Source: a virus
Virus record (IMG/VR): IMGVR_UViG_3300024999_000029
Location: 124,001-188,000 of that record
Reading direction: 5' to 3' (one strand)
Length of the DNA stretch: 64,000 nucleotides
Positions 1 to 64,000 of the stretch are shown one piece after another; the stretch's first letter is position 1; each line of letters begins with the position of its first letter. The notes under the pieces are model-generated. The model searched no databases and was not told where the DNA came from. It worked only from the letters and a program-made list of their open reading frames with translations. The position numbers were made by a program, and so were the translations under genes.

Positions 1-1
1 C

Positions 2-2089
2 CTACATAAGCGTGACCGAACAATGGTGTATAACCTTTATGATATAATAAATCCAGTATATACAGAAGTTTATGGAGGTATCAATACTCTAAATTTTAGT
101 ATTCCTTTTGTTTGTTCTGATTTTTTAACACACGAAACGATTGATAATCCAGTGGTTAGTCTAATTAAACCTTTTTATTTAGTAAAATATGATGGCGAAT
201 GGTTCATCATAGATAAGGTTGATAAGATATCAGATGATAAAAGTGTTCTTAATATAAGAACTTATTCTTTAGGATATGAACTAAAAAATAAAAACATTAG
301 AGCTTTTAAAACTGGCGTTGTTGGCAATCCAGTAAAAAACTTAACAGACACAATGAATTTATTATTAGTCAATACGAACTGGATAGTAGACCACGTAGAT
401 ACTTCTTTAGATTTACTATACAGAGCGATTGAGATATCTGATAAATCAGTATTAGATGCAATAATTAACGATGTATGTATTAAATGGGATTGTGTTCCTA
501 AATTTTCGACAGAAACTAGAAAGATATCATTTGTTGATTATAAAACCGATGGTGTCGATTTAGGATTATATATATCTGAAAATAAGTATCTGAAAAATAT
601 TCAGTTTGAGATGGAAGAAGATTCAATTTGTACTAAGCTTAAAGTTTTCGGGAAAAATAATATAAGTATAAATCAAGTGAATCCAAGTGGTCAAAATTAT
701 ATTAGTGATTTCAGTTATTTTAAGCAAGATGGGTATATGACTTCGGGTTTGAAAACTGCTCTCAATAATTATGAAACAGCCATAAGTAATAACCAAACAG
801 CGTTTCAGAATTATGTTTCTCAAAAAACAATTTTACAAACTCAACTTCTAGATAAAGAGCATGAATTAGATGTTTATAAAACAGATTCAACATTAGGACT
901 TAACGCAATACAACAAGCCAAAGATATTGCAATTAGTAATGGTCAAGATATAAACGCTACTCAAACTACAATTGAGAGTGGATTATTACAATCAGCTACT
1001 TCAAATACTGCTGTATTAAGCACTAATACATTGAGTGATAGAAATGATTATTATAATAATTGCAGTATAACCATTACTTCTGGAACTGGAGTAGGACAAA
1101 CTAAAACTATTACCGATTATGTGGCAAGTAGTAATACTATAACGGTAAATACTATTTGGGCTACAATACCTGACAATACTTCAATGTATAATATCACTAA
1201 TTCTTCTATTTTAGCTGAAGAAACTAGAAGGCAGAATATAGTTAACACAATTCAATCTGAAGTTGATTCACTTGAATCACAAATTGATGATATTAATGAT
1301 AATATTTTAATACTTAGAAATTCTATTGATATTTCAACCTATTTAACTTCCAATCAATTAAAGGAATTAAATGATTGGACTGTTGAAAAAGTTTATACAG
1401 ATAATAGTATTACAGAACAAGGGGATTCATTAGATGTTTTGCAGCAACTATTAACCGAAGCTCAAAAGCAATTATCATTACAAAATCAACCTAGATTTAA
1501 TGCTAGTATTGATTTGGTGGATTTTTGTCAGGCAGTAAATGTTGATATTTCTGAAAAAGATAGATTGAAAATTGGCAGTATAGTATTGGTTAGACATTCA
1601 AAATTGAATATAGATTTAGTTTGTAAGATTATAGAAATAGAACGTGATTATTTTAACTATAAGATTACAATAAAGATTGCTAATGAGAAAAGTATTAAGA
1701 ACGGGTTCACTCTCATAAAAGATATATTGAAAAATGTTTCTACCACCAGTGCTTTTTTATCATTAAATTCTGATTCTTGGTCTAATGGCGGTGCAGCTAA
1801 TGATTTAATATCAGATTATTTGAATAATAGTATGGATGCTACTAAGCACATGATAACTGCTGGAGTTAATAATGAAGTTCAAATTAACAACAGAGGTATA
1901 ACTATTATTGATCCTACTGAGCCTCAGTATGTACAGAGATTCGTATGTGGCTCTTGGGGTCTCAGCGAGGATTTTGGGAACTCATTCTCCGTTGGCGCTA
2001 GTAAGGGCGTCATCCACGGAGAAGTAGTTTCTGGAAAAATTTACCTAAAATCCAAGGGTAAATTTTCATCAATTAAATATAAAATATAA
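2..2089 (+). CDS. Tail-tip / tail-associated structural protein, 5' partial
   Basis: The N-terminal part resembles siphovirus minor structural (Tal or tail-endopeptidase type) proteins that start with a beta-rich tail-hub domain. Residues about 230-470 are rich in heptad-like Gln/Asn/Leu repeats and probably form a coiled coil. The reading frame is open from base 2, and the first ATG (base 23) has no ribosome binding site, so the gene most likely starts left of the window. The last 30 or so codons (about 1940-2045) are clearly more G+C rich than the rest, then the frame ends in AT-rich sequence. The homologous continuation seems to lie at about 4000-4150, in the C-terminal half of the gene at 3387, so this copy looks truncated by an insertion. 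Family role is known; the truncation is inferred. Confidence 0.75.
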   Translation, partial: LHKRDRTMVYNLYDIINPVYTEVYGGINTLNFSIPFVCSDFLTHETIDNPVVSLIKPFYLVKYDGEWFIIDKVDKISDDKSVLNIRTYSLGYELKNKNIRAFKTGVVGNPVKNLTDTMNLLLVNTNWIVDHVDTSLDLLYRAIEISDKSVLDAIINDVCIKWDCVPKFSTETRKISFVDYKTDGVDLGLYISENKYLKNIQFEMEEDSICTKLKVFGKNNISINQVNPSGQNYISDFSYFKQDGYMTSGLKTALNNYETAISNNQTAFQNYVSQKTILQTQLLDKEHELDVYKTDSTLGLNAIQQAKDIAISNGQDINATQTTIESGLLQSATSNTAVLSTNTLSDRNDYYNNCSITITSGTGVGQTKTITDYVASSNTITVNTIWATIPDNTSMYNITNSSILAEETRRQNIVNTIQSEVDSLESQIDDINDNILILRNSIDISTYLTSNQLKELNDWTVEKVYTDNSITEQGDSLDVLQQLLTEAQKQLSLQNQPRFNASIDLVDFCQAVNVDISEKDRLKIGSIVLVRHSKLNIDLVCKIIEIERDYFNYKITIKIANEKSIKNGFTLIKDILKNVSTTSAFLSLNSDSWSNGGAANDLISDYLNNSMDATKHMITAGVNNEVQINNRGITIIDPTEPQYVQRFVCGSWGLSEDFGNSFSVGASKGVIHGEVVSGKIYLKSKGKFSSIKYKI

Positions 2090-2138
2090 AATATAAAAAT
2101 TTTAAAGAGATAGATTGAGCGTAATTAACTCAATTGAT

Positions 2139-2173
2139 AAGAGTGGGACTCCCTGTGCCTACTCTTCTTTTTA
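2139..2173 (+). terminator. Terminator-like hairpin after the tail-tip gene
   Basis: AAGAGTGGG pairs with CCTACTCTT (one G-T wobble) around a 10-base loop and is followed by CTTTTT. A second small dyad, ATTGAG/CTCAAT, lies just upstream at 2114-2134. It separates the tail gene from the endonuclease gene. Confidence 0.5.
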
Positions 2174-2216
2174 TGTTTAAAAACAGGGTGAAAACACTAA
2201 CAGGGAGGAAATCTAA

Positions 2217-3386
2217 ATGGGAAAATACTTTACATATACTGAAGTAAAAAACTTTATTGAAATAGAAAGCCAATCAAATTGTAAATTAATTAGTAAGGAA
2301 TATATAAAATCATCCAAAAAGATAATTATTGAATGTGCTTGTGGCGAACAATTTGAAACAACTTTAGATAGTTTTAAACGAGCAAATAAAAGACAATGTA
2401 ACAAATGTTCTAGATCGTTAATAAGTGAAAGATATAGATTAAAATATGATGATGTTAAAAACTATATTGAAATAGAAAGCAACTCTATGTGTAAATTATT
2501 GTCTGAAGAGTATATAAATTCTGGAAGACATTTAAAATTATTATGTAGGTGTGGGAATATATTTTCTAAAAGCCTAAGTAACTTTAAAAAGGGGCAATAT
2601 GTTTGTAATAAATGTAGTAAAAAAGAACAAATTAAAACATTCTTATACCCTTATGAAGATATAAGAAACTTCATAGAATTTTACAGTAATAGCGACTGTG
2701 TATTATTAACTGAAGAAAAAGATTACGTTAACACTAATAATAAAATAAAAATTAGATGTAAATGTGGGAATGTTTTTGAAACTAAATTCCAATCATTTTT
2801 ACATAAAACTAAACGCCAATGTAATGAATGTGGTGATATTTTAAGAGCAGATGGTTCAAGACTGCCATATGATTTCGTTAAAAACTTTATAGAAAATATA
2901 AAAGGATATAAATTATTATCAGATACATACATAAATTCTGGAACTAAATTAGAGGTTCAATGCGACAAAGGACACATATATGAAGTAATTTGGGAGGACA
3001 TTCAGAAAGGAAACAGATGCCCATTTTGTAAAGAAACCCGTGGCGAAAAAAGAATTGAAGAATATTTATCTTTAAATAATGTTCAGCTTAAAATAGAAAA
3101 AATATTTTTAGATTGTAGATATATTCAACCGTTACGTTTTGATTTTTATTTACCAGAACATAATGTTTTAATAGAATATCAGGGTAAACAACATTATTTT
3201 CCTGTTGATTTTGCAGGGAAAGGAGAAGAGTGGGCTAACGAACAGTTTAAAATAAACCAAATTAAAGATCAAATTAAGAGAGACTATTGTAATAACAATA
3301 ATATAAAATTGTTAGAAATACCGTATTGGGATTTTGATAATATAGAAGACATACTATCAAGCAACTTATTAAAGGAGGTGGGCTAG
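2217..3386 (+). CDS. Homing-type endonuclease with zinc-ribbon repeats and a VSR-like nuclease domain
   Basis: Four repeats of about 63 residues (roughly 6-61, 75-131, 143-205, 212-272) each end in a CxC...CxxC-like zinc ribbon and probably read DNA. The C-terminal domain (about 275-389) has the PD-(D/E)xK arrangement RFDFYLP...IEYQGKQHY, as in phage VSR/EDxHD-type mobile endonucleases. It has its own strong ribosome binding site (GGGAGG) and sits between two pieces of what looks like one tail gene, with its stop adjoining the next start. Expected role: double-strand DNA cutting that spreads the gene between phages. No intron core was recognised around it, so it is read as a free-standing mobile gene. 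Confidence 0.8.
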   Translation: MGKYFTYTEVKNFIEIESQSNCKLISKEYIKSSKKIIIECACGEQFETTLDSFKRANKRQCNKCSRSLISERYRLKYDDVKNYIEIESNSMCKLLSEEYINSGRHLKLLCRCGNIFSKSLSNFKKGQYVCNKCSKKEQIKTFLYPYEDIRNFIEFYSNSDCVLLTEEKDYVNTNNKIKIRCKCGNVFETKFQSFLHKTKRQCNECGDILRADGSRLPYDFVKNFIENIKGYKLLSDTYINSGTKLEVQCDKGHIYEVIWEDIQKGNRCPFCKETRGEKRIEEYLSLNNVQLKIEKIFLDCRYIQPLRFDFYLPEHNVLIEYQGKQHYFPVDFAGKGEEWANEQFKINQIKDQIKRDYCNNNNIKLLEIPYWDFDNIEDILSSNLLKEVG

Positions 3387-4946
3387 ATGAGCTTATATGT
3401 TTATAATTACACCAAAGACTTTGCCATTATCGGTGCAGATACAAGACTCTGCGGTTTAAAAGATAATTCATATTATAAAATTCATGATAATGCTTGTAAG
3501 ATTATTAGTAAACACAATAAAGTATTTACTTTTGGTGGAGATTATTTTGCTACAAATATTCTTATTGGCTTGATTAATAAAGCTGATTATGACTATGCTG
3601 AATTATATAATATCTGTAATCAGCTGGATAACGAGTATAATGTTGATAAAGATAATTATTTTATAGAGTTGTCATGGCTTGCTTATGAGAATAATAGTTA
3701 TGTCTTATATAATATTGCCACATACAATAAATATAAAATAATTAGAAGTATTCCAGAAGACAATTATATGTCTAATTTCTTTGGGGGCATTGAAACAGAA
3801 AAGGCAATTGATTATTATAATAAAAATATTAATAATTCAAACCTTATAGATTTATATAAGGATATATACAATTTTTGCTCAAATGAATATATAGGTGGAG
3901 ATTTAATATTATATGTACTCAGAGATGGCAAGTCTATTAAATCATATAAATATAGTATTTCAGAAAAATGTTACAAAATTGTTGGAAATTCAGGAAAATT
4001 CAATAAAATCGAAATGTACAATCCTACTACGAATTTACTTGATGTAGAAGTAGGTAACTATATTGGGCAGGACTCTACTAACAAACGAGGCATTCGGATT
4101 TCCAACGGATCCTTGGAAATTGTCGGAGGCTTACAATCCTCTCAACTTTCATCTGGCTTATCTACTAGCATTACTAATGCAGTGCAACTAGGTCAAGTGT
4201 ATAATAACTTGAAGTTCGATAGCGTAGATGGTATTACTGTAACAAGAAATGATAATAAATTCAAAGGAACATTTAATGCAACCGATTTAAAATTTGAAAC
4301 AAGTTCAGATAATGGAAGTACGTGGACGAAGAGATTTTACTATGATTCTACGGCTCAAAAACTTGTTATTAATGGGATAATAGATGCTCAAGATTTCAAA
4401 ATAAATGGAACAAGTATCTTGGGTGATAATAAAATTTTATCTAATTATATAGAAACCTTAGTGGTAGGTAGTAATGTAATTATGGGTGCAAATGCAACAA
4501 TATCGTGGTCGCAAGTGACAAGCAAACCAACTATTCCAACATTGCCAAATTATATTACATCAACAAAGATAACATCTACTACCATTGAAAGCCCTAGTAT
4601 TACAGGTGGAGTCATTACAGGTGGAATATTACAGACTGGAGCAACTGGAGCAAGGTTAGTTATAGGTGATAGTGACAACAATAATTCTTTAGACTTTATG
4701 AATGGAGATACTTCTTTGGGATGGATTTATTTAGATAGTTTGAATACAATGAACTACCATAATAATTATGATGTAAATTTCCATTCTGGTGGAAATATTG
4801 ATATACAAACAACACATCTATCTGATGGTACTGGTGGAGGGAATATTACAATATGGGCTACTGCTACAGGGAAAAAAGTAATTTTCAATGGAACGGTGGA
4901 TTTTTCAGGAGCCACCGTTCAGGGAGTTTATGCTAAATTTGCTTAA
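3387..4946 (+). CDS. Ntn-hydrolase-like domain fused to tail-tip C-terminal region
   Basis: Residues 1-195 look like a proteasome/HslV-type Ntn-hydrolase fold: an early strand followed by IIGADTR, then a KVFTFGGDY strand and alternating helices. From about residue 205 the protein is a typical phage minor tail C-terminus (EVGNYIGQDS, then RGIRISNGSLEI, then DGITVTRNDNKF) with beta-rich repeats and a Gly/Ser-rich end. The ribosome binding site AAGGAGGTG lies inside the end of the endonuclease gene. A G+C-richer patch at about 4060-4150 matches the patch at the end of the first tail gene. The catalytic N-terminal Thr/Ser/Cys of classic Ntn hydrolases is not obvious (Ser2 is a candidate), so activity is uncertain. 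A perfect 9-bp inverted repeat (GAACGGTGG/CCACCGTTC) lies near the 3' end. Confidence 0.6.
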   Translation: MSLYVYNYTKDFAIIGADTRLCGLKDNSYYKIHDNACKIISKHNKVFTFGGDYFATNILIGLINKADYDYAELYNICNQLDNEYNVDKDNYFIELSWLAYENNSYVLYNIATYNKYKIIRSIPEDNYMSNFFGGIETEKAIDYYNKNINNSNLIDLYKDIYNFCSNEYIGGDLILYVLRDGKSIKSYKYSISEKCYKIVGNSGKFNKIEMYNPTTNLLDVEVGNYIGQDSTNKRGIRISNGSLEIVGGLQSSQLSSGLSTSITNAVQLGQVYNNLKFDSVDGITVTRNDNKFKGTFNATDLKFETSSDNGSTWTKRFYYDSTAQKLVINGIIDAQDFKINGTSILGDNKILSNYIETLVVGSNVIMGANATISWSQVTSKPTIPTLPNYITSTKITSTTIESPSITGGVITGGILQTGATGARLVIGDSDNNNSLDFMNGDTSLGWIYLDSLNTMNYHNNYDVNFHSGGNIDIQTTHLSDGTGGGNITIWATATGKKVIFNGTVDFSGATVQGVYAKFA

Positions 4947-5560
4947 TTTTTATCTTTTAAACTTGGTATAAATATATTTTTAAAATATTTATATTCAAAA
5001 ACTAATTTTCTCTCAATTTTAATTAGTTGAGATTTATCGAATATTACTTCTTCGTTTGTTCCTTTGTAAAATAATCCTTCGCTAAATCTTGATGGATCTA
5101 CAGTTTGTTTATTGTATTTTGACACCCTCGCATATCTATTAATATCAATAGGTGTAATGTATGTTTTGTCTTCATATTCAATAAGCTCAAATGGATTTCC
5201 GTTGATTTCATACATTACATAAGTAACTTTTGGTAAATTGTTTTTATTGACGGATGGTGGGGTGTTGTATACATCACCACTGACAGTAGTATTGTCATTT
5301 GCACCCTGAGTTACAGAGGTAATCTCGATCTGACTATCTGTTTCATTAAATACAACTTTTAGTCCTGCTTTTTTAAAATCTGCAAGTTTTAAATAAGTAA
5401 ATCCATCAATATTATATCCACTAACCGCCGCTGTTTGTCCATTAATAAGTACAGGATATGGGTTTGATTTAATATTTAATTCATTAGCAGCAAATACTGC
5501 TCCAGAAAATAACATTGCTCCAGTCACTAATCCTAAGATAAATTGTTTATATTTCTTCAT
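4943..5560 (-). CDS. Secreted protein with copper-amine-oxidase-like (stalk) domain
   Basis: A clear signal peptide (MKKYK, hydrophobic core, AVFAAN cleavage region near residue 25) is followed by a stalk-type domain, PVLINGQ...YNIDGFTYLKLADF...VFNETDSQIEI, common in clostridial cell-surface proteins. The rest is polar with no recognised domain. It is convergent with the tail gene (4-base overlap of 3' ends) and has its own promoter, which is typical of a lysogenic conversion gene expressed from the prophage. The product should be exported and may bind the wall; its function is unknown. Confidence 0.7.
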   Translation of the reverse strand: MKKYKQFILGLVTGAMLFSGAVFAANELNIKSNPYPVLINGQTAAVSGYNIDGFTYLKLADFKKAGLKVVFNETDSQIEITSVTQGANDNTTVSGDVYNTPPSVNKNNLPKVTYVMYEINGNPFELIEYEDKTYITPIDINRYARVSKYNKQTVDPSRFSEGLFYKGTNEEVIFDKSQLIKIERKLVFEYKYFKNIFIPSLKDKN

Positions 5561-5610
5561 TATAATTCCTCCAAAATTGTATGGTTATAGTTTAACCTAT
5601 TTCTAATTAC

Positions 5611-5639
5611 ATTATACTCTTTTTGGTGGAATTTGTAAA
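5611..5639 (-). promoter_or_regulatory. Sigma-A-type promoter for the secreted protein
   Basis: On the - strand TTTACA (5639-5634), a 17-base spacer and TATAAT (5616-5611) precede the GGAGGAATTAT leader of the secreted-protein gene. Confidence 0.7.
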
Positions 5640-5678
5640 CACATAAAACTAAAATATAATATGAAAGGAAGTGATAGT

Positions 5679-5819
5679 ATGGAAGAAAATAAAATAGATA
5701 AAAATGAATCAGTATATGACGCTCCTTATATGAGAGAATTTTTCAATAAAGTTTTTAAGTCTTTTGAGAAAGTTAAAGAATTAGAAGAAAGAATCACAGA
5801 ATTAGAAAAGAGGGGTTAA
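5679..5819 (+). CDS. Small coiled-coil protein, 46 aa
   Basis: The ORF starts at ATG 5679 after GAAAGGAAGTGATAGT and an upstream AAAATATAAT element. The C-terminal half (FEKVKELEERITELEKRG) is a strong short coiled coil. It begins MEENKI, the same six residues as the 33-aa ORF at 6100, suggesting duplicated leaders. Function unknown. Its end overlaps the end of the opposite-strand ORF at 5816 by 4 bases. Confidence 0.55.
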   Translation: MEENKIDKNESVYDAPYMREFFNKVFKSFEKVKELEERITELEKRG

Positions 5820-5998
5820 ATTCCCTCTTCTGATTTTCTTTTTTCGTATTCTTGAATCATATCGCAAAAAATTGAAACAGATTGTTTTGCAGATTCTTTT
5901 TGCGTATTTGCCATAATTTTATCAGAGTCTTGCCATCCTGTTTTAATTTGACTCAATGCTTTATTTTCCATGTCAGTTTTAAATTTTTTAAAATCCAT
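5816..5998 (-). CDS. Small helical protein, 60 aa, unknown
   Basis: The start is ATG at 5998, chosen because GGAGGCGAACC lies directly upstream; an in-frame extension exists but lacks a site. The protein is charged and helical (MDFKKFKTDMENK...EYEKRKSEEGI). It has its own promoter at 6037-6065 and lies convergent to the 46-aa gene. Function not recognised; accessory gene. Confidence 0.6.
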   Translation of the reverse strand: MDFKKFKTDMENKALSQIKTGWQDSDKIMANTQKESAKQSVSIFCDMIQEYEKRKSEEGI

Positions 5999-6036
5999 TG
6001 GTTCGCCTCCTTTTGTAAGATTAATCCCGATGGTTA

Positions 6037-6065
6037 ATTGTACCACAATTTCAATAATAGGTAAA
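6037..6065 (-). promoter_or_regulatory. Promoter for the 60-aa gene
   Basis: On the - strand TTTACC (6065-6060), a 17-base spacer and TACAAT (6042-6037) lie about 40 bases upstream of the start codon. Confidence 0.5.
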
Positions 6066-6099
6066 TAAAAATATATAAAAAAGAAAGGATGATGATTTC

Positions 6100-6201
6100 A
6101 TGGAAGAAAATAAAATAAAGGTTGTCCAAAATGATGAACAACCCGAAGTAATATTTATAGAACAGCCTATTGAGATTACAAAACATAAGATTATTTTTTA
6201 A
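6100..6201 (+). CDS. Small protein, 33 aa, unknown
   Basis: It starts at ATG 6100 after AAAGGATGATGATTTC. It shares the N-terminal MEENKI with the 46-aa ORF at 5679 and then diverges. Its size and position in the tail region fit the tiny ORFs found between phage structural genes. Function unknown. Confidence 0.45.
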   Translation: MEENKIKVVQNDEQPEVIFIEQPIEITKHKIIF

Positions 6202-6317
6202 ATAACATAATGTGTATCAATAACTTTAGTTCACCATAACAAACTAAACCAAATAACTTGTATATATTGTTATAAAATGATATTATCGGAAAAACAACAT
6301 CAATAAGGAGGAAAAAT

Positions 6318-6536
6318 ATGAAATTATCACTAAATTTTGCAGATGGTACAAACTTTACTCAAGATTTAACTGAATTTCAAGAACTATTGAAAATTCAAGA
6401 ATCTGGTTCAAATGTGCTAGGGTATATTTTAGCGGGAAAAGAGAAGAATTCGACCATTACATTGAACGATACCAGTAATGGTAAGACAATTATCAAGAAA
6501 TATGATGACTTGAAATCTTTAGAAATTATGTTTTAG
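6318..6536 (+). CDS. Small phage protein, 72 aa, unknown (beta-rich)
   Basis: It is preceded by AATAAGGAGGAAAAAT. Its N-terminus (MKLSLNFADGTNF) resembles that of the 115-aa protein at 12668 (MLKLKFANGEEI), so the two may be distant members of one phage tail-region family. A terminator follows directly. Function unknown. Confidence 0.6.
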   Translation: MKLSLNFADGTNFTQDLTEFQELLKIQESGSNVLGYILAGKEKNSTITLNDTSNGKTIIKKYDDLKSLEIMF

Positions 6537-6541
6537 AACTT

Positions 6542-6570
6542 AGACCTCTACTAAAAGGGGTCTTTTTTTT
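6542..6570 (+). terminator. Rho-independent terminator
   Basis: AGACCTC pairs with GGGGTCT (one wobble) and is followed by eight T. It ends the transcript of the 72-aa gene. Confidence 0.8.
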
Positions 6571-6616
6571 ATTTATTAATAATTTAAATATTTATTAATC
6601 ATATTAATATTTCCTC

Positions 6617-6650
6617 TTGACATATATTAGTTTTATTGATATTATCAATA
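6617..6650 (+). promoter_or_regulatory. Promoter with embedded perfect operator upstream of the Xre gene
   Basis: TTGACA (6617-6622), a 17-base spacer and TATTAT (6640-6645). A perfect dyad TATTGATA-T-TATCAATA (6634-6650) covers the -10. Further half sites TATTGATA (6666-6673) and TATTGATG (6701-6708) follow, plus a second possible -10 TATAAT at 6684. The arrangement predicts autorepression by the Xre protein. Confidence 0.7.
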
Positions 6651-6718
6651 TAGAAAGAAATTTTATATTGATAATTTTTGTGATATAATCAAAATAAAAA
6701 TATTGATGAGGAAACATT

Positions 6719-6940
6719 ATGCAAATTATTGTTAAAAATAAAATAGAAGAACAAGTTAAAAATTATCAGGCACGGACGGGAGCGACAAAAACTTGGATTG
6801 CAAAACAATTAAGCATGAGTAATCAAAATTTGCATAATGTTTTTCGTGCAATTAATCCTACTATTGAAACATTGATAAAGTTCTCATTATTATTAGAATG
6901 CGATGTGAAAGAATTATATACTTTCACATTGGAAAAATAA
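6719..6940 (+). CDS. Xre/Cro-type HTH regulator, 73 aa
   Basis: A compact helix-turn-helix protein: ARTGATKTWIAKQLSMSNQNLHNVF is followed by TIETLIKFSLLLECDVKELY, the standard Cro/C1 layout. TATTGATA operator half sites flank the gene on both sides and overlap both neighbouring promoters, so it probably represses itself and the downstream antirepressor operon. The position, isolated inside the tail and accessory region, is unusual for the main phage repressor. Confidence 0.8.
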   Translation: MQIIVKNKIEEQVKNYQARTGATKTWIAKQLSMSNQNLHNVFRAINPTIETLIKFSLLLECDVKELYTFTLEK

Positions 6941-6959
6941 TTAAAATAAATTTGTTTTA

Positions 6960-7001
6960 TATCAATATTATATTGACAATTTGATAAAGCCATCATATAC
7001 T
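6960..7001 (+). promoter_or_regulatory. Promoter with operator half sites upstream of the antirepressor operon
   Basis: TTGACA (6973-6978), a 17-base spacer and TATACT (6996-7001) form a near-consensus promoter. TATCAATA (6960-6967) and TATTGACA (6971-6978) are half sites of the same operator as upstream of the Xre gene, the second overlapping the -35. Confidence 0.75.
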
Positions 7002-7054
7002 ATGGATGCGAGGTAAATTTTACCTTACAAAAATAATGTATAGGAGGTCTTGTA

Positions 7055-7366
7055 ATGTCTAGAGAAATAAAAGAAATAAGCAATAATGAGTTTGAAAATG
7101 AATTTAAAAAGTTGAAGGGTAAATCTGTTTGTGTGGACATCTTAGGAGATGTAACTTTTTTAAAACTGATTGATAGTTTTGATATTCGACAATGTGGAGA
7201 TAAAATTACATTATGCGATTGTGAGGATGAAAGTAATATCAGTATTAAAAAATCTGCAATAGATTGTATTGTTCAAGATAAAAGAATATCCAACCTTAAA
7301 GATACACATATATTCCTGAAGAATGGATTAGAAATAAATCTACAGGGGGACGTTGAAAATGAATAA
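7055..7366 (+). CDS. Unknown protein, 103 aa, in the antirepressor operon
   Basis: It starts after ATAGGAGGTCTTGTA. Acidic and beta-rich, with several Cys residues and no family recognised. Its stop overlaps the start of the antirepressor by eight bases, so the two are translationally coupled and likely act together or share control by the Xre protein. Confidence 0.65.
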   Translation: MSREIKEISNNEFENEFKKLKGKSVCVDILGDVTFLKLIDSFDIRQCGDKITLCDCEDESNISIKKSAIDCIVQDKRISNLKDTHIFLKNGLEINLQGDVENE

Positions 7367-8165
7367 TTTAATAATAAAAGAAGTAAATTTTAACGGTGAT
7401 AATTTATTAGCAGTTAAAAACAACGATAATAAAATATATGTTGGCGTAAGTTATATTTGTAATGGTATAGGGTTATCTGAAGGACAAATGAAGAATGAAA
7501 GAAAGAAAATACAAGAAGACTTAGTTCTTTCTAAAGGGGGACGAAATTTGATCCTCCCTACAAATGGTGGCAATCAAGAAGTTTTAGGTATAGAATTAGA
7601 TTTTCTTCCATTATGGTTGGCTAAAATTTCTATCACTCCAAAGATGATAAAAGATAATCCAGCAGTGGTAAACAAACTTGTTGATTATCAGTTGAAAGCA
7701 AAAGATGTATTAGCAAATGCATTTATACATGGACAATATAACTTACCAACTACATACAAAGAAGCACTAATACAATTACTTACAGTGGTTGAGGAAAAAG
7801 AAAAGATAGAGGAACAAAATAAAGTACTTATTCCTAAAGCTGAAGGATATGATGATTTTCTGAGTGCTAAAAATGCTCAGACGATGAACGAGTGTGCCAA
7901 GGTGCTAAAAATTGGACGCAACAAATTATTCAAATTTTTGAGACAGAACGATGTATTAATGTCCAATAATTTACCATATCAAAGATTTTGTGATAGCAAG
8001 TATTTTACAGTTAGAGAAGTTCATTTTATCCGTGGAAATTATGAGTATAATGGATGCCAATGTTTGGTCGCTGCTAAAGGATTAGATTTCATACAGAAAT
8101 TGCTAAAAGAAAAAGGCTTCTGCGGAAACAGTTTAGCCCTCAATAAAAATAATGTAGCTATATAA
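7359..8165 (+). CDS. Phage antirepressor (P22-type N domain plus KilA-C domain)
   Basis: Residues about 10-120 match the phage antirepressor N-terminal domain (VGVSYICNGIGLSEGQMKNER; LDFLPLWLAKI; AVVNKLVDYQLKAKDVL). A coiled linker (about 135-165) leads to a KilA-C/Ant domain (KNAQTMNECAKVLKIGRNKLFKFLR). ATG 7359 is preferred over the upstream TTG because it is nine bases from AGGGGGA. Antirepressors of this class bind and inactivate phage repressors. It is transcribed from the operator-controlled promoter at 6973. Confidence 0.85.
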   Translation: MNNLIIKEVNFNGDNLLAVKNNDNKIYVGVSYICNGIGLSEGQMKNERKKIQEDLVLSKGGRNLILPTNGGNQEVLGIELDFLPLWLAKISITPKMIKDNPAVVNKLVDYQLKAKDVLANAFIHGQYNLPTTYKEALIQLLTVVEEKEKIEEQNKVLIPKAEGYDDFLSAKNAQTMNECAKVLKIGRNKLFKFLRQNDVLMSNNLPYQRFCDSKYFTVREVHFIRGNYEYNGCQCLVAAKGLDFIQKLLKEKGFCGNSLALNKNNVAI

Positions 8166-8209
8166 TAATATATATTACTTAAAATTACAACTATGACACA
8201 AATTTTTAT

Positions 8210-8234
8210 AGAGGTAGAAGTTATTACTACCTCT
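8210..8234 (+). terminator. Possible weak terminator after the antirepressor
   Basis: AGAGGTAG pairs perfectly with CTACCTCT around a 9-base loop. The following T-tract is interrupted (TCCCAATAAAACTTTTATTTT), so efficiency is uncertain. Confidence 0.4.
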
Positions 8235-8283
8235 TCCCAATAAAACTTTTATTTTGTATTGACAAATGTTTAAAAATAATGTA

Positions 8284-8311
8284 TTGACATTGTATTAACA
8301 AGTGATATACT
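8284..8311 (+). promoter_or_regulatory. Promoter of the putative antitoxin RNA
   Basis: TTGACA (8284-8289), a 16-base spacer and TATACT (8306-8311) with an extended TG at 8303-8304. The -35 region lies in a direct repeat, TGTATTGACA, present also at 8256-8264. Confidence 0.7.
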
Positions 8312-8316
8312 TATTT

Positions 8317-8400
8317 CAGGTTAAGAAACGCAACAAAATAAAAAGACTAGGGGAAACCCTAGTCGGCAGGTTAAGAACGCTTGTGCAGGGCGTTCTTTAT
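8317..8400 (+). ncRNA. Putative type I antitoxin RNA
   Basis: A transcript from the promoter at 8284-8311 would end at the hairpin AAGAACGC (8373-8380) / GCGTTCTT (8390-8397), followed by TATCTTTA. It is antisense to the 3' end and terminator of the toxin mRNA, the layout of the TxpA/RatA pair of Bacillus and of type I modules in Clostridioides difficile prophages. No protein is predicted from it; the + strand frame here is not a credible gene. Confidence 0.6.
8335..8364 (-). terminator. Terminator of the toxin mRNA
   Basis: On the - strand GACTAGGG and CCCTAGTC form a perfect 8-bp stem followed by TTTTTATTTT. It lies just after the stop codon of the 32-aa ORF and strongly supports that ORF as a real gene. 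Confidence 0.85.
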
Positions 8401-8469
8401 CTTTATGTACTTCTCTACTATACACTCAGCATAGTAGATGATACACAAGACAGTTATAATAACCGTCAT
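8371..8469 (-). CDS. Putative type I toxin, 32-aa membrane peptide
   Basis: The peptide begins with a hydrophobic segment (MTVIITVLCIIYYAECIV, residues 1-18) followed by a basic tail (EKYIKIKNALHKRS). This is the plan of Fst/TxpA/BsrG-type toxins, which insert in the membrane. AGAGAGGTAATAATT precedes the ATG. The gene is followed by a perfect terminator, preceded by a leader of about 90 bases, and its 3' part is covered by an oppositely transcribed small RNA. Toxicity is inferred from architecture only. Confidence 0.7.
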   Translation of the reverse strand: MTVIITVLCIIYYAECIVEKYIKIKNALHKRS

Positions 8470-8568
8470 AATTATTACCTCTCTTTTCTCTTGTATTAGG
8501 CATGAAGCCCATCTCCAAAGACTTTCCCAATACATTTGAATTAAGATGCACTAGTACAACCTACTTTC

Positions 8569-8574
8569 ATTATA
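8569..8574 (-). promoter_or_regulatory. Probable -10 box of the toxin gene
   Basis: TATAAT on the - strand, about 100 bases upstream of the toxin start. No good -35 was seen at normal spacing; TTGTAA (8600-8595) lies 20 bases away. The long leader could hold the ribosome binding site in structure, as is known for this toxin class. Confidence 0.4.
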
Positions 8575-8627
8575 TTACAATATTTAAGATATTTTTACAA
8601 CAATTGTTTTGTAAGTTGTTTTAAAGG

Positions 8628-8644
8628 TAGTCGATAATCGACTA
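8628..8644. promoter_or_regulatory. Perfect 17-bp dyad, probable operator
   Basis: TAGTCGAT-A-ATCGACTA is a perfect palindrome between the toxin promoter and the divergent protease promoter. It differs from the TATTGATA operator of the nearby Xre protein, so another regulator, phage or host, probably binds here. Confidence 0.5.
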
Positions 8645-8685
8645 GGTTACTTATTTCTTAAAACCTCCCACAATCCTCCAAAATA

Positions 8686-8694
8686 TGTTATAAT
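8686..8694 (+). promoter_or_regulatory. Extended -10 promoter of the serine protease gene
   Basis: TGT-TATAAT (8686-8694) lies about 25 bases before the start region. No consensus -35 is seen; the extended TG may compensate. A similar block (CACAATCC...TATAAT) recurs near 10084-10098. Confidence 0.5.
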
Positions 8695-8718
8695 GTGAGA
8701 AATGTTTAATGAGGAGGT

Positions 8719-9777
8719 ATGGTTTTGGATATTAAAAATCTAATAAACAGTATAGAAGAACATAATAAATCAAAGGTTATTTGCTATCTTACGAATGACA
8801 ATTCTAATTTTTCTGCAAGAATTGAAAGTGATATTTATTTATATTTTCAAGAAATATTATTAAATATCGGTGAGCAAGAAAGAATTGATTTATTTTTATT
8901 CAGTATGGGTGGAAATACTTTAGTGCCTTGGAAGTTAGTTAATATGATAAGGCAGTATGCTAAGAAGTTTACGGTATTAATACCTTATCACGCAAATAGT
9001 GCTGCAACCTTGATTTCTCTGGGCGCAGATAAAATAATTATGGGTAAGATGGGTGATATAAGTCCTATAGATCCAACAATAACTACTCCATTTAATCCTT
9101 CTATACCAGGGCAAGAAAATGATTTAAGGGCAAGAATAGGATTAAGTGTAGAAGATGTGATGAGTTATTACGAATTAGCCAAAAGTACAATGAACCTTAA
9201 AGAAGAGTCGAGTTTATTAAAAGCTTTTGAATTATTATCGACCAATATAAATCCACTAGCCTTAGGTGCGGTACATAGATCTTATAACCAAATAAGAACA
9301 TTAGCACTAAAGTTATTAAAACTACACCTAAACCAGAAGGATGATTATTTATTAATAAATGAAATCATTGATAGTCTTACTCAAAAATTATATAATCATG
9401 GTCATCTCATAAATCGTAACGAAGCCTTGGAGATATTGAGTGAGAAAATTATAGAAATTCCAGATAATGAACTGGAAAATTTTATATGGCAATTATTTAA
9501 TGAATATAAAAATAATATGAAAATTAGTGAATATTTAGACTTGAGTTTAAAATGTAAAAATTTCAAGCCATTCTATTCACAAAATGATATGAATAGTGAT
9601 AAAATAGATGTAGAAGGTATTATTGCAACAATACAAAGTGCCGATATAAAATATGAATACAAAAAGACAATCACTCTTGAGCCTGCTTTAGAAATGATAT
9701 CTACGCAACAAGGCAATGTTTATAAAAACATTGGTATTCGCAGGAATGATTTTGATCAAGGGTGGATAAAATGTTAG
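8719..9777 (+). CDS. SDH_sah-type (ClpP/SppA-fold) serine protease
   Basis: Residues about 55-125 carry the hallmark of the serine dehydrogenase proteinase family: LFLFSMGGNT (oxyanion strand), then IPYHANSAATLISLGADKI with the probable nucleophile Ser94, then GKMGDISPIDP. The protein is cytosolic by sequence, with no signal peptide. The C-terminal half is helical and family-specific. GAGGAGG lies only one base from ATG 8719, so the in-frame TTG at 8725 may be the real start. It has its own promoter and is alone in its transcript with the small gene behind it, so it is an accessory gene carried by the phage; the substrate is unknown. Confidence 0.75.
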   Translation: MVLDIKNLINSIEEHNKSKVICYLTNDNSNFSARIESDIYLYFQEILLNIGEQERIDLFLFSMGGNTLVPWKLVNMIRQYAKKFTVLIPYHANSAATLISLGADKIIMGKMGDISPIDPTITTPFNPSIPGQENDLRARIGLSVEDVMSYYELAKSTMNLKEESSLLKAFELLSTNINPLALGAVHRSYNQIRTLALKLLKLHLNQKDDYLLINEIIDSLTQKLYNHGHLINRNEALEILSEKIIEIPDNELENFIWQLFNEYKNNMKISEYLDLSLKCKNFKPFYSQNDMNSDKIDVEGIIATIQSADIKYEYKKTITLEPALEMISTQQGNVYKNIGIRRNDFDQGWIKC

Positions 9778-9805
9778 TAGAATAGTAAAATGGAGGTGAA
9801 TTCAA

Positions 9806-9997
9806 TTGTCAAATACTATTTATAATAGTTCATTGAACATTGATAATACTGTTTATTTACAACAATATTTGGGTTATTCATCTGGTAATAGTGCAGTTGA
9901 AACAAATACAAAAATTATACGTGGAGACTTAATTAAAACAAATGAAATTATAATAAAAAACGGGGATACATTAAAAGTTAAATTAAACATATTATAA
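9806..9997 (+). CDS. Small protein, 63 aa, unknown
   Basis: It starts at a TTG placed eight bases after GGAGGTG. Rich in Asn, Thr and Ser, with a beta-like C-terminus (DTLKVKLNIL). It follows the serine protease gene by 28 bases and ends just before a strong terminator, so it is likely co-transcribed with the protease. No family recognised. Confidence 0.55.
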   Translation: MSNTIYNSSLNIDNTVYLQQYLGYSSGNSAVETNTKIIRGDLIKTNEIIIKNGDTLKVKLNIL

Positions 9998-10007
9998 TTT
10001 TTGCTGA

Positions 10008-10035
10008 AAAGACCTCTGGCTAGAGAGGTCTTTTT
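10008..10035 (+). terminator. Rho-independent terminator
   Basis: AAAGACCTCT and AGAGGTCTTT form a perfect stem followed by T. Almost the same hairpin recurs at 11193-11219, so the two bracket the retropepsin cassette. Confidence 0.9.
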
Positions 10036-10138
10036 GCATATCAAATGGTACTTTTATTGAAATTATTATCTTCAAAATATTCCACAATCCACTATAATAT
10101 GATATAGTATTAGTATTATATTTTACTTTATTTTAAAT

Positions 10139-10160
10139 GGGACATTAATGTCCCTATTTT
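10139..10160 (+). terminator. Small terminator-like hairpin in a 345-bp gap
   Basis: GGGACA-TTAA-TGTCCC followed by TATTTTTC. A TATAAT at about 10093-10098 lies upstream, so a very short transcript is possible. The rest of the gap 10036-10344 is AT-rich with no gene seen. Confidence 0.45.
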
Positions 10161-10292
10161 TCACTTCAAGATGTTTCACATAATGCCGATGAATATAATG
10201 AAGATTTAATACATCATATAATATTAATTTATTAGATATAATATATAACGTTTATGCACACTATACATATACTATAATAAAAGTTTTAACTG

Positions 10293-10321
10293 TTGACTTT
10301 ACAAATATATAATTGTAAAAT
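10293..10321 (+). promoter_or_regulatory. Promoter of the DUF5678/retropepsin cassette
   Basis: TTGACT (10293-10298), a 17-base spacer and TAAAAT (10316-10321), about 25 bases before the start of the 84-aa gene. Confidence 0.6.
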
Positions 10322-10344
10322 AAAAAGGCAAAGGATGGTATTAT

Positions 10345-10599
10345 ATGATAAAACTTGAAAAAGAGTTCAATTATTTTATCAATAACTTAAAAGAATTGGT
10401 AAAAAAATACGAGGGCAAGTATATCGTAATCAAAAACGATATTGTATTGGGTGCTTATAATACTATAGAAGAAGCCATTTCTGAAACTAATAAAACAGAA
10501 GAAATGGGTACTTTTCTTGTTCAAAAATGTGAATTGAATGAAGAAAATTATACGCAAACTTATCACTCAAGGGTTGTATTTGAACATCCGATAAAATAA
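10345..10599 (+). CDS. DUF5678-like protein, 84 aa
   Basis: The motif GKYIVIKNDIVLGAYNTIEEAISE followed by GTFLVQKCE is the pattern of the DUF5678 family, a small fold whose molecular role is not established. It is the first gene of a two-gene operon with an aspartic protease, a pairing that suggests the two work together. Confidence 0.6.
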   Translation: MIKLEKEFNYFINNLKELVKKYEGKYIVIKNDIVLGAYNTIEEAISETNKTEEMGTFLVQKCELNEENYTQTYHSRVVFEHPIK

Positions 10600-10625
10600 C
10601 TTAAATAAATTCGAGGTAAATGTAG

Positions 10626-11177
10626 ATGAATGGGGTTGCAGTTAGTTGTTTTACCACTACAAATAACGGAATGGCAAATGTGCTAAAAAATGAAATCTTG
10701 ATTTCTAATTCTATAATCGCAAAATCAAATGTTTTAACTAATAAATATGAAGGAATATGGGATACTGGGGCTACTGCAAGTTGTATTACAAATAAAATAG
10801 TAAAAGAATGTAATCTTTTGCCTATAGGTATTCAAAAAGTTATTGCTGCCAATGGTGAATATCTCACGAATCAATATATTGTAGATTTGTGGTTGCCTAA
10901 TAAAATTGTTATTAAAAATTTAAGAGTTACAGAAGGCTCATTTAGTGGAGCAGACTTGTTAATAGGAATGGATGTTATGAACAAGGGAGATTTTGCTGTT
11001 TCTAATTATAATGGGAAAACTATTTTTTCTTTTAGAATGCCTTCTGTGTCTGAAACTAATTATGTTAAATTATATAATTCTACAATCCCATCAAAAAAAG
11101 CACCCAAAATAGGAGCAAATGAACTTTGCCCGTGTGGTACTGGGAAAAAATATAAGAAATGTTGTGGTAAAAAATAG
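10626..11177 (+). CDS. Retropepsin-like aspartic protease with C-terminal SEC-C zinc motif
   Basis: The residues around 41-55 (EGIWDTGATASCI) form the D-T-G active-site loop of retroviral-type aspartic proteases (Asp46), followed by a flap-like region and the second hydrophobic-hydrophobic-Gly segment (DLLIGMDVM). A single copy of the site implies dimerisation. The C-terminus is a SEC-C zinc-binding motif with Cys168, Cys170, Cys179 and Cys180. No signal peptide. The start used has a weak site (GAGGTAAATGTAG). Its neighbour is the DUF5678 gene, and the pair is bounded by two near-identical terminators. Substrate unknown. Confidence 0.8.
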   Translation: MNGVAVSCFTTTNNGMANVLKNEILISNSIIAKSNVLTNKYEGIWDTGATASCITNKIVKECNLLPIGIQKVIAANGEYLTNQYIVDLWLPNKIVIKNLRVTEGSFSGADLLIGMDVMNKGDFAVSNYNGKTIFSFRMPSVSETNYVKLYNSTIPSKKAPKIGANELCPCGTGKKYKKCCGKK

Positions 11178-11192
11178 TATGTTTTAATATTT

Positions 11193-11219
11193 AAGACCTC
11201 TGGTTAGAGAGGTCTTTTT
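11193..11219 (+). terminator. Rho-independent terminator
   Basis: AAGACCTCT-GGTT-AGAGAGGTCTT followed by T. Near-duplicate of the terminator at 10008. Confidence 0.9.
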
Positions 11220-11251
11220 GTTTGCACGAAAGGAGTGTTTTATTTGAAAAT

Positions 11252-11276
11252 GGACATTCGGAAGAGTGTCTTTTTT
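11252..11276 (+). terminator. Terminator-like hairpin
   Basis: GGACATTC-GGAA-GAGTGTC followed by six T, lying before the small zinc-ribbon gene. It may terminate read-through or act as an attenuator; an in-frame TTG-start extension of the next gene would run through it. Confidence 0.6.
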
Positions 11277-11315
11277 GTTTTGAATTTTAAGATTGATATA
11301 TATGGAGGTGAAAAC

Positions 11316-11420
11316 ATGAGTTGTGAAAAATGCAATAATCCCAAATATAAACTACCTAACCTGACACATGAAACACATTTAGTATATGAATGTGAAAAAT
11401 GCAAATTGAATATTAAGTAA
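11316..11420 (+). CDS. Tiny zinc-ribbon protein, 34 aa
   Basis: The start ATG 11316 follows TGGAGGTGAAAAC. Two CxxC pairs (MSCEKC...YECEKCKLN) make a minimal zinc ribbon. Function unknown. A terminator follows. Confidence 0.65.
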   Translation: MSCEKCNNPKYKLPNLTHETHLVYECEKCKLNIK

Positions 11421-11445
11421 CTAAAAATAGATTAAATATTATTTG

Positions 11446-11470
11446 AGACTTCCTAATCGGAGGTCTTTTT
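11446..11470 (+). terminator. Rho-independent terminator
   Basis: GACTTCC-TAATC-GGAGGTC (one wobble) followed by five T, after the zinc-ribbon gene. Confidence 0.75.
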
Positions 11471-11506
11471 ATTTTGCACACAATGGGAAATAGAGGTGAA
11501 TTATTA

Positions 11507-12649
11507 ATGGCAACCATAGAAATTTTTAGAATAGCAGATACTTATATTGATTTATATATCGATGGTTTAGAGAATCCAGAAAATCAATATGATAATTTTG
11601 GTTTTGTACATATAGATGATCCTATTTATGATGATGGTTTGATTCATGTAATAAATGTGGGAACAGATAGTAGTTATACATCTCCACTATATCGCTATTC
11701 TAATTTAAGCAAAGGAATAACATACACATTTGAAGCTTGGGCAAAATGGAATGGAATTTGGTATAGGGCGGATACCAGAAGCATTAGTACCTCTTCAGCT
11801 ACAGCTTATGTTAGACCTATCAGCATATATGAAACAACATTAGTTGCAGATATCGCTAATTTATCTAATCCACAAAATCAATATGAAGCATTTAGATTTA
11901 GTCGAGAGGGGTGGGGATATTACTATCCAATTTCTGTTGATTCTGGATACACTGGTTATGATAGCCCCAATTGTACTTACGGAAGTTTAACTGGAAGTAC
12001 TGACTATACTTTAACAGGAGAAGTTCAATATGATGGAATATTATATGTAGTTAAGCCAGCTTATGTAACAACCGATTATAGAGAATATACTGGTACTTTT
12101 ACATACTGGTATCCTTATAACGGGCAATTAAATCTTGGGCAAACATTTCAATTAACAGTAAAAGCTAATTATGATGATGGTTCTCAAGTAGATGTAACAA
12201 CTAATGGTGCTACTTATTCTTCAGGAAATACTTCTATAGCCACAGTATCTGCTACGGGGTTAATATCAGCAGTAGGAGTTGGCACAACTAATATATGGAT
12301 ATATTATAGCGGAGGAAGTGGGTATTTCTCTCTAACAGTTAGTGATAGACCACCTAGTTTTAATTGGAGTTCTGGTGTTTATTCGGGAGCTACTTTTAAT
12401 ATGCCCGCTACTGAATGGAATAATTTTTTACAAAACATTAGAGATGTTTATAGTTTTAAGGGATGGAGTCTTTCAGGATTCCCTTTAACGAATGTTGTAT
12501 CTGGATTATTTTATGCCACTAGATTTAATGAAGCTAAAAATGCTATAGGGAGCAAGAATGCTACAGGGATTTTAGATAAAAACACAGGAGATACTTTATA
12601 CGCAAGTGATTTTACAATATTAACAAGCAGGTTAAATTCAATTACTTAA
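11507..12649 (+). CDS. Tail/baseplate-associated protein with Ig-like domains
   Basis: The start ATG 11507 follows AGAGGTGAATTATTA; a longer in-frame ATG upstream lacks a site. Two repeats of about 95 residues (about 3-98 and 102-200; note ENPENQYDNFGF and SNPQNQYEAFRF) look fibronectin-III-like. They are followed by a BIG2-type bacterial Ig domain (about 205-280; DGSQVDVTTNGATYSS...LISAVGVGTTNI). The C-terminal 100 residues match no family I know. Such proteins decorate phage tails or fibres and bind cell surfaces. It opens the receptor-binding gene block. Confidence 0.7.
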   Translation: MATIEIFRIADTYIDLYIDGLENPENQYDNFGFVHIDDPIYDDGLIHVINVGTDSSYTSPLYRYSNLSKGITYTFEAWAKWNGIWYRADTRSISTSSATAYVRPISIYETTLVADIANLSNPQNQYEAFRFSREGWGYYYPISVDSGYTGYDSPNCTYGSLTGSTDYTLTGEVQYDGILYVVKPAYVTTDYREYTGTFTYWYPYNGQLNLGQTFQLTVKANYDDGSQVDVTTNGATYSSGNTSIATVSATGLISAVGVGTTNIWIYYSGGSGYFSLTVSDRPPSFNWSSGVYSGATFNMPATEWNNFLQNIRDVYSFKGWSLSGFPLTNVVSGLFYATRFNEAKNAIGSKNATGILDKNTGDTLYASDFTILTSRLNSIT

Positions 12650-12667
12650 ATTAGAAAGGGTGTATAT

Positions 12668-13015
12668 ATGTTAAAATTAAAATTCGCAAATGGTGAGGAA
12701 ATTGAAATTGCTGATGCACAAGAAAATATTTATAATAATGGAGATTTAGTTAGATATAATCTTAATATTATTATAAATAATTGTAATTTAACTTCTCAAG
12801 AATTACAAGGAAAATTTTTACAAGAAAATAATTTAAATCCTATGATTATCAATAAAATTAACACTGAAACGCAGTCTATAGCAAATACCACAACTGGAGA
12901 GATTATAGAGCCTAATGGTGATATAGAATTATTAAATTCAAATGTTTATACTTTTCAATCAATAGCAAGAAGTTATTCGACTGATATGATAACAGTTAAT
13001 TTAGTTAAGAATTAA
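12668..13015 (+). CDS. Small tail-region protein, 115 aa, unknown
   Basis: It starts after AGAAAGGGTGTATAT. The N-terminus (MLKLKFANGEEIEI) resembles the 72-aa protein at 6318. Its stop is followed at once by TAAAATATAAAATAAAAGGAGG, a + strand copy of the element found between most - strand genes. Probably a structural accessory; function unknown. Confidence 0.6.
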   Translation: MLKLKFANGEEIEIADAQENIYNNGDLVRYNLNIIINNCNLTSQELQGKFLQENNLNPMIINKINTETQSIANTTTGEIIEPNGDIELLNSNVYTFQSIARSYSTDMITVNLVKN

Positions 13016-13039
13016 AATATAAAATAAAAGGAGGATTTT

Positions 13040-13192
13040 ATGGAATTTAAATATACTCAAGAACAAGTTCAGAACATACTAGACTTATTGAATACGATTG
13101 AAATTAAAGGGATTGGCAATATGAATAGTATTTTGGGCATAGTTCAGATAATTAATAATCCTATTAAAAACCAAAATATAAAAGAAGATTAA
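13040..13192 (+). CDS. Small protein, 50 aa, unknown
   Basis: The start ATG 13040 follows AAAAGGAGGATTTT. Amphipathic helical N-terminus (EFKYTQEQVQNILDLLNTIE). Located between tail genes and followed by a terminator-like hairpin. Function unknown. Confidence 0.65.
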   Translation: MEFKYTQEQVQNILDLLNTIEIKGIGNMNSILGIVQIINNPIKNQNIKED

Positions 13193-13212
13193 TAGTTTAA
13201 CATAAAAATACG

Positions 13213-13240
13213 AGAGAGGTAAATATACCTCTCTTTTTTA
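13213..13240 (+). terminator. Rho-independent terminator
   Basis: AGAGAGGTA pairs with TACCTCTCT and is followed by a run of T. It may partly uncouple the large fibre gene from the upstream operon. Confidence 0.75.
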
Positions 13241-13261
13241 TATCAAAAAAGGAGGTTTATT

Positions 13262-16200
13262 ATGTCTTACTTACCTAACAATAGAGAATTTAGAGATCCA
13301 ACAGTATTTGATGTTAGAGATTTTGCCGTTCAAAGAACAGATATAAATAAAAAAATAATAAACAATAGAATCCCTTTGGAAGAAAAGCCAGATATTATAC
13401 ATCATGTTCAAATTAGTGGATATACTGAGATATTTGATAATAGCGTACCCACGGAAAATCAATTTAAATGTGATTATACTAATGATTATCTAACTTTTAA
13501 TCCACTAAAAGAAGGAGTAGTAATACCAAGTATTAGCTATTGGGGACTTGGGAATATATTGATAAGTGCAGATAAAGTATATTTGCATAATGATAATCCA
13601 GATGCAACTATAACCTTACAAGATATGATTGACGACGGAGAGCAAGCACTTGTGGCTATGGGCGGATTAGAGAGCGTAATATCTTCTGCTACATTGCATG
13701 AAGCCAGTTTAGAGGCAGATATCGTTACAGCTACAAGCAAAGAATCAAGTTTAGAAGCAGATATTGCCACAGCTACGACGAAAAAAAGCGACCTTGATGG
13801 TTCTATATCTACAGCTACCACAACTAAGGCTAATTTAGATGGAAGTAACACAACTGCATTGGTAACTAAATCAGCTTTAGATGCATCTAATACTACTGCC
13901 AATACCACGAAAACTAATTTAGATAATAGTAATACTACTGCACTAGCAACAAAAACAGCACTAGATTTATCTAATACAACGGCTAACAATACTAAGACAA
14001 ATCTAGATAGTAGTATACTTGCAGGAGATGCATCAAAAACAAATTTAGATGCGAGTGTTATTTTAGGTAATACAAGTAAGTCTAATTTGGATTTAAGCAT
14101 TTCTACGTCTATAACTAAGAAAGCAGATTTGGATTCTAGCATATCAACAGCAACAACCAAAAAGAGTGATTTAGATGCTAGTATTTCTAACGCTAATAAT
14201 AGCAAGACTGCTTTAGATATTAGCAAAGCAAATGCTGATAATAGTAAAACCGCTTTAGATTTAAGTATAGGAACTGGAAATGCTTTAAAAACAAACTTAG
14301 ATTCAAATATTTCCACAGGAACTACTCTTAATACCAATTTAGGAAATTCTATATCTGGTGGCAATACTACTAAAACAAATTTAGATGGTTCTATTTCTAC
14401 AGCTACAACACTCAACGGCACATTAGATGGAACAATTGTTACAGCAAATACTTCAATAAGTGAACTAAATACTACAAATGACAGTTTTATTGTTTGGGAA
14501 GCGTATAATTCTACTCATACATATTATCCATTAAATAAGGTTTCATGGAATGGTAGTAGCTATATTTGTCTATCTACTTGTACTAATATACTTCCCTCAA
14601 ATAATAGTTATTTCATGTTGATTTGTGCAAAAGGAGTAGATGGAACTGGTGCAGTAATGAATATTAATTCAACTAATAGCGATATTGCTGTAGGGAATCC
14701 TACTGGAGAAGTTTTATTAACATTAAATTCAGGTACTGGTGCTTATCAGATAGTTAAATTAGATAGTAATGGGAAAATACCTTTGGCAGTTATCCCAGAT
14801 ATAGCTAAACAACAAACTTATGTTGTTACAGATTTAACAGCAAGGAATGCTCTTACAGGATTAGTAAGTGGTGATACTTGTTATTTAACAAGTAATGGAG
14901 ATTCATATATTTACAATGGTTCTACATGGGTATTAATGGCTGATGCGGATTGGGCTAATATAAGCCTCGATTGGACTAATATAGTTGGCAGACCAACTTC
15001 AAGCGTAGCTAATATTGACGATGCAGTAACTAAGAAACATAGTCATGTAAATCAAACAATATTAGATAATACAACCGCTAGTTTTTTAACAGCAGATGAA
15101 ACTAAATTAGACGGTATATCAACTGGAGCGAATAAAACTGAATCAAGCTCTACTAATGGAAATATCAAAGTAGATGGAATAGAGAAAACTGTTTATACTC
15201 ATCCGTCAACTCATAGTGCAGATATTATAGTAGATGGAACTACTAATAAAACATATACGGCAACAGAAAAGACTAAACTAAATAGTATAGTTATAGCAAC
15301 TCAAGAAGAAGCAGAATCTAGCACATCAAACACAACATTCATGACTCCGTTGCGTACAACACAATTAATAGAAAATCCAATCTACACAGCAGAAGCAACA
15401 ACAACACAACAAGTAACCTCTCTGCCATCCACCGCAATGAAATCACCTTTCGCCGCGGCAGAGTTAGAAGGTAACACTAATACTAATATAGTCACAAATA
15501 GTAATTTTGCTGACGGTACTACTGGGTGGACACCACAATTTTCAACTCTTTCGACAATAAACAATATATTATCTGTAACGGGTAATGGTATCAATTCAGC
15601 AGCTTCGACTTACCAAAATACAAACATAGATTGCGTAGAAGGTAAAAAAGTTTTCGCTAGAGTTAAATTAAGTGTTACAAACAGCAATTCAACTTTAATA
15701 GACTTACGTTTATTGGGGAGTTTAGGCGGTACTATTCAAATCGCACAGCAAACCACGCCAACAATTAATCAGGTTTATGAATTATTTGGAATAGCAACTT
15801 TAACAAGCTTTAATCTTGGCAAGGTGCAAATACGACCAGTACAGTTTTACGCAGATGCCACAACAGCAACTGGAAAAGTTATGGAAGTACAAGAAGTATT
15901 AGCAATAGATATGGGTGCAGATAGCACCAATCCACTTTACAATCTTACAGCAGACCAGATGAACGCACGGTTCGCTAACTGGTTTGATAGCACTAAAAGC
16001 GTTGGAATGCAGAGAGTAAAGAGTGTTGGGAAGAATTTGTTTGACGTAAATAGTTATAATACAAAATCGTCAACAGGTATAAAAGTTATAACTGTTGACG
16101 AAATAGCATTTACCACAACAGGTAATGCATCTGGTAGTCTATATTTTAAAATATATTCAGGATTGAGTGATTATAATACTGTTGTTAGTACAAGTGATTA

Positions 16201-19200
16201 TTATTCATCTGCTGGAAACAAAACAGTAACAACTACTACTACAAACGAAACTTTTTACAGACTTGTATTTGGTATAAATGGGAATGCACAAGATGCTAAA
16301 CTTTATTATAGGCTGAAATTAAAACCTAATACAACATATAAAGCTACTTTAAATATATCTAGTTTTTCAGCGAACTCTATAATTGTTGATAATACTATTC
16401 AAATCGAAGAAAGCTCAACGGTAACTTATGCTACTAGAGTTTACGAACCCTACACAGAATCCACAGCGTACACAACACCAGAGTTACGTAGAGTAGGCAC
16501 AGTAGCAGATACGGTGGATTTGCTTAGTGGGAGGCATACTAAATATATTAGTGATTGGCATAGTTTACAGGCAAGTGATATAACTACGCTTGGAACAACA
16601 AGAACGAACGTAGATACGCTTATAGTAGCGTTACCACTTGCTAAAGCAGCAATTACAGGGGCTACGCAAAATGTTTTTAAAGTGCCAAATTTTAATGCCT
16701 CTACTTTGTCAACTATAATAGATGACATTCAATATATAGGTCAATATGTTTATAGTGCAAGCATAAACGCAAATTTAGTTTTAGTAATTGCAAAAGGTAC
16801 GTACGCAAGCCTAGCAGCAGCACAAACAGCACTTGCAGGGACACAAATACTGTATCAACTAGCAACACCAACTACGACAAATTACCTCCCTAGTACTTTA
16901 ATAAGCGAACCAAACGGAACAATATACACAGAACCTAGCATAACTGATGTAGGTTATTACGGTACAAATATTGCTGTTGCTGACACGGATTATCCTATAA
17001 GCAGTTTAGATTGGATTAATAAAATTGATGTTGATACTGGAGCGTTTATACCTGTGGATATTGCAACATGTACCGTTGCGAGTGGTGGATTGAGTTTTAC
17101 AATTTCGACAGCTACGGTCGATGAGTGTTACGAGTATGCATATAACTACAGTACGGCATTAAGCGTAATACCTAGTTTGGCTTATAGCTATAGCACTAAC
17201 TTAAAAGCACAGGTGAATGAGACGGTTAGTGCGGTGGAGAGGTTGGACAGAAAGATAGAAGAAAAGTCGGCTAATTTAAAAATAGCTACAGAAGCAGAAG
17301 CAGAAGCTGGAACGTCAAATACTGTATTCATGACTCCACTTAGAACAACACAATTAATCGAAAACGCCACATACACAGCAGAAGCAACAACAACACAACA
17401 AGTAACCTCTCTACCATCCACAGCAATGAAATCACCTTTTGCATCAGCAGAGTTAGAAGGTAATACTAATACTAATATAGTCACAAATAGTAATTTTACA
17501 AGTACTGCTGGGTGGACACTAACCGTAGGTGCTACAGTAAGTGCAGCAAATAATGTACTGAACCTTACAGGCAGTGGCAGCAGTAGCTCTCCTCAAACCT
17601 ATCAACAGTCAATTATTCCAGTAGTAACTGGCAAAAAAATGTACATCACAGGGAGAGCTAGGGTTACAAACGCAAATTGCCAATATTTATACATAAAAAT
17701 ATCTGATGGCACTGGAACTACTATAACAGGTTCTCCTGCGGTTGTAGCTGCTCCAGTGCCAAATACGTGGTATACATTTTCGGCAATAGCAACTTGTCAA
17801 GCGTCACTGAGCGGAAATTTTAGAGTGTATTTAATGCATACCTACGTAGACGCCGCCACAGCAAGCGGAAAAGTAATGGAAGTCAAAGAAGTAATGGCAA
17901 TCGATATGGGCGTAGACAGCACCAATCCACTTTACAATCTTACAGCAGACCAGATGAACGCACGTTTTGCTAACTGGTTTGATACTACTAAATCCATTGC
18001 ACCGCAGAGAGTTAAGAGTGTTGGGAAGAATTTGTTTGATAAAAACGATATATTAATTTATGGCAAACGCTTATCTGGAACTGCAAATGGTGCAACAACA
18101 ACAGATGTGACGTATAACGTAACTGGCTATATGCGGGTAAATCCATCTAGTACTTATTGCAAGACGAATTTTGCTAGTACAGTAGCGTTTTATGATAAAA
18201 GCAAAATATTCATATCCGAAGTGTATACAAATCCTTTTACAGTTCCTGCAAATGCGATATATGCTATATCATCCGTACTGGTTGCTAATTTAGATACCGC
18301 ACAACTCGAACTCGGCTCATCCGCAACAACATACGAACCCTACACAGAATCCACAGCGTACACAACACCAGAGTTACGTAGAGTAGGCACAGTAGCAGAT
18401 ACAGTGGATTTGCTGACGGGGAAGTATGCTAAGAATATTAGTGATTGGTATAGTTTACAGGCAAGTGATATAACAGCGCTAATTACAACAGGAGTAAATG
18501 CTGATTATATTCAAACTAACGTTAGTTTTTTACCTTTGGCTAAACCATCTAATGGAACTGTGCAAAATATAATAAAAGTAGGTAATTATCCAGAAACAAC
18601 TATTGCTCTTTTTGACAGTGCAGACTCACATTGGAAATTCGTATACTCTGAAACCGAAAGAATCGTTATTATATTTCCTAAAGGCACATACGCAAGCCTA
18701 GCGGCAGCACAAGCAGCACTAGCAGGGACACAAATACTTTACCAACTAGCAGTACCAACCACCGCAAATTATCTACCTAGCAACCTAACAAGCAAGCCAA
18801 GTGGTACATTATATTTAGAGCCTAGCATAACAGATGTAGGTTACTATGGTGCTAATATTGCTATTGCAGATACGGATTATCCAATTGCAACATTAGATTT
18901 TATGAATAAAATTGATGTCGGTAATGGTACTTTTACGCTTGTAGATATTACAGCTTGTACAGTGGCTAGTGGTGGATTGAGTTTTACTATTAGCGGGGCA
19001 ACGGCTGGTGAGTATTACGAGTACGGTTATAACTATAGCACAGAGTTGAGCGTAATACCTAGTTTGAGTTATAGTTATAGTACTAATTTAAAAGCACAGG
19101 TGAATGAGACGGTTAGTGCGGTGGAGAGGTTGGAGGAAGCGTTAGACGAACTTTTTACGTCTGCCAGTAATGGGAAAACCGCTATTGCATCGGCTATTGC

Positions 19201-20194
19201 TGGCATGGGACAATCTGCAAGTGGAAGCGATACTTTTTTACAACTAGCAACCAAGATAGCTGATATATCAGATGATGCAAATGCTGTAGCATCTCATGTA
19301 TTAGCTGGGGAGACATTCTATCAGGGCGGCAGTAAAAAAACAGGCAATATGATAAGTAAGATTGGTAGTGCAACCGTGATTACTCCATCCACGGTAGACC
19401 AAGCTATAGCACAAGGATATTATGGGGGTTTGGCAGCAGATGGAAAAGTGCTGGGCGATGTAGATTTAGTAACAGGAAATATTAGAGCGGGAGTTAATAT
19501 TTTCGGGGTGGCAGGAAAATCCAGTGTGGTGGAAACTTCTGATGGAGATGCAGTAGCATCAAATATATTAAATGGTAAGAAAGCTTATGTTAATGGAAGT
19601 TTAATTACTGGTAACGTACCTTCAAAAACAGGGGATACTGGATCATTGCCTAGCTCAAATATTGGAGGAGCTTGGGATGGAGCATTGGTATTAGGTACAC
19701 CAAATGGTTTATATAATGGGGAGTGGCACATTCAAATTATAGATAACCTATGGGCTTCTAATATTAAAGCTGGAGTAAAAGTAGGAAATGTTGCAGGATT
19801 AGGTATTGTAGGAACATGTGAGCCTAAAGAGGTTACCGCTGGCGATATAACAATGTTTAGTTATGCGCCTAGTAATACCGCATATGGCACTTCATATTCT
19901 AGGGTAAGGGGGGCTACAGTTCACATAAAAGGTAGCTATAGGGTTAAGTTCGACCTATCTAGTCAAAATGCAGGAGCTACCGCCTACGGCAGAATATATA
20001 TAAATAACACACCAGTGGGTACAGAAAGGTCGACAACATCAACTGACTACACTAATTATGTAGAAGACATTATAAATGTAAACCCCGGAGATATCATAGG
20101 TATATGGGGCAGAGTTGTAGGCAGTACTGGTGCAAGAGTACAGAATTTTGTTTTAGCCGCTGCTCAAAGTATTGTTCCTGTATATACAAATTAG
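13262..20194 (+). CDS. Very large tail fibre / receptor-binding protein, 2310 aa
   Basis: The start follows AAAGGAGGTTTATT. Residues 1-135 form a unique tail-attachment-like domain. About 140-390 is a long run of imperfect 13-15-residue repeats (TKTNLDSSIS type) that should form a trimeric coiled coil. Residues about 400-450 (WEAYNSTHTYYPLNKVSWNGSSYICL) look like a carbohydrate-binding module of the chitin-binding 5/12 type. Then come fibre repeats (SHVNQTILDNTTASFLTADETKLDGI) and two tandem copies of a module of about 620 residues, then a C-terminal knob region with Gly-rich repeats (QGGSKKTGNM, YVNGSLITGNV). It probably sets host range. Antisense ORFs within it are shadows of its repeats. 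Confidence 0.85.
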   Translation: MSYLPNNREFRDPTVFDVRDFAVQRTDINKKIINNRIPLEEKPDIIHHVQISGYTEIFDNSVPTENQFKCDYTNDYLTFNPLKEGVVIPSISYWGLGNILISADKVYLHNDNPDATITLQDMIDDGEQALVAMGGLESVISSATLHEASLEADIVTATSKESSLEADIATATTKKSDLDGSISTATTTKANLDGSNTTALVTKSALDASNTTANTTKTNLDNSNTTALATKTALDLSNTTANNTKTNLDSSILAGDASKTNLDASVILGNTSKSNLDLSISTSITKKADLDSSISTATTKKSDLDASISNANNSKTALDISKANADNSKTALDLSIGTGNALKTNLDSNISTGTTLNTNLGNSISGGNTTKTNLDGSISTATTLNGTLDGTIVTANTSISELNTTNDSFIVWEAYNSTHTYYPLNKVSWNGSSYICLSTCTNILPSNNSYFMLICAKGVDGTGAVMNINSTNSDIAVGNPTGEVLLTLNSGTGAYQIVKLDSNGKIPLAVIPDIAKQQTYVVTDLTARNALTGLVSGDTCYLTSNGDSYIYNGSTWVLMADADWANISLDWTNIVGRPTSSVANIDDAVTKKHSHVNQTILDNTTASFLTADETKLDGISTGANKTESSSTNGNIKVDGIEKTVYTHPSTHSADIIVDGTTNKTYTATEKTKLNSIVIATQEEAESSTSNTTFMTPLRTTQLIENPIYTAEATTTQQVTSLPSTAMKSPFAAAELEGNTNTNIVTNSNFADGTTGWTPQFSTLSTINNILSVTGNGINSAASTYQNTNIDCVEGKKVFARVKLSVTNSNSTLIDLRLLGSLGGTIQIAQQTTPTINQVYELFGIATLTSFNLGKVQIRPVQFYADATTATGKVMEVQEVLAIDMGADSTNPLYNLTADQMNARFANWFDSTKSVGMQRVKSVGKNLFDVNSYNTKSSTGIKVITVDEIAFTTTGNASGSLYFKIYSGLSDYNTVVSTSDYYSSAGNKTVTTTTTNETFYRLVFGINGNAQDAKLYYRLKLKPNTTYKATLNISSFSANSIIVDNTIQIEESSTVTYATRVYEPYTESTAYTTPELRRVGTVADTVDLLSGRHTKYISDWHSLQASDITTLGTTRTNVDTLIVALPLAKAAITGATQNVFKVPNFNASTLSTIIDDIQYIGQYVYSASINANLVLVIAKGTYASLAAAQTALAGTQILYQLATPTTTNYLPSTLISEPNGTIYTEPSITDVGYYGTNIAVADTDYPISSLDWINKIDVDTGAFIPVDIATCTVASGGLSFTISTATVDECYEYAYNYSTALSVIPSLAYSYSTNLKAQVNETVSAVERLDRKIEEKSANLKIATEAEAEAGTSNTVFMTPLRTTQLIENATYTAEATTTQQVTSLPSTAMKSPFASAELEGNTNTNIVTNSNFTSTAGWTLTVGATVSAANNVLNLTGSGSSSSPQTYQQSIIPVVTGKKMYITGRARVTNANCQYLYIKISDGTGTTITGSPAVVAAPVPNTWYTFSAIATCQASLSGNFRVYLMHTYVDAATASGKVMEVKEVMAIDMGVDSTNPLYNLTADQMNARFANWFDTTKSIAPQRVKSVGKNLFDKNDILIYGKRLSGTANGATTTDVTYNVTGYMRVNPSSTYCKTNFASTVAFYDKSKIFISEVYTNPFTVPANAIYAISSVLVANLDTAQLELGSSATTYEPYTESTAYTTPELRRVGTVADTVDLLTGKYAKNISDWYSLQASDITALITTGVNADYIQTNVSFLPLAKPSNGTVQNIIKVGNYPETTIALFDSADSHWKFVYSETERIVIIFPKGTYASLAAAQAALAGTQILYQLAVPTTANYLPSNLTSKPSGTLYLEPSITDVGYYGANIAIADTDYPIATLDFMNKIDVGNGTFTLVDITACTVASGGLSFTISGATAGEYYEYGYNYSTELSVIPSLSYSYSTNLKAQVNETVSAVERLEEALDELFTSASNGKTAIASAIAGMGQSASGSDTFLQLATKIADISDDANAVASHVLAGETFYQGGSKKTGNMISKIGSATVITPSTVDQAIAQGYYGGLAADGKVLGDVDLVTGNIRAGVNIFGVAGKSSVVETSDGDAVASNILNGKKAYVNGSLITGNVPSKTGDTGSLPSSNIGGAWDGALVLGTPNGLYNGEWHIQIIDNLWASNIKAGVKVGNVAGLGIVGTCEPKEVTAGDITMFSYAPSNTAYGTSYSRVRGATVHIKGSYRVKFDLSSQNAGATAYGRIYINNTPVGTERSTTSTDYTNYVEDIINVNPGDIIGIWGRVVGSTGARVQNFVLAAAQSIVPVYTN
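13700..14440 (+). repeat. Tandem coiled-coil repeat tract in the fibre gene
   Basis: About 17 imperfect repeats of 39-45 bases encode the pattern (T/S)K(T/S)xLDxSxxTAxx. Variation in copy number would change fibre length. Confidence 0.75.
15290..17275 (+). repeat. Fibre module copy 1
   Basis: Starts at the block encoding ATQEEAESSTSNTTFMTPLRTTQL. It shares near-identical DNA with copy 2 at both ends (around 15390-15500 and 16440-16520) and at its 3' border (around 17160-17250), but the two central sugar- or ligand-binding-like segments are different. Confidence 0.7.
17281..19150 (+). repeat. Fibre module copy 2
   Basis: Starts with ATEAEAEAGTSNTVFMTPLRTTQL. The conserved borders match copy 1 (around 17380-17490, 18330-18420 and 19090-19135) while the interior sequence has diverged. 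Confidence 0.7.
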
Positions 20195-20205
20195 GAGGGA
20201 AAACC

Positions 20206-20457
20206 ATGTCAAGAAAAGTATACTATACCGATGAAAATAGACAAGAATTGATTGACGAAGCCACAGTAAATGGGGAGTTTTTAGTAGAGGATGCTATAAC
20301 TTTAAATGACGGTAATTATTTAGTATTTGATGATGCCCCAATAGAACCAGAGCAGGCACCTGAGGAACGTATAGCAGAGCTGGAAGTCCAATTAAGTAAT
20401 GCGACCAGTTTGTTAAACGATGCCACAAGTCTATTGATAGAAGCGGAGGTGCTGTAA
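20206..20457 (+). CDS. Small tail-region protein, 83 aa, C-terminal coiled coil
   Basis: ATG 20206 follows TAGGAGGGAAAACC, 11 bases after the fibre stop. The N-terminal part is beta-like (VYYTDENRQ, GEFLVEDAI) and the C-terminus is a coiled coil (EERIAELEVQLSNATSLL). This resembles short proteins encoded after tail fibres (fibre chaperone or tip accessory). An upstream in-frame extension overlaps the fibre gene and is not credible. Confidence 0.65.
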   Translation: MSRKVYYTDENRQELIDEATVNGEFLVEDAITLNDGNYLVFDDAPIEPEQAPEERIAELEVQLSNATSLLNDATSLLIEAEVL

Positions 20458-20458
20458 T

Positions 20459-20566
20459 TTGAATATTGATGAAAGAAAGTTAAGATTATATAGATTTTTA
20501 ATTGATATTGGTCGGATTACGATATATGAAGTCCCAGAATTATATAGGATGGAATTGAGTAAGTAA
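20459..20566 (+). CDS. XkdX-like small phage protein, 35 aa
   Basis: A TTG start follows GCGGAGGTGCTGTAAT, and the gene begins right behind the stop of the 83-aa gene. The sequence DIGRITIYEVPELYRMELSK resembles the 35-50-residue proteins that follow fibre genes in Firmicute phages (XkdX-type, pattern LxxxGxIT...VPExYR). Function not established. Confidence 0.55.
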   Translation: MNIDERKLRLYRFLIDIGRITIYEVPELYRMELSK

Positions 20567-20682
20567 TATAAAACAAAACTTTTAATCAAAAATATAAAAT
20601 GATTTCCCATTTTTACTTGATGAAACCATTATTTTAATTGAAAAGACGAATAAGGATTGGTTAGTTGGGGTATTCTCAAAAT

Positions 20683-20706
20683 AGAGGTTATTACCTCTTT
20701 CTTTTT
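20683..20706 (+). terminator. Rho-independent terminator
   Basis: AGAGGT-TATT-ACCTCT followed by TTCTTTTT, ending the fibre operon. The gap 20567-20682 holds no gene. Confidence 0.75.
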
Positions 20707-20742
20707 AAAATTACTTGTGAGAGCAAGTTAATATAGAGGTTA

Positions 20743-20772
20743 GAGACATTCAGTTATGAGTGTCTCTTTTTT
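20743..20772 (+). terminator. Second terminator before the lysis genes
   Basis: GAGACATTC and GAGTGTCTC pair (one wobble) around a short loop and are followed by six T. Together with the previous one it isolates the lysis cassette from the fibre operon. Confidence 0.75.
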
Positions 20773-20800
20773 ATTATTCAAATTTCAAGGGGGAAATAAA

Positions 20801-21331
20801 ATGAGCGAGGTGATTAGTCATTTACTAGGATTCTTAAAAATCTTAAAAAATGAAATGGTTTGGTTGGTCAGTTTGATATTGACTACGTTTTTAAGTGCAA
20901 TAGGATATCCAAAAGAAATAATCGTTTTTATTTTTGTTTTAGTAATTGCTGACGTAATCAGCAGAATGATGGCAGAAGTTTATAAAAAATATAAAACTAT
21001 AAGCTTATATTATTTTGTAATTTCATGGAAGGGAGAAGACAAAACCCTATCAAGCAAGAAACTTAAATATGGTCTATTTGCAAAAATATTCTTTTATGGA
21101 GTTTTCTTATATGTTGCTAATCAAACTAGCATTATTCCAGAAGTTATTTGTGGTCAAGCAATCAGCACATTTTTGTATAGTATGATTGTTGTAATCGAAT
21201 TTTCTTCAATTCTTGAAAACTCTATAGACCTTGGGTTTAAACGGTTTAAGCCTATATTGCAATTCTTCAATAAGAAAAGAGATGAATTAGTGGGTGAGAA
21301 TATTGAAAGAAATGATACTCCTGTTGAATAA
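20801..21331 (+). CDS. Phage holin (holin 4 / TcdE-like family)
   Basis: ATG 20801 follows CAAGGGGGAAATAAA; an upstream in-frame ATG would read through the terminator. Three or four hydrophobic segments (about 18-40, 44-62, 100-118, 125-145), with VLVIADVISRMMAEVYKK resembling the conserved VVxDxxxGxxxA signature of the family, although Arg replaces the usual Gly. The C-terminus is charged. It forms the membrane lesion that lets endolysin reach the wall. The endolysin gene follows by 30 bases. Confidence 0.8.
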   Translation: MSEVISHLLGFLKILKNEMVWLVSLILTTFLSAIGYPKEIIVFIFVLVIADVISRMMAEVYKKYKTISLYYFVISWKGEDKTLSSKKLKYGLFAKIFFYGVFLYVANQTSIIPEVICGQAISTFLYSMIVVIEFSSILENSIDLGFKRFKPILQFFNKKRDELVGENIERNDTPVE

Positions 21332-21361
21332 AAAATATAAAAGAATGGAAGGTGATTACTT

Positions 21362-21961
21362 ATGATAGATTTAAATAAGTTAAATCCATATGTAAAAATT
21401 CTTACTGAAAAGTTTTTAGCTGAGTGTAAAAAACAAAATATTAATGTAACTATTACACAAGGTTTACGAACAATAGCAGAACAAAACGCATTGTATGCTC
21501 AAGGAAGAACTACTTCTGGAAATATTGTGACTCAAGCCAAAGGTGGTAACTCAATGCACAACTACGGTCTGGCTGTTGACTTTGCTCCAATAGTTAATGG
21601 TAAAATTGATTGGAATGATATTGCATTATTTAAAAAAATCGGGAAAATTGGTCTTTCTGTTGGATTTGATAGTTATGGAGGTGATTGGACTAGTTTTAAG
21701 GACTATCCGCACCTTCAGTGGACTGGCGGATTAAGTTTATCCGATTTGAAATCGGGAAAAGTTCCTACTATTCCAAAAGAAGGAGATGATAACGTGGAAC
21801 ATAATACTATGAAGCTTTTTTATTCTGATGGAACTCCAGTAAAGGTTGATAATTATAAGATTGATGGTAGCACATATGTGAATCTTAGAGATATATTATC
21901 TGCCAGAGTTAAGTCAATTAAAGTGGTTCAGGGGGATAAAATTTACCTAATCAAACAATAA
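21362..21961 (+). CDS. Endolysin, M15 L-Ala-D-Glu/D-Ala-D-Ala peptidase with stalk-type domain
   Basis: Residues 1-125 are an M15 peptidase: TITQGLRTIAEQ, then SMHNYGLAVDF (zinc ligands His66 and Asp73), then DYPHLQW (catalytic Asp114, ligand His117). The C-terminal 50 residues (DGTPVKVDNYKIDGSTYVNLRDIL) form a copper-amine-oxidase-like stalk domain, probably wall-binding, related to that of the secreted protein at 4943. It cleaves peptidoglycan stem peptides at the end of infection. No signal peptide, so release depends on the holin. Confidence 0.9.
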   Translation: MIDLNKLNPYVKILTEKFLAECKKQNINVTITQGLRTIAEQNALYAQGRTTSGNIVTQAKGGNSMHNYGLAVDFAPIVNGKIDWNDIALFKKIGKIGLSVGFDSYGGDWTSFKDYPHLQWTGGLSLSDLKSGKVPTIPKEGDDNVEHNTMKLFYSDGTPVKVDNYKIDGSTYVNLRDILSARVKSIKVVQGDKIYLIKQ

Positions 21962-21974
21962 GGAGGTATTATTT

Positions 21975-22304
21975 ATGGATTACATATTTTATATATTATT
22001 CGCAATCACATCTATATTAGCAGTTCTAGAAATTATTAAACTTGTGAAATCTAGTGATGGAAAGTTCACAGAAGATGGTTGGAATAAAATATCAAAAATT
22101 GGTTATGAAACTATTGATGAGTTAATAAAATTATACAATTCTAAAAAAGATAGAACGTTATTTATAATAGAAATAATTGATATTATCATGCTTAAAGTTA
22201 ATAATTTACCAGAAGATGTTAGAGAATTTTTTACTAGAGAGCGAATTGAAATATTTTTTAAACCAGCAATTGGGAGGTTGATTGATAAGTTAGAAAAGAA
22301 ATAG
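21975..22304 (+). CDS. Membrane-anchored lysis-cassette protein, 109 aa
   Basis: One N-terminal membrane segment (YIFYILFAITSILAVLEIIKLV) is followed by a charged helical region. It sits directly behind the endolysin with GGAGGTATTATTT as ribosome binding site. Its size and plan fit a second holin (holin LLH-like) or a spanin-like accessory; the sequence alone does not decide. Confidence 0.6.
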   Translation: MDYIFYILFAITSILAVLEIIKLVKSSDGKFTEDGWNKISKIGYETIDELIKLYNSKKDRTLFIIEIIDIIMLKVNNLPEDVREFFTRERIEIFFKPAIGRLIDKLEKK

Positions 22305-22317
22305 ATGAATACTTTTA

Positions 22318-22360
22318 GGGGAAGATGTGACTTCGGTTACCTCTTCCCCACTATTTTTTT
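22318..22360 (+). terminator. Strong terminator ending the late operon
   Basis: GGGGAAGA...TCTTCCCC encloses an inner GTGAC-TTCG-GTTAC hairpin and is followed by ACTATTTTTTT. It separates the late + strand region from the - strand recombinase genes. Confidence 0.9.
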
Positions 22361-22367
22361 GCCTATT

Positions 22368-22461
22368 TTTGTTGTACCCCATTGATTGTATAAAAGGTTG
22401 ATTTTATTGGGTTTTTAGCCCTACTCTCGCAATGGTTACGGGGTCAGTTTGTTGTACCCCA
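22368..22461. repeat. 14-bp direct repeats, possible attachment region
   Basis: TTTGTTGTACCCCA occurs at 22368-22381 and 22448-22461. The region lies between the late terminator and the recombinase genes, where a phage attachment site could be. The second copy is inside the last codons of the zinc-ribbon ORF. Between them is a copy of AGCCCTACTCTC (22417) that recurs near 30044. Assignment as attP is inference. Confidence 0.35.
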
Positions 22462-22785
22462 AGACAATTTTGTGTCAGAAATGAATGTAGGCTTGAAATT
22501 CGGGTCTTTATAGTTAATTGTGTATGATCCGTCGGAATTTATTATTACCTCGCTAATTAGCTCTCTCATGAACTTATTATCTTTAATAAATTGAGTATTT
22601 GATATATTACATTGTTTTAAAACTACTGAAGCTAATTCTTCTTCGTTTATGAAGCTTTTATTTATACATGCTTGTGTGCCATTTTTTAAACGGTTGTTGC
22701 AGCGATAATTTATTTGATTACGTTCTTTCCTACCTTTATATGTGTGGTTGCAATTTTGACAATGGATTAGTGAACTGAATAACAT
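22444..22785 (-). CDS. Stand-alone recombinase zinc-ribbon protein, 113 aa
   Basis: The sequence FSSLIHCQNCNHTYKGRKERNQINYRCNN...ACINKSFINEEEL is the zinc beta-ribbon domain of large serine recombinases, without resolvase or recombinase core. It has a good ribosome binding site (TTTGGAGGTAATC) and lies 60 bases downstream of a complete recombinase. It is either a remnant of a second recombinase or a functional accessory that modulates the integrase. The last residues (LSWGTTN) lie in one of the 14-bp direct repeats. Confidence 0.7.
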   Translation of the reverse strand: MLFSSLIHCQNCNHTYKGRKERNQINYRCNNRLKNGTQACINKSFINEEELASVVLKQCNISNTQFIKDNKFMRELISEVIINSDGSYTINYKDPNFKPTFISDTKLSWGTTN

Positions 22786-22845
22786 TGATTACCTCCAAAA
22801 AATAAAAGCATACTTATAATATGCTTTATTCTATAATATTATTGG

Positions 22846-24588
22846 TTAAGAAGCAAGTTCAAATTGTAAATCTATAATGTAATTAACCTCTACAGGATGT
22901 GTATCTCTAGCGTTTTTCTTTCTAAAAAATTTAAACATGCGTTTGTTATCTTCTATATGTGTGATAAACATCAAATGCATATCTCTTATGAAGTAAACTG
23001 GTATTTCACCCAGACCCGCTTTTAATACAACATTAATGCATATTTCATTTTTTTCTTTCCCTTTTGATACTTCAATTTTTTCCAAAAATTTATCCATTGT
23101 TTCTTCGTCTAGTTCACTGTTAATATCAAAATCAAAATTAAAGAATTCTTTTAATGATTTTACTTGTGATGCTACATCATACTTTGCATCGTTTAATTTT
23201 TCATAATTTTTTATTCGTTTTTCATAACCCTCAATTTCATCATTTAAATCTTTAATTTGTTCTTGATAATCGTTGTCCGCTACATTTCCTCCCGCATATA
23301 ACCGTAAAAGATTTTTCTTTAATACTTTATTTTCATTTATATTGTTCATCAACTCTTTAATATCTTTGTCATAATTAACTTCTTTTAAATATTTAGAATG
23401 TAGTTCAGTTAATTCTTTGCTAAAAACGTTTTTATACTTAGAATACATATGTAGTACGTGTTTCATAATATCATCCAACTCATTTTTATACATCATTGGA
23501 CTATCGCAAAATTTTTTACCTTTTTTTCTATAAATTTTACATTGCCATACTTCTTTTGATTCTATAGTGTCGTATTTATAAAAATTTCTCCAATATGATG
23601 TTTTGTGTTCTGAGCAAATTATTTTTCCAGAATATAAGAATTTATTTTGATACGATGTCTTATCTTCGGATGTCATTTTTTCACTTCTTTGTTTTAAGAT
23701 ATTGTTTGCCTTTTCCCATATTTCCTCGGAAACAATTGGTGGAACGCTTTCATAATCTTTATATGTTATCCATTTATCTGAATTAAAAAACTCTCGCTCT
23801 TTTGTAATAAAATCTATTGTTGTTGATTTTTTACCACAATAATATCCCTTATATTTTGGATTAGTAATAATAGATTTTATAGTATTAAACGTAATGGGGT
23901 TTCCGTTTCTATTTACAATTTCTTTTTGAGACAGCATATCGGATACTGTCCTTATTCCTTTATTTTGATTTGCATATAAATCGAAGATTTGACATACAAT
24001 TTCAGCTTCTTCTTTCTCTATTACTAGTTTGCCATTTTCTTTATTATATCCCCATATTTTATTATTCCCCAACACTTTTCCCGAATCGATTGAACGTTTA
24101 TGCCCCCATTTAACTCTATCTGATATCTTTCTACTTTCTTCTTGAGCTAAACTAGACATTATGGCAAGTTTAACCTCCGAATCTGGCATCAAGGTATTTA
24201 TTCCATCATTTTGAAATAGCACTCCTATACCGTATTTTAATAATTCTCTAGTATAAAACAAGCTATCAATTGTATTTCTAGCAAATCTACTTACTTCTTT
24301 AGTTATAACTAAATCAAATTTCTTATTTCTTCCGTCTTCAATCATTTGGTTAAATGCTTCTCTTTTATTGATTGATGTGCCTGTAATACCTTCATCGATG
24401 TATCCTTCTACGAGAGTCCAATTATTACAACTTTTAATATGTTCTTCAAAATAATTAATTTGATTCTTGAGAGAGTTTAATTGATCTAAGGTAGAAGTTG
24501 ATACCCTAGTATAATATGTAACTCTTAACTGTAAGTCGTAGATAGATTTGCCTAGATTCAAAGTATTTCTAATTGTATATAAGTCCAT
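22846..24588 (-). CDS. Large serine recombinase (phage integrase)
   Basis: The N-terminal resolvase domain has the active-site motif YYTRVS with Ser30, followed by GYIDEGITGT and TKEVSRFARN. The recombinase domain follows (about 160-260; IWGYNKENGK, IFDLYANQNKGIRTVSDML), then a zinc ribbon (about 315-360, CSEHKT...WQCKIYRKKGKKFC) and a long coiled coil (about 410-480). At 580 residues it is of normal length. It should integrate and excise the phage between attP and attB. The start follows AGAGGTGAAGA. It has its own promoter at 24637-24664. Confidence 0.9.
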   Translation of the reverse strand: MDLYTIRNTLNLGKSIYDLQLRVTYYTRVSTSTLDQLNSLKNQINYFEEHIKSCNNWTLVEGYIDEGITGTSINKREAFNQMIEDGRNKKFDLVITKEVSRFARNTIDSLFYTRELLKYGIGVLFQNDGINTLMPDSEVKLAIMSSLAQEESRKISDRVKWGHKRSIDSGKVLGNNKIWGYNKENGKLVIEKEEAEIVCQIFDLYANQNKGIRTVSDMLSQKEIVNRNGNPITFNTIKSIITNPKYKGYYCGKKSTTIDFITKEREFFNSDKWITYKDYESVPPIVSEEIWEKANNILKQRSEKMTSEDKTSYQNKFLYSGKIICSEHKTSYWRNFYKYDTIESKEVWQCKIYRKKGKKFCDSPMMYKNELDDIMKHVLHMYSKYKNVFSKELTELHSKYLKEVNYDKDIKELMNNINENKVLKKNLLRLYAGGNVADNDYQEQIKDLNDEIEGYEKRIKNYEKLNDAKYDVASQVKSLKEFFNFDFDINSELDEETMDKFLEKIEVSKGKEKNEICINVVLKAGLGEIPVYFIRDMHLMFITHIEDNKRMFKFFRKKNARDTHPVEVNYIIDLQFELAS

Positions 24589-24636
24589 TCTTCACCTCTG
24601 TTACCATATGTATAATATGAGTTTGATAGTTATAAT

Positions 24637-24664
24637 AATATACTATTAATACATGTTGCGTCAA
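24637..24664 (-). promoter_or_regulatory. Promoter of the serine recombinase
   Basis: TTGACG (24664-24659), a 16-base spacer and TATATT (24642-24637) on the - strand, about 50 bases before the start codon. Confidence 0.6.
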
Positions 24665-24689
24665 TATTTAGATATTATAAAAAAGAAAG

Positions 24690-24875
24690 TTAAAGCTTTT
24701 CAATATCAGCTTTAACTTTTTGATATACATCGTTACTTACTAATCCTGCCTCAAATGCTCTTCTGCTCATAATTAAAAACAACTCTTTTTTAATTTCATT
24801 AGGGAAAGGTGGCAGAGATTGATCTTTTTTATCTATTTTGTCTTTAGTGTGTTTTTTAATAATAGGTTCTACCAT
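24690..24875 (-). CDS. Small protein, 61 aa, next to integrase, unknown
   Basis: Charged N-terminus (PIIKKHTKDKIDKKDQ) and a SHOCT-like C-terminal helix pair (RRAFEAGLVSNDVYQKVKADIEKL). It stands immediately upstream of the integrase promoter region on the same strand. Recombination directionality factors of serine integrases are often small unrelated proteins encoded nearby, so this is a candidate, but only by position. Confidence 0.5.
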   Translation of the reverse strand: MVEPIIKKHTKDKIDKKDQSLPPFPNEIKKELFLIMSRRAFEAGLVSNDVYQKVKADIEKL

Positions 24876-24923
24876 AAATTATAACCCTTTCACGTTTCAT
24901 TATTATGTATATTTAAAACAAGC

Positions 24924-25397
24924 TTAAATAATTACTTTTTTTACTTCTTTTTGAACCATGTGCCATCCAATGCAAATAGCATCCGCCTCATCTTCAGAAG
25001 CATCTATATCAAATTGTTCTTTGACAAAATTTTGAGCATTGGCTTTTTGATCCACTCTTTTTTTTCCTTTAACTCCACATGTAGACTTCCATTTTGAAGG
25101 TTCTATGATAAAGTACAGCAGCTCTTGTTCATATAGATTGTTTTTCATAACTCCTAATAGTTCTGCTAGAGGCTTATACCCCTGTAAATTACCTTGATAT
25201 TGTATTTGTTCTATTGCTACAATTTCAGCTTTTTGATTTTTAATTAGGTTGTTAGCTTCAGTTTTTAGTTTAAATATTCTCTCATCTGAATTTTCGATCT
25301 CACTAAAATCTAAAACTCCGTGATTAATTAAATTCTCATTATCGAATACCGAATATCCTGTTTTGTTGGTTGACTGGTCGAACGAAATTACTCTCAT
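24924..25397 (-). CDS. RuvC-like Holliday junction resolvase
   Basis: RNase H fold resolvase: RVISFDQSTNKTGYSVFD (Asp7), VAIEQIQYQG (Glu63), and a C-terminal acidic SEDEADAICIGWH (Asp136/Asp139). The length of 157 is normal for phage RuvC-like enzymes. It resolves branched replication and recombination intermediates before packaging. The leader contains the TAAAATATAAAA element and GAGGTAAAA. Confidence 0.8.
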   Translation of the reverse strand: MRVISFDQSTNKTGYSVFDNENLINHGVLDFSEIENSDERIFKLKTEANNLIKNQKAEIVAIEQIQYQGNLQGYKPLAELLGVMKNNLYEQELLYFIIEPSKWKSTCGVKGKKRVDQKANAQNFVKEQFDIDASEDEADAICIGWHMVQKEVKKVII

Positions 25398-25425
25398 TTT
25401 TACCTCACTATTTTATATTTTAGAT

Positions 25426-25821
25426 TTATTCTTTTTCATTATTGAACCAGATTGCGTAGTCTACTTTAAATATATCTCTTAGATAAATATAAATGTGGCA
25501 ACCGTATTCATCTTCATATTTATAGAGTCTTTTACCATATTTACTTTGGTTATATAAATATTTTTTCGTGAACTTAACATTCCTTTTTATATTTTCCTTA
25601 ACACTTTCCAATGTTAAGTTCCAATTACCCTGTTCAACGATTTCTTGCCAACAACAAAGTTCATCTCCATTGCAACAATAAAAATTTTCGGTCATGCCAT
25701 AGTTGGTAAACTTTTTTAATAAGCTAGGTAGAACATTTTTATTAAACACTTCTGGTTTTAAAAGCATATCTTTCTCTCTATAAAAACTCAATTGTCTTTC
25801 AAGCAATTTTTTATCTATCAT
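25426..25821 (-). CDS. Unknown protein, 131 aa
   Basis: ATG 25821 (MIDKKLLERQ) is preferred over a GTG that overlaps the ribosome binding site GGAGAGGAG. The middle contains three Cys in CCNGDELCCW; the C-terminal half is Tyr/Lys-rich (KRLYKYEDEYGCHIYIYLRDIF). No family recognised. Belongs to the early operon. Confidence 0.6.
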   Translation of the reverse strand: MIDKKLLERQLSFYREKDMLLKPEVFNKNVLPSLLKKFTNYGMTENFYCCNGDELCCWQEIVEQGNWNLTLESVKENIKRNVKFTKKYLYNQSKYGKRLYKYEDEYGCHIYIYLRDIFKVDYAIWFNNEKE

Positions 25822-25855
25822 ATTGCAATACACTCCTCTCCTTTTATATTTTAAA

Positions 25856-26173
25856 TTATTGTTGTTTCAATTCTTCTTCCGTTTCTTCTACCCATATATC
25901 CCATTCTTGTTTAGATTCTTTTAAAGATTTTTTAGGTAATTTACCCCGTCTCATTAATTGCATTTCTTTTAAAGATTCTTCCAACGATTCTGCTACGGTA
26001 CAATATCTCTCATTTAAATATTTATCTTTATACAAATACTGGACTACTTCCTCCATATTGCCACATGAATTACAAATGTAAGTTATAATTACCGCATTGG
26101 TTCCTCTTTTTGTACAACTAAATATGCCTGTGTTACAACTGCCGCAATTACATTGTAATTCGAAACTCTCCAT
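25856..26173 (-). CDS. Zinc-ribbon protein, 105 aa
   Basis: The N-terminal CNCGSCNTGIFSC...YICNSCGNMEE is a treble-cysteine zinc ribbon; the C-terminus is a charged helix. It overlaps the upstream gene by 26 bases, so the two are probably translationally coupled. Function unknown. Confidence 0.6.
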   Translation of the reverse strand: MESFELQCNCGSCNTGIFSCTKRGTNAVIITYICNSCGNMEEVVQYLYKDKYLNERYCTVAESLEESLKEMQLMRRGKLPKKSLKESKQEWDIWVEETEEELKQQ

Positions 26174-26492
26174 GTTTTTCTCCTATCTCTATAAATTTGT
26201 ATTTTAATTGATTAATCACATTATAAATTGAATAAATTTTTATTAATTCCATTAAATATTCTATATTTTTATCTACTTTATCAACTACAATATTTGCGTC
26301 ACAATCTTCATCAACATCAATGATATCAATTCTTTTAATATACCATTTTATTAGCTCTTCAAAAGATATACTGTGACAATAATCTCTACTGTAAAATGTA
26401 ACGCTATCTTCATCAATAAAATTACAATCCTTACCATAGATTTCTACATCTAAATACTCGCATATCTCTCTAATCCTATCATAATTAATCAT
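26148..26492 (-). CDS. Unknown protein, 114 aa
   Basis: Acidic Asp/Ile-rich protein (RIDIIDVDEDCDANIVVDKVDKNIEYL) with no recognised domain. The TAAAATATAAA element and AAAGGATAAATGT precede the start. Overlaps the zinc-ribbon gene. Confidence 0.6.
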   Translation of the reverse strand: MINYDRIREICEYLDVEIYGKDCNFIDEDSVTFYSRDYCHSISFEELIKWYIKRIDIIDVDEDCDANIVVDKVDKNIEYLMELIKIYSIYNVINQLKYKFIEIGEKHGEFRITM

Positions 26493-26520
26493 ACATTTAT
26501 CCTTTAAATTTATATTTTAG

Positions 26521-26865
26521 TTAAAGTAGCCTGAATCTTTTTACGTATGGGTGTGCTTCTTCTCTTGACATTATAGGAAATCCTAATACAGTTTTAGATT
26601 GTGGCGGTACCTCTGTATGTCCATTATCTATAATTAGTTTAGCATTCGGCAATTTTTCATATACTTTAATTATTTCATTTTCATTTGCTTTAAGTACTAC
26701 TTTTTTAATCGCTATTTTTAGCCATTGTTTAAACTTTTCTTCATGTTGGTCACGTAACGCAATTAACATAGCTGCATGACTTACTTGTGCTGCAATTTTT
26801 CCTGCCGACATATTTAAGTCTTTATTAACTATAAAATATTGTATCAGCTCATTATTATCGTTCAT
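26521..26865 (-). CDS. Peptidyl-tRNA hydrolase 2 (PTH2) family protein, copy 1
   Basis: The signature IQYFIVNKDLNMSAGKIAAQVSHAAM, then EVPPQSKTVLGFPIM, is the PTH2 (Pth2/Bit1) fold, usually archaeal or eukaryotic, where it cleaves peptidyl-tRNA. The length of 114 is normal. A second, diverged PTH2 gene lies 840 bases upstream (27705). In a phage it may rescue peptidyl-tRNAs or serve in tRNA or stress countermeasures. Confidence 0.8.
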   Translation of the reverse strand: MNDNNELIQYFIVNKDLNMSAGKIAAQVSHAAMLIALRDQHEEKFKQWLKIAIKKVVLKANENEIIKVYEKLPNAKLIIDNGHTEVPPQSKTVLGFPIMSREEAHPYVKRFRLL

Positions 26866-26921
26866 ATTATCCCTTTCTTATTTTATATTTTGTTTAACTG
26901 TCTGCTAAATCTTTCATCTTT

Positions 26922-27497
26922 TTATTGCCATTCATATTCTTTTATTTCTTTTAAACAATTTCTATAATAACTCGTTGCATTTTTATTCCCATCACTAGTA
27001 TTTTTAATATCGTTACAACATAAGCATCTATAATACCCCATTTCTTCTTCAACTTCTTTTTCTGATAACTCTATTATCATATCAGAAGTATAAAGTTTGC
27101 CACAGGTACAACAACACCTAAGTTCATCTTCCTTTATTCCTAGTTGTTGCTCAATTACTTTTGATATATCACCTAATATTAAATGTTTCTCGATGAGTAT
27201 TTCTGCTAATTCTCCATCAAAAATATCTGAATCATACCAAGGAAGAGTTTTCCAATAATTATATAATTCTTTACTGTTTGTGATAATACATGCTTTTCCA
27301 AAGGCTGCATACCAACCACTTGTACTCGTATTCATCGGAATACCATCCTCAGCAAATGTGTCTATGCTCCAGTACTCATGAATACGAATAAGTTGATTTC
27401 TAAATTCCTTTAAAAAATCATATGTAATTAACTGTTTAATGTTTTTTGGTATTTGATATTCAACATGAATATCATCACTATTTCCTAAGATTGGCAT
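26922..27497 (-). CDS. Unknown protein with zinc-ribbon, 191 aa
   Basis: The N-terminal 120 residues are helical with Trp/Tyr-rich blocks (FGKACIITNSKELYNYW); the C-terminal part has a four-Cys cluster (RCCCTCGKLY...YRCLCCNDI) that should bind zinc. No family recognised. It lies between the two PTH2 genes with a 54-aa Cys-containing gene. Confidence 0.6.
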   Translation of the reverse strand: MPILGNSDDIHVEYQIPKNIKQLITYDFLKEFRNQLIRIHEYWSIDTFAEDGIPMNTSTSGWYAAFGKACIITNSKELYNYWKTLPWYDSDIFDGELAEILIEKHLILGDISKVIEQQLGIKEDELRCCCTCGKLYTSDMIIELSEKEVEEEMGYYRCLCCNDIKNTSDGNKNATSYYRNCLKEIKEYEWQ

Positions 27498-27503
27498 ACT
27501 GTT

Positions 27504-27668
27504 TTATTCTCCTTTTATATTTTCCTTCTCTATATTTTTATCATGGTTACTTATACAATTATCTTTACATATATCTTCATTCCAATCATATTGATGTTTA
27601 CATACTCCCCAATCATCTAATTCAAAATGAGAACATTGCTTTTGTTGTTTTAATTGATTCTTATTCAT
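27504..27668 (-). CDS. Small Cys/His-containing protein, 54 aa
   Basis: ATG 27668 follows GGGGAGAAGTTAC. Cys12, His14, Cys23, His25, Cys34 and Cys38 (QCSHFELDDWGVCKHQYDW...DICKDNC) suggest a small zinc site. The downstream element AATATAAAAGGAG is inside its last codons, showing that the intercistronic element can be translated. Confidence 0.6.
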   Translation of the reverse strand: MNKNQLKQQKQCSHFELDDWGVCKHQYDWNEDICKDNCISNHDKNIEKENIKGE

Positions 27669-27704
27669 GTAACTTCTCCCCTTAAATCAAGACTATAATC
27701 ATCT

Positions 27705-28073
27705 TTATAATAATTGTAGTCTTTTAATATACTGTTGCGTTTCTGACTTCCGCATTACTCCTAACCCGACACATGTTAAACTTCCAGTAGGTATTTCAGT
27801 CAATCCTAAATCTTCAATATAGTAAAATCCCTCTTCTTTAAGTTTTAATAAATCTTTAGTCTTACCTCTTAATATAATTTTCTTTTGGTTGTGGTTTGTA
27901 TACCACTCTATAAATGTTTTCTTTCTTTCCACCCATAGTTTATTTTCTTGAAAGCACAAACTATCAAGTGAAATAATGGTCGCAACATGAGCCACTTGAC
28001 CAGCTATTTTACCGACAGACATATTTAATTCTGAATTTATTATGTAATATTGAACTAATTCGTCTCTATCCAT
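27705..28073 (-). CDS. Peptidyl-tRNA hydrolase 2 (PTH2) family protein, copy 2
   Basis: VQYYIINSELNMSVGKIAGQVAHVAT and LTEIPTGSLTCVGLGVM match the PTH2 fold. It is about half identical in the core motifs to the gene at 26521, with an insertion of roughly 10 residues around 40-55. Two paralogues in one phage operon suggest either sub-functionalisation or a heteromer. Confidence 0.75.
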   Translation of the reverse strand: MDRDELVQYYIINSELNMSVGKIAGQVAHVATIISLDSLCFQENKLWVERKKTFIEWYTNHNQKKIILRGKTKDLLKLKEEGFYYIEDLGLTEIPTGSLTCVGLGVMRKSETQQYIKRLQLL

Positions 28074-28095
28074 TGCTATTATCCTTTCTCATAGT

Positions 28096-29289
28096 TTATA
28101 TTTTGATTAAAAGTGATTTTTTATTGAAACTTTGTTGTATTTCCCAATCTTTTTTATACATCCATTTATATCCACCAGACTGTTTATATTCGCCTTTACA
28201 AACTTCCGAAATATGATATGCTCCAGTTTCACTTTTTGCTTTTCCAACACTGTCATACTTATTAATTATTTCACCTGTATTTATATTTAATTGTACTACT
28301 GGGTTTGATTGTTGATCGAATTTTTTATATTTACACCAATCTAATTCATCACCTTGTTTTAAATATTTAGTAATAGTTTTTCTACTTAATTTTATTTCTT
28401 TGCTAATATCTAAAGTATTATTCATACCACTATTCCATAAATCACAGACCGATTTCACTAACGAATTACAAGCAAATTCATGACACCTTATCCAATCAAT
28501 TCTTGATAAATCAAATATATTTATTATTTCACTATCTAATATATTAGTTTTTATGTATTGTAAATTAGGCGACTGTGCATCAATAATTATATAATTTGTA
28601 ATTCCGTTTATTTTGGCAATACATTCTTTTATTTCATCATTTTCTCGTTCTTCTTTTAGAGTCCTTAATGAATTAGGAAAACTTTTTTCATAATGTTGGT
28701 TGCCGTGTACCTCAATTATAATATTTTTATTTTCAATATAAAAATCGTATATCTTAGTACCATTAAGCTTTGTATTTGTATGTTCAATGTTTTTACTCCA
28801 GCTAAAAACATGTTCTGTTGTGAATTCAATACCTAACTGAATTAAAACATTATACATAAATTTCTGGGCATAACTCACCCCGTCAGAACACTTAGGGCAA
28901 GACAAACCTCGTTTACTAATATTATTTATTGATTTGTTTATTATTATATTTTCGCATTTGTCGCATTTCCAATTCACAAATACACTACTTGCTTGAGTAT
29001 ATTTAAACCCATCATTTTTATCATGCAGCAAATTAGCTAAACTAGGATTAGTTGTCCACATATCATTAATTCCTATTTTAACTTTTTTGTTAGAGCATAT
29101 AGGACATTTACGATTGGCTTTTAAATGATATTCATCCATTTTCCCTATATATTTACATTGCAAACATTCATATTTATAGCCTTTAATAGTATGTTTCCCA
29201 TGGTTAATCCTAATTAGGTTTAATATTTTTATATTACCATTGATTACATCATTAATATTATACTTGTATTTATGTGTTATGTTTTCCAA
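28096..29289 (-). CDS. Homing-type endonuclease with zinc ribbons, PD-(D/E)xK core and NUMOD1-like tail
   Basis: Two zinc ribbons (ECLQCKYIG...CPICSNKK; WKCDKCENI...CPKCSDG) precede a nuclease domain (YDFYIENKNIIIEVHGNQHYEKSF, the D...ExxGxQH version of PD-(D/E)xK). After a helix-turn-helix segment (ISKEIKLSRKTITKYLKQGDEL), the C-terminus is NUMOD1-like (VVQLNINTGEIINKYDSVGKAK...GGYKWMY), a DNA-binding module of mobile nucleases. It interrupts an operon of unrelated small genes. A hairpin covering its ribosome binding site may limit translation. Confidence 0.85.
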   Translation of the reverse strand: MENITHKYKYNINDVINGNIKILNLIRINHGKHTIKGYKYECLQCKYIGKMDEYHLKANRKCPICSNKKVKIGINDMWTTNPSLANLLHDKNDGFKYTQASSVFVNWKCDKCENIIINKSINNISKRGLSCPKCSDGVSYAQKFMYNVLIQLGIEFTTEHVFSWSKNIEHTNTKLNGTKIYDFYIENKNIIIEVHGNQHYEKSFPNSLRTLKEERENDEIKECIAKINGITNYIIIDAQSPNLQYIKTNILDSEIINIFDLSRIDWIRCHEFACNSLVKSVCDLWNSGMNNTLDISKEIKLSRKTITKYLKQGDELDWCKYKKFDQQSNPVVQLNINTGEIINKYDSVGKAKSETGAYHISEVCKGEYKQSGGYKWMYKKDWEIQQSFNKKSLLIKI

Positions 29290-29295
29290 TTATAT

Positions 29296-29311
29296 CCTCC
29301 CCGTCAGGAGG
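29296..29311 (-). promoter_or_regulatory. Hairpin sequestering the endonuclease ribosome binding site
   Basis: On the - strand CCTCC-TGACGG-GGAGG; the 3' arm is the Shine-Dalgarno sequence of the 397-aa endonuclease. Free-standing homing endonuclease genes in phage T4 use the same device to restrict translation to late transcripts (family knowledge). Confidence 0.6.
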
Positions 29312-29362
29312 GTAGCTACCATTAATTACACGTGTACTCCATTTGTTTTATATTTTAGATTA

Positions 29363-29986
29363 TTATAATTGATTTAAATTTTCAGCTTCTTTTAACCACT
29401 GCTTTATTTTTATAAGCTTTTCTTCTGAGAAGAAATCTTTGGATCTAAGCCAAGCTTCTATATCTAACTGTCTTTTACTACTATTACACCCTTTACATGA
29501 TGGAACGCAATTATTTATTGTATTAACTCCATTGTGTATTACATGTTCTTTATGTAATTGTTGTCTATATTTTTCTTTGTGGTCTTGTTCGCTAGTTCCA
29601 CAATAAGCACATTCATGATTAAAATAATCTAAGCAATATTTCCATTCTTTATTATTTATTTTATGATTTTTGTTTCTTCTTTTTTTACTATATTCATTAA
29701 CTTTATCACGATGTTGTTTTTGATACTCTTTGGTATATTCTAAGATGTGTTTTTTATTATTTTTTCTCCACAATTCATCTTTAGTTGATTCTCTTTCTTT
29801 ATTTCTTTGTTTCCATTGTCTTTGAGATTCTCTTGATTTATCTAAATTTTTCTCTCTATATATTTTTTGGTATTCATCCCTACAATGCTTACATGGTTGC
29901 CCCAGTTTTCCATTTACTTTGTAAAAATATTCCTCTGTTGCAGGTTTGTATTCTCTGCATTTAGTACATTGTTTTAATTCTTCCAA
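29363..29986 (-). CDS. HNH endonuclease with N-terminal zinc finger
   Basis: The N-terminal KQCTKCREYKPATEEYF...CKHCRDEYQK zinc finger is followed by a long basic helix (about 45-110) and a typical HNH core: CAYCGTSEQ, then HKEHVIHNGVNTINNCVPSCKGCNSSKR. Common among phage free-standing homing nucleases. It lies beside another homing endonuclease, so this is a mobile-element hotspot in the early operon. Ribosome binding site GGAGGTGAAGAATT. Confidence 0.85.
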   Translation of the reverse strand: MEELKQCTKCREYKPATEEYFYKVNGKLGQPCKHCRDEYQKIYREKNLDKSRESQRQWKQRNKERESTKDELWRKNNKKHILEYTKEYQKQHRDKVNEYSKKRRNKNHKINNKEWKYCLDYFNHECAYCGTSEQDHKEKYRQQLHKEHVIHNGVNTINNCVPSCKGCNSSKRQLDIEAWLRSKDFFSEEKLIKIKQWLKEAENLNQL

Positions 29987-30043
29987 TTCTTCACCTCCTA
30001 AATTACAATAGAATCACTCTTTTATCGTAAAATACGTTTCTAC

Positions 30044-30066
30044 AGCCCTACTCTCCCAAGGGTTTC
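30044..30066. repeat. Dispersed motif copy with dyad
   Basis: AGCCCTACTCTCCCAAGGGTTTC closely matches AGCCCTACTCTCGCAATGGTTAC at 22417-22439. Here ACTCTCC also pairs with GGAGAGT at about 30073. It is in a non-coding gap (29987-30120) behind the HNH gene start. Role unknown. Confidence 0.4.
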
Positions 30067-30120
30067 AAAAATGGAGAGTCTTGAAAATCATAAAATCTTG
30101 CCAAAATTAGGTTTTCCTCA

Positions 30121-30210
30121 TTATTTAAGCATTTGGAACTCAAAACCTAATATTAGTCCGACTGTAAAGCATAATAAAAGCAAAATAACGTATTTTAAGT
30201 AATTACTCAT
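30121..30210 (-). CDS. Single-pass membrane peptide, 29 aa
   Basis: ATG 30210 follows TAAAATATAAGGAGAAAAAC. A short polar start (MSNYLKY) and a hydrophobic segment (VILLLLCFTVGLILGF) fill almost the whole peptide. Small phage membrane peptides can act on the host envelope or exclude other phages; no specific family recognised. Confidence 0.55.
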   Translation of the reverse strand: MSNYLKYVILLLLCFTVGLILGFEFQMLK

Positions 30211-30232
30211 GTTTTTCTCCTTATTTTATATT

Positions 30233-30793
30233 TTAGATTAAATAATTTCTAACTGATTGCCAATTCGATATTCTTAAACCTTCCCATTGTTCGTTCCATG
30301 CTTTTACTCCACCAAAACACATTTTTAATGTAGCATCTGAAGAATCAAGGTTGCTTTTAACGTCATCAATAAAAATTGCTCCCTTACCCATCTTTACTAT
30401 TTCTTTTGTCATTTGAACTCCATCATTGACAAGCAAAACCGAGTTCTTTATAAATGGTAACTTTTCCTTTATAAATAAAGATTTTCTGAAGATATTTGAA
30501 TATGTACCAATCGAGGCTATTATTATTTTATATTTCTCATTCAATTCCTGCAGCACTTCATAGGCATCTGGCATAAACTCAAGCACATGGAAGAATTCAA
30601 ATGAAGCAAACATATCATCAATTCTATCAATTGCTAGTGGACATTCTTCTCCAAAATTCCAGAGCTTATTGTTTAGATAATTAGCTGGCTTAAAACCATC
30701 TACTCTTTGATATCTCATATTATAAGCGTCACAATATGCTTTGGATGACTGGGTGATTGTATCGTCGAAATCGACAAACAAATTATATTTCAT
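30233..30793 (-). CDS. HAD-family 5'(3')-deoxyribonucleotidase-like protein
   Basis: HAD motif I is LFVDFDDTIT (Asp8, Asp10), motif II IIIASIGTYSN, motif III/IV GKGAIFIDDVKSNL. The pattern fits the NT5C-like deoxyribonucleotidase family, which removes phosphate from dNMPs. Its neighbour is a ThyX-like gene, so a role in the phage nucleotide pool is likely. The two genes are adjacent with one base between. Confidence 0.65.
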   Translation of the reverse strand: MKYNLFVDFDDTITQSSKAYCDAYNMRYQRVDGFKPANYLNNKLWNFGEECPLAIDRIDDMFASFEFFHVLEFMPDAYEVLQELNEKYKIIIASIGTYSNIFRKSLFIKEKLPFIKNSVLLVNDGVQMTKEIVKMGKGAIFIDDVKSNLDSSDATLKMCFGGVKAWNEQWEGLRISNWQSVRNYLI

Positions 30794-30794
30794 A

Positions 30795-31406
30795 TTATAA
30801 ATCCTCCAAAATCAATTCTTTAAATCGTGGCAGCCCTTCTACCCAATCACAAAAATAATGCCACTCTTCAAGTTTATGGTTTTTGCGTTGGTCATAAATA
30901 GTCTTTAGTTGCAAATAGTTGGTCGTGATTCTTTTAGTTAAATTTAAACCTTCTGGAGTATTTGATATAATCCATTGAAAAAGCTCTTGTTTTCTATCAT
31001 TGTCTTGGCATGTATTATAGTGATCTATATAAAAACGTAAAATATCTTTGATTTGTTTGCTTACATATTTATTGCATTGCTTATCTAAATCCATTTTTGT
31101 AATTCTATGCATTGTAGATTGGCTGCTTATGACATCATGAAAATGATACCTATCCCATTGCAACCAAAAGTATTGAGGCATTTCTACATCTGCTTGGACT
31201 ACAACTCCTTTAAATGCACAATTATGCCCCGAGCCTGCCTTAGCATGACCTAATATTTTAGCTCTTTTTAAGTCTTTTTCTGTAAACACTTCATTGTTTT
31301 CGCCAGTAAATATATCGTTAAAATCTTTGACCTCAATCGACATTGGATAACCACTTGCTATTATTGATTCTTCTAACCCGTAAACTTTTACATTAAATAT
31401 ATTCAT
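30795..31406 (-). CDS. ThyX-like (flavin thymidylate synthase fold) protein, degenerate motif
   Basis: The segment GVVVQADVEMPQYFWLQWDR then YHFHDVISSQSTMHR aligns by eye with the ThyX core, in which RHRxxSxNExS binds dUMP and FAD. The later LTKRITTNYLQLKTIYDQR...EWHYFCDWV resembles the ThyX C-terminal helices. Key arginines of the ThyX motif are replaced (R-Y-H), so it may bind a nucleotide without making dTMP. Fold assignment is inference. GGAGGATATATA precedes the start. Confidence 0.45.
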   Translation of the reverse strand: MNIFNVKVYGLEESIIASGYPMSIEVKDFNDIFTGENNEVFTEKDLKRAKILGHAKAGSGHNCAFKGVVVQADVEMPQYFWLQWDRYHFHDVISSQSTMHRITKMDLDKQCNKYVSKQIKDILRFYIDHYNTCQDNDRKQELFQWIISNTPEGLNLTKRITTNYLQLKTIYDQRKNHKLEEWHYFCDWVEGLPRFKELILEDL

Positions 31407-31485
31407 TATATATCCTCCATGATTATAATTGCCTCAGCTTCACATTTACAAAGTTCTACGTTTTTTATTTGATATAATGCATTAT

Positions 31486-31638
31486 TTAGACTTTGTATAA
31501 AAACTTCTTCATCTCTTGCTCTAATGATTCAAGACACATGTCTACTATGGAATCAAGGTGTTTTTGTGTTGGCTGCCTTTTACACCTTTTAAAATACCAC
31601 TTCTTACATTCTTGGATGATATCTTCTTTATTGTTCAT
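31486..31638 (-). CDS. Small basic protein, 50 aa, unknown
   Basis: ATG 31638 follows TAAAATATAAAATTGAGGTGATAAA. Basic N-terminal half with Cys11 and Cys19 (ECKKWYFKRCKRQPTQ) and a helical acidic C-terminus. Function unknown. The gap 31407-31485 shows no further gene. Confidence 0.55.
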   Translation of the reverse strand: MNNKEDIIQECKKWYFKRCKRQPTQKHLDSIVDMCLESLEQEMKKFLYKV

Positions 31639-31660
31639 TTTATCACCTCAATTTTATATT

Positions 31661-31810
31661 TTATTTATATGTATTTAATCCTAAAACTATTTTATTTGCT
31701 AATTCTTCAGTTAAAATTTTATCTGCAACCATGCAGCCATATTTATCTCTAATACAATAAGTTAATGCTGTGCTGTTTGGAAACATTTTATATCCTTCTA
31801 CTTTATACAT
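31661..31810 (-). CDS. Small protein, 49 aa, unknown
   Basis: ATG 31810 follows AAAGGAGAGTAAATT. Sequence MYKVEGYKMFPNSTALTYC and a helical end. No family recognised; supported by position, site and the element behind it. Confidence 0.5.
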   Translation of the reverse strand: MYKVEGYKMFPNSTALTYCIRDKYGCMVADKILTEELANKIVLGLNTYK

Positions 31811-31823
31811 AATTTACTCTCCT

Positions 31824-32210
31824 TTATTCAGATGCTTTAGGCAATAGACTCCATAATTCAATATCATTATTATTTTTATAATCAATAAATCCGATTACAT
31901 ACCAATCTTCAACATCACAACTATGAACAGGATTCTTGTAATTATCAATATAATTTCCATCTTCATCTAGCCATCCCCATCCAATTTCATCTTTAAATTC
32001 TTCTACGTCTGTTTCTGATCCTATCCATATATAAGGTTTCATAATTTTAAATTCAGCAAAATTATTAAATCTTTTATCAATAATCATGCAAAGAAACCAT
32101 TTTTCAGAATTATAAATTGCTTCTTCTTTTAAATCTTTAGTTGTGCATTCTTCTGTTGGAAAATCAGTACTTAGAAAATTATAAATATCTTTAAAGTTTT
32201 GTATTGGCAT
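31824..32210 (-). CDS. Unknown acidic protein, 128 aa
   Basis: ATG 32210 (MPIQNFKDIYNFL) is chosen for GAAAGGGTACAAAA upstream; the longer in-frame form (to 32267) has no site. Contains aromatic-rich beta segments (KPYIWIGSE, WGWLDEDGNYIDNY, DWYVIGFIDY). No family recognised. Confidence 0.6.
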   Translation of the reverse strand: MPIQNFKDIYNFLSTDFPTEECTTKDLKEEAIYNSEKWFLCMIIDKRFNNFAEFKIMKPYIWIGSETDVEEFKDEIGWGWLDEDGNYIDNYKNPVHSCDVEDWYVIGFIDYKNNNDIELWSLLPKASE

Positions 32211-32293
32211 TTTTGTACCCTTTCTATAATCCCTCAATTTTAATCTCACTTTTCTTAAAAATATCATTATAGCCTTAGATTCAATTTAATATT

Positions 32294-32791
32294 TTACCAA
32301 ATTTCATTTTGCAAGTTAAAAACTCTTCTGTAACTATTACCTCTTAAGCTAAATTCATTGTTTTTCCTAACTTGCTTATTACTCCACTTTTTATAGAATC
32401 TCTTTGTATTAGTAGAAAACCATGCTCTAATTAAATAATAAGGCTTTTCTTCTAAATATTTATTCTTTTCCCATACAGTCCAATACACAGAATTTTTAAG
32501 TTTTTGAAGTTTATATTTGCCATATAGTTTATTTTTATAATAATTATCTTTGTTTTTAAATTGTTTTTTGTGGTTTTTAAGTTTATTACAATGATAATCA
32601 TTATCTTCTAAAATATTAATACATTCATCTATTCGCCATTGATCCATTTTCCAATATACATCTTCGCTTGTATCAGAATCATCATAAACCCATTCTCCAT
32701 CAAAACAAAAAGGCTCTTTTTGCAAATTTCGATATGCTTCTAATTCATTCCAGTCAGTATATAATTCTATTAATTCTGTTTGTCTATTTAT
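32294..32791 (-). CDS. Unknown basic protein, about 165 aa, start codon unusual
   Basis: The only canonical start in frame is a TTG at 32725 without a ribosome binding site. The frame is open and protein-like to an ATA codon at 32791 placed five bases after AGGTGAT and the intercistronic element, so an ATA (Ile) start is the best guess. Rich in Lys, Tyr, Trp (KKQFKNKDNYYKNKLYGKYK). Function unknown. Confidence 0.5.
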   Translation of the reverse strand: MNRQTELIELYTDWNELEAYRNLQKEPFCFDGEWVYDDSDTSEDVYWKMDQWRIDECINILEDNDYHCNKLKNHKKQFKNKDNYYKNKLYGKYKLQKLKNSVYWTVWEKNKYLEEKPYYLIRAWFSTNTKRFYKKWSNKQVRKNNEFSLRGNSYRRVFNLQNEIW

Positions 32792-32828
32792 AAAATCACC
32801 TACTTTTATATTTATTAGGGACTTTGTT

Positions 32829-33038
32829 TTAATTGAGCATTACTACATCTAAGTTATCAGATGCTTTATATAATTCTTCTAATGAATATATAAGAATCTC
32901 TGATTTCTTATAATCAAAATCATCCTTGCAGCAATCATATATCTTTTGTTGCGCATCTTTTTTATTCTCTGCTCTCACCAAAAAACTATAACCATAGTTG
33001 AGACAAGGAACATTTATTTCAGCCATATAATATTTCAT
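32829..33038 (-). CDS. Small protein, 69 aa, unknown
   Basis: Begins MKYYMAEINVPCLNYGYSF and continues as an alternating strand-helix protein (VRAENKKDAQQKIYDCC), like small ferredoxin-fold phage proteins. Ribosome binding site GAAGGAGATCAGTA. Function unknown. Confidence 0.55.
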   Translation of the reverse strand: MKYYMAEINVPCLNYGYSFLVRAENKKDAQQKIYDCCKDDFDYKKSEILIYSLEELYKASDNLDVVMLN

Positions 33039-33076
33039 TACTGATCTCCTTCTTATATTTCATTCAAAATAAATTT

Positions 33077-33550
33077 TTATTTGGCTATTCGCTTTCTCCA
33101 TTTATTATTTTTTTTTCGTAAGTTTTGAGAATACTCGGTTAAATAATTTTTTAGTGGTTTTATTTCTTTTAATGATGTAAAGTTTAAAGTTTTTATTTCA
33201 GTTGCACCAAGCCTATCCCAACTTTCTTCTCTATGCCATGATGCTAATATCGGGTATTCGTCAGCAGAAGGTACTAATGTGTTTTCATTGACGTTATTCA
33301 ATAAAAATTCTTCTAACTCGGATACATTTTTTATTAAATAGTTTTCTTCGTCACAACTTTCATTCTCATAATCTTCATATCTAACGTCTAAATCATTTAA
33401 TATATCATATAAAGTTTCAAACATTGGGATATCTCCACCACAATAATTTTCTGCACCGTGTTTTAGAAACCATTTCAATAGCTTAGTAAATTCAGAATGA
33501 TTGTTGATTATGCATTGGTTTGTGCTATGTGTATAATCTTTTAATGCCAT
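33077..33550 (-). CDS. Unknown protein, 157 aa
   Basis: Acidic helical N-terminal two thirds and a basic C-terminus (NLRKKNNKWRKRIAK). No family recognised. Its start codon shares a base with the stop of the upstream 166-aa gene, so they are coupled. Confidence 0.6.
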   Translation of the reverse strand: MALKDYTHSTNQCIINNHSEFTKLLKWFLKHGAENYCGGDIPMFETLYDILNDLDVRYEDYENESCDEENYLIKNVSELEEFLLNNVNENTLVPSADEYPILASWHREESWDRLGATEIKTLNFTSLKEIKPLKNYLTEYSQNLRKKNNKWRKRIAK

Positions 33551-34050
33551 TATTTTTTATCCTCCAAACACTCATTTATAACATTAGCTACGGCTAGTGA
33601 CATTTTAGATTTAAACACTGCGTCTTGCTTTAACTCATTGCTAACCTTGTCAAATAATCCATCATTATTGTTTATAATTGTTTTAGCAATTTTATGTGAA
33701 AATCCAGTCTTGATAGCAGCTTTAAAATCATCCAGTTTAATAACATCGTTAAAACTATCTGCTATAATTTTCTTTAATTCTGCTGAATTCTCATTTATTA
33801 CACTCGTGACAATTTTAACTAAAGGACTATCATATTTTGTAAGTGATTCTTGAATAGCCTTTTGAATAGATGCTTGTGCCGTTGATAAAATATCTTGCTC
33901 AAGAGTAATAGGCATATGTTTTTGATTTACTTTAGTATTAATTTCATCGATAGTTTTAGTTAATTTTTCTACCAACAATCTATTCTCTGTTTTAATATCT
34001 GAAACAGTTTTATATAATTGGTCTATTGTTTTTTGCTCTGCGTTTGTCAT
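33550..34050 (-). CDS. Coiled-coil protein, 166 aa
   Basis: Helical throughout: an N-terminal coiled coil (TIDQLYKTVSDIKTENRLLVEKL...DEINTK) and amphipathic helices after it. No catalytic motif. Could be a scaffold or DNA-associated early protein; function unknown. Confidence 0.6.
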   Translation of the reverse strand: MTNAEQKTIDQLYKTVSDIKTENRLLVEKLTKTIDEINTKVNQKHMPITLEQDILSTAQASIQKAIQESLTKYDSPLVKIVTSVINENSAELKKIIADSFNDVIKLDDFKAAIKTGFSHKIAKTIINNNDGLFDKVSNELKQDAVFKSKMSLAVANVINECLEDKK

Positions 34051-34081
34051 AATTTTATATCTCCTTTATTAAAATAGAACT

Positions 34082-34263
34082 TTATTCTAAACTAGTTTCT
34101 ATATCATATATAAATTGTTTCGATTCTAAATATTTATATCTATTGTGCATTAAATTATCTATTGCCTTTAGTATCTTTTTGCTTTCTCAAAATTTCCATA
34201 TATACATTCAACATAATGCCATTCAAGTAGCCTAGTGAGTGTATCAGAATAGGTAATATGCAT
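34082..34263 (-). pseudogene. Small ORF, possibly frameshifted (31 aa plus 22-30 aa)
   Basis: An ORF starting at ATG 34263 with TTAGGAGGTCGTG encodes MHITYSDTLTRLLEWHYVEC and stops at 34168. The -1 frame, open from just before this stop, continues protein-like (ILKAIDNLMHNRYKYLES) to a stop at 34082. The two frames meet at a run of five A (34176-34180), so one lost or gained A, or ribosomal slippage, could explain it. The 31-aa form may also be the whole product. Confidence 0.35.
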
Positions 34264-34272
34264 CACGACCTC

Positions 34273-34440
34273 CTAAATTAATAATTTGAATAGTCCTATG
34301 AGTAAAGCTGCTGGTAATAACATCCACGCAATCATAGATAATATTATACTTGTCCATATAACTACTATAACTAAACAACCAGCCCAATAAACAATTTGAT
34401 TCAATAATTTCAATAACCATATTTTAATTTTTGTAACCAT
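34273..34440 (-). CDS. Two-pass membrane protein, 55 aa
   Basis: ATG 34440 follows AAAGGAGAAAC. Two hydrophobic stretches (about 16-38 and 39-55) after a basic start (MVTKIKIWLLKLLN). One of several tiny membrane proteins in the early region. Function unknown. Confidence 0.6.
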   Translation of the reverse strand: MVTKIKIWLLKLLNQIVYWAGCLVIVVIWTSIILSMIAWMLLPAALLIGLFKLLI

Positions 34441-34532
34441 GTTTCTCCTTTCTCATTTACTGAATAAATCTTTGACTTTTGCATATAATAAATTGGCAAC
34501 TAAAGTTTCTGCAAGATTATCTTTTTATTGCA

Positions 34533-34556
34533 GGATAGAAGAGAAATCTTCTATCC
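34533..34556. repeat. Perfect 10-bp stem-loop with GAAA loop in a 218-bp gap
   Basis: GGATAGAAGA-GAAA-TCTTCTATCC followed on the + strand by TTTTACTC. It lies in the gap 34441-34658. Read on + it could be a weak terminator facing against the operon; read on - it is a stable mRNA hairpin. An 18-codon ORF (MGLSEWINFDEIRVLFKG) nearby is too weakly supported to call. Confidence 0.5.
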
Positions 34557-34658
34557 TTTTACTCAAACTTACCCTTTGAATAAAACCCGAATTTCATCAA
34601 AATTTATCCATTCTGACAGCCCCATAGAGCGATTATTTTAGGGAGGGTAATATACTTA

Positions 34659-34889
34659 CTACCCTCTAAAAAGTGCAACGTCAATTAATTTTTGCCACCA
34701 AGTTCTTTTCTCTATAAAATTTGCATCTCTGCTTTCTAAAATCGAAATTACAAACTCTATTCCATTAATAAATGAATCATTCCAATCTGACGACTTAGAT
34801 TCATCAACCAATGTTTCATAAACTGTTTTAATGTCAGCCATTTTTTCTTCATAAGTTAATTCACTTAAAGGTTTATTCATTGAATTCAC
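34659..34889 (-). CDS. Unknown protein, 76 aa
   Basis: Helical, acidic (LSELTYEEKMADIKTVYETLVDESK) with a Trp/basic end. The second Met (at 34880) may be the actual start because GGTGAGTG is close to the first. Function unknown. Confidence 0.55.
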   Translation of the reverse strand: MNSMNKPLSELTYEEKMADIKTVYETLVDESKSSDWNDSFINGIEFVISILESRDANFIEKRTWWQKLIDVALFRG

Positions 34890-34915
34890 TCACCAGTCTT
34901 TTATATTTTGCTTAA

Positions 34916-35206
34916 TTAACGTATTCCTATAAACTTCCCATAAAAACTTTCGTATTCTTGTTCCATAATTTCTCTTTTAGCTTTAGTGATTTTATCTTGT
35001 AGCTCTGGATATTTTTCTTGCAATCTTCTTCTTGTTCGAGATATGCTCTCAAAACTTTGTTGATACTTGATAAAGTTTTCTTTTGTGAATTGTGCATCTA
35101 GGATTTTCTCCATAAAGTATGTATATAGTAAATGATCATTGCTTTGTGTTTCTGGGTAATTGATTAATAGTGCGTGTACTCCTTGTTCAACATATTTAAA
35201 ATTCAT
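34916..35206 (-). CDS. Unknown phage protein, 96 aa
   Basis: Helical protein with a basic middle (SFESISRTRRRLQEKYPEL) of a kind often seen in Clostridium and Bacillus phages. It follows dUTPase by 11 bases in the dNTP operon, with TTAAAGGAGGCTATT as site. Function unknown. Confidence 0.6.
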   Translation of the reverse strand: MNFKYVEQGVHALLINYPETQSNDHLLYTYFMEKILDAQFTKENFIKYQQSFESISRTRRRLQEKYPELQDKITKAKREIMEQEYESFYGKFIGIR

Positions 35207-35217
35207 AATAGCCTCCT

Positions 35218-35721
35218 TTAATTCGTACTTCCGAATCCTCCAGTTCTTTCTCCAGTTGCATTATCATTATCTACGGTTAAAAACTTTTGGAATACTCCTT
35301 GCCCAATTCTATCTCCTTTTTTTATTTCAACGTCATATGGGAAGAAGTTATAAAATCCAAACATTATTTCACCTTCGTTGCTTTCGTTGTCAAAATAATC
35401 ACTCTCAATGCAGCCTACTCCATTACTTAAAACCAATCCTAGCTTGAATGGATTGCTTGATCTATTGTACATGAATAACCCTTCATCTTCTGGGAAATAT
35501 GCTTTAATTCCTGTGTGTATTAATGTTGGCTTAATAGGATTAAAGTCTTCTAATCCCTTAAAAAAATTAATTAGATTATCAGTCATCTGTTTCCATATAG
35601 AAGGTATTTTTATGTCCTCGGCACTTTCGAAATCATAGCCAACCGAATGAGCAGTTGAACGTTTTGGTAAATTAATATTCATGTCTTTATATTTAGAAAC
35701 TACATCGAAATATCTAGTCAT
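35218..35721 (-). CDS. dut: dUTPase (dUTP diphosphatase)
   Basis: All trimeric dUTPase motifs are visible: AHSVGYDFES, YNRSSN, NGVGCIESDYFDN, GDRIGQGVFQKF and the C-terminal RTGGFGSTN arm. It hydrolyses dUTP to dUMP, keeping uracil out of phage DNA and feeding dTMP synthesis. It overlaps the FTR-like gene by 8 bases in one nucleotide-metabolism operon with NrdD and NrdG. An insertion of about 30 residues after motif 1 makes it slightly longer than usual. Confidence 0.93.
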   Translation of the reverse strand: MTRYFDVVSKYKDMNINLPKRSTAHSVGYDFESAEDIKIPSIWKQMTDNLINFFKGLEDFNPIKPTLIHTGIKAYFPEDEGLFMYNRSSNPFKLGLVLSNGVGCIESDYFDNESNEGEIMFGFYNFFPYDVEIKKGDRIGQGVFQKFLTVDNDNATGERTGGFGSTN

Positions 35722-35902
35722 TGTTTTCCTCCGCTTTTATAAATAATTGGCATATACATTCCTGTGTTTCTCTGAAATCCAAGCAAGGGCATAATGAATT
35801 ATCATCAGCTAATAGCCTACAAGGACAATGATTCAAGTTTAATTTTAATTTCTCTCTTATTTGTTTAACCTTTTCTTTGTCTGGATTTAATATAACTTTC
35901 AT
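35714..35902 (-). CDS. Ferredoxin-thioredoxin reductase catalytic-subunit-like protein, 62 aa
   Basis: The cysteine pattern HCPCRLLADDNSLCPCLDF then ECICQLF reproduces the CPC...CPC...CxC signature of the FTR beta subunit, which holds a 4Fe-4S cluster beside a redox disulfide. The protein is only 62 residues, about half the usual length. It starts exactly at the end of nrdG and overlaps dut, so it may supply electrons to the anaerobic reductase or a thioredoxin. Family assignment rests on the cysteine spacing. Confidence 0.6.
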   Translation of the reverse strand: MKVILNPDKEKVKQIREKLKLNLNHCPCRLLADDNSLCPCLDFRETQECICQLFIKAEENND

Positions 35903-36354
35903 TAAAACTCCCCTTTTATGTATATTTTTTGATTGCTTGTAGCCAGTTTAATTCCATATTGTATATTGTTTTCTGTTTTTAAATCTTCTTTGTACTCCCC
36001 GCACTTTATATAATCACAAAGATTTTTTATTCCTGTTGGTATTTGCTGTATTTCATATCTAGTCCATAGCCATATATTTTTATTAGCTATTTTTAGTCCT
36101 CTAATGAGAGATATTACTTCATCATGATTTTGATTTAAAGGTTCTCCTCCTAATATCCAAACGTGTTTTATTAAAGTATCAAACCTTTTTATTTTTTTTA
36201 TTATATCCTCTAAAACTAAGGGGGAGAGGGGGACTCCTAGTGAGAAGTCCTTTAACTCTGGATTATGACAACCTTTACACTTTCCATTACAACCTGATAA
36301 ATATATTTCAAAACTTTCGGTATCTAAACTATACTGAGTTGATGCCATATTCAT
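35902..36354 (-). CDS. nrdG: Anaerobic ribonucleotide reductase activase (radical SAM)
   Basis: SGCNGKCKGCHNPEL carries the radical SAM CxxxCxxC cluster motif (Cys22, Cys26, Cys29), followed by VWILGGEPLNQ (the GGEP SAM-binding motif). It creates the glycyl radical on NrdD. Its start overlaps the stop of nrdD by one base. Length of 150 is normal. Confidence 0.93.
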   Translation of the reverse strand: MNMASTQYSLDTESFEIYLSGCNGKCKGCHNPELKDFSLGVPLSPLVLEDIIKKIKRFDTLIKHVWILGGEPLNQNHDEVISLIRGLKIANKNIWLWTRYEIQQIPTGIKNLCDYIKCGEYKEDLKTENNIQYGIKLATSNQKIYIKGEF

Positions 36355-38252
36355 TATACTTCACCATACCATTGACGATTTGGATAATCTTCTTCTCGTC
36401 TAGTTTTATGCCAGTTTTTTACATTAGTTAAGAATCCAACCACTCTAGTATAATTATTTACTATTTCCTTCCCACAAACTTCACATAAATCTTTTTTACC
36501 AACACTCATATGACCTTCTTCGCATTCTTGTAGATTATAATTTATGGCGTGATATACAATTCCCATCTTAGCAGAAGTCCTAATTAATTCTTTTATTTTA
36601 TTTTCGTCTTGTATTGGCATATCAACATTAATATGACATATAGCTCCTCCACTGAAATGTTTATCAAACATCCCTTGAAGTGATATTCTGTCTAATAAGT
36701 CGGCGTTTGTAACAAGCGGTATAAATTGATTACTATAAATATTATAAGTACTTTGATATCCTAATAATTCATCTTTTTGCGCTAACTTAATACTTAAATT
36801 TTCGGCTGGAACTTGTTCACAGTTGTGAGGAGAGTCATATTGCTTTTCAAATTTTTTATTTGCAGTATTAATGGCGTCTAATATGTCTAAAACAAATTGC
36901 TGACCTAATTCATTTAATACATCCATTCCCATGATTTCGACACATTCGTTCATTCCATTTACACCAACAGTTGAATATTGTTTTGATAGCTCCATATATC
37001 CAAGTGTATATAATGGTAAATTTCCGTTTTCAATTCTTTTTTTAACTATATGTCTTTTAGCGTTGTTGATTTTTGCACAAATTTCTATATATTTCTTTAA
37101 ATTTTCAAAAAAGACATCTCTATTGCCATTAGCCTTAATAGCAAGTCTTGGAAAATTAATTGAACAAACTCCAAGAGATCCTATTTTACTACTACCGCTT
37201 CCAAAACTATTAAAATACTCAGATTTTTTTTCGCTACGGAGTCTACAGCAAGAAGATAATGTTGAGCTGTCTCCACAATATATATTTATAAATCCAAATT
37301 CTTTATTTTGATTTGCAACAAACCCTAGAAATTTTTCATCTTTAATATTATTCTCTTTGTCTATGCTAAAACATGCAGTAGTAACTGGAAAAGTAATAGG
37401 AGTTCTCTTCATTTCTTCATTCATAATTGTCAAAAATAATGTCTGTAGTTTCCCTATGATATTAATATCTGGATAATTTCCATCTGGAAACAAATAATCC
37501 TCACATATCTTTTCTAAAAAATATTTATCATATATGCTAATATTGGTAAATGGACTTTGATTTGCTCTCATTGGTTGATTAACGGTATATATAAAAGATA
37601 TTAAATTTTCTTTAATATATATCCAGCAATCTTCTTCGGAAGCAAACTTAAAATGGGAATCTCCACAATTATCTAATATTTTCTTAGCATAATATGAGAG
37701 TATAACTAACATGTCGGCTAGTCCTGTAGCTCCCAATGTTGAATTAGAGGCTATCGTTGTGAACTGTTCAAGCTGAGATTTAAATGACAACAAATGTTTT
37801 GGAGATACAGATTTTATTTTTTTAACCATTGGAAGTCCATTTGTCATTACGTCATATGTTGAATAATTAAAACAGTAAGGCAATCCCGCCGCTATACCAT
37901 GAAAATCATGAATATAAATATCTCCGCTTAATTGCATTTCAATAATCTCATTTGCCAATCCTAGTCCATACAGTCTCTTTAATTCTTTCCATAGAATATA
38001 ATAACTGTTCAGTTTAAAAAATGGTTTTGGCATCTCGGTATTGTAAGCGATTACATCAACGCTATCAACATTCGCATTTGCGTCTATTGAAGCATCTGCT
38101 GTTGTTTTTGAAGAAAAGAATTTTTTACTAAACTTAGACATATCAGTTTGTTCGCCGATTCCTTCTAAGTCAAATAGTTTTTGATTATATTTACCTTTTA
38201 AATACATCATTAAATCGTCAAATTCTTGTTCATATGTAACTTTTAAATACAT
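36354..38252 (-). CDS. nrdD: Anaerobic (class III) ribonucleoside-triphosphate reductase
   Basis: Long conserved blocks of class III reductase are visible: IQMSGDIYIHDF-like segment (residues about 104-114), NQSPFTNIS, GGAICHIN, and the C-terminal zinc site Cys590/Cys593 with RVVGFLTNVKNW holding the radical glycine Gly606. At 632 residues it lacks the N-terminal ATP-cone, as in several phage versions. It makes dNTPs from NTPs with formate under strict anaerobiosis. No aerobic reductase is present, which fits an obligate anaerobe host. Confidence 0.93.
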   Translation of the reverse strand: MYLKVTYEQEFDDLMMYLKGKYNQKLFDLEGIGEQTDMSKFSKKFFSSKTTADASIDANANVDSVDVIAYNTEMPKPFFKLNSYYILWKELKRLYGLGLANEIIEMQLSGDIYIHDFHGIAAGLPYCFNYSTYDVMTNGLPMVKKIKSVSPKHLLSFKSQLEQFTTIASNSTLGATGLADMLVILSYYAKKILDNCGDSHFKFASEEDCWIYIKENLISFIYTVNQPMRANQSPFTNISIYDKYFLEKICEDYLFPDGNYPDINIIGKLQTLFLTIMNEEMKRTPITFPVTTACFSIDKENNIKDEKFLGFVANQNKEFGFINIYCGDSSTLSSCCRLRSEKKSEYFNSFGSGSSKIGSLGVCSINFPRLAIKANGNRDVFFENLKKYIEICAKINNAKRHIVKKRIENGNLPLYTLGYMELSKQYSTVGVNGMNECVEIMGMDVLNELGQQFVLDILDAINTANKKFEKQYDSPHNCEQVPAENLSIKLAQKDELLGYQSTYNIYSNQFIPLVTNADLLDRISLQGMFDKHFSGGAICHINVDMPIQDENKIKELIRTSAKMGIVYHAINYNLQECEEGHMSVGKKDLCEVCGKEIVNNYTRVVGFLTNVKNWHKTRREEDYPNRQWYGEV

Positions 38253-38467
38253 TAAATAACCTCCTTGATGTCTATAATCTCATTATTTTTAAATATTAAT
38301 GGCATATTTATTTGATTTGCTTTTGTTGCCTTTTTAACTATTTCATTAGATTCTTCACTACTCAGTGATTCTAAAAGTTTATATTCAAAATCTATATTTT
38401 TGCTAGTTAACATATTTTTAATCACAGTGCATCTACTACAACCTTTTCTGCCAATTATTAGATACAT
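38252..38467 (-). CDS. Glutaredoxin/NrdH-like protein, 71 aa
   Basis: YLIIGRKGCSRCTVIKNML has the CxxC redox centre and thioredoxin-like start; KANQINMPLIFKN contains the cis-proline. It overlaps nrdD by one base and is the first gene of the reductase operon. Probable dithiol donor in the nucleotide block. Confidence 0.8.
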   Translation of the reverse strand: MYLIIGRKGCSRCTVIKNMLTSKNIDFEYKLLESLSSEESNEIVKKATKANQINMPLIFKNNEIIDIKEVI

Positions 38468-38483
38468 TAATTGTCTCCTAAGT

Positions 38484-38636
38484 TTATTTTAATTTTTCTT
38501 TTAATCCCTCTTTAAAATCTTTTAATAACATCATTACTTCAATTCCAATGTCTTTGTTATCTAATCTTTCATTAATAAATTCAAGATAATATTCGTCTAC
38601 AATTTCTAATTTTATAGCTTTGGCAACACTAAACAT
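38484..38636 (-). CDS. Small helical protein, 50 aa, unknown
   Basis: ATG 38636 follows ACAGGAGGACTAT and an intercistronic element. Alternating charged helix (MFSVAKAIKLEIVDEYYLEF...GLKEKLK). Function unknown; upstream of the reductase operon. Confidence 0.55.
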   Translation of the reverse strand: MFSVAKAIKLEIVDEYYLEFINERLDNKDIGIEVMMLLKDFKEGLKEKLK

Positions 38637-38662
38637 ATAGTCCTCCTGTTTTATATTTTAGT

Positions 38663-38884
38663 TTAATGAATTTCTTTAGAAGAATTAGTTTTTGTATTGC
38701 TCATCAATTGCAACATCTCTAAACCACGAATAGAATCTAATACTAACTCTCCAGAAGAATAAACTAATCCGCCAATATCATTTAATGTTTTTTCCGTGGC
38801 ATCCTGCAATAGATAATTATAAATTTTTGTCAATCTTGTGTTTACCATCTTCAAATCTTCCAATACGGCATTTCTAATACTCAT
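38663..38884 (-). CDS. Small helical protein, 73 aa, unknown
   Basis: Amphipathic helices (VLEDLKMVNTRLTKIYNYLLQ). First gene downstream of the promoter at 38909-38936, so it opens the transcript that includes glutaredoxin, nrdD, nrdG and dut. AGAGGAGATAAGTTT as site. Confidence 0.6.
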   Translation of the reverse strand: MSIRNAVLEDLKMVNTRLTKIYNYLLQDATEKTLNDIGGLVYSSGELVLDSIRGLEMLQLMSNTKTNSSKEIH

Positions 38885-38908
38885 AAACTTATCTCCTCTT
38901 CGTATTAA

Positions 38909-38936
38909 ATTATATACTATTTATCAGTAAAGTCAA
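38909..38936 (-). promoter_or_regulatory. Promoter for the nucleotide-metabolism operon
   Basis: On the - strand TTGACT (38936-38931), a 16-base spacer and TATAAT (38914-38909). The -35 sits in the 3' arm of a 10-bp inverted repeat (AAGTCAATAA/TTATTGACTT) that flanks the TAAAATATAAAA element at 38942-38953. Confidence 0.7.
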
Positions 38937-38950
38937 TAACTATTTTATAT

Positions 38951-39160
38951 TTTAGTTTATTGACTTTTGAATGAAAACAGAGTTTAATCGAAATCTTCTT
39001 CTGAAAAACTTACGCCAGCGTCTTCAAGTTCACCTTCAAGGTAATTTATATATGCTTTCATTTCCCTTTTATTAGACTCTAACTTTTTAACTTCACGTTC
39101 TATGTTGTCTATCACATTTTTAAGGTCATTAAAATTAGTTACCCATTCTCGCAATTGCAT
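38951..39160 (-). CDS. Small coiled-coil protein, 58-69 aa
   Basis: ATG 39160 follows GGAGAACATT. A coiled-coil core (NVIDNIEREVKKLESNKREMKAYINYLEGELEDAG) is certain. The exact C-terminus depends on one base near 39000: as read, the frame continues to a stop in the intercistronic element at 38951; otherwise it ends near 38984 in SEEDFD. Function unknown. Confidence 0.5.
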
Positions 39161-39173
39161 AATGTTCTCCTCT

Positions 39174-39476
39174 CTACATTTCTAAACATTTTAAAATTTC
39201 AGTAAGATTATCCTCAATTACTTTGGCAATTTTACTTAACTCATCTAATTCATTGACATATAAATTTCCTTGAAATAGCTCCGCATCAAACTTTACTATA
39301 TATTCTTCTTTTGATTCTTTTAAATTTTCTGTATATATCTTTTCTTTGCTAATTGATATTGGCACTTTTCTTTCCCAAATATTAAATACTATTTCTTTCT
39401 CATAAATAATTATTTCTAGATCTGCATATTTTGGATCTCCAATAATTTTTCTTATCTGTTGAATTATGTTTATCAT
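39174..39476 (-). CDS. Unknown protein, 100 aa
   Basis: Beta-rich first half (YADLEIIIYEKEIVFNIWERKVPISI) then helical, reminiscent of small phage proteins with a response-like fold. AAGGAGAAGCT as site. Function unknown. Confidence 0.6.
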   Translation of the reverse strand: MINIIQQIRKIIGDPKYADLEIIIYEKEIVFNIWERKVPISISKEKIYTENLKESKEEYIVKFDAELFQGNLYVNELDELSKIAKVIEDNLTEILKCLEM

Positions 39477-39535
39477 AGCTTCTCCTTTTAATTATGGCTA
39501 ATTTACCATATTTAAACCTCTCGAATTCGATAGGT

Positions 39536-39745
39536 TTAAATCATATTTTTCATGTCGTAATTGTCTCTTATGTAGTCTACTAGCTCGTTCATTTTGGAAA
39601 TTACATGCTCATCATTTTTGATACAAGGGTGCAAGTGCAGCATACAGGAATTTTCTTTACCCTTAGTTCTAAAATATTGATAGTTGAAGTTTATAAATAG
39701 TAAAGGAATTTCTGTAAGATTTTTAGTAAATAGTCTTTTAAGCAT
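39536..39745 (-). CDS. Unknown protein, 69 aa
   Basis: ATG 39745 (MLKRLFTKN) follows AAAGGAGAAGCC; the upstream ATG overlaps this site and is unlikely. Aromatic-rich middle (LLFINFNYQYFRT) and helical acidic end. Function unknown. Confidence 0.55.
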   Translation of the reverse strand: MLKRLFTKNLTEIPLLFINFNYQYFRTKGKENSCMLHLHPCIKNDEHVISKMNELVDYIRDNYDMKNMI

Positions 39746-39799
39746 GGCTTCTCCTTTCATTTAAATGATTATATTTTAATTTAGATAAATTATTTTTTA

Positions 39800-40069
39800 C
39801 TACAAAATTAAGACAGATTGTTTTTTTAGTGTACTTAAATACTGCTTTCCTTTTTCAGTTATAAAAATGTAGTCATTGTCAATCTCTAGCCTTCCAATAA
39901 GAACATTTGTCTCGATTAAGTCATCCAAACTCACATTAGCATTAAAGAAAAAAGTGCTGGCATATTTAGTGTTTAAATTATCAATCAATGCCCCAATCGT
40001 TATTCCACCTGATGAACTAATAATATCGAACACACCGCATGTTTTTTCTTCTAGCATTGTTACACACAT
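39800..40069 (-). CDS. Small winged-helix-like protein, 89 aa
   Basis: Pattern CGVFDIISSSGGITIGALIDNL...LDDLIETNVLIGRLEIDNDYIFITEKGKQYL reads like a winged helix (helix-helix-helix, two strands ending in TEKGKxYL), similar to PadR or HxlR-type ends. Could be a phage transcription regulator. AAGGAGGTATAAT as site. Confidence 0.55.
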   Translation of the reverse strand: MCVTMLEEKTCGVFDIISSSGGITIGALIDNLNTKYASTFFFNANVSLDDLIETNVLIGRLEIDNDYIFITEKGKQYLSTLKKQSVLIL

Positions 40070-40124
40070 ATTATACCTCCTTATATTTAAACGATTATAT
40101 TTTCATTAAATTGATTATTTCGCC

Positions 40125-40409
40125 TTAATTTAGTTGATTTCCTATATTCTTTATCTCATCTCTAACTTCTTTTAATATTTCTTTAAATTCCTTCAATGTA
40201 ACTAATCCTTCTTTATCTACCTTTTCAGCTACAAATAGCTTAGATAGCTTTTCAAGCAAGTTATCCCAATTGCCAAAATACCCTTCAGATGTCCATACTA
40301 CCGTTTTCTCTTTTGTGGTTTTATTTACACTAATGCCTCTTCTTTGTAGTGTGAATTGCTTATCCTCTACATCTACTCTGTAATCGTCTGTAAGTGTTAC
40401 TGCTCCCAT
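40125..40409 (-). CDS. Unknown phage protein, 94 aa
   Basis: ATG 40409 (MGAVTLTDDYRVDVE) follows AATATAAAAGGAGAGCAAATT; longer in-frame starts overlap the upstream gene. N-terminal beta part with YFGNWDNLLEKLSKLF and a helical tail; similar short proteins occur in many Firmicute phages (function not established). Confidence 0.6.
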   Translation of the reverse strand: MGAVTLTDDYRVDVEDKQFTLQRRGISVNKTTKEKTVVWTSEGYFGNWDNLLEKLSKLFVAEKVDKEGLVTLKEFKEILKEVRDEIKNIGNQLN

Positions 40410-40435
40410 AATTTGCTCTCCTTTTATATTTTTAT

Positions 40436-40612
40436 TTAATCTAAATCTCTTTTGTCGCATTGTTTTTCTTCATCCCACCATCCTCCAGCTTGTTCTTGAG
40501 GTGAGCATGGGTTATCTTTTCTTTCTTCAAGTATATCTAAATAACAGTCTGATTGTGATTTTCCATTATATAAACTTTTTCTATAAGCTTCGCTCCAACA
40601 TTTTTCACACAT
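40436..40612 (-). CDS. Small Cys-containing protein, 58 aa
   Basis: ATG 40612 follows GATAGGAGAAAATACTG. Four Cys (MCEKCWSEAY, DCYLD, NPCSPQEQ) and an acidic end with QAGGWWDEEKQ. Possibly a small zinc protein. Function unknown. Confidence 0.55.
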   Translation of the reverse strand: MCEKCWSEAYRKSLYNGKSQSDCYLDILEERKDNPCSPQEQAGGWWDEEKQCDKRDLD

Positions 40613-40633
40613 CAGTATTTTCTCCTATCTTTA

Positions 40634-40661
40634 TTGACTTTTGACTAATATATGCTATAAT
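40634..40661 (+). promoter_or_regulatory. Strong + strand promoter inside the - strand operon
   Basis: TTGACT (40634-40639), a 16-base spacer and TATAAT (40656-40661) with extended TGC just before the -10. It points against the surrounding operon. Confidence 0.6.
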
Positions 40662-40667
40662 AATATT

Positions 40668-40750
40668 ACCTTGACTCCCTACAGGGGTTCAAAGTACATT
40701 TAAGATTTATGATTGGAGTGTGGAAGTATATCACACTCCAATTGTAGTTT
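40668..40750 (+). ncRNA. Candidate small RNA, + strand
   Basis: A transcript from the promoter at 40634-40661 would run through CCCTACAGGGG and reach a perfect 11-bp hairpin, ATTGGAGTGTG (40712-40722) / CACACTCCAAT (40732-40742), followed by TGTAGTTTTG. No ORF lies in it. The weak T-tract leaves termination uncertain. The surrounding gap 40613-40771 holds no gene on either strand. Confidence 0.4.
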
Positions 40751-40771
40751 TGTATAAAATTAGGATTTGGT

Positions 40772-41056
40772 TTAATCTATAATTTTAATGTTTTTCCTTC
40801 TATCCATTTCTTCTGCTCTTTTATATGCGTCATCTAAATTATTATATAAACTCTTTGAATCATCTATAAAACAATAATTATTGTAATCTATTCTATAATT
40901 CCATATATTTGTAAAAGAAATAGACGATATTTTAGTTTTCACAATCCTGATTTTCCCAAATCTTTTATAAACATAATACACTGTTTGAAATGTATAAAAT
41001 TTAGGAGTATATACCTTTTCTTCTCCATCGTTTTCTATAACTAGCTTTATATTCAT
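40772..41056 (-). CDS. Unknown protein, 94 aa
   Basis: ATG 41056 (MNIKLVIENDGEEKVY) follows AAAGAGGGGAGAAAAT; a longer in-frame form has no site. Basic and Tyr-rich, ending in a charged helix (DDAYKRAEEMDRRKN). Function unknown. Confidence 0.6.
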   Translation of the reverse strand: MNIKLVIENDGEEKVYTPKFYTFQTVYYVYKRFGKIRIVKTKISSISFTNIWNYRIDYNNYCFIDDSKSLYNNLDDAYKRAEEMDRRKNIKIID

Positions 41057-41099
41057 ATTTTCTCCCCTCTTTTTATTTTTATAAAATTCTGTTTTTATC

Positions 41100-41396
41100 T
41101 TATTCTTCAGACTCAAAATATGATAAATCTTCGCCAACAAATGAGTCTAATATATTACATATATTTTTAATAAAGATGTTTGAGTATGACTTTATAAAAT
41201 CATCTAAGTTGCAAATTTCTTCATTGTCCCAATTTATACTACACTCATCTGTCGCAAGAGACATTCCGCCCATATCTTTATTCCCCAATAACTTTGTTTC
41301 TTCAACTATTTCTAAAATAACTTCATCTAAATCCCAACCTTCTTGTTGTTGTAGAAAATCTTTAACTGCCATTAGTGTTTTTTTATTTGCTCTCAT
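41100..41396 (-). CDS. Unknown acidic protein, 98 aa
   Basis: Helical and acidic (EGWDLDEVILEIVEETKLLGNK...DSFVGEDLSYFESEE). AAAGGAGAAGAATC as site. Directly follows the cytosine methyltransferase in the operon. Function unknown. Confidence 0.55.
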   Translation of the reverse strand: MRANKKTLMAVKDFLQQQEGWDLDEVILEIVEETKLLGNKDMGGMSLATDECSINWDNEEICNLDDFIKSYSNIFIKNICNILDSFVGEDLSYFESEE

Positions 41397-41432
41397 GATT
41401 CTTCTCCTTTTTGTTAAAATTTTGGATTTATC

Positions 41433-42461
41433 TTATTTTATATTTTGTTTATTTAAGTAGCTTAATATATGTACAATTACATCTACTGTCCAACCATTAC
41501 CTATACATTTATAAGCTTCAGATATTGGAATACAATTTGTATATCCTTCTGGCAGCGTTTGCAATCTCTCACATTCTAATCTTGTTAATTTTCTTATATT
41601 TTTTTTAATAAATTCATCATTATCATAATTAACAAGTATGTCACTTTCATTTTCTCCAACGTAATATAGCCCCGTTTTTGCACCTCTGCCGCCGCCATTA
41701 GCCGACAAACACACTGATTTACCACTAACCGAATAAATTCTATCTCCTTGACCTCCTGTATTAAAATGCCCTAATCTGATAGGCTTACTTCTTAATACAA
41801 AATTGTCTACTTTCTTTTGTAACCAATGCTCAAAGCCCTTAACGGTCAAACCTTGTTTTCCACTAACGGTCAAACCTTGTTTTCCACTAACGGTCAAACA
41901 ATAAGCTTTATTAGATAAAGCTAACCCGTCTTCTAAAATATCTTGCAATATTATATTTTTATCATCTGGTTGTTCTATTTTCCCAATATTAGTCCAATAA
42001 CATCTCAACCTTTGTTGTGCTGATACTAGCGAAGAATTTATTAGAACTGGTGACACGCCTAAATCATTGGTAATAACGTCCTCCCATTCCTTTTTCATTC
42101 TCACATTTTCTAACATGAATGACACATTTGGATTATTATTTTGTTGTACCCATTTTAGTATTCTACTATATTCATAATATAGTCCACTTTTACCGTCAAA
42201 TCCAGTCCTCAGACCAGCGTTACTAAATGTCTGGCAGGGACTGCCTCCAATAAGTATATCTATCTTAGGTAAATTTGATAGTATCGTATTATCAATTAAA
42301 GTAATATCTCCTAATTGAATGATATCTGGATAATTATTTATAGCTACTTTTATTGGATTTTGTTCAATTTCACTGGAGTAATATTTATCAACTTTTATTC
42401 CCATTCTATCGAATGCTACTCTTCCACACTCAATTCCCCCAAACAGACTTAATACATTCAT
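41433..42461 (-). CDS. C5 cytosine-specific DNA methyltransferase
   Basis: Motif I LSLFGGIECGRVAF, motif IV GGSPCQTFS with catalytic Cys76, motif VI MLENVRMK, motif VIII SAQQRLRCYW, motifs IX/X RKLTRLECERLQTLPEGYT and CIGNGWTVDVI. It transfers a methyl group to C5 of cytosine; the target is unknown. The target-recognition region (about 191-207) holds a 24-bp tandem repeat (GLTVSGKQ twice and a partial third). No cognate restriction enzyme is present, so it is an orphan methylase protecting phage DNA. Confidence 0.92.
   Translation of the reverse strand: MNVLSLFGGIECGRVAFDRMGIKVDKYYSSEIEQNPIKVAINNYPDIIQLGDITLIDNTILSNLPKIDILIGGSPCQTFSNAGLRTGFDGKSGLYYEYSRILKWVQQNNNPNVSFMLENVRMKKEWEDVITNDLGVSPVLINSSLVSAQQRLRCYWTNIGKIEQPDDKNIILQDILEDGLALSNKAYCLTVSGKQGLTVSGKQGLTVKGFEHWLQKKVDNFVLRSKPIRLGHFNTGGQGDRIYSVSGKSVCLSANGGGRGAKTGLYYVGENESDILVNYDNDEFIKKNIRKLTRLECERLQTLPEGYTNCIPISEAYKCIGNGWTVDVIVHILSYLNKQNIK
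41841..41900 (-). repeat. 24-bp tandem repeat in the methyltransferase gene
   Basis: Two identical 24-bp units (41841-41864 and 41865-41888) and a 12-bp partial third. The unit is a multiple of three, so copy-number change adds or removes eight residues in the recognition region without breaking the frame. Confidence 0.85.
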
Positions 42462-42505
42462 TGATGTACCTCTCTTTTATATTTTATTTCATTAAAATTT
42501 CAGTT

Positions 42506-42664
42506 TTATTCTATATATTTTAGTTTCTCAAATGTGTCTAAATCAGGGTTTGCGGTCAACAATATCTCCCATAATGCCGATACGTAGTCTGAATTATCAT
42601 CAAAATATAGGACATTATTTGCAATTCTATAAACTTCATCTAACTTTTCTTTGATATCTAGCAT
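42506..42664 (-). CDS. Small acidic protein, 52 aa, unknown
   Basis: ATG 42664 follows TATGGAGGTAAAT. Helical (LDIKEKLDEVYRIANNVLYFDDN). Function unknown. Confidence 0.6.
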   Translation of the reverse strand: MLDIKEKLDEVYRIANNVLYFDDNSDYVSALWEILLTANPDLDTFEKLKYIE

Positions 42665-42678
42665 ATTTACCTCCATAA

Positions 42679-42789
42679 TTATTCTCTACAGGCTCTAACA
42701 ATCATTGCAATGGCTGCACCTAAGCCTAACAGTGGGATCCATCCAAAGAACATAAATAGTTGTAAAGTAGTGGCTGTATTATTGTCCAT
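42679..42789 (-). CDS. Small membrane peptide, 36 aa
   Basis: ATG 42789 follows AAAGGAGTAAACA. One membrane segment (LQLFMFFGWIPLLGLGAAIAMIV) with a short basic end. Function unknown. Confidence 0.6.
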   Translation of the reverse strand: MDNNTATTLQLFMFFGWIPLLGLGAAIAMIVRACRE

Positions 42790-42814
42790 TGTTTACTCCT
42801 TTCAATGAAAATCA

Positions 42815-43453
42815 TCATTTATTTATATCTTCTTCACATTTCAGACATATGTGTTCACACAATTGAGGCGGTATAACACCTCTATCTTTTGCATTTTTTA
42901 ATCCTTGCGTGCCAGTTCTTGATCCTCTTGGCGCAGCTTCATGGCAAGGATCTCCATTCTTGCACATTGGTTTGAAATTTGGTTCGTTAACATTAGTCCA
43001 TATATCTGTTGGCTTCATTCTTGTGTCGCCATACTGACAATATGTAACTGTATATCTTAGTAACTCTTGCATAAACGGCATCTTTCTTAACATGCCCCTC
43101 GGATTCTCAATAAAATAATATTTAGGATTTAATTCTCTAATTAGGTTTATAGTATGTATTACTATTCTTTTCGCAAGTTCTGCTTCTTCGTTTTTAGAAA
43201 TTACATTATTACCATCTTTAATCCAATTTCTGCCTATTGAAGCTACACTAAATTTTGTACAAGGTGGGCTTGCCCAAATAACATCTGGTCTACCAAATTT
43301 CTCAATTATCATTTCAGCAGTCAAATCCATTACATTAATACACAAATCTGGATTCATTGATTCTTCTAAATCAACTGTATATGCATCGTGACCTCTAGCA
43401 TTAAAAACTTTAGTAATACTTTTTGTCCCACAAAATAACTCTAATAATTTCAT
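42815..43453 (-). CDS. C5 cytosine DNA methyltransferase-like protein, short phage type
   Basis: Motif I LLELFCGTKSITKVF, motif IV ASPPCTKFS (Cys65), motif VI YYFIENPRGMLRK. The C-terminal half is short, with two CxxC-like pairs (MCKNGDPC, CEHICLKC) and no large recognition domain, as in many phage orphan methylases. It probably modifies cytosines in phage DNA or acts with another protein for specificity. Second C5 enzyme in this operon. Confidence 0.85.
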   Translation of the reverse strand: MKLLELFCGTKSITKVFNARGHDAYTVDLEESMNPDLCINVMDLTAEMIIEKFGRPDVIWASPPCTKFSVASIGRNWIKDGNNVISKNEEAELAKRIVIHTINLIRELNPKYYFIENPRGMLRKMPFMQELLRYTVTYCQYGDTRMKPTDIWTNVNEPNFKPMCKNGDPCHEAAPRGSRTGTQGLKNAKDRGVIPPQLCEHICLKCEEDINK

Positions 43454-43522
43454 TTATTCCTCACTCTTTTATATTTTAGTTTATTACAATAAAACTTTAC
43501 TTTTAATTAAATTCTTAGCTAC

Positions 43523-43687
43523 TTATCCTAAGGCTTTCTCTACTTCTTCCATATATTTTTCAGTATTTTCGTTTATTTTTTCTCTCAACAAACTATTGAT
43601 TGATTGAGAGAAAGTTTCATTTCTACACATTGCCCGAAATAATATGTAATCATTTATTTCTTTTTCAATCTTAATTATTTTTAACAT
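43523..43687 (-). CDS. Small ribbon-helix-helix-like protein, 54 aa
   Basis: The start overlaps the stop of the upstream gene (TAATG). Sequence MLKIIKIEKEINDYILFRAMCRNETFSQSINSLLREKI has the strand-helix-helix plan of Arc/CopG-type DNA-binding proteins, so it may be a small repressor. Inference from pattern only. Confidence 0.5.
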   Translation of the reverse strand: MLKIIKIEKEINDYILFRAMCRNETFSQSINSLLREKINENTEKYMEEVEKALG

Positions 43688-43872
43688 TACATCCTGCTTT
43701 CTATAGTCTTTATTTTATTAGAATTTCCAAAAGTACTTACAGGCTTAATTTCTTCCACGCCACAATCAATAGCCATTTTTTCAAATTCTTCAATAGTTAA
43801 ATTATTAAAGAATTCGTCAATCATTTTTATTCTTTCATTATGATCATGTAACTTATCCAATTCTTTAGTCAT
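43687..43872 (-). CDS. Small helical protein, 61 aa
   Basis: ATG 43872 (MTKELDKLHDHNERI) is preferred over an upstream TTG that overlaps the ribosome binding site GGGAAAGGG. Coupled to the next gene through TAATG. Function unknown. Confidence 0.55.
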   Translation of the reverse strand: MTKELDKLHDHNERIKMIDEFFNNLTIEEFEKMAIDCGVEEIKPVSTFGNSNKIKTIESRM

Positions 43873-43900
43873 ATTTCCCTTTCCCAATAAAAGTTAGCTT

Positions 43901-44548
43901 TTATATTGTTTGTAGACTTCTATGATAATCTATCCATTCTTGACTTTCTAAATTTTCTGCTACGACAATATCAAAATATTCTTTCCTCATATCTTGCAAT
44001 GTAAACTTTTCAATCTTTCTCTTTTTAAAGTTCTTATTAACTTTCTGAATTATAGTTGCATTGTTCATCGGATAAAGCTTAGTCAATCTTTCTTTTTCCG
44101 CTATAGCTTCTTTTTCTAGCCTAATTAATTCAGCTTCAGCCCTCTTTTTCAATTCTTCCTCTTCATCAATAACATTTTCCAAATCAATCTCTAAAGTAAT
44201 CCATTTATTTTCGGCATGAGCGGGAATAATCTCTTCAGGTATCAAAATTTCTTTAATTTCATAAAATTCATAAGGATCTTTGTCATAATTATAATCTGTA
44301 AAATATGAACCACTTCTTGATACACCACGAGATACCCCAAAATTAAACGACTGTATTTCTTTATATTTTTCATCTATTTCTATTAATTGACCTTCTTCGT
44401 TTTTATACTGATACTTACCTTGATCGTCCCATGAATCATCTCCAACTTCTTTGAACATATAAGTCTTGCCATCATGCTCATACATAAAATCATCTAGATC
44501 TAATTTGCCTAATTCTTTAACTATTTTTGAAAACAATTTAATATCCAT
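43901..44548 (-). CDS. Unknown protein with long helix, 215 aa
   Basis: An N-terminal mixed domain (about 1-120, with SRGVSRSGSYFTDYNYDKDPYEFYEI) is followed by a charged helix (EEELKKRAEAELIRLEKEAIAEKERLTK). No family recognised. AAAGGAGAAATAAG as site. Confidence 0.6.
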   Translation of the reverse strand: MDIKLFSKIVKELGKLDLDDFMYEHDGKTYMFKEVGDDSWDDQGKYQYKNEEGQLIEIDEKYKEIQSFNFGVSRGVSRSGSYFTDYNYDKDPYEFYEIKEILIPEEIIPAHAENKWITLEIDLENVIDEEEELKKRAEAELIRLEKEAIAEKERLTKLYPMNNATIIQKVNKNFKKRKIEKFTLQDMRKEYFDIVVAENLESQEWIDYHRSLQTI

Positions 44549-44566
44549 CTTATTTCTCCTTTAATT

Positions 44567-44821
44567 TTAATTATCGTATTTACATATGAATCCAGAAATG
44601 TTTTGTGGGAAATTACCTTCATATTCAGTCTTTAAAACGTCTTCATAATTCAAAGATATCTCTTTCATATCCTCTAATTTGAAATTATACATTTTTGACA
44701 GTTTAATGAAGTGTTGAATTCTACTATAACCTTGGTTTAAAGTATGACCTTCTTGAACCAATTCTCCGTTAACATACAATCCTTCCCAATCGTCTGATTT
44801 TAATAATATTGCTTTATTCAT
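44567..44821 (-). CDS. Unknown protein, 84 aa
   Basis: ATG 44821 (MNKAILLKSDDWEGLYVNGELVQEGHTL) overlaps the end of the upstream 71-aa gene and uses GAGGAGGGTGAAA. The pattern LYVNGELVxEGHTL...DVLKTEYEG is seen in several small phage proteins of unknown role. Confidence 0.6.
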   Translation of the reverse strand: MNKAILLKSDDWEGLYVNGELVQEGHTLNQGYSRIQHFIKLSKMYNFKLEDMKEISLNYEDVLKTEYEGNFPQNISGFICKYDN

Positions 44822-45029
44822 TTTCACCCTCCTCATCTTTATAATAACTTTCTATATCTGGTATCCCAGTACATTTAGTACAATTACAAGAAGGCTTATA
44901 AATTTCATCTATTCGTTTAGCATACCATTTATAATTCATTTCATCTGCCGTTTTACTAGCTCCATATGGGTCTTCCATTGCGTAAGCAAAATCCTTTAAC
45001 ACTTCAATAACCCTATCTTTATCAGCCAT
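44814..45029 (-). CDS. Small protein with CxCxxC, 71 aa
   Basis: Helical start, then SCNCTKCTGIPDIES, a compact cysteine cluster, and an acidic end. Overlaps both neighbours, so it is translationally coupled. Function unknown. Confidence 0.55.
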   Translation of the reverse strand: MADKDRVIEVLKDFAYAMEDPYGASKTADEMNYKWYAKRIDEIYKPSCNCTKCTGIPDIESYYKDEEGENE

Positions 45030-45528
45030 ATAATCCCCCTTTTAATATTTCTAATGCTTTATTTTTTACATCTTCTGTCAGTCCAGTTTTCCAACGAGTT
45101 TTAGCTAATTTTGTACCCACAAATTCGCCCATATCATAAGAATCATCATCTAACACTAAAAAGTTATCTATACCCAACTCTTTATTATCTTCTAACCACT
45201 TTTTAATTTGATTGCACCTTAAATCATGTATATTTGTAGTAACTCCTATAACCCTTTCATCTAACCCATATTCTTTTAAATTGCTTATGAGTTTCAACCA
45301 ATGTCTGCTATCTGGATATCCCAATCTCCACGTAGATGAAACAACTATCTTGGCATCTGATTTCTCTACAATTTCTTTAAGATTATTCATATATTCTTCA
45401 GGGAAAATTGCAGTAAAGTCTTCATGTGGTACACCTTCACCGTTTTCTTTTACAAAAGCTTCATAATGTCTAACTATTGATTCTTCACTATTTAAAACTC
45501 CATCTACATCTAAAAATATAATCTTCAT
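45022..45528 (-). CDS. HAD-superfamily phosphatase-like protein, 168 aa
   Basis: Motif I IFLDVDGVLNS, motif II KIVVSSTWRLG, motif IV NFLVLDDDSYDMGE. The SSTWR motif is typical of the HAD group found with nucleic-acid end-repair proteins. Substrate not predictable. Overlaps the 71-aa gene by 8 bases. Confidence 0.7.
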   Translation of the reverse strand: MKIIFLDVDGVLNSEESIVRHYEAFVKENGEGVPHEDFTAIFPEEYMNNLKEIVEKSDAKIVVSSTWRLGYPDSRHWLKLISNLKEYGLDERVIGVTTNIHDLRCNQIKKWLEDNKELGIDNFLVLDDDSYDMGEFVGTKLAKTRWKTGLTEDVKNKALEILKGGLYG

Positions 45529-45540
45529 ATAATCCCCCCT

Positions 45541-45879
45541 TCAATAATCAAATTTAGAAAACTCTATAAAATTTACTGCCTTATCATCAATATAAATATC
45601 AGCACATACCTTTCGTGAAGCAAATCCTTTGAAATTTGGTATAGGATATTCATTAACAAAATCAACAGGAATTTTATTTTTCTTACACCATTCAACTGCT
45701 TCGGTAAGATATTTTCTTTCTTCTAAATCTTCTCTACATGTCCATAGTATAATATTTGCTCCTTTGTTTTTAACTTTTCTAACATAATCAATTACTTTTT
45801 GATGTTCTTCCTCTATTTCCCCAATTTCGGGAAATCTATGATCACATAAAGTACCATCAAAGTCCACAGCAATTACCAT
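45541..45879 (-). CDS. HAD-superfamily hydrolase, 112 aa
   Basis: Motif I IAVDFDGTLCDH, motif II NIILWTCRE, motif IV DIYIDDKAVNF. The short cap-less form resembles small HAD proteins of phages and Bacteroides (BT0820-like). Possibly acts on a nucleotide or polynucleotide 3' phosphate. Adjacent to another HAD gene. Confidence 0.75.
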   Translation of the reverse strand: MVIAVDFDGTLCDHRFPEIGEIEEEHQKVIDYVRKVKNKGANIILWTCREDLEERKYLTEAVEWCKKNKIPVDFVNEYPIPNFKGFASRKVCADIYIDDKAVNFIEFSKFDY

Positions 45880-45912
45880 TTTAATAACCTCACTTTCAAT
45901 AAAACCTGATTT

Positions 45913-46260
45913 TTATTCTTCTTTATTTTGTAAATCAACCAATGCCTCATCTGCGTCTGATTTATTAGTAGATATAATTACTTCTTTTTCATATAGAAAA
46001 TAATCACTTTCAAAACTATCAGATTCTGTCTCTAAATATTGATTATTAGAAAAAATATACATTAATCCATCCTCGTCATAAGTTATACCTTTTAGATAAA
46101 CCTCGTTTAATTGCCATCTATCTTCCCAAATAGGCTTGGTCTGATATTCTTCGTAATTTAATTCTTTCATTATATAAAGCTTTTCTTCTCCCACAGAAAC
46201 TAATTTTTTCGTCAAAATCCATAAGTGTTGTCCAATTTCATAAGGTATATCAATTTTCAT
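45913..46260 (-). CDS. Unknown protein, 115 aa
   Basis: Beta-rich (DIPYEIGQHLWILTKKL...WQLNEVYLKGITYDEDGLMYIFS), in the style of small phage proteins with SH3-like folds. AGGGAGGAATTAGA as site. Function unknown. Confidence 0.6.
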   Translation of the reverse strand: MKIDIPYEIGQHLWILTKKLVSVGEEKLYIMKELNYEEYQTKPIWEDRWQLNEVYLKGITYDEDGLMYIFSNNQYLETESDSFESDYFLYEKEVIISTNKSDADEALVDLQNKEE

Positions 46261-46301
46261 TCTAATTCCTCCCTTTCTATAAAACTAGCACTTTATTGAG
46301 T

Positions 46302-46382
46302 TTATTCCTCTACGGGCAATAGCATTTCAGCCACCGCTTTTTCAAAAATTATGTCTGACCATTGTTCATAAGTGTTTTTCAT
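46302..46382 (-). CDS. Very small protein, 26 aa
   Basis: ATG 46382 follows AAATATAAAATAGGATAAAATCA. Amphipathic (MKNTYEQWSDIIFEKAV). Supported only by site and position. Confidence 0.4.
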   Translation of the reverse strand: MKNTYEQWSDIIFEKAVAEMLLPVEE

Positions 46383-46408
46383 TGATTTTATCCTATTTTA
46401 TATTTTAT

Positions 46409-46870
46409 TTAACTAAACTCTCTAGGAAATTGATATTCAATTGGACAATTTACCAATAAATCTAAAAATTCACATGCAGTAAACTCATCGCCATATTCAT
46501 TTATAACAACTTTTTCTTTACAGTTTTCTGTTAGTTTTAAAAGTTCACTTTTATGTTTCATTAATGTCCAAGTAAAAGAGCTACAACTACTTACTCCAGT
46601 TCTATTCAACCCTTGTTTATTAAATCCTAACTCAAGACCCATACTGCTACTTTCCAAAGATTCTTCTATCCTCTCTTTTCCACATGATGGACATTTTGAA
46701 TACCAATTAGATTCAGAATAGTGAATACTTCTTTCGCCATCCTTACATAAAGTTGTTCCACAATCCCAACAATATAACCCTGCTGCTGATCTTTTTCCTA
46801 TATGAACTTGAATATCGCCATTGTATTCATCATCTTTATATTTATCTTTCCAATAATAATTTGTTCCCAT
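46409..46870 (-). CDS. Zinc-ribbon phage protein, 153 aa
   Basis: Starts MGTNYYWKD, a start shared by a group of phage proteins of unknown role. Two CxxC pairs (YCWDCGTTLC and SKCPSCGKE) should form a zinc ribbon. Its start overlaps the preceding gene's stop by one base. Confidence 0.65.
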   Translation of the reverse strand: MGTNYYWKDKYKDDEYNGDIQVHIGKRSAAGLYCWDCGTTLCKDGERSIHYSESNWYSKCPSCGKERIEESLESSSMGLELGFNKQGLNRTGVSSCSSFTWTLMKHKSELLKLTENCKEKVVINEYGDEFTACEFLDLLVNCPIEYQFPREFS

Positions 46871-47118
46871 TAACTACATACCTCCGCAACTAATTCATCT
46901 AAACTTTTATATTCTTTTTCAACGCCACATCCTAAGTATTCTTGTTTTTTCATATTATCATTTTCCTCGTATGTTACAAACTTATGAAAAATTGCAATCC
47001 CATCAACAAATATAATAATAATATTTATCAAATCTCCTACACTATTACAATCCGAATAAGCAAAATATTCTGTCCCTGCTGAATGTAATATTGATATAAA
47101 TTTCTCTAAATCAGTCAT
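46870..47118 (-). CDS. Unknown protein, 82 aa
   Basis: Mixed alpha/beta (EYFAYSDCNSVGDLINIIIIFVDGIAIFHKF). AAAGGAGAGGATATAAAC as site. Function unknown. Confidence 0.55.
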   Translation of the reverse strand: MTDLEKFISILHSAGTEYFAYSDCNSVGDLINIIIIFVDGIAIFHKFVTYEENDNMKKQEYLGCGVEKEYKSLDELVAEVCS

Positions 47119-47215
47119 GTTTATATCCTCTCCTTTTAATATTTGATTTGATTTTAATGCAATTCTAAAATGTCATTTTATATTTTACTTTATTGTAATG
47201 AAATCAAGTTTTTGT

Positions 47216-47551
47216 TTACTTCCAAAATTCTTTTTTATACTTTCCAAACATATTTTTCTTTGCCATTATTGGTTTATCATTCTTATACAATGGTATAAAG
47301 TCTTTACAATTAACATCATATATAGCTTTGTCCGTTCCATTATTAAGTGTTATAAAAACAACATCATCAGTAATTAAACTTATATATGAGTAATTAAATA
47401 TTCCCTTCTCTCTGTATACACAAAGTTGACCTTCTATAAATTCTAATCCTTCATCTTCTTTTAGTTCATTTTCATCAAAACTAACTCGATGAATTGTTCC
47501 GTCATTCATAGTCATTGTAACCCCATAATTAACTGTATCTTTTTCTCCCAT
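47216..47551 (-). CDS. Unknown protein, 111 aa
   Basis: Beta-rich N-terminal two thirds (NYGVTMTMNDGTIHRVSF...LCVYREKGIFNYSYISLITDD) and a Lys-rich end. Follows the Cys-rich gene with a one-base gap. Function unknown. Confidence 0.55.
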   Translation of the reverse strand: MGEKDTVNYGVTMTMNDGTIHRVSFDENELKEDEGLEFIEGQLCVYREKGIFNYSYISLITDDVVFITLNNGTDKAIYDVNCKDFIPLYKNDKPIMAKKNMFGKYKKEFWK

Positions 47552-47552
47552 A

Positions 47553-47840
47553 TTAATCTCCCTCTATAAAATCTGTACTAACTCCGCATTCTTTACATCT
47601 ATCCCATAACAAACTATCTTCATTACTATCTGTGTAGCCTAAATATTCACAACGGCATACTTTAACCCTACATGAAGTAGATGGCGTAGTCCAGCATTTA
47701 TCCTTATCTTTACAATCATTATTAGGGCAATTTATATTATATCTATTAAGCTCAATAACCTTAATAAACTTCCACCACTTGCAGTCATAACAATATATTG
47801 TATTTTTAGGTATCCACTTTTTCATTGCTCTTTTCTTCAT
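47553..47840 (-). CDS. Cysteine-rich protein, 95 aa
   Basis: Twelve Cys (YCYDCKWWKF; NCPNNDCKDKDKCWTTPSTSCRVKVCRCEY; RCKECG) suggest two or three zinc sites or an iron-sulfur cluster. No family recognised. GAGGTTATT as site. Confidence 0.6.
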   Translation of the reverse strand: MKKRAMKKWIPKNTIYCYDCKWWKFIKVIELNRYNINCPNNDCKDKDKCWTTPSTSCRVKVCRCEYLGYTDSNEDSLLWDRCKECGVSTDFIEGD

Positions 47841-47865
47841 AATAACCTCATAAAACGAAAATTTT

Positions 47866-47890
47866 ATTTTATTTTATTTTATTTTATTTT
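47866..47890. repeat. TTTTA microsatellite
   Basis: About five copies of TTTTA between two genes, ending at the stop of the 62-aa membrane gene. Prone to slippage. Confidence 0.7.
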
Positions 47891-48067
47891 TTCATTATGA
47901 AAATAAAATTGCAATAGCCAAATTCCTAAAATTAATAATTCCATTTGAATAAGAGTATCCTTAGAAAACATGGGGTCTTTTAAACTTATATTGCTTGAAA
48001 ATATCATAAATCCAGTAAAACAAAATGTTGAAATAAACAATGCTAAAAATTTTAAAATAATTTTCAT
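47879..48067 (-). CDS. Two-pass membrane protein, 62 aa
   Basis: Hydrophobic segments about 3-26 (ILKFLALFISTFCFTGFMIF) and 40-56 (IQMELLILGIWLLQFYF). AAAAATATAAAAGGAGTTAAT precedes the start. Function unknown. Confidence 0.6.
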   Translation of the reverse strand: MKIILKFLALFISTFCFTGFMIFSSNISLKDPMFSKDTLIQMELLILGIWLLQFYFHNEKIK

Positions 48068-48106
48068 ATTAACTCCTTTTATATTTTTATTAAAACAAGA
48101 ATTTAA

Positions 48107-48448
48107 TCATTTTTCTATAAACCATTTTCCATCGTCTACATCATTTAAACTAATTAAATTTGAATTTCCATTATTTTTTTGGTATATCCAAACTTTATTT
48201 CTAGGACTAATAAATTTTATTATTTTACCATCATTCCAAGCTTTATAAGCTTCTATAAAATCAACTGGATCTCGAATTATTTCCCATTCTGTATTAAAAT
48301 TACAGTTAATATAATAAGAAGATTCACTTTTGAGCCATCCATTGTCAGCACATACTGTATTACAATGCCCACTTTCCGACTTGCATTCAAATCTCAATTT
48401 TGGATTTTCAGTTAAATTCTTAATCATTTCCCAAGTTTTCATATTCAT
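48107..48448 (-). CDS. Unknown phage protein, 113 aa
   Basis: Begins MNMKTWEMIKNLTENPKLRFEC and contains WLKSESSYYINCNF and a Trp-rich end (NKVWIYQKNNGNSN). This start (TWExIKxLTENPKLxFE) is common in Firmicute prophage proteins of unknown role. Confidence 0.6.
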   Translation of the reverse strand: MNMKTWEMIKNLTENPKLRFECKSESGHCNTVCADNGWLKSESSYYINCNFNTEWEIIRDPVDFIEAYKAWNDGKIIKFISPRNKVWIYQKNNGNSNLISLNDVDDGKWFIEK

Positions 48449-48488
48449 ACCTCATTTATATTTTACTTAATGAAATTAAACTTTTAAC

Positions 48489-48716
48489 TTAATCTAATAA
48501 ACTTAATCCAATTCCTAACGGAAATATTGCACATATCCAACCTATCAATGAAGCAAATATTATTTTAACTACTCCAAATGCTATAGACATTGCTTCAAGT
48601 GGTGACAATGCATTGATTATCTGTACAATTCCACCTATAAACATTACCCATAAACCAAAATAAACTCCTAAAGCTATTCCTGTAAGTATTAACGCCATTC
48701 CTAAAATCTTTTTCAT
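48489..48716 (-). CDS. Membrane protein, 75 aa
   Basis: ATG 48716 (MKKILGMALILTG) is eight bases from AAAGGAG; the upstream ATG is only one base from it. Two or three Gly-rich hydrophobic segments (ALILTGIALGVYFGLWVMFIGGIVQII; VVKIIFASLIGWICAIFPLGIGLSLL). Possible envelope or exclusion function; not established. Confidence 0.6.
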   Translation of the reverse strand: MKKILGMALILTGIALGVYFGLWVMFIGGIVQIINALSPLEAMSIAFGVVKIIFASLIGWICAIFPLGIGLSLLD

Positions 48717-48756
48717 AATCATTCTCCTTTATATTTTATTTAATGAAATTGAAGTT

Positions 48757-49038
48757 TTAAATTAATAATTTAATCTCTTCCCAAAGTGCATCGGCTAATT
48801 CTTCCCTATAGGTATGGTCTGTGTCCCACATATATTCTTCAGAATAATAATCACACAATCTCTCAAATATTATGTTTGGCTTATAACTTATTAATATTTC
48901 AATCATTTTGCCTATAGTAAACTTTTTATGATGTACGTGAGTATAATCTTTTGGCTTTCCTATGTCTTCTCCTAATAATTTACATACTTGCTCTTCAGCA
49001 ATTTTCGCACATTGTTTTGGAGTTATATGCTGTTTCAT
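48757..49038 (-). CDS. Unknown protein, 93 aa
   Basis: Helical, His/Tyr-rich (KDYTHVHHKKFTIGKMIEIL; LCDYYSEEYMWDTDHTYREELADALWEEIK). AGAGGTGAAAT as site. Function unknown. Confidence 0.6.
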   Translation of the reverse strand: MKQHITPKQCAKIAEEQVCKLLGEDIGKPKDYTHVHHKKFTIGKMIEILISYKPNIIFERLCDYYSEEYMWDTDHTYREELADALWEEIKLLI

Positions 49039-49065
49039 ATTTCACCTCTCTATAAAATCTGTGTT

Positions 49066-49242
49066 TCATTGTAATTCTGCGTTTTTATCATAAATTAGCT
49101 CTAAGTGGCTCATATCAGGCTTTTCATCATAGATTATTGCATCTATGATATATCCTATTTCGGAACCGTTGACATCACTGAAGTCCACGATGACTTCCAT
49201 CCATTTTCCATTATCCATTTTTTTAAAGTAGTGTTGTAGCAT
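49066..49242 (-). CDS. Small protein, 58 aa, unknown
   Basis: ATG 49242 follows AAAGAGAGGCGTT. Beta-hairpin-like start (MDNGKWMEVIVDFSDVNGSEIGYI) then acidic. Function unknown. Confidence 0.6.
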   Translation of the reverse strand: MLQHYFKKMDNGKWMEVIVDFSDVNGSEIGYIIDAIIYDEKPDMSHLELIYDKNAELQ

Positions 49243-49281
49243 AACGCCTCTCTTTCATTTCAATAAAACCGCAATTTTAAT

Positions 49282-49575
49282 TTAATCTCTTGTGGTTTCA
49301 AAAGCCATTACATATCCTTCCAAACTAACAAAATCAATAAGTCCATAATTATCGCAATTGGTGCATTCCCAAGGCATAATGCCTCCAAAACTACAAGTAG
49401 GATTCATAAAAAAGTTATCTCTATATTTTTGTAATTCAGGAACTTTTCTAGCATCATCTCCTAGTCCATTAGGATACCATTGACCGTAAAATTGAACTGC
49501 TCCTTTGTGCCTACATTTTATACATCTAACATTTTTATTAATTTCATATAATCTAATTTTAGAGTAATTTTTCAT
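49282..49575 (-). CDS. Zinc-binding protein, 97 aa
   Basis: CIKCRHKGAVQF at the N-terminus and WECTNCDNYGLIDF near the C-terminus form a split zinc ribbon. AAAGGAGTTACT as site. Function unknown. Confidence 0.6.
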   Translation of the reverse strand: MKNYSKIRLYEINKNVRCIKCRHKGAVQFYGQWYPNGLGDDARKVPELQKYRDNFFMNPTCSFGGIMPWECTNCDNYGLIDFVSLEGYVMAFETTRD

Positions 49576-49604
49576 AGTAACTCCTTTTAAATAAATTTTG
49601 TAAT

Positions 49605-49820
49605 TTATTGAAATTCAACCATATAAAATCTACCTTCAATGAAGGCTTCACTTGGTTCTCCTATAGTTACAATATCATTTTCTTTTAACTCTAAATTGTA
49701 ATGTTCATCAAATTTTATAGGAACAGAATTAACATAAATCTTACCCATGCATACTAATCTTCTAAATTCCGAACGTCCATTTAATGCACCATTTTTATGT
49801 AAAAACCAGAATAAATTCAT
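49605..49820 (-). CDS. S4-like RNA-binding domain protein, 71 aa
   Basis: FLHKNGALNGRSEFRRLVCMGKIYVNSVPI followed by YNLELKENDIVTIG is the S4 fold seen in ribosomal S4, TyrRS and pseudouridine synthases. Stand-alone S4 proteins bind structured RNA; here a role in controlling phage or host RNA is possible. Ends one base before the next gene's start region. Confidence 0.65.
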   Translation of the reverse strand: MNLFWFLHKNGALNGRSEFRRLVCMGKIYVNSVPIKFDEHYNLELKENDIVTIGEPSEAFIEGRFYMVEFQ

Positions 49821-49821
49821 A

Positions 49822-50283
49822 TCAATCCCACCACTCTCTTATATGTTCTTTTAAAAAATCAAATAACTCATCATAATCTTTATCCCTTAATTTTTCTTCT
49901 TCATCAAAACATTGATGCATTAATTCTTTTTGCTGTAGAGTATCGTGATTAACCATTCTGCCAAATCCATTTTCATCTTTTTCAAATTTGAAATCCCATT
50001 TATAATCTGGGTATTTTTTATCAAATGGCTTCAATGCCTCATCTAAATAATCATCTTTTACCATTCTATCTAATAAATTTATTGCACATCTCATATTATC
50101 CGCTTCTTTTTGTGAATCAGCACCCCACGCCTTGTCACTTCTAAATGCTTTTTCCATAAGCTCTAATTTCTTTTTTAAAACTACTAAAATATAATGATGA
50201 TCCCAATTATAATCATTCCATATTATAGGAAACCACCTTATCAAGTTTTTAATTCCTTGTTTAATATTGTAAAAGAAATTCAT
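49822..50283 (-). CDS. Unknown phage protein, 153 aa
   Basis: Contains DHHYILVVLKKKLELMEKAFRSDKAWGADSQKEADNMRCAINLLDRM, a helical block widely seen in phage hypothetical proteins, then KKYPDYKWDFKFE and an acidic end. AAAATATAAAAGGAGCTATA precedes the start. Confidence 0.65.
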   Translation of the reverse strand: MNFFYNIKQGIKNLIRWFPIIWNDYNWDHHYILVVLKKKLELMEKAFRSDKAWGADSQKEADNMRCAINLLDRMVKDDYLDEALKPFDKKYPDYKWDFKFEKDENGFGRMVNHDTLQQKELMHQCFDEEEKLRDKDYDELFDFLKEHIREWWD

Positions 50284-50292
50284 TATAGCTCC

Positions 50293-50304
50293 TTTTATAT
50301 TTTA
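50293..50304 (-). repeat. Representative copy of the intercistronic element
   Basis: On the - strand TAAAATATAAAA followed by GGAG and the start codon. Exact or near-exact copies in the same orientation relative to the next gene lie at 25411, 25842, 26509, 26881, 27513, 30224, 31652, 38649, 38942, 43467, 46396, 51255, 52445, 58958, 60011, 62054 and 62663 (- strand genes), and at about 13014 and 21330 (+ strand genes). Many copies are preceded by TTTTATT, giving a TTTTATT/AATAAAA dyad. Confidence 0.8.
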
Positions 50305-50398
50305 TTTTAATAAATCAACGGTTTTATCGTAATTCTATGTCTATATGTAGTGGTATATCAGTATAATATGCTATATATAGTATGTTAATTTTTATGTT

Positions 50399-50737
50399 TT
50401 ATTTTAAAATGTTCAATAATTGTTCTCTATATAGCATAATGAATTCACAGGTATCATTTAAGTCATATATACTTGAATTATCATTAATAAATTGTTTTAG
50501 TTTATTTCCTACGTCTTTTTCGTCATCTATAAATTCATATTCTAATATTTTTTGTGGAATTAAGCCGCCCTGAACATGTTTTCCACTGAAATATACTATT
50601 CTAGAATTTTCAAAATTCAATAATTGTATAATCTCGGCTTTAGTAGAAACTATAGAATCCGCAAGTTCTTTGTTTTTAAATATTGATATATCTTTTAAAT
50701 CTGTTCCGTCTACCATGATAATATTTATTTTCAACAT
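50399..50737 (-). CDS. Unknown protein, 112 aa
   Basis: Alpha/beta (MLKINIIMVDGTDLKDISIFKNKELADSIV...SRIVYFSGKHVQGGLIPQKI). No family recognised. AAGGATGTAAAC as site. The gap behind it (50284-50398) is AT-rich without a gene. Confidence 0.6.
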   Translation of the reverse strand: MLKINIIMVDGTDLKDISIFKNKELADSIVSTKAEIIQLLNFENSRIVYFSGKHVQGGLIPQKILEYEFIDDEKDVGNKLKQFINDNSSIYDLNDTCEFIMLYREQLLNILK

Positions 50738-50836
50738 GTTTACATCCTTCCCACTTTCAATAAAAAATACCTTTTAACGCAATTTTGTATCTATATATTG
50801 TATATCTATCTATTATTTTACTACATATTGTACTTT

Positions 50837-51055
50837 TTATTCTATTTCCCATTTTATAATTTTCTTAATGTCGCAATTCATTGTTTGATGATCTATAAAA
50901 AATATTTCTTTACTTATTGTTCCTTCGTTCCCACAATAAGGGCATATTAGGTGTTTATAATTTTCATAATTCTTCGATATCATTACTGAAGGAGTAGCAA
51001 ATATTTGATTACATTTATTGCATCTTAAAACTGCCCAATCACTTGATTTATTCAT
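50837..51055 (-). CDS. Zinc-ribbon protein, 72 aa
   Basis: LRCNKCNQIFATPS...HLICPYCGNEGTI is a rubredoxin-like zinc ribbon with two CxxC pairs. ATAGGAGGATTT as site. Function unknown. Confidence 0.65.
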   Translation of the reverse strand: MNKSSDWAVLRCNKCNQIFATPSVMISKNYENYKHLICPYCGNEGTISKEIFFIDHQTMNCDIKKIIKWEIE

Positions 51056-51084
51056 AAATCCTCCTATAAAATATACTTTTGATT

Positions 51085-51237
51085 TTATTCTTCGTCTTCA
51101 GCTTGATACATTTCCATAGCATCATCATATCCTGACCAATTATCAACTCCACATCCTAAGAGACATTCTAATTTCCATTGGTCATCCAATAAATTTTTAT
51201 ATTCTTTTTCCGAAATAGTTACCATAGGTTCTTTCAT
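51085..51237 (-). CDS. Small acidic protein, 50 aa, unknown
   Basis: ATG 51237 follows AAATAAAGGAGAATTAAATT. MVTISEKEYKNLLDDQWKLECLLGCGVDNW is a short beta-helix pattern often seen in phage proteins (ISEKEYxxLLxxxxxLxCL). Function unknown. Confidence 0.6.
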   Translation of the reverse strand: MKEPMVTISEKEYKNLLDDQWKLECLLGCGVDNWSGYDDAMEMYQAEDEE

Positions 51238-51284
51238 AATTTAATTCTCCTTTATTTTATATTTTATTTGATAAAAGCCAAATT

Positions 51285-51446
51285 TTATTGAGCTATACAA
51301 ACGCTGCAAGCACAACCAAAACATTCCTTTTCTCCATTAGATTTTTCACATTCGTCCATATCACATTTCATTTGTTTTGTAAGCCTTTTAACTATATAGC
51401 CATTATCTATAAGTATTTCAATTGCTTCTTTAATTTTATCTTCCAT
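51285..51446 (-). CDS. Small protein with C-terminal Cys cluster, 53 aa
   Basis: ATG 51446 follows AAAGGAGAATATAAAAAT. Helical start and Cys-rich end (MKCDMDEC, CFGCACSVC), possibly zinc binding. Function unknown. Confidence 0.55.
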   Translation of the reverse strand: MEDKIKEAIEILIDNGYIVKRLTKQMKCDMDECEKSNGEKECFGCACSVCIAQ

Positions 51447-51466
51447 ATTTTTATATTCTCCTTTAA

Positions 51467-51937
51467 CTAATGATCAATAGTTATTTTACCTTGTTCTTGA
51501 CAATGCTCACATCTACAAATTCTCCATCTCCAGCTATCTTCTGCTCCCATGAAACAATGAAATGGGTTTTTATTTTCACAATCATATTCAGTTTCGCCAT
51601 GCCCATTCTTTCGGTTTGACTCTTTTTTTCTGTCTATGAAATTGTAAAAACTACGCCTAACATCAGAATCGTTATCAAATTGATTATAAGTTGTGTGATT
51701 AAACCAATGTAAACACCAAGACTCATGTTCGATATATTTATAACCGATATCTATGAATTCCGTCATATCATATTTTTCTATTAAATGCTTTTTAAATTCA
51801 TTATGTAATTTTTCTATTAACTCTTTTTCTGATGGATCTTCTTTAAACATTATATCTACACTGGAATAATCGTTCTTGCCATCTTTTCTAACCCATTTAG
51901 CATAGAACTTATATATTGCAAATTTTTTATCTTTCAT
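51467..51937 (-). CDS. Unknown protein, 156 aa, C-terminal Cys/His motif
   Basis: Mixed domain with HLIEKYDMTEFIDIGYKYIEHESWCLHWF and a C-terminal CFMG...CRCEHCQEQGKI that may bind zinc. GAGGATAGAGAT as site. Function unknown. Confidence 0.6.
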   Translation of the reverse strand: MKDKKFAIYKFYAKWVRKDGKNDYSSVDIMFKEDPSEKELIEKLHNEFKKHLIEKYDMTEFIDIGYKYIEHESWCLHWFNHTTYNQFDNDSDVRRSFYNFIDRKKESNRKNGHGETEYDCENKNPFHCFMGAEDSWRWRICRCEHCQEQGKITIDH

Positions 51938-51962
51938 ATCTCTATCCTCTCATTTTATATTT

Positions 51963-52298
51963 TTAATTCCACGTTCTATGTTTTTCACGAATATATTCTC
52001 CTACATCACAGTCATAGGTTTTTATAGTCCACTCAACGCCATCTGGTATTTCTACAATTTTACATATTCTATCTTCATTTTCATATTTATCTCTACCAAC
52101 TACAAAATTTCTTTCTATCATTACTTGATGAAGTTTTTCATCTACTCTTAGATTATTTATTTCATCATGATTTCGTATAAATAAATCCATCCAATAATAT
52201 TTTTCCTCACTATGACCATAAACTTCTCCAAGAATGGTTGCAAAATCTTCTTCCGAATAATGTAGCTCACAATTTACGCCAATTAATATTTTCTGCAT
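51963..52298 (-). CDS. Unknown protein, 111 aa, first gene of its transcript
   Basis: Acidic alpha/beta protein (ILIGVNCELHYSEEDFATILGEVYG...VVGRDKYENEDRICKIVEIPDG). It lies about 105 bases downstream of the promoter at 52413-52441, with AGGAGGTAGAA as site. Function unknown. Confidence 0.6.
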   Translation of the reverse strand: MQKILIGVNCELHYSEEDFATILGEVYGHSEEKYYWMDLFIRNHDEINNLRVDEKLHQVMIERNFVVGRDKYENEDRICKIVEIPDGVEWTIKTYDCDVGEYIREKHRTWN

Positions 52299-52412
52299 TT
52301 CTACCTCCTATTATCTCTTGTTTTCTCACTCTAGTTTCAATTTGCTAATGCATAATTTAAATCAAATACCATTTTTATTGAAATAATTATCCAAAGTTTT
52401 CCTTCCTCATTA

Positions 52413-52441
52413 AATATACCACTGCTGTTTTTATTTGTCAA
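52413..52441 (-). promoter_or_regulatory. Consensus early promoter
   Basis: On the - strand TTGACA (52441-52436), a 17-base spacer and TATATT (52418-52413). It directly follows the DNA polymerase gene and its TAAAATATAAAA copy, and should start the long transcript of small genes running left. Confidence 0.8.
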
Positions 52442-52469
52442 CTATTTTATATTTTACTTTATTAAATGT

Positions 52470-54791
52470 TTAATAATTCATTATTTTGATTTCATCTGCC
52501 CAAATATATTTTGATTTAAGGGTTGTTCTATGCTTTATAATCTGTATAAAGTCACCTTTTTTAAATCCATTTTTCTTATACACATCTTTTTTCATTTTAA
52601 TTTCTACCATATTACCCGTAGCTATACCATATAGTTTAATTTTAGGATCAGGATAAGTTTCATCTATGTTTATAACATAACCTTGACCTCTGGGTACTGG
52701 ATAAATAGAAACCATTTTTCCTAAATACTCATTTTCAAATTCTATTTGCTCTTTAATAGATAAAATTTTATCTTCTGTTTGCTTCTCAAATTCTTTAAGA
52801 TACTCTAATCGTTGTAATCTTGTCTTTTCTTTATGAGCTTTACTATACTTCAATTTTCCATCTTTAAATTCTCTATATACTGTAAGTAATTTTTCGTTTC
52901 CTCCAAATTGTTTAAAGTAATTAAGTTTGATAAATATTTCCACTTGTTTAGTATTAGCTAAAGAATTATCAGTAATATAAACTAGTAAATCAATAAAGTC
53001 ATTGTAATTTTCTAAGCACAACTCTATGATATTATCTTTTATATCAGCATTTACAAATTTTATATCACTAGACATAATTTTTGATTTTTTTAATGGTCTA
53101 CTATCCAAGAAATCATTAAGTCTTTTTTGTGCGGTGTCTAAGTAATATTGTTTATCTAATGAATTTGGAACTTTTATACCTATTACACTTTCATTATAAA
53201 TAAAACATTTATCTGGTGTATTTGCTAGTTTTTCAATTTTATCTTCACCTTTAACTTTAAATACTCCCTTTGCATTTTCATCTTTAGAGGCAAATACTCT
53301 CAATACTTTTTCTTTAATTTTTTCTTCACCATGTAAAGCATACTTATATAATCTCGATATTTTAACTACTTTTTGAAAATCTCTTAATTCATCACACTCA
53401 TTTATAGTGTCTTCTATAGGTTTGTTTTTTACAAAATAATTTATCAATGCTTTATTTACAATAGGTAAATCGTAATCTATATTACTTAGTTTCTTAACAT
53501 ATGCTCCTTTTGACTTGTATTCACCTTTATCATTTATAATAATATAGTTATTAACATCTTTTTGATAAATTTTATTATAAATATCCCACTCTAAATCTAG
53601 TCTAGTACGTTTTTCCCACTCTTTTGCTACTGATTTTATTTTTTCTATTTTATCTAAATTATCAATTTTAATAAACAAACCATCTGTATTCGATTGTATT
53701 AATTCTCCATATGGTTCTATTTTCTCAATCAAATCCAACAATAATAATTGTCCCGCCACACAAATATTATTTGCCATGAGTGGATCATACAGAGGATTAT
53801 ATTGATCTTTCATTGCACCATATGTAGCATTAACTACTATTTTTAAAGGAACATGCATTGGATTTTTTTCTGCTTTTAATTTTAATCTTAAATCTCTTAT
53901 TTCTCTATATTTTTCTTGTTCAGTTACATTCCTACTCATATAACCATATTCAATGATAATAGAAGGATATAGACTGGCTACATCGCAACACAGAATAATT
54001 CCTTCTCCCATGTAATTATCATTTGAACCATGAATGCCTCCCCATGCAAATGTATGTGGAATTCCTGCAACTTCTGCATGTAATTCCTTATTATACTTCT
54101 TATTATCATCATTTTTATACCAATCAACTATGTATTTATATTTATCTGATATTCTTAAAGTATCAGGTATAGAAATATCAAATTCATCATCTCGACTTTC
54201 TCCTCTAATTGCTCCCAAAACATACGCAGACAACTGAGCTTTAGTCTTATTAAACATTGTCATTGATAAATCAAATGCTTTCAATAAGGACAATTGACTA
54301 TCAAATTCCTCTTTTCTATTATCAAAAACTTTTATAGTTTCTTCCACATCATGTGTACAATATTCTACAACTTCTTGAATCTCTTCCTCGGTAAGTTTTC
54401 TATCTAAATCAAAAGGAACATCTGATTCTTTAATTTTAGAACCCATAAACGCTTCTAACTGTTTTAAACTATGAAATCCAGTCGAAACATCGAAATTATT
54501 TAAAGGGAATAGTTCAGCTTTTCTAACAATCTGATATCCTTTTTTATCTTCGTTTATTAGTTGGTTACTAACTTTATATGGTTCCATATCTTTCAATATA
54601 GCTTTCAATATAAACTGATCATATTGTCTACTGTTGTATCCACAAAAGATACTATTCATATTTTCATTGTAGAATTTTTTTAATTCCACTGAATTATTGA
54701 TAATAACTTTTTTTTCATTTGTTTCATGTTCAATAAATACAACTAACCATAGATACTTAAAAACTTCAAAGTCAAAAAATACTAATTTCAT
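52470..54791 (-). CDS. Family B DNA polymerase with unusual C-terminal extension
   Basis: Exonuclease motifs: FFDFEVF (Asp7, Glu9), GYNSRQYDQ (Asp58), YCTHDVEET (Asp148). Polymerase motifs: A CCDVASLYPSI (Asp270), B KIVVNATYGA (residues 317-326), C QSNTDG (Asp370, with SNTD instead of the common YGDTD). The palm and fingers are complete by about residue 480. The last 190 residues (about 585-773) are not typical: VEIFIKLNYFKQFGGNEKLL and the strand-rich end GNMVEIKMKKDVYKKNGFKKGDFIQII resemble the helix-hairpin-helix and OB regions of bacterial PolIII alpha (DnaE). Replicative polymerase of the phage. Confidence 0.88.
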   Translation of the reverse strand: MKLVFFDFEVFKYLWLVVFIEHETNEKKVIINNSVELKKFYNENMNSIFCGYNSRQYDQFILKAILKDMEPYKVSNQLINEDKKGYQIVRKAELFPLNNFDVSTGFHSLKQLEAFMGSKIKESDVPFDLDRKLTEEEIQEVVEYCTHDVEETIKVFDNRKEEFDSQLSLLKAFDLSMTMFNKTKAQLSAYVLGAIRGESRDDEFDISIPDTLRISDKYKYIVDWYKNDDNKKYNKELHAEVAGIPHTFAWGGIHGSNDNYMGEGIILCCDVASLYPSIIIEYGYMSRNVTEQEKYREIRDLRLKLKAEKNPMHVPLKIVVNATYGAMKDQYNPLYDPLMANNICVAGQLLLLDLIEKIEPYGELIQSNTDGLFIKIDNLDKIEKIKSVAKEWEKRTRLDLEWDIYNKIYQKDVNNYIIINDKGEYKSKGAYVKKLSNIDYDLPIVNKALINYFVKNKPIEDTINECDELRDFQKVVKISRLYKYALHGEEKIKEKVLRVFASKDENAKGVFKVKGEDKIEKLANTPDKCFIYNESVIGIKVPNSLDKQYYLDTAQKRLNDFLDSRPLKKSKIMSSDIKFVNADIKDNIIELCLENYNDFIDLLVYITDNSLANTKQVEIFIKLNYFKQFGGNEKLLTVYREFKDGKLKYSKAHKEKTRLQRLEYLKEFEKQTEDKILSIKEQIEFENEYLGKMVSIYPVPRGQGYVINIDETYPDPKIKLYGIATGNMVEIKMKKDVYKKNGFKKGDFIQIIKHRTTLKSKYIWADEIKIMNY

Positions 54792-54793
54792 AG

Positions 54794-55657
54794 TTATTCT
54801 CCTATATATCTTTCACTGTATTGGCAATTTCTATTTTGACCGCAAACCCATGAACACCAGAACTCGGAAGCTTCTTCACCTTTTAACCATTTAACTTCAT
54901 TATAAATATTAGCGATAGTATTAATTACCCAGTTTTTACTTCTTTCAAAATCATCCTTATTAAACTCAAACTTATACCAATCTTTAATTTTAAACATATT
55001 AAAATTCAGATATTTGGGATATTCTCCATATTTTTCATAAAAAGGTATGCAATACAAATAAAGTTGAATCACCATACTAAAAGGAAGGAATCTTCCATCT
55101 GTTAATTCTACGAAATCTTCTTTGTTTTCTCCTTTTTTTATTGCATTATTTACTTGTCTTTGTGTTTTATCTTGTTCACTTTTAGATTTATGGTCAACAA
55201 TTTCAAACCACCCATTTTTATTTTTTAGTTCTAAGTCAACAACACCTGTAAAATCGTATTTATCTATTTTATAATCATATTTATGTTCTACATCTAATAC
55301 TTCATAACAATCATCTAATCCATTAAAATCACTAAAATATTCTTTTCCTTGTTCAAAATACTTAGCTGCTAAATCAACATATTTATTAGGTGGAAAATAT
55401 GCTGTAACTTTAGAGGTAAATTCATCAACATATTTATCTTTTAGTTCAAAACTACATAATTTATTTTTAAAATAATCCTCTAACAATTCATGTCCAAATG
55501 AGCCATATTGTCCAAACGCCCCATCTGTTGATTTTTTCTTCAAAATATATGTAAGATAAAAACATTGTGGACATCTTTCACATGTTTCTAATCTTGAGTA
55601 TGAAAAAATCATCTGATCCAAAATGAAATCATATTCTCCCAACTTAATTACCTCCAA
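54794..55657 (-). CDS. RecB/Cas4-like PD-(D/E)xK nuclease with cysteine cluster
   Basis: FGHELLEDYF (His56), FTGVVDLEL (Asp141), FEIVDHKSK (Asp155, Lys157) form the RecB-type nuclease motif. Cys26, Cys29, Cys32 at the start and CSWVCGQNRNC at the end could hold an iron-sulfur cluster, as in AddB/Cas4. Likely a phage exonuclease for recombination or end processing. Overlaps the primase by 14 bases. Confidence 0.8.
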   Translation of the reverse strand: MEVIKLGEYDFILDQMIFSYSRLETCERCPQCFYLTYILKKKSTDGAFGQYGSFGHELLEDYFKNKLCSFELKDKYVDEFTSKVTAYFPPNKYVDLAAKYFEQGKEYFSDFNGLDDCYEVLDVEHKYDYKIDKYDFTGVVDLELKNKNGWFEIVDHKSKSEQDKTQRQVNNAIKKGENKEDFVELTDGRFLPFSMVIQLYLYCIPFYEKYGEYPKYLNFNMFKIKDWYKFEFNKDDFERSKNWVINTIANIYNEVKWLKGEEASEFWCSWVCGQNRNCQYSERYIGE

Positions 55658-56639
55658 GTTTTATTTTTTTGTTGTATAATTCATTCCATACAGTTAGTCC
55701 TCTATCTACAGGTGCATCTTTATATTTTAATAATCCTTGTTCATCATAAATAACATTTATAGCTGTAAACTTTAATAATTTGGCGCAATTTTCTTTTATA
55801 TTTTCTATTATTACGTTTTTATCTAAAGCAATTGTAATTTCACACTTTAATTCTAGTAGTAATCTTAATTGATATTCGTTAATATGACTGGTAGCTAATG
55901 CCACGACGTTATTTATTCCCCACCCCTCTAGTTTCCAAACAGATTTTTCCGACTCAACAACTATTACTTCTTTTTTCTCTTTTATAAATTCAATGTTATT
56001 ATTTAATCCAAATAAAAAATCATTAGTTCCAAGTTTGTAATAATATAAATATTTTTTAATACCTAGTTCTTTAAACTTTTCATATAATGACCGTCCTTTT
56101 ATATTTATTATTTTTCCTTCTTTATTAATTATTGGAAATACTGCTCTATTACTTCTAGAATCATATCTCACTTGATATTTATCCATTATTTCTGGCAATA
56201 TTCCTTCTTCCAACCATTCATATATAGGCTGATTATCATACTTATTCATAATATTATCAGGTAAAATTTCATGCACAACTTTAGTTGTATTTTTTTTATT
56301 AAATTTTCTTAATATTTTTATGCTTTCAAATTCTTCTTTAAATTGAGATATATCTGTACCTGTATAATTAATTAAATATTCTACTGCTTGTGGAAAATTT
56401 AATTTATGATATTTCATTATAAAATCAATAATTGTAGAAGTCGCTCCACATCCAAAACAAAAAAACATTCGTTTGTCTAAAGATACAGAAAATGAAGCAG
56501 TATTTTCGTCATGAAAAGGACACATGCCAAAATAATCCCTTCCATGACGAGTTAATTGAACATATTGGCTTATATAATCAACTATATTTACTTTTTCTAT
56601 CAACTCTTGTAATAAATCTTGACCATATTCTTTATACAT
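55644..56639 (-). CDS. DNA primase (DnaG type)
   Basis: N-terminal CHC2 zinc finger (MCPFHDENTASFSV...FFCFGCG; Cys40, His43, Cys61, Cys64), then the Toprim domain with VIVVESEKSVWKLEGWG and EITIALDKN. At 331 residues it is short, lacking the helicase-interacting C-terminus. It makes RNA primers with the DnaB helicase encoded next to it. Confidence 0.88.
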   Translation of the reverse strand: MYKEYGQDLLQELIEKVNIVDYISQYVQLTRHGRDYFGMCPFHDENTASFSVSLDKRMFFCFGCGATSTIIDFIMKYHKLNFPQAVEYLINYTGTDISQFKEEFESIKILRKFNKKNTTKVVHEILPDNIMNKYDNQPIYEWLEEGILPEIMDKYQVRYDSRSNRAVFPIINKEGKIINIKGRSLYEKFKELGIKKYLYYYKLGTNDFLFGLNNNIEFIKEKKEVIVVESEKSVWKLEGWGINNVVALATSHINEYQLRLLLELKCEITIALDKNVIIENIKENCAKLLKFTAINVIYDEQGLLKYKDAPVDRGLTVWNELYNKKIKLGGN

Positions 56640-56656
56640 ATAAGACCAATCCTTAA

Positions 56657-58012
56657 TTATAATGGGAACTCTTGTACAGTATGTTGAGTTACAACTTGTT
56701 CTATAGTGGCTAAATTACCATTAAATGATAAATCAATATATTCTTCGTCTGTATTAGTCATTTGCTCACCATTTCTATTCAATTTAACAAATAATTTATA
56801 ATTACCACACTGTTGTCCATCTCTAATAATTTCTTCAGGTAATTTAGGTATTAAGTTTATTATAGAACTAGCATATTGCTCAATCTTATAACTATCTGCA
56901 ATCTCATTACCTCTGTTTAATTGACCTCCCGCAAGTACTGCCATGTTTAATCCTCCAGCAATATCATTTTTCAAGAAGTTTGTTTTATTTCCAAGATCAT
57001 TATATTGTCCTGTACTATCTCCAGCATTACTTTTCAAATAGTCATACACTACAAATTGTAGTCCCATTTTATATTGAAGTATTTTACATGTTGTATATAT
57101 TTTATCATTTGTCCATGATGGGCTATACATATGTACAAATGGAGCAGATTTAATAAAAGTTAATGCATCTTGTATTATAAGTTCTTCTGTATGTGTATAA
57201 CTTCCAGTTTTAATCTTAAATACTGGTATTTGAGTCAAATGAGCAAGCATTCTTTCCATGAAGTTTCTGCTAGACATTTCAGTATCTATATAAAGAGTCG
57301 GTACTTTATTTTTTAGTTTATGTACTGACTCATTCATCATAAACATTGATTTACCAGTTTTACGAGGGGCAGCAACGATGATGAGTTCTCCTCTATCGTA
57401 TGGACAATATTTATTTTGTAATTCATATTTAGAAGGTATACCATATAGTTCTTTCCCATGTTGTCTTTTCATTGTTTCTTGCCACAGGTTATCAACTTTT
57501 TCACCAAACAATTCAATATCGTTAGTAATTACATATTCTTCTGCAAGTTTATTTAAACCATTATAAACAAAAGTATTAAGCTCACCTAAATCGTAGTTAT
57601 CATCAAAACAACTCTTTTGAAATTCTTGTAATTTTTTATATAAATCACGCTTAAAAGCTAAAGTTACAACTTTTTGAACTACTATTGTATATTCTTCAAT
57701 ACTATCTCTAGCTACATGTTGCGATAAATCAACTAATTCTTGTATGGAATTAATGTTAAAGTTTTCAATAGTTTTTTTTACTCCTTCGTTACTATTAAGC
57801 ATAGTAGTCAAATTGAAAACATCTATATTTTCTACTCCAGATTTATATAATTCATCAATTGCCCAATATATACAAGCGTTTTCTTTATTATAAAAATGTT
57901 TAGCTTTTAAATATTCACTATGTAATATAAAGTCTGGATGATATATTAACGTACTAATTACTCCTGATTCAGATTGACTGTCCTTTATTTCTGATATTTT
58001 CAAATACATCAC
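56657..58012 (-). CDS. Replicative DNA helicase (DnaB family)
   Basis: N-terminal DnaB domain (SESGVISTLIYHPDFIL) and RecA core with Walker A AAPRKTGKSMF (about 215-224), Walker B region LQFVVYDYLKS and VLAGGQLNR. Normal length (451). It unwinds DNA 5'-3' as a hexamer. Its start overlaps the upstream gene by four bases (ATGA type), hinting at equimolar expression with that gene, a probable loader. Confidence 0.92.
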   Translation of the reverse strand: MMYLKISEIKDSQSESGVISTLIYHPDFILHSEYLKAKHFYNKENACIYWAIDELYKSGVENIDVFNLTTMLNSNEGVKKTIENFNINSIQELVDLSQHVARDSIEEYTIVVQKVVTLAFKRDLYKKLQEFQKSCFDDNYDLGELNTFVYNGLNKLAEEYVITNDIELFGEKVDNLWQETMKRQHGKELYGIPSKYELQNKYCPYDRGELIIVAAPRKTGKSMFMMNESVHKLKNKVPTLYIDTEMSSRNFMERMLAHLTQIPVFKIKTGSYTHTEELIIQDALTFIKSAPFVHMYSPSWTNDKIYTTCKILQYKMGLQFVVYDYLKSNAGDSTGQYNDLGNKTNFLKNDIAGGLNMAVLAGGQLNRGNEIADSYKIEQYASSIINLIPKLPEEIIRDGQQCGNYKLFVKLNRNGEQMTNTDEEYIDLSFNGNLATIEQVVTQHTVQEFPL

Positions 58013-58476
58013 CCCTTAAAAAGTTTATTCCAACTATTGTTTTCAACATTAGAATTGAATGTTATTTCATCTTGAAATTTTATATTTTCAATTGTAGTGT
58101 TTTTAGTTTGTTTCATTAACTCATTTGCTTTTGTTTTATAATATTCTTCTTTCATTTTTGTGTTGTTAATTATATAGTGCAATCCAGATGCGTGATTTAA
58201 TGGTAATTTATTGCGTATTACATACTTTATTGCAAATAATAATAAATCACTTGCTACGTTTTTTTCATCAATAATCATATTTATTGTTTTATTTAAACTA
58301 GATGCAACTTCCGTCTTGTTGATATGTTCAAAAAATAATTGTCTAACTTCATTTTTATTAGTTGCTTCTTGTAAACACTCTACATGATAATACCTATTTT
58401 TGTGTTTAACAGCTATTTCTTCACTTACTTCATTATTAAATTTACATTGATTATAAGCACATTTAAATACTTTCAT
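58009..58476 (-). CDS. Probable helicase loader or co-factor, 155 aa
   Basis: N-terminal Cys-rich segment (CAYNQCKF...YYHVECLQEA) suggests a small zinc site, followed by helices. No AAA motif, so it is not DnaC/DnaI-like. Position directly before dnaB with a four-base overlap argues for a role in loading or regulating the helicase. Inference from context. Confidence 0.5.
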   Translation of the reverse strand: MKVFKCAYNQCKFNNEVSEEIAVKHKNRYYHVECLQEATNKNEVRQLFFEHINKTEVASSLNKTINMIIDEKNVASDLLLFAIKYVIRNKLPLNHASGLHYIINNTKMKEEYYKTKANELMKQTKNTTIENIKFQDEITFNSNVENNSWNKLFKG

Positions 58477-58524
58477 AGGATTTCTAGGGGAGAGATTAAT
58501 CTCCCCATCCTCCTTAAATTTTGA

Positions 58525-58941
58525 TTAGAATGGTAATTCATCGTCATTGACTACGGTGAAAAAATTGTCATCGTTACTATTGTTTGTAGATTGAGATTTA
58601 ACCTGCCCATTTTCATCTTTTTTAGAATCTCCGAAATAAACTTCATCTGCAACTACTTCTGTAGCATAGTGTTTTTTATTGTCATTATCTTCCCAAGAAC
58701 GAGTTTGAAGTCTACCAACTACTACTGCCATTCTTCCCTTGCTAAAATACTTACTTACAAATTCACCTGTTTTATTCCAAGCAACTATAGGAATAAAATC
58801 AGCCTGTTTTTCTTCGCCTTGTTTTGCAAACTTATCTACAGCCAAAGTAAAACTACAAACTGGTATATTATTGGAACTTGTGTATCTTAGCTCTGGATCT
58901 TTCGTAAGTCTTCCCATTAAAATTACCTTGTTTAAATTCAT
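58525..58941 (-). CDS. ssb: Single-stranded DNA-binding protein
   Basis: MNLNKVILMGRLTKDPELRYT and FTLAVDKFAKQ...DFIPIVAWNKTGEFVSKYFSKG are the OB-fold SSB signature; the flexible tail ends in the acidic DDELPF that binds partner proteins. Normal length (138). Part of the replication block. Confidence 0.95.
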   Translation of the reverse strand: MNLNKVILMGRLTKDPELRYTSSNNIPVCSFTLAVDKFAKQGEEKQADFIPIVAWNKTGEFVSKYFSKGRMAVVVGRLQTRSWEDNDNKKHYATEVVADEVYFGDSKKDENGQVKSQSTNNSNDDNFFTVVNDDELPF

Positions 58942-58970
58942 AAATTAATTCCTCCACTTTTATATTTTAT

Positions 58971-59993
58971 TTATTTTTTAATTTTATTTAACTCAGAATA
59001 CATTTCTTTTGCTACATTTAAATCTTTTATATTGTTTGGATTTCCTTTGTAATCTTTAAGTGCATCTAATACAGCATCTCGATTAATTTGTGCTTTTTCC
59101 TTTGCTATATTTAATAATTCAGCTTTTAATTGATCAAGTGTAAAACCTTCAATATCCTTTAACTCTTTATTTTCTATTTCTTTCACTTCTTCTTTAACCT
59201 TATTGGACACTTCTTTTAGTTCATTCTCTTCATTGGCTTTCATATCATCTTTTATTTTTTGTCTCTCTTTTATTATTGAATCCATTTGATTCTTACCATC
59301 CCCCAATGCCCATTTGCAAAGTTTTTCACCATGTTTTTCATCTAATACTAGTGCTTCTCCCTCAAACAAATGTGTATTATCTTTTGCCGTAGTAGCTATA
59401 TGAGTATCTAAATCAAGAATAAATGAAGTAATAAATAAATACTCTGTATTTTTTCTTTGGTCGTAACCTAGCGGAATTTTTCTCACTACTTGCTTACCAT
59501 TAATCTCTTCTTGCACATACTTATCATCGCCTCTAACTGTAGCAAAAATATGTATATTACTATCTAAAATTTTATCCATAAATGCTTCATGTCTAGGTGT
59601 AACAGTTCTCCATGCTGTATAAGAATTTCCAGGGATTTTAGCATGAATTTCTAAACAACCACCTTTACCACTCCACTCATGAGTAATACTATCTATAATT
59701 AAAATTTTATATCCAGCAGCAACCGCTTCATCTATAGCAGCTATGTATTTTTCTGGAGTATAAGGTGCAGTAATATCCATTATGTCGTAATCATATTCGT
59801 TAGCGTATAATTTACCTCTATTGGGTTCTGAGTTTATAAAAGCGATTCTCTCATTTTTACCTGTTTGTTTTGATAGTTCTTTAGCGAATCCAGAAGCTAA
59901 TTTGAGAGATGTATATGATTTACCTCCTCCAGAACTCGCAATTTGTAAACCTTTAAACCACATATAATCTCTAGTTGCTTTAACGAATGCCAT
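58971..59993 (-). CDS. Sak4-like RecA-fold ATPase (phage nucleotide-binding protein)
   Basis: Walker A LQIASSGGGKSYTSLKLA (Gly22-Ser26), Walker B YKILIIDSITHEW. The RecA-like core is that of the Sak4/AAA_24 family, single-strand annealing and strand-exchange proteins of phages, which often pair with SSB as here. The C-terminal third (about 240-340) is a charged helical extension with a SAP-like or HeH-like end. AGGAGGAAAATTATTT as site. Confidence 0.8.
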   Translation of the reverse strand: MAFVKATRDYMWFKGLQIASSGGGKSYTSLKLASGFAKELSKQTGKNERIAFINSEPNRGKLYANEYDYDIMDITAPYTPEKYIAAIDEAVAAGYKILIIDSITHEWSGKGGCLEIHAKIPGNSYTAWRTVTPRHEAFMDKILDSNIHIFATVRGDDKYVQEEINGKQVVRKIPLGYDQRKNTEYLFITSFILDLDTHIATTAKDNTHLFEGEALVLDEKHGEKLCKWALGDGKNQMDSIIKERQKIKDDMKANEENELKEVSNKVKEEVKEIENKELKDIEGFTLDQLKAELLNIAKEKAQINRDAVLDALKDYKGNPNNIKDLNVAKEMYSELNKIKK

Positions 59994-60019
59994 AAATAAT
60001 TTTCCTCCTGTTTTATATT

Positions 60020-60616
60020 TTATTTTATTACTTTTTCAAGTAAATAACTTGATTCATAATCAGCAGTATGTAAGGCAATTATTGCGGGATATTTTTCTGC
60101 TGCCTTATTATAAGCTTGTTTCATTTCATATTCTTCAGGTACTCCCATGTGAAATAATATTGCCATTACTTCAAACTCTGATAGCGGGATAAATTTTTGA
60201 AGAATTATAACTGATTTTGCTCCATGCCCTAAAGGTAACTGGTCGTCGATCTCCCATACCTCTTTTTCTATCCAATTATCAACTTCTTTACCATATCCAT
60301 TGATTTTTTTACCGTCTTTAACGTTTTTAATCCCTTTTTTGTAGAATAAATTTTTGCATAAATCATGACATATTCCACAAATAGTTATTGTATCTTGCGT
60401 CAATCCTAGTCCAAATCTTTCATTTTTCTCGCTAAAAAGTTCTCGTACTAACCATGAATGATCATATAATCCTCCATCATAATTAGAGTGATATTTACTA
60501 GATGCTGGAGCCGTAAAGTAATCTGTTTTGTTTTCAAGATAATCAATTAATTTATCAATTCCTTCTCTTTTAACAGACTTTAACGCATCAAGTATTTTTT
60601 CTTTGTATTCGCTCAT
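60020..60616 (-). CDS. HD-domain phosphohydrolase
   Basis: ATG 60616 (MSEYKEKILDALK) follows AAAGGAGTAAGG. HD motifs: GGLYDHSWLV, ICGICHDLCKN (His-Asp), LPLGHGAKSV, HTADYES. This metal-bin of HD proteins acts on nucleotides or nucleic acids. Its place in the replication block suggests dNTP or cyclic nucleotide handling. Confidence 0.75.
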   Translation of the reverse strand: MSEYKEKILDALKSVKREGIDKLIDYLENKTDYFTAPASSKYHSNYDGGLYDHSWLVRELFSEKNERFGLGLTQDTITICGICHDLCKNLFYKKGIKNVKDGKKINGYGKEVDNWIEKEVWEIDDQLPLGHGAKSVIILQKFIPLSEFEVMAILFHMGVPEEYEMKQAYNKAAEKYPAIIALHTADYESSYLLEKVIK

Positions 60617-60757
60617 CCTTACTCCTTTCATTCTTTTTTATATTTAAACCCTTGCGGGATTACCTAAAGTAAATATATTTAAATTGTAAAAACATTAAGC
60701 AATCTATATTAACCCTCCATCCTCCGCTCCTACCTCCACAATAAATGTCCTTTCAGG

Positions 60758-60979
60758 TTATATTTTTGCTTCCTCTTCAACTTTTTCTTCGGGTTCCTTT
60801 TTTACTTCTTCAATCTTATCCACTATATATTTAGCGTTTTCATGCTTGCCATCTTTGTTGAATTTAGTTACACCCATTAAAATTCTAACTGCTGATAGTT
60901 CATTTAATGCTTCGACCAAAGTTGTTCTAGTCATTGGGTTATATCTAGTCTTTTCTGTGTAAGTGATATTAAATTTCAT
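60758..60979 (-). CDS. Small protein with acidic tail, 73 aa
   Basis: MKFNITYTEKTRYNPMTRTTLVEALNELSAVRILMGVTKFNKDGK is a compact domain followed by EVKKEPEEKVEEEAKI, a highly charged tail. First gene downstream of the non-coding hairpin region. Function unknown; the gap 60617-60757 holds no gene. Confidence 0.6.
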   Translation of the reverse strand: MKFNITYTEKTRYNPMTRTTLVEALNELSAVRILMGVTKFNKDGKHENAKYIVDKIEEVKKEPEEKVEEEAKI

Positions 60980-61242
60980 ATTTTTCTCCTTTAAGTTTTA
61001 TATTTTTGTTTTAACATGAAAAATTATTTGCCCCTGTATATGATTCCGCATATACTTTAACGGTCTGGCAGACCGAACCTTTTGTCTCACCTGAGTTATC
61101 CACAAGCTATTACAAGTGGAACAATATCATTTGGCATCGATCCAAACTCCCTTCACACCAGTCCTCGGTCAGCGAGCAAGATTTGAACTTACCTCCTGGT
61201 ATAATAAAGGGCATTAACCCGTATTACCTTAAAATGAAAATT
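60980..61242. other. Non-coding hairpin-rich region with DnaA box, candidate replication origin
   Basis: A perfect DnaA box TTATCCACA lies at 61096-61104. Three dyads are nearby: CGGTCTG/CAGACCG (61061-61075), GTATATG/CATATAC (61036-61055) and CTCG/CGAG (61164-61176). Two short - strand ORFs (34 and 30 codons) are open but poorly supported. It stands between the replication genes and a methyltransferase. A tRNA-like T-arm (TTCAAAT loop at about 61176-61192) is present but no complete tRNA can be folded. Confidence 0.4.
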
Positions 61243-62040
61243 TTATTGAAATATTGATTTCTGCAAGCTTACAGTCGCAAGGGTTTCAATTTTATTAATT
61301 CTTCCCAGTATGCGATTTTGAGCTATTTCGTAGTAATTTTTATCTAATTCAAACCCTATGTAATTTCTATTAGTATTTATAGCTGCAACTGCAGTTGTTC
61401 CTGAACCAATACAGTTATCTAGGACTATTTCTCCTTCGTTTGTATATGTGTTAATTAGCCATTCACACAACTCTACTGGCTTTTGAGTAGGGTGCAAAGA
61501 TATTGATGGATGAGGTTTTGAAAACTCTAATATAGATGTTGGAAATTTCATATCCCCTTTAGTTTCAACACATTTAAAATCTCCATAATTATTATTTTGC
61601 AAAACAGCATCATTCATTTTTCCTACAACACTACCTTTTTTATGACACGGATTGCCTTTAACCTTTTGTGGATTGTATATTGGTTGCTTTTTATAAAATA
61701 TCATTATGTCTTCATGTTCTCTTAATGGTTGTCTATTAGCATTTAAAAATCCACTTGATAAAACTTTCTTCCATATTAAATTATATCTATGTATTTTTTT
61801 ATTCGATAATATTGTCTCTGCAGTAAATTTATCTTGACCAAATAAAATTATCGCTCCATTATCTTTGATAATCCTTTCATACTGCTCCCATAGTAGTTGA
61901 TAAGAAATTATTGTATCCCACTTATTTTTTGTAGTTACTCCATAAGGTAAGTCACAAAGAATCATATCTATTGATTTATCGTCTATAAGCTTCATGCCTT
62001 CTAAACAATCTTGGTTATATATCTTGTTTAACTCAATCAT
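61243..62040 (-). CDS. Site-specific DNA methyltransferase, beta class (N6-adenine or N4-cytosine)
   Basis: Motif IV ILCDLPYGVTT (DLPY, hence adenine or cytosine amino methylation) precedes motif I LDNCIGSGTTAVAA, the order of the beta class. HPTQKPVELCEWLI is the conserved pre-motif-I block. It starts MIELNKIYNQDCLEGM as usual. No restriction partner, so an orphan that protects or marks phage DNA. The last residues (ETLATVSLQKS) are encoded by a copy of the dispersed CGCAAGGGTTTCAA motif, so the C-terminus may have been altered. Confidence 0.88.
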   Translation of the reverse strand: MIELNKIYNQDCLEGMKLIDDKSIDMILCDLPYGVTTKNKWDTIISYQLLWEQYERIIKDNGAIILFGQDKFTAETILSNKKIHRYNLIWKKVLSSGFLNANRQPLREHEDIMIFYKKQPIYNPQKVKGNPCHKKGSVVGKMNDAVLQNNNYGDFKCVETKGDMKFPTSILEFSKPHPSISLHPTQKPVELCEWLINTYTNEGEIVLDNCIGSGTTAVAAINTNRNYIGFELDKNYYEIAQNRILGRINKIETLATVSLQKSIFQ

Positions 62041-62094
62041 TTATACCTCGTTATTTTATATTTTATTTAATTAAGACAGAACGAGAATTTGATA

Positions 62095-62241
62095 TTAATT
62101 TAAACTATAATGCATAAAACTCATTGCTGAAATTAAAAACGCAACTCCCATTTCAACTTTGTTAGGACAATATCCAAAGAACAACGATACAAATAAAATT
62201 AAATAGTATAAACAAAATAGTATATTTAAAACCTTACCCAT
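62095..62241 (-). CDS. Two-pass membrane protein, 48 aa
   Basis: ATG 62241 follows AAAGGAGAAAACT. Hydrophobic segments at about 4-23 (VLNILFCLYYLILFVSLFFG) and 30-45. Function unknown; one of the small membrane proteins of the early region. Confidence 0.6.
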   Translation of the reverse strand: MGKVLNILFCLYYLILFVSLFFGYCPNKVEMGVAFLISAMSFMHYSLN

Positions 62242-62277
62242 AGTTTTCTCCTTTCCATAAAAATCCGATTTTATTAA

Positions 62278-62649
62278 TTATATTATTGATGGAAAATAAA
62301 GCTCATTTGCTAATACGCTTTCTAATACTTTAAGATAAACTCCTAATTCACTATCTGAATGAAAATAGTATTCTTTAATCCACCTATCTAATTCTTTGTC
62401 ATAGTTTTTAATTATTCCTTGGTACTTTTTATTTTTTGACGGACAAATATCTTTAAGGCTGCCTTTGCATGATTGATAACAATTATATCCTTCTTTACTT
62501 TCACATTTATTTATTTCTAATCTTCTTGTATCTGACCTAAGTAATGTATAAACCATTGTCTTAATATCTTCTTCTACTTGCTTTTTAACCGCTTTTTGCT
62601 TATAAACTCTTGCTTGATAATAATAATCCTTATTGTCTGTTCCTATCAT
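62278..62649 (-). CDS. Unknown protein, 123 aa
   Basis: Basic helical start (YQARVYKQKAVKKQVEEDIKTM), Cys motif (CESKEGYNCYQSCKGSLKDIC) and helical end. AAGGAGGATATC as site. No family recognised. Confidence 0.6.
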   Translation of the reverse strand: MIGTDNKDYYYQARVYKQKAVKKQVEEDIKTMVYTLLRSDTRRLEINKCESKEGYNCYQSCKGSLKDICPSKNKKYQGIIKNYDKELDRWIKEYYFHSDSELGVYLKVLESVLANELYFPSII

Positions 62650-62689
62650 GATATCCTCCTTATTTTATATTTTAATTAAAAGTCTTATT

Positions 62690-62836
62690 TTATTTATATT
62701 CCCAATTTGCAATATATGGCTGTCTCATTGCCTGTTTTAACCATTCCTGAAAATCTGATTCAATTATGTTTTCTGGAGTTTGTTCAACATAATCCATTTC
62801 TTTTTCGACACAACAACATTTAAAAATAATTTTCAT
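62690..62836 (-). CDS. Small protein, 48 aa, unknown
   Basis: ATG 62836 follows AAAATATAAAAGGAGTTTATT. Three consecutive Cys (KCCCVEKE) and an acidic helical remainder. Function unknown. Confidence 0.55.
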   Translation of the reverse strand: MKIIFKCCCVEKEMDYVEQTPENIIESDFQEWLKQAMRQPYIANWEYK

Positions 62837-62873
62837 AATAAACTCCTTTTATATTTTGAATCAAAATCATATT

Positions 62874-63284
62874 TTAAAGCATAGACTCAATTTCATTAAG
62901 CTCAAGTTCAACCTTTTTACCATCGGATAATAGCTTTAAAAGTTTATCTTCCATCAATTTAAGATTATTTTCTTCTGCTTTTCGTGAAAGAATTGCAATT
63001 CTAGATTTAATATCGGTGATCCAATCTTCTACCTTATATCCACTAATCACATATTCGTCCAATACACCTAAATCTTTTGCGGAAAGCACATAGGAGTTTA
63101 GTTTAATCATAATTGAAATCAAATCTGGTCTTGCCAAAACCTGAATATTATATCTTACAGCATCTACCTCTAGAGAACAATTTGTAACTGGCGAAAACCT
63201 TGTTGATTTACTCAATTGGGCTTTTTTACTTTCTATTTGCTTCTTTAAAAGCATAATCCTTTGGTCATTTGTTTCATTATTCAT
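62874..63284 (-). CDS. Unknown phage protein with coiled coil, 136 aa
   Basis: Coiled coils at both ends (RIMLLKKQIESKKAQLSK; EDKLLKLLSDGKKVELELNEIESML) around a conserved middle (LEVDAVRYNIQVLARPDLISIMIKLNSY). Such proteins occur in Clostridium phages; role unknown. Confidence 0.6.
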   Translation of the reverse strand: MNNETNDQRIMLLKKQIESKKAQLSKSTRFSPVTNCSLEVDAVRYNIQVLARPDLISIMIKLNSYVLSAKDLGVLDEYVISGYKVEDWITDIKSRIAILSRKAEENNLKLMEDKLLKLLSDGKKVELELNEIESML

Positions 63285-63286
63285 AA

Positions 63287-64000
63287 TTAACTTTTATCCT
63301 TTCTATATAATTTATTGTTTTTTAAATATTGACACTTCAATGATGGTTTAAAATTATTATAAATTTCTTCTATAGTCCCACTAAATAAAGGCTCTACGAA
63401 AATAGACTTTCTATTACTTCTCCAATAATCACCTTCATAAGTATAATCATTTTGATTTTTAGGACGAACATAAAATCCATTTTTATTTTTGAGTTCTGTG
63501 TCATTTAGTCTGCTATATTTTTTAACTTCAAACTTTTCATATTGCCCATTTATATTTCCATAAAAAATACGATACTGCCAATAAGAATTTTCATCCTTAT
63601 ATTGCAATTCAAAATCTTCTAATGACCTTAATTCAAAAGTATCTTTACTTACATCATAAGGAGAATAATAAGAATTGCATTCTAACTTATCAAATATTTC
63701 TGAATAATTACTTACACATCTATCATCAATACAAGAAATTAATTTCCCGCCAATGCTTTTATGTTCTATAAAACTAATATCCTTATCTTGTTTACAAAAC
63801 CAAAAACGTAATCCTTCATTTTCTCCATAATAGCCATAACTATCAAATCTACCCATATAAATAATTTCTTCATTTTTATTTGTCAGGTATGTTGCTCCAA
63901 TAATTAAATCTTTTGTCTTAATGTAATTTTTAGAATAAATTAATTTATTAAATTCAATAAGTTCTTTATAATCTGGAGAATCTGTTGGAATTAAAATTAA
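63287..64000 (-). CDS. Unknown phage protein, 5' partial at right edge
   Basis: The first in-frame ATG (63856) has no ribosome binding site, and the frame stays open and protein-like (DLIIGATYLTNKNEEIIYMGRF) to base 64000, so the gene starts outside the window. Tyr/Asp-rich; the segment YMGRFDSYGYYG...RFWF recurs in large phage proteins of unknown function. Confidence 0.65.
   Translation of the reverse strand, partial: LILIPTDSPDYKELIEFNKLIYSKNYIKTKDLIIGATYLTNKNEEIIYMGRFDSYGYYGENEGLRFWFCKQDKDISFIEHKSIGGKLISCIDDRCVSNYSEIFDKLECNSYYSPYDVSKDTFELRSLEDFELQYKDENSYWQYRIFYGNINGQYEKFEVKKYSRLNDTELKNKNGFYVRPKNQNDYTYEGDYWRSNRKSIFVEPLFSGTIEEIYNNFKPSLKCQYLKNNKLYRKDKS

What the first reader, a model, noticed from the sequence alone, without database searches (positions are those of the whole stretch)
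8256..8600. Undescribed type I toxin-antitoxin module in the tail/accessory region
A 32-aa hydrophobic peptide with a basic tail (- strand, 8371-8469) has its own ribosome binding site, a perfect terminator (8335-8364) and a long leader. An extended-10 promoter (8284-8311) drives a + strand RNA ending at a hairpin inside the toxin's last codons, so the RNAs overlap at their 3' ends. This is the TxpA/RatA and C. difficile prophage layout, with a peptide sequence I do not recognise.
Basis: partly seen in the sequence, partly recalled or inferred. Interest (0 to 1): 0.75.

Follow-up and report, generated by a model that had tools for sequence, protein, structure and literature searches.

The report
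Phage type I toxin–antitoxin module
A large phage that probably infects Gram-positive bacteria carries a 300-base cassette encoding a 32-residue membrane peptide and, on the other strand, a small RNA that pairs with the peptide's message; it looks like a self-contained addiction switch built on a known plan but with a toxin sequence not matched in any collection searched.

Summary
The 32-aa ORF (8371-8469, -), its ribosome-binding site, a perfect terminator (8345-8364, T-run to 8335), the extended -10 promoter (8284-8311, +) and the + strand hairpin inside the last codons are all there. It is the only ORF in 64 kb with this mix of RBS, hydrophobic core and basic tail; 1 of 300 shuffles gives one.

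A diverged copy (86% DNA, peptide 29/32) lies behind the same antirepressor gene in another phage contig, IMGVR_3300025030_000046. A third relative lacks it. Similarity runs only from the antitoxin -10 to the toxin -35 (8303-8600), so the cassette travels as a unit.

Between copies, 13 changes fall on paired bases of the predicted toxin mRNA, yet 2 of 74 pairs break (about 10 expected). These include a helix joining mRNA 5' end and stop codon. The ~85-nt antisense RNA begins with a repeat of the site it overlaps at the stop codon.

Best reading: a type I toxin-antitoxin module with TxpA/RatA-like geometry plus Fst/par-like repeats and 5'-end closure. The peptide matches no family tested. New member of a known kind. 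Toxicity and both transcripts are unproven; direct coding evidence is modest (P = 0.08).

The parts
8371..8469 (-). 32-aa toxin-like peptide MTVIITVLCIIYYAECIVEKYIKIKNALHKRS
   Evidence: Translation; homologue MIVVTTVLCIIYYAECIVEKYIKIKNALHKRS in L006, stop TAA->TGA; only ORF of its kind in the window
8475..8484 (-). Ribosome-binding site (AGAGAGGTAA), 5-nt match to the anti-SD complement, invariant in L006
   Evidence: predicted paired with 5'-leader bases in the window sequence
8345..8364 (-). Terminator hairpin of the toxin mRNA, T-run to 8335; stem kept by compensatory changes in L006
8572..8600 (-). Probable toxin promoter: TTGTAA (8600-8595), 17 nt, TAATAT (8577-8572); L006 has TTGTAA-17-TAAAAT
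   Evidence: Sequence; not flagged by the promoter scan at its threshold
8337..8566 (-). Inferred toxin mRNA, about 230 nt with a ~96-nt leader
   Evidence: Inferred from promoter and terminator; fold z = -6.2 over 8330-8580
8284..8311 (+). Antitoxin promoter TTGACA-16-TATACT, extended -10; L006 keeps TGATATAAT
8318..8402 (+). Inferred antisense antitoxin RNA, about 85 nt; up to 69 nt of perfect complementarity to the inferred toxin mRNA
   Evidence: Promoter and terminator positions
8373..8397 (+). Terminator hairpin of the antitoxin, lying inside the toxin's last codons; T-tail imperfect; invariant in L006
8317..8331 (+). 5'-end repeat of the antitoxin (CAGGTTAAGAAACGC), outside the toxin mRNA
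   Evidence: kept in L006 as CAGGTTAAGAACGC
8367..8380 (+). Internal copy of the repeat (CAGGTTAAGAACGC), complementary to the end of the toxin CDS
8558..8564 (-). mRNA 5'-end arm GUAGGUU of the 5'-3' closing helix
   Evidence: Pairing probability close to 1 in both phages for most of the arm, given the assumed start site; three pair-preserving changes
8366..8372 (-). mRNA 3' arm AACCUGC (overlaps the stop codon) of the closing helix
8303..8600 (.). Whole cassette as delimited by similarity to L006 (86%); no similarity directly outside

Best explanation
A type I toxin-antitoxin cassette carried by a probably temperate phage. The - strand gives a stable, strongly folded mRNA for a 32-aa peptide predicted to insert in the host membrane. 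The + strand gives a short, strongly transcribed antisense RNA of about 85 nt that covers the last ~10 codons, the 3' UTR and the terminator hairpin of the mRNA. Pairing most likely starts at the antitoxin's unpaired 5' repeat or at the complementary hairpin loops. It displaces the helix that ties the mRNA's 5' end to its stop codon and grows into a ~65-bp duplex cut by RNase III, as in TxpA/RatA. Until then, leader structure limits translation. If the phage genome is lost, the unstable antitoxin runs out first and the peptide damages the membrane, so the cassette would favour retention of the phage. Shown here: the sequence elements, the unit-like conservation and the pairing-preserving changes. 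Inferred: transcription, relative RNA stabilities, toxicity, RNase III cleavage, retention role.
For: All layout elements are present. A diverged copy exists whose similarity stops at the two promoters, and a related phage lacks it. There are 13 substitutions at paired bases with 2 of 74 pairs broken, against 10.2 expected at random (0 of 20,000 as good) or 6.4 when substitutions are confined to paired sites (P = 0.0006); the fold energy is unchanged at about -80 kcal/mol against about -60 for random mutants. Unique ORF of this type in 64 kb. Antitoxin 5' repeat pairs with the mRNA at -19 and -27 kcal/mol in the two phages, better than 500 of 500 shuffles each. Antitoxin binding to the 3' end is not predicted to change RBS access much, which favours decay over direct RBS block. 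Integrase-like and serine recombinase genes on the same record fit a temperate phage. Published precedent: C. difficile prophage, SPbeta and skin modules (PMC6563280, PMC4147584, PMC3531473).
Against: No expression or toxicity data. Protein-level selection is only weakly supported: 3 aa changes against 5.0 expected, P = 0.08 with the ORF intact, and all three changed residues lie in a stem whose pairing is kept. Only two distinct versions were found. The toxin promoter is a weak consensus match. The toxin mRNA is also a plausible structured RNA in its own right.
Confidence: 0.77

Rival explanations
1. A pair of structured noncoding RNAs (a phage regulatory RNA and its antisense) in which the short ORF is incidental.
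For: Pair-preserving changes are far stronger than protein-level constraint, and the three amino-acid changes sit in a stem whose pairing is kept.
Against: An RBS at good spacing, an ORF kept open with the stop changed TAA->TGA, a hydrophobic core and a basic tail occur together once in 64 kb and in 1 of 300 shuffles. Nothing in Rfam matches.
Confidence: 0.12
2. A small membrane peptide with a phage-specific job (superinfection exclusion, lysis timing or membrane signalling), tuned by an antisense RNA but not an addiction module.
For: Small hydrophobic phage peptides with such jobs exist (general knowledge). The site lies in an exchangeable accessory slot between the antirepressor and a conserved promoter.
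Against: The antisense layout and the self-contained two-promoter cassette are what type I modules show. No lysis or immunity gene family matches.
Confidence: 0.1
3. Chance: convergent terminators and a random hydrophobic ORF in AT-rich intergenic DNA.
For: Only two distinct versions, both from one phage group.
Against: Terminator-like sites 4 against 0.2 expected; fold z-scores -4.6 and -6.2; conserved pairing; sharp cassette edges.
Confidence: 0.01

Closest known systems
TxpA/RatA and BsrG/SR4 (Bacillus subtilis skin element and SPbeta prophage)
   Same: Convergent RNAs overlapping at their 3' ends (published overlaps about 75-120 nt; here about 65); small hydrophobic toxin with charged tail; prophage location; antisense RNA does not cover the RBS.
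   Different: Peptide 32 aa with no detectable sequence similarity in any family library; antitoxin shorter (about 85 nt) and carrying a duplicated pairing site; antitoxin terminator lies inside the toxin CDS.
Fst / par of pAD1 (Fst/Ldr superfamily)
   Same: Peptide of about the same size (33 aa in Fst, 32 here); convergent promoters; mRNA about 230 nt; direct repeats that add complementarity between the RNAs; intramolecular pairing that sequesters the mRNA 5' end and the SD (PMC7472228).
   Different: No PXXXG motif and no tryptophan; no Pfam or NCBIfam match; the repeats sit at the toxin's stop codon and the antitoxin 5' end, not at the toxin start; two separate terminators rather than one shared bidirectional one.
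Clostridioides difficile prophage type I modules (CD0956.2-RCd10 and relatives)
   Same: 30-56 aa toxins with hydrophobic N-terminus and lysine-rich C-terminus, convergent overlapping antitoxin, prophage location (PMC6563280).
   Different: No sequence match to any phage record by tblastn at E<=10; the SigB promoters and CRISPR linkage reported for C. difficile modules were not looked for here.

Membership tests
Type I toxin-antitoxin (general) | Small hydrophobic peptide with charged or basic C-terminus and its own RBS | tested here: met
Type I toxin-antitoxin (general) | Antisense RNA from its own promoter, complementary to the toxin mRNA | tested here: met
   By sequence only: promoter, terminator and up to 69 nt of complementarity; transcript not shown
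Type I toxin-antitoxin (general) | Peptide toxic, antisense RNA suppresses it | not testable with these tools
   Needs an expression assay
Type I toxin-antitoxin (general) | Cassette conserved as a unit | tested here: met
   Similarity confined to 8303-8600
TxpA/BsrG toxin family | Sequence similarity of the toxin | tested here: not met
   No match in Pfam, NCBIfam, PHROGs or annotated phages; direct pairwise alignment to TxpA not done
TxpA/BsrG toxin family | Convergent RNAs overlapping at 3' ends | tested here: met
   Predicted overlap about 65 nt, from sequence
Fst/Ldr (par) | PXXXG(C) motif and conserved tryptophan / family profile match | tested here: not met
   Peptide lacks P, G and W; no family match
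Fst/Ldr (par) | Direct repeats DRa/DRb pairing at the toxin translation start | tested here: not met
   Repeats exist but at antitoxin 5' end and toxin stop codon
Fst/Ldr (par) | mRNA 5' end and SD sequestered by intramolecular pairing | tested here: met
   By prediction. 5' end: pairing probability near 1 in both phages; SD largely paired in the window copy, AUG paired in L006
C. difficile prophage type I toxins | Homology to CD0956.2-like toxins | tested here: not met
   No tblastn match at E<=10 in 50,697 phage records; direct pairwise alignment not done

The most novel reading that the evidence does not exclude
The cassette is a type I variant with three-way mimicry: the toxin mRNA's 5' end (GYRGGUU) imitates the antitoxin's repeat and holds the stop-codon site shut, while the antitoxin carries two copies of that repeat, a free 5' 'seed' and the cis-complementary one, and must compete the mRNA 5' end off. 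Toxin silencing would then depend on an RNA strand exchange at the stop codon rather than at the RBS.
Probability: 0.3. Interest if true: 0.5.

Novelty: new member of a known kind. Interest (0 to 1): 0.4.

Why it matters
Type I modules are hard to find because the toxins are tiny and unalike. This one adds an unmatched toxin sequence in a phage outside the model organisms, with a second natural version whose changes map the RNA contacts that selection protects. It also suggests a testable combination of par-like and TxpA-like control.

Tried and rejected
Rfam at gathering threshold and at E<=10: chance matches only. tblastn of the peptide in phages and plasmids: none. blastn of the intergenic region in phages: short AT-rich matches covering at most 11% of the query, taken as chance. 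Degenerate peptide, leader and 3'-end patterns in viral contigs: only the same three contigs plus one chance match, L042, which has stops in frame. Degenerate pattern in 84,980 bacterial and archaeal genomes: five matches. L014 and L018 have stops in frame, L015 and L016 do not resemble the peptide beyond the pattern, and L017 has an in-frame stop in its aligned stretch, so all five were judged chance. Type III (ToxIN-like) was considered because of the repeat in the + RNA; rejected because the downstream gene is an SDH/ClpP-like protease, not a ToxN-type nuclease, and the repeat is a pairing site. A bidirectional terminator was considered; rejected because the + strand copy of the 8345-8364 hairpin has no T-run.

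Full report
Setting. The window is bases 124,001-188,000 of a 349,050-base virus record. The gene to the left of the finding is a KilAC-type antirepressor (7353-8165, Pfam ANT and P22_AR_N). The gene to the right is an SDH/ClpP-like serine protease (8719-9777). The tail protein at 23-2089 resembles those of large phages of Bacillus, Psychrobacillus and Brevibacillus at about 30% identity. The host is therefore probably Bacillota, but it is not known. The record also holds several tyrosine-recombinase matches and two serine recombinases, so a temperate life is likely. No ParA-type ATPase was found.

The observation. The promoter scan did not flag a promoter for the toxin. By eye there is TTGTAA-17-TAATAT at 8600-8572(-), with TTGTAA-17-TAAAAT at the same place in the related copy. 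Both predicted RNAs fold far better than shuffled sequence (z = -4.6 for 8316-8412(+), -6.2 for 8330-8580(-)). A screen of all ORFs of 20-60 aa on both strands of the window for an RBS match of at least 5 nt, a hydrophobic 15-residue core and a net +3 tail returned this peptide alone, and 1 of 300 shuffles of the intergenic region gave such an ORF. The thresholds were chosen after seeing the peptide, so this figure is indicative.

A second version. Pattern searches found the identical cassette in two other contigs of the same phage. The antirepressor search added a diverged phage (IMGVR_3300025030_000046; loci L006, L013, L020) with an 86% identical cassette directly after its antirepressor gene, and a third phage (L007, L021) with the same antirepressor region but no cassette. 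Similarity between the window and L006 runs from 8303 to 8600 and is absent directly outside. Those limits are the extended -10 of the antitoxin promoter and the -35 of the proposed toxin promoter. The two-RNA unit is thus what is kept and moved.

Selection on RNA structure. The toxin mRNA was folded from the window sequence alone and the 25 L006 substitutions were then mapped onto it. Thirteen fall at paired bases, and 2 of 74 pairs are lost. Random placement of the same substitutions loses 10.2 on average (0 of 20,000 as good); confining them to paired bases loses 6.4 (P = 0.0006). L006 folds at -80.7 kcal/mol and the window at -80.1, against a mean of -60.0 for random mutants. Two pairs change on both sides: A-U to G-C in the hairpin over the first codons, and U-A to G-C in the terminator. 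The helix that ties the mRNA's 5' end (GUAGGUU, 8564-8558) to the bases around the stop codon (AACCUGC, 8372-8366) takes changes at three pairs, with a fourth neighbouring base pair included in the consensus, without losing a pair. Its pairing probability is near 1 in both phages, for the assumed start site.

Selection on the peptide. The reading frame stays open and the stop changes from TAA to TGA. Three residues change near the N-terminus where 5.0 are expected (P = 0.10; 0.08 with the ORF also intact). That is suggestive only. The changed residues lie in a conserved stem, so the two constraints cannot be separated with two sequences.

The antitoxin. In both phages the predicted start of the + RNA falls at the first bases of the repeat CAGGTTAAGAA(A)CGC (8317-8331); a second copy (8367-8380) is the complement of the end of the toxin gene. 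The first copy lies beyond the toxin terminator, so its own complement is not in the mature toxin mRNA. Its best match there is the stop-codon site, at -19.0 kcal/mol (window) and -27.2 kcal/mol (L006), better than all 500 shuffles in each case. In the window it is predicted unpaired; in L006 it can pair with the terminator arm of its own RNA. I infer that it serves as a second, more exposed pairing site. The mRNA's own 5' end resembles the same repeat and occupies the same target.

How it probably works. Antitoxin pairing at the 3' end gives a duplex of about 65-69 bp (cofold energy -180 against -110 kcal/mol for the separate RNAs). Modelling the 3' end as bound hardly alters RBS or start-codon access, so decay by RNase III, as for TxpA/RatA (PMC4147584, PMC3531473), is more likely than direct translation block. 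Leader structure limits initiation: the SD is paired in the window copy; in L006 the AUG is paired instead. Which event frees the mRNA for translation is not known. Trimming up to 30 nt from the 5' end did not strongly open the RBS in the model.

Known systems. The peptide matches no model in Pfam, NCBIfam (best E 0.04, far under its cut-off), PHROGs (best E 0.26) or PADLOC, no PDB chain, and no phage or plasmid record. The layout is that of TxpA/RatA and BsrG/SR4 and of the C. difficile prophage modules, which share size range and architecture but not sequence with each other (PMC6563280). The direct repeats and the 5'-end/SD sequestration recall par of pAD1 (PMC7472228), but the Fst motif, the shared terminator and the repeat position are not met. 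It works like a type I module; it is not shown to belong to any named toxin family.

Limits. Only two distinct versions are known, no Bacillota-wide profile search could be run, and nothing here shows expression or toxicity.

Noticed in passing
window 8660-8702; L006 5812-5854; L007 6175-6226: A promoter-like block (CCTCCCACAATCCTCCAAAATATGTTATAATGTGAGAA) is 100% conserved over 43 nt in L006 and 91% over 54 nt in L007, and precedes a different, apparently unrelated gene in each of the three phages. With the antirepressor on the left it frames an exchangeable cargo slot.
   Followed up: partly
window 10063-10106: A weaker copy of that promoter block (80% over 44 nt) lies upstream of the 10345-10599 gene.
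   Followed up: no
window 24076-24516 (-): Serine recombinase domain (PF00239, E 2e-31) in a 581-aa open frame: a large serine recombinase, a candidate phage integrase.
   Followed up: no
window 10626-11177: 183-aa protein with an aspartyl-protease-like domain and a C-terminal SEC-C motif; the SEC-C end matches PADLOC candidate-defence models weakly.
   Followed up: no
window 2217-3386: 389-aa protein with repeated Cys-rich motifs between tail genes; looks like a homing-endonuclease-type gene (impression from the translation only).
   Followed up: no
L013 1928-3032 and 6584-7703: The related phage has two copies of the small-gene + antirepressor pair with different N-terminal halves and similar C-terminal halves, suggesting domain swapping of antirepressors.
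   Followed up: no

Follow-up and report, generated by a model that had tools for sequence, protein, structure and literature searches.

Families B, C and D of cellular replicases are not related to each other, and how one came to replace another is a standing question. The phage gene studied here raises this question directly, as it has the look of a polymerase swap stopped midway: what kind of polymerase does it encode, and how did its two parts come together? A preliminary description of the locus had proposed a fusion of two polymerase lineages, and our analysis bears this out, with a family B (PolB) core and the C-terminus of the family C polymerase DnaE in one ORF. The gene lies in a window of 64,000 nucleotides, the whole stretch of DNA analyzed here, which corresponds to positions 124001-188000 of a viral record (G000) of 349,050 bases. 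It has a two-part architecture, and its tail is of DnaE origin. Its parts, in window coordinates, are:

52470..54791, minus strand: whole fusion gene, family B core plus DnaE C-terminal tail; 773 aa in a single uninterrupted ORF with PolB and DnaE-tail matches.
53106..54791, minus strand: PolB exonuclease-polymerase core, residues 1-562; match to phrog_1252, end point of tail-less homologues, pLDDT mostly >90, archaeal PolB fold (E 3e-15).
53958..53984, minus strand: motif A, DVASLYPSI, residues 270-278; D270 invariant in 53 homologues.
53679..53696, minus strand: motif C, QSNTDG, residues 366-371, with Asn for the first Asp of DTD; invariant columns and ORF counts.
53070..53105, minus strand: flexible linker between core and tail, residues 563-574; pLDDT <50 at 565-575, gap between the two homologies.
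52857..53069, minus strand: partial (HhH)2 domain of DnaE, residues 575-645; alignment to the DnaE of Geobacillus virus E3, model helices, Pfam HHH_6 positions 29-88.
52698..52856, minus strand: helical connector from HhH to OB, residues 646-698; alignment and model helices.
52473..52697, minus strand: OB fold, residues 699-773; model topology strand-strand-strand-helix-strand-strand, OB-fold structural matches.

A match of residues 2-564 to the phage PolB family phrog_1252 (E 2.7e-164) confirms the earlier assignment of the catalytic part to family B, and an AlphaFold model resembles archaeal PolB structures in Foldseek searches (E 3e-15; TM-score 0.42 with the tail included). With 563 aa and 55% identity to the core, the PolB of Paenibacillus phage Wanderer stops at the equivalent of residue ~562, and that of Staphylococcus phage PI-Sepi-HH2 (582 aa) ends a few residues beyond Wanderer's end, without a tail. 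Thus, these phrog_1252 polymerases share with the fusion a 53–56% identical exonuclease-polymerase core and the SNTDG motif C, but unlike the fusion they end at a natural PolB C-terminus.

Among 53 homologues, the residues of the 3′–5′ exonuclease motifs I-III are near-invariant (D7/E9) or invariant (N53, D58, Y144, D148), as are the catalytic aspartates of polymerase motifs A and C (D270 and D370). Because these motifs, including the second Asp of motif C, are retained, the core is expected to polymerize and to proofread. The motif C sequence SNTDG had been noted as part of what makes the gene odd. The sequence is correct, but N368-T369-D370-G371 is invariant in the 53 family members, and QSNTDG is present in 92 tail-less as well as 8 fused ORFs, indicating that this motif is independent of the tail. 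We therefore discarded it as a component of the oddity; it is a trait of the whole PolB family, and other active PolB groups likewise lack the first Asp of motif C (PMC7544198).

The last ~190 residues had been likened to the helix-hairpin-helix (HhH) and OB end of DnaE, and both sequence homology and the structural model agree with this. Residues 580-773 alone match the phage DnaE families phrog_11119 (E 3.7e-17) and phrog_405 (E 5.7e-7) as well as positions 779-894 of the 974-position NCBIfam DnaE model NF005516 (E 8.7e-5). A tblastn search with the tail detected the DnaE C-terminus in 44 phage records, with the DnaE of Geobacillus virus E3 as best match (40.8% identity, E 6e-32). Judged from sequence, this similarity is far beyond chance. 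In the alignment with E3, residue ~575 of the fusion pairs with E3 residue ~800 and the match continues from there, so that the DnaE homology, although real, begins nearer residue 575 (nt ~53069), i.e., earlier than first described. As the HHH_6 domain of E3 spans 771-859, the fusion lacks roughly the first third of it but has the remainder, followed by the connector and the OB fold. The HhH region is thus there as claimed, but as most of the (HhH)2 domain rather than all of it. In line with this, only HHH_6 positions 29-88 are recognized in the fusion, with an E-value of 0.11 compared to 3e-8 in E3 DnaE; one fused relative, L124, has a nearly complete domain (2-88) with E 2e-5, just under the Pfam cut-off. 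The tail is easily missed, since Pfam alone gives no above-threshold match.

The full-length protein and the tail were modelled separately, since the tails were misaligned when whole proteins and tail pieces were combined. In the full-length model the PolB body is confident and the helical region well predicted, whereas the OB barrel, for which the alignment was shallow, is less confident; very low confidence at 565-575 marks the flexible linker of ~12 residues. Modelled alone with a deeper alignment, the tail reaches a pLDDT of 94.5 and forms HhH-type helices followed by an OB barrel (strands 704-710, 717-722, 728-732, helix 735-741, strands 748-756 and 763-772). Compared with the viral proteins of BFVD, it is structurally closest to a DnaE of Lactococcus phage LW81 (TM 0.75) and to a second phage DNA polymerase. 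Together, the topology, the OB structural matches and these viral matches identify the C-terminal OB fold of family C. Foldseek searches of the PDB with the tail returned OB folds in general and no DnaE, and a profile sequence search of the PDB gave no match. The PHP domain of family C had no Pfam match in the fusion; it is present in E3, in Psychrobacillus phage Perkons and in the other phage of the record. The Pol3 catalytic palm and fingers (PF07733, PF17657) are absent from the fusion protein, and within the record they occur only in a separate DnaE at 7-10 kb. A simple pattern scan for the internal beta-clamp binding motif that cellular DnaE has between HhH and OB found only QVEIF at 616, within the HhH region, and none in the connector; use of such a motif by phage DnaE tails is not known.

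The record itself contains a head-to-tail pair of related phage genomes of ~174 kb, with many genes 70–98% identical and in the same order. Its ends split one gene, whose intact version lies in the window at 49282-49575; as both ends fall within this gene, the sequence closes into a circle except for ~90 bases. The record could be a real cointegrate, tandem prophages or a merged assembly. Flanking genes are 92–96% identical in both halves, whereas the replication blocks between them differ: G000:808-18804 carries a full DnaE, and 173605-186040 the PolB with the DnaE tail. At window position 22846-24588, the right end of the first phage genome, we also observed a 580-aa ORF, a putative serine recombinase; at the end of the second phage genome (G000:321076-322872) lies a distant counterpart with 25% identity.

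The tail is also shared by homologues of the gene. Pattern scans built from the single protein were nearly empty, and alignments were needed for finding relatives. Searching viral contigs and genomes with PolB and tail alignments detected both profiles in one ORF in 11 cases, covering ten distinct contigs besides the record (L036/L116, L037, L038, L039, L040, L041, L056, L058, L124 and L204). L204 is a contig in the genome of a cultured strain, Lacrimispora amygdalina, and the only cultured source among them; the other fusions come from several metagenomes. The sequence beyond the core is shorter than 25 residues in 110 of 124 PolB ORFs, ~34 residues in one and at least 225 in the rest, and the 103 tail-bearing ORFs comprise 89 with a DnaE core, 11 with PolB and 3 short pieces.

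Some unusual ORFs were seen along the way. Two long PolB ORFs from Clostridia MAGs do not carry the DnaE tail: L224:6001-8574 encodes an 858-aa PolB with a 258-aa C-terminal extension that gave no DnaE-tail, Pfam or NCBIfam match in our searches, and in L232:5992-7401, a 470-aa ORF, the first ~160 residues of this PolB are followed by an SPP1-type portal protein, which is either a deletion or an assembly artefact. In L007:5057-9603 and L033:3143-7768, DnaE appears as two ORFs around an inserted ORF, which suggests an intron or homing element; in the split DnaE of a Thomasclavelia phage the inserted ORF is an HNH endonuclease. The 299-aa family phrog_11119 may be such a C-terminal DnaE piece.

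Three other readings of the tail were weighed. HhH and OB are common DNA-binding folds, and the likeness to DnaE could be convergent, the tail being a normal family B thumb or an extension specific to PolB. Yet the tail-less homologues hold a full thumb and end at residue ~562, and HhH, connector and OB are similar to DnaE in order and with up to 41% identity, so that we reject this reading as virtually impossible. The record joins two related phage genomes, so misjoins can occur, and an assembler might have stitched PolB and DnaE parts together; but the independent fusions found elsewhere, one of them in a cultured strain, contradict such a chimera, and the record's only other DnaE tail is 27% identical and offers no shared sequence for a misjoin. 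This explanation, too, has a negligible chance and was dropped.

A non-functional remnant, left after PolB overwrote the whole DnaE gene, is the third reading and an improbable one. Tail-less PolBs work in similar modules, and between the window and L036 the tail diverges faster than the core (dN/dS 0.39 vs 0.14, with synonymous sites near saturation). On the other hand, HhH and OB are retained in every fused case, the tail model is well folded, the fusion recurred independently, and dN/dS values of 0.12–0.17 among close relatives point to purifying selection on the tail.

The genomic context of the fusion is that of a replication operon, which in the window runs AAA_24 ATPase, a 138-aa protein, a 155-aa protein, DnaB, primase, PD-(D/E)XK nuclease and the fusion polymerase:

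58971..59993, minus strand: AAA_24 ATPase, start of the replication module; Pfam AAA_24 E 8.4e-8, phrog_1366.
58009..58476, minus strand: 155-aa protein between helicase and AAA genes; weakly DnaB_2/DnaD-like (Pfam DnaB_2 E 0.0046, below cut-off), conserved in module relatives.
56657..58012, minus strand: DnaB-type replicative helicase; Pfam DnaB_C E 4.1e-21.
55644..56639, minus strand: DnaG-type primase with CHC2 zinc finger and Toprim; Pfam Zn_ribbon_DnaG E 6.2e-32.
54794..55657, minus strand: PD-(D/E)XK nuclease, neighbour in the module; Pfam PDDEXK_1 E 7.7e-16.

The 155-aa protein is possibly a loader, an uncertain assignment. In related phages, the slot of the fusion is held by a full DnaE: Perkons has the order helicase, primase, PD-(D/E)XK nuclease, HNH and full DnaE, and E3 has helicase, primase, single-strand exonuclease and DnaE. 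All 12 closest relatives of the window nuclease adjoin a full DnaE, and the same holds for the nearest relatives of the window DnaB, primase and nuclease if the fused L036 is set aside. Contigs L037-L041 show the order AAA-DnaB-primase-nuclease-[fusion]-RecD2-like helicase, and their neighbouring genes are mostly 41–74% identical to those of the record's other phage, where a full 1109-aa DnaE occupies the slot. By sequence comparison, the evidence for the slot is tightest for these contigs, as the neighbours resemble that module and the tails are sister to its DnaE. For the window, the nearest DnaE lineage of the tail (E3-like) differs from the lineage of the neighbour genes, and this discordance makes an in-place history less direct than for L037-L041. 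Apart from the record's separate DnaE, no DnaE catalytic domain was found in the fusion-bearing contigs searched, which may be fragments.

The tail-less PolBs of L042-L055 and L089 (~65% identical) lie in a Perkons-like helicase-primase-nuclease module and apparently represent whole-gene replacements. Replacement thus seems to have affected the whole gene in some phages and the core alone in others, and as the tail-less PolBs serve a similar module, the tail is not strictly needed.

Fusion took place at least twice. The core of L124 is a crAss-like PolB, with its best phage matches (32%) to crAss-like polymerases, while its tail is an E3-like DnaE tail (42.5%, E 5e-40) whose junction lies ~36 DnaE positions farther upstream (model position 771 vs ~804-807). 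With a different PolB and a junction of its own, L124 represents a separate event. In the main lineage, the eight fused PolB cores are compatible with one clade (AU p 0.565). Over their full length, the clade A tails are rejected as one clade (AU p 1e-4), although neither half of the tail alone rejects it (HhH half p 0.6). In the tail tree (73 sequences of ~200 aa), the tails of the window and L036 fall within the E3-like DnaE group, and the sister of the L037-L041 tails is the full DnaE of the record's other half (support 97/91). With cores compatible with one clade and whole tails rejected as one, either a single fusion was followed by an exchange of tails or fusion was repeated.

A single ancestral fusion in the main lineage, with tails later exchanged with resident DnaE tails and some lost, has somewhat less than an even chance in our view. 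The clade tests on cores and HhH halves speak for it, as do contigs L040 (from ~7672) and L041 (from ~6679), which match at 100% along ~2.2 kb that begins at codon ~559 and takes in the tail and the downstream helicase, but at only ~88% before this point; an exchange at the border would leave such a trace. This pattern could reflect a crossover at the domain border; as L038-L041 come from related metagenomes, strain-mosaic assembly could mimic it. The rejection of the whole clade A tails weighs against a single fusion, and L124 certainly stands apart. Such a history is compatible with our preferred explanation of the product and differs from it on how the product arose.

Our preferred explanation is that the gene encodes a phage replicative polymerase, born when the catalytic part of DnaE was exchanged in its slot for PolB while the (HhH)2/OB end was kept; we consider this probable. 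A resident family C polymerase would have occupied the slot in the helicase-primase-nuclease operon. Its catalytic part (PHP, palm, fingers) would have been replaced by a complete family B polymerase-exonuclease core, with the (HhH)2/OB end retained in frame behind it. Most likely, the catalytic two-thirds of the replicase were swapped from family C to B and the old DNA-binding and docking tail stayed. The neighbouring genes point to a replacement in place, and we infer both the order of events, DnaE before PolB, and the replicative role.

In DnaE, (HhH)2 contacts duplex DNA and the OB fold contacts the single-stranded template. The tail most likely acts by analogy: its HhH part would grip duplex DNA behind the active site, as thought for DnaE, its OB fold would hold the single-strand template, and one or both would dock to phage replisome partners. 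In this way the PolB core would take over the hold on DNA and the contacts to partners with no sliding clamp encoded by the phage. Neither the record nor the other large PolB-bearing contigs that were searched, which may be fragments, yielded a sliding clamp, and a DNA-gripping tail would make sense in this setting; the DnaE phage Perkons has a DnaN-like clamp (MT325768.1:7489-7845).

More tentatively, the DnaE-type tail may be the fixed, partner-recognizing part, on which cores of family C and of at least two kinds of B are exchangeable via recombination at the border. If true, the mounting of unrelated cores on one tail would be a living parallel to the replacement of PolD by PolB that is inferred for archaea and eukaryotes. 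What the tail contributes, and whether it can be moved between cores, becomes testable with these genes, and the fusions would offer natural designs for polymerases with added DNA grip.

In Caudoviricetes, in-place swapping of polymerases between families (A/B, A/C) and within a family is known for whole genes (PMC11348598). The fusion resembles these cases in that a polymerase of another family sits in an otherwise conserved replication neighbourhood; helicase, primase and nuclease may travel along with the polymerase. The Goe12/Goe13 swap is similar to the record, whose replication block likewise differs between 92–96% identical flanking genes. In contrast to these whole-gene swaps, the change from C to B here lies within the gene, and the C-terminal ~200 aa of DnaE are kept. 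A term search of PMC11348598 found no C-to-B swap or fusion, and no published description of a PolB-DnaE tail fusion was found in the open-access papers searched.

Phage DnaE of the E3/Perkons type shares the homologous C-terminal ~200 aa and the operon slot with the fusion, but carries family C PHP, palm and fingers upstream, which the fusion lacks. HelPrimPolB and four-in-one phage replicases (PMC7544198, PMC12205980) also fuse PolB to another replication module; unlike the fusion, they bear helicase and primase domains and no C-terminal piece of another polymerase family. A further parallel comes from archaea and eukaryotes, where PolB is inferred to have taken the place of a PolD core while the PolD-type C-terminal domain stayed (PMC7544198, PMC2669801), and where the PolD-type end of eukaryotic PolBs suggests an ancient core swap that kept the old tail. 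The archaeal B6/Aenigmarchaeota and eukaryotic PolBs likewise combine a B core with the C-terminal domain of an unrelated, presumably replaced replicase; there, however, the donor is family D (DP2) and the domain binds zinc and a B-subunit, whereas here it is family C and HhH/OB. Thus, the phage fusion appears to be a family C-to-B counterpart of the PolD-to-PolB case, undescribed in the open-access literature searched, and one in which the event was repeated and stands beside unswapped relatives in the same slot, even within one record.
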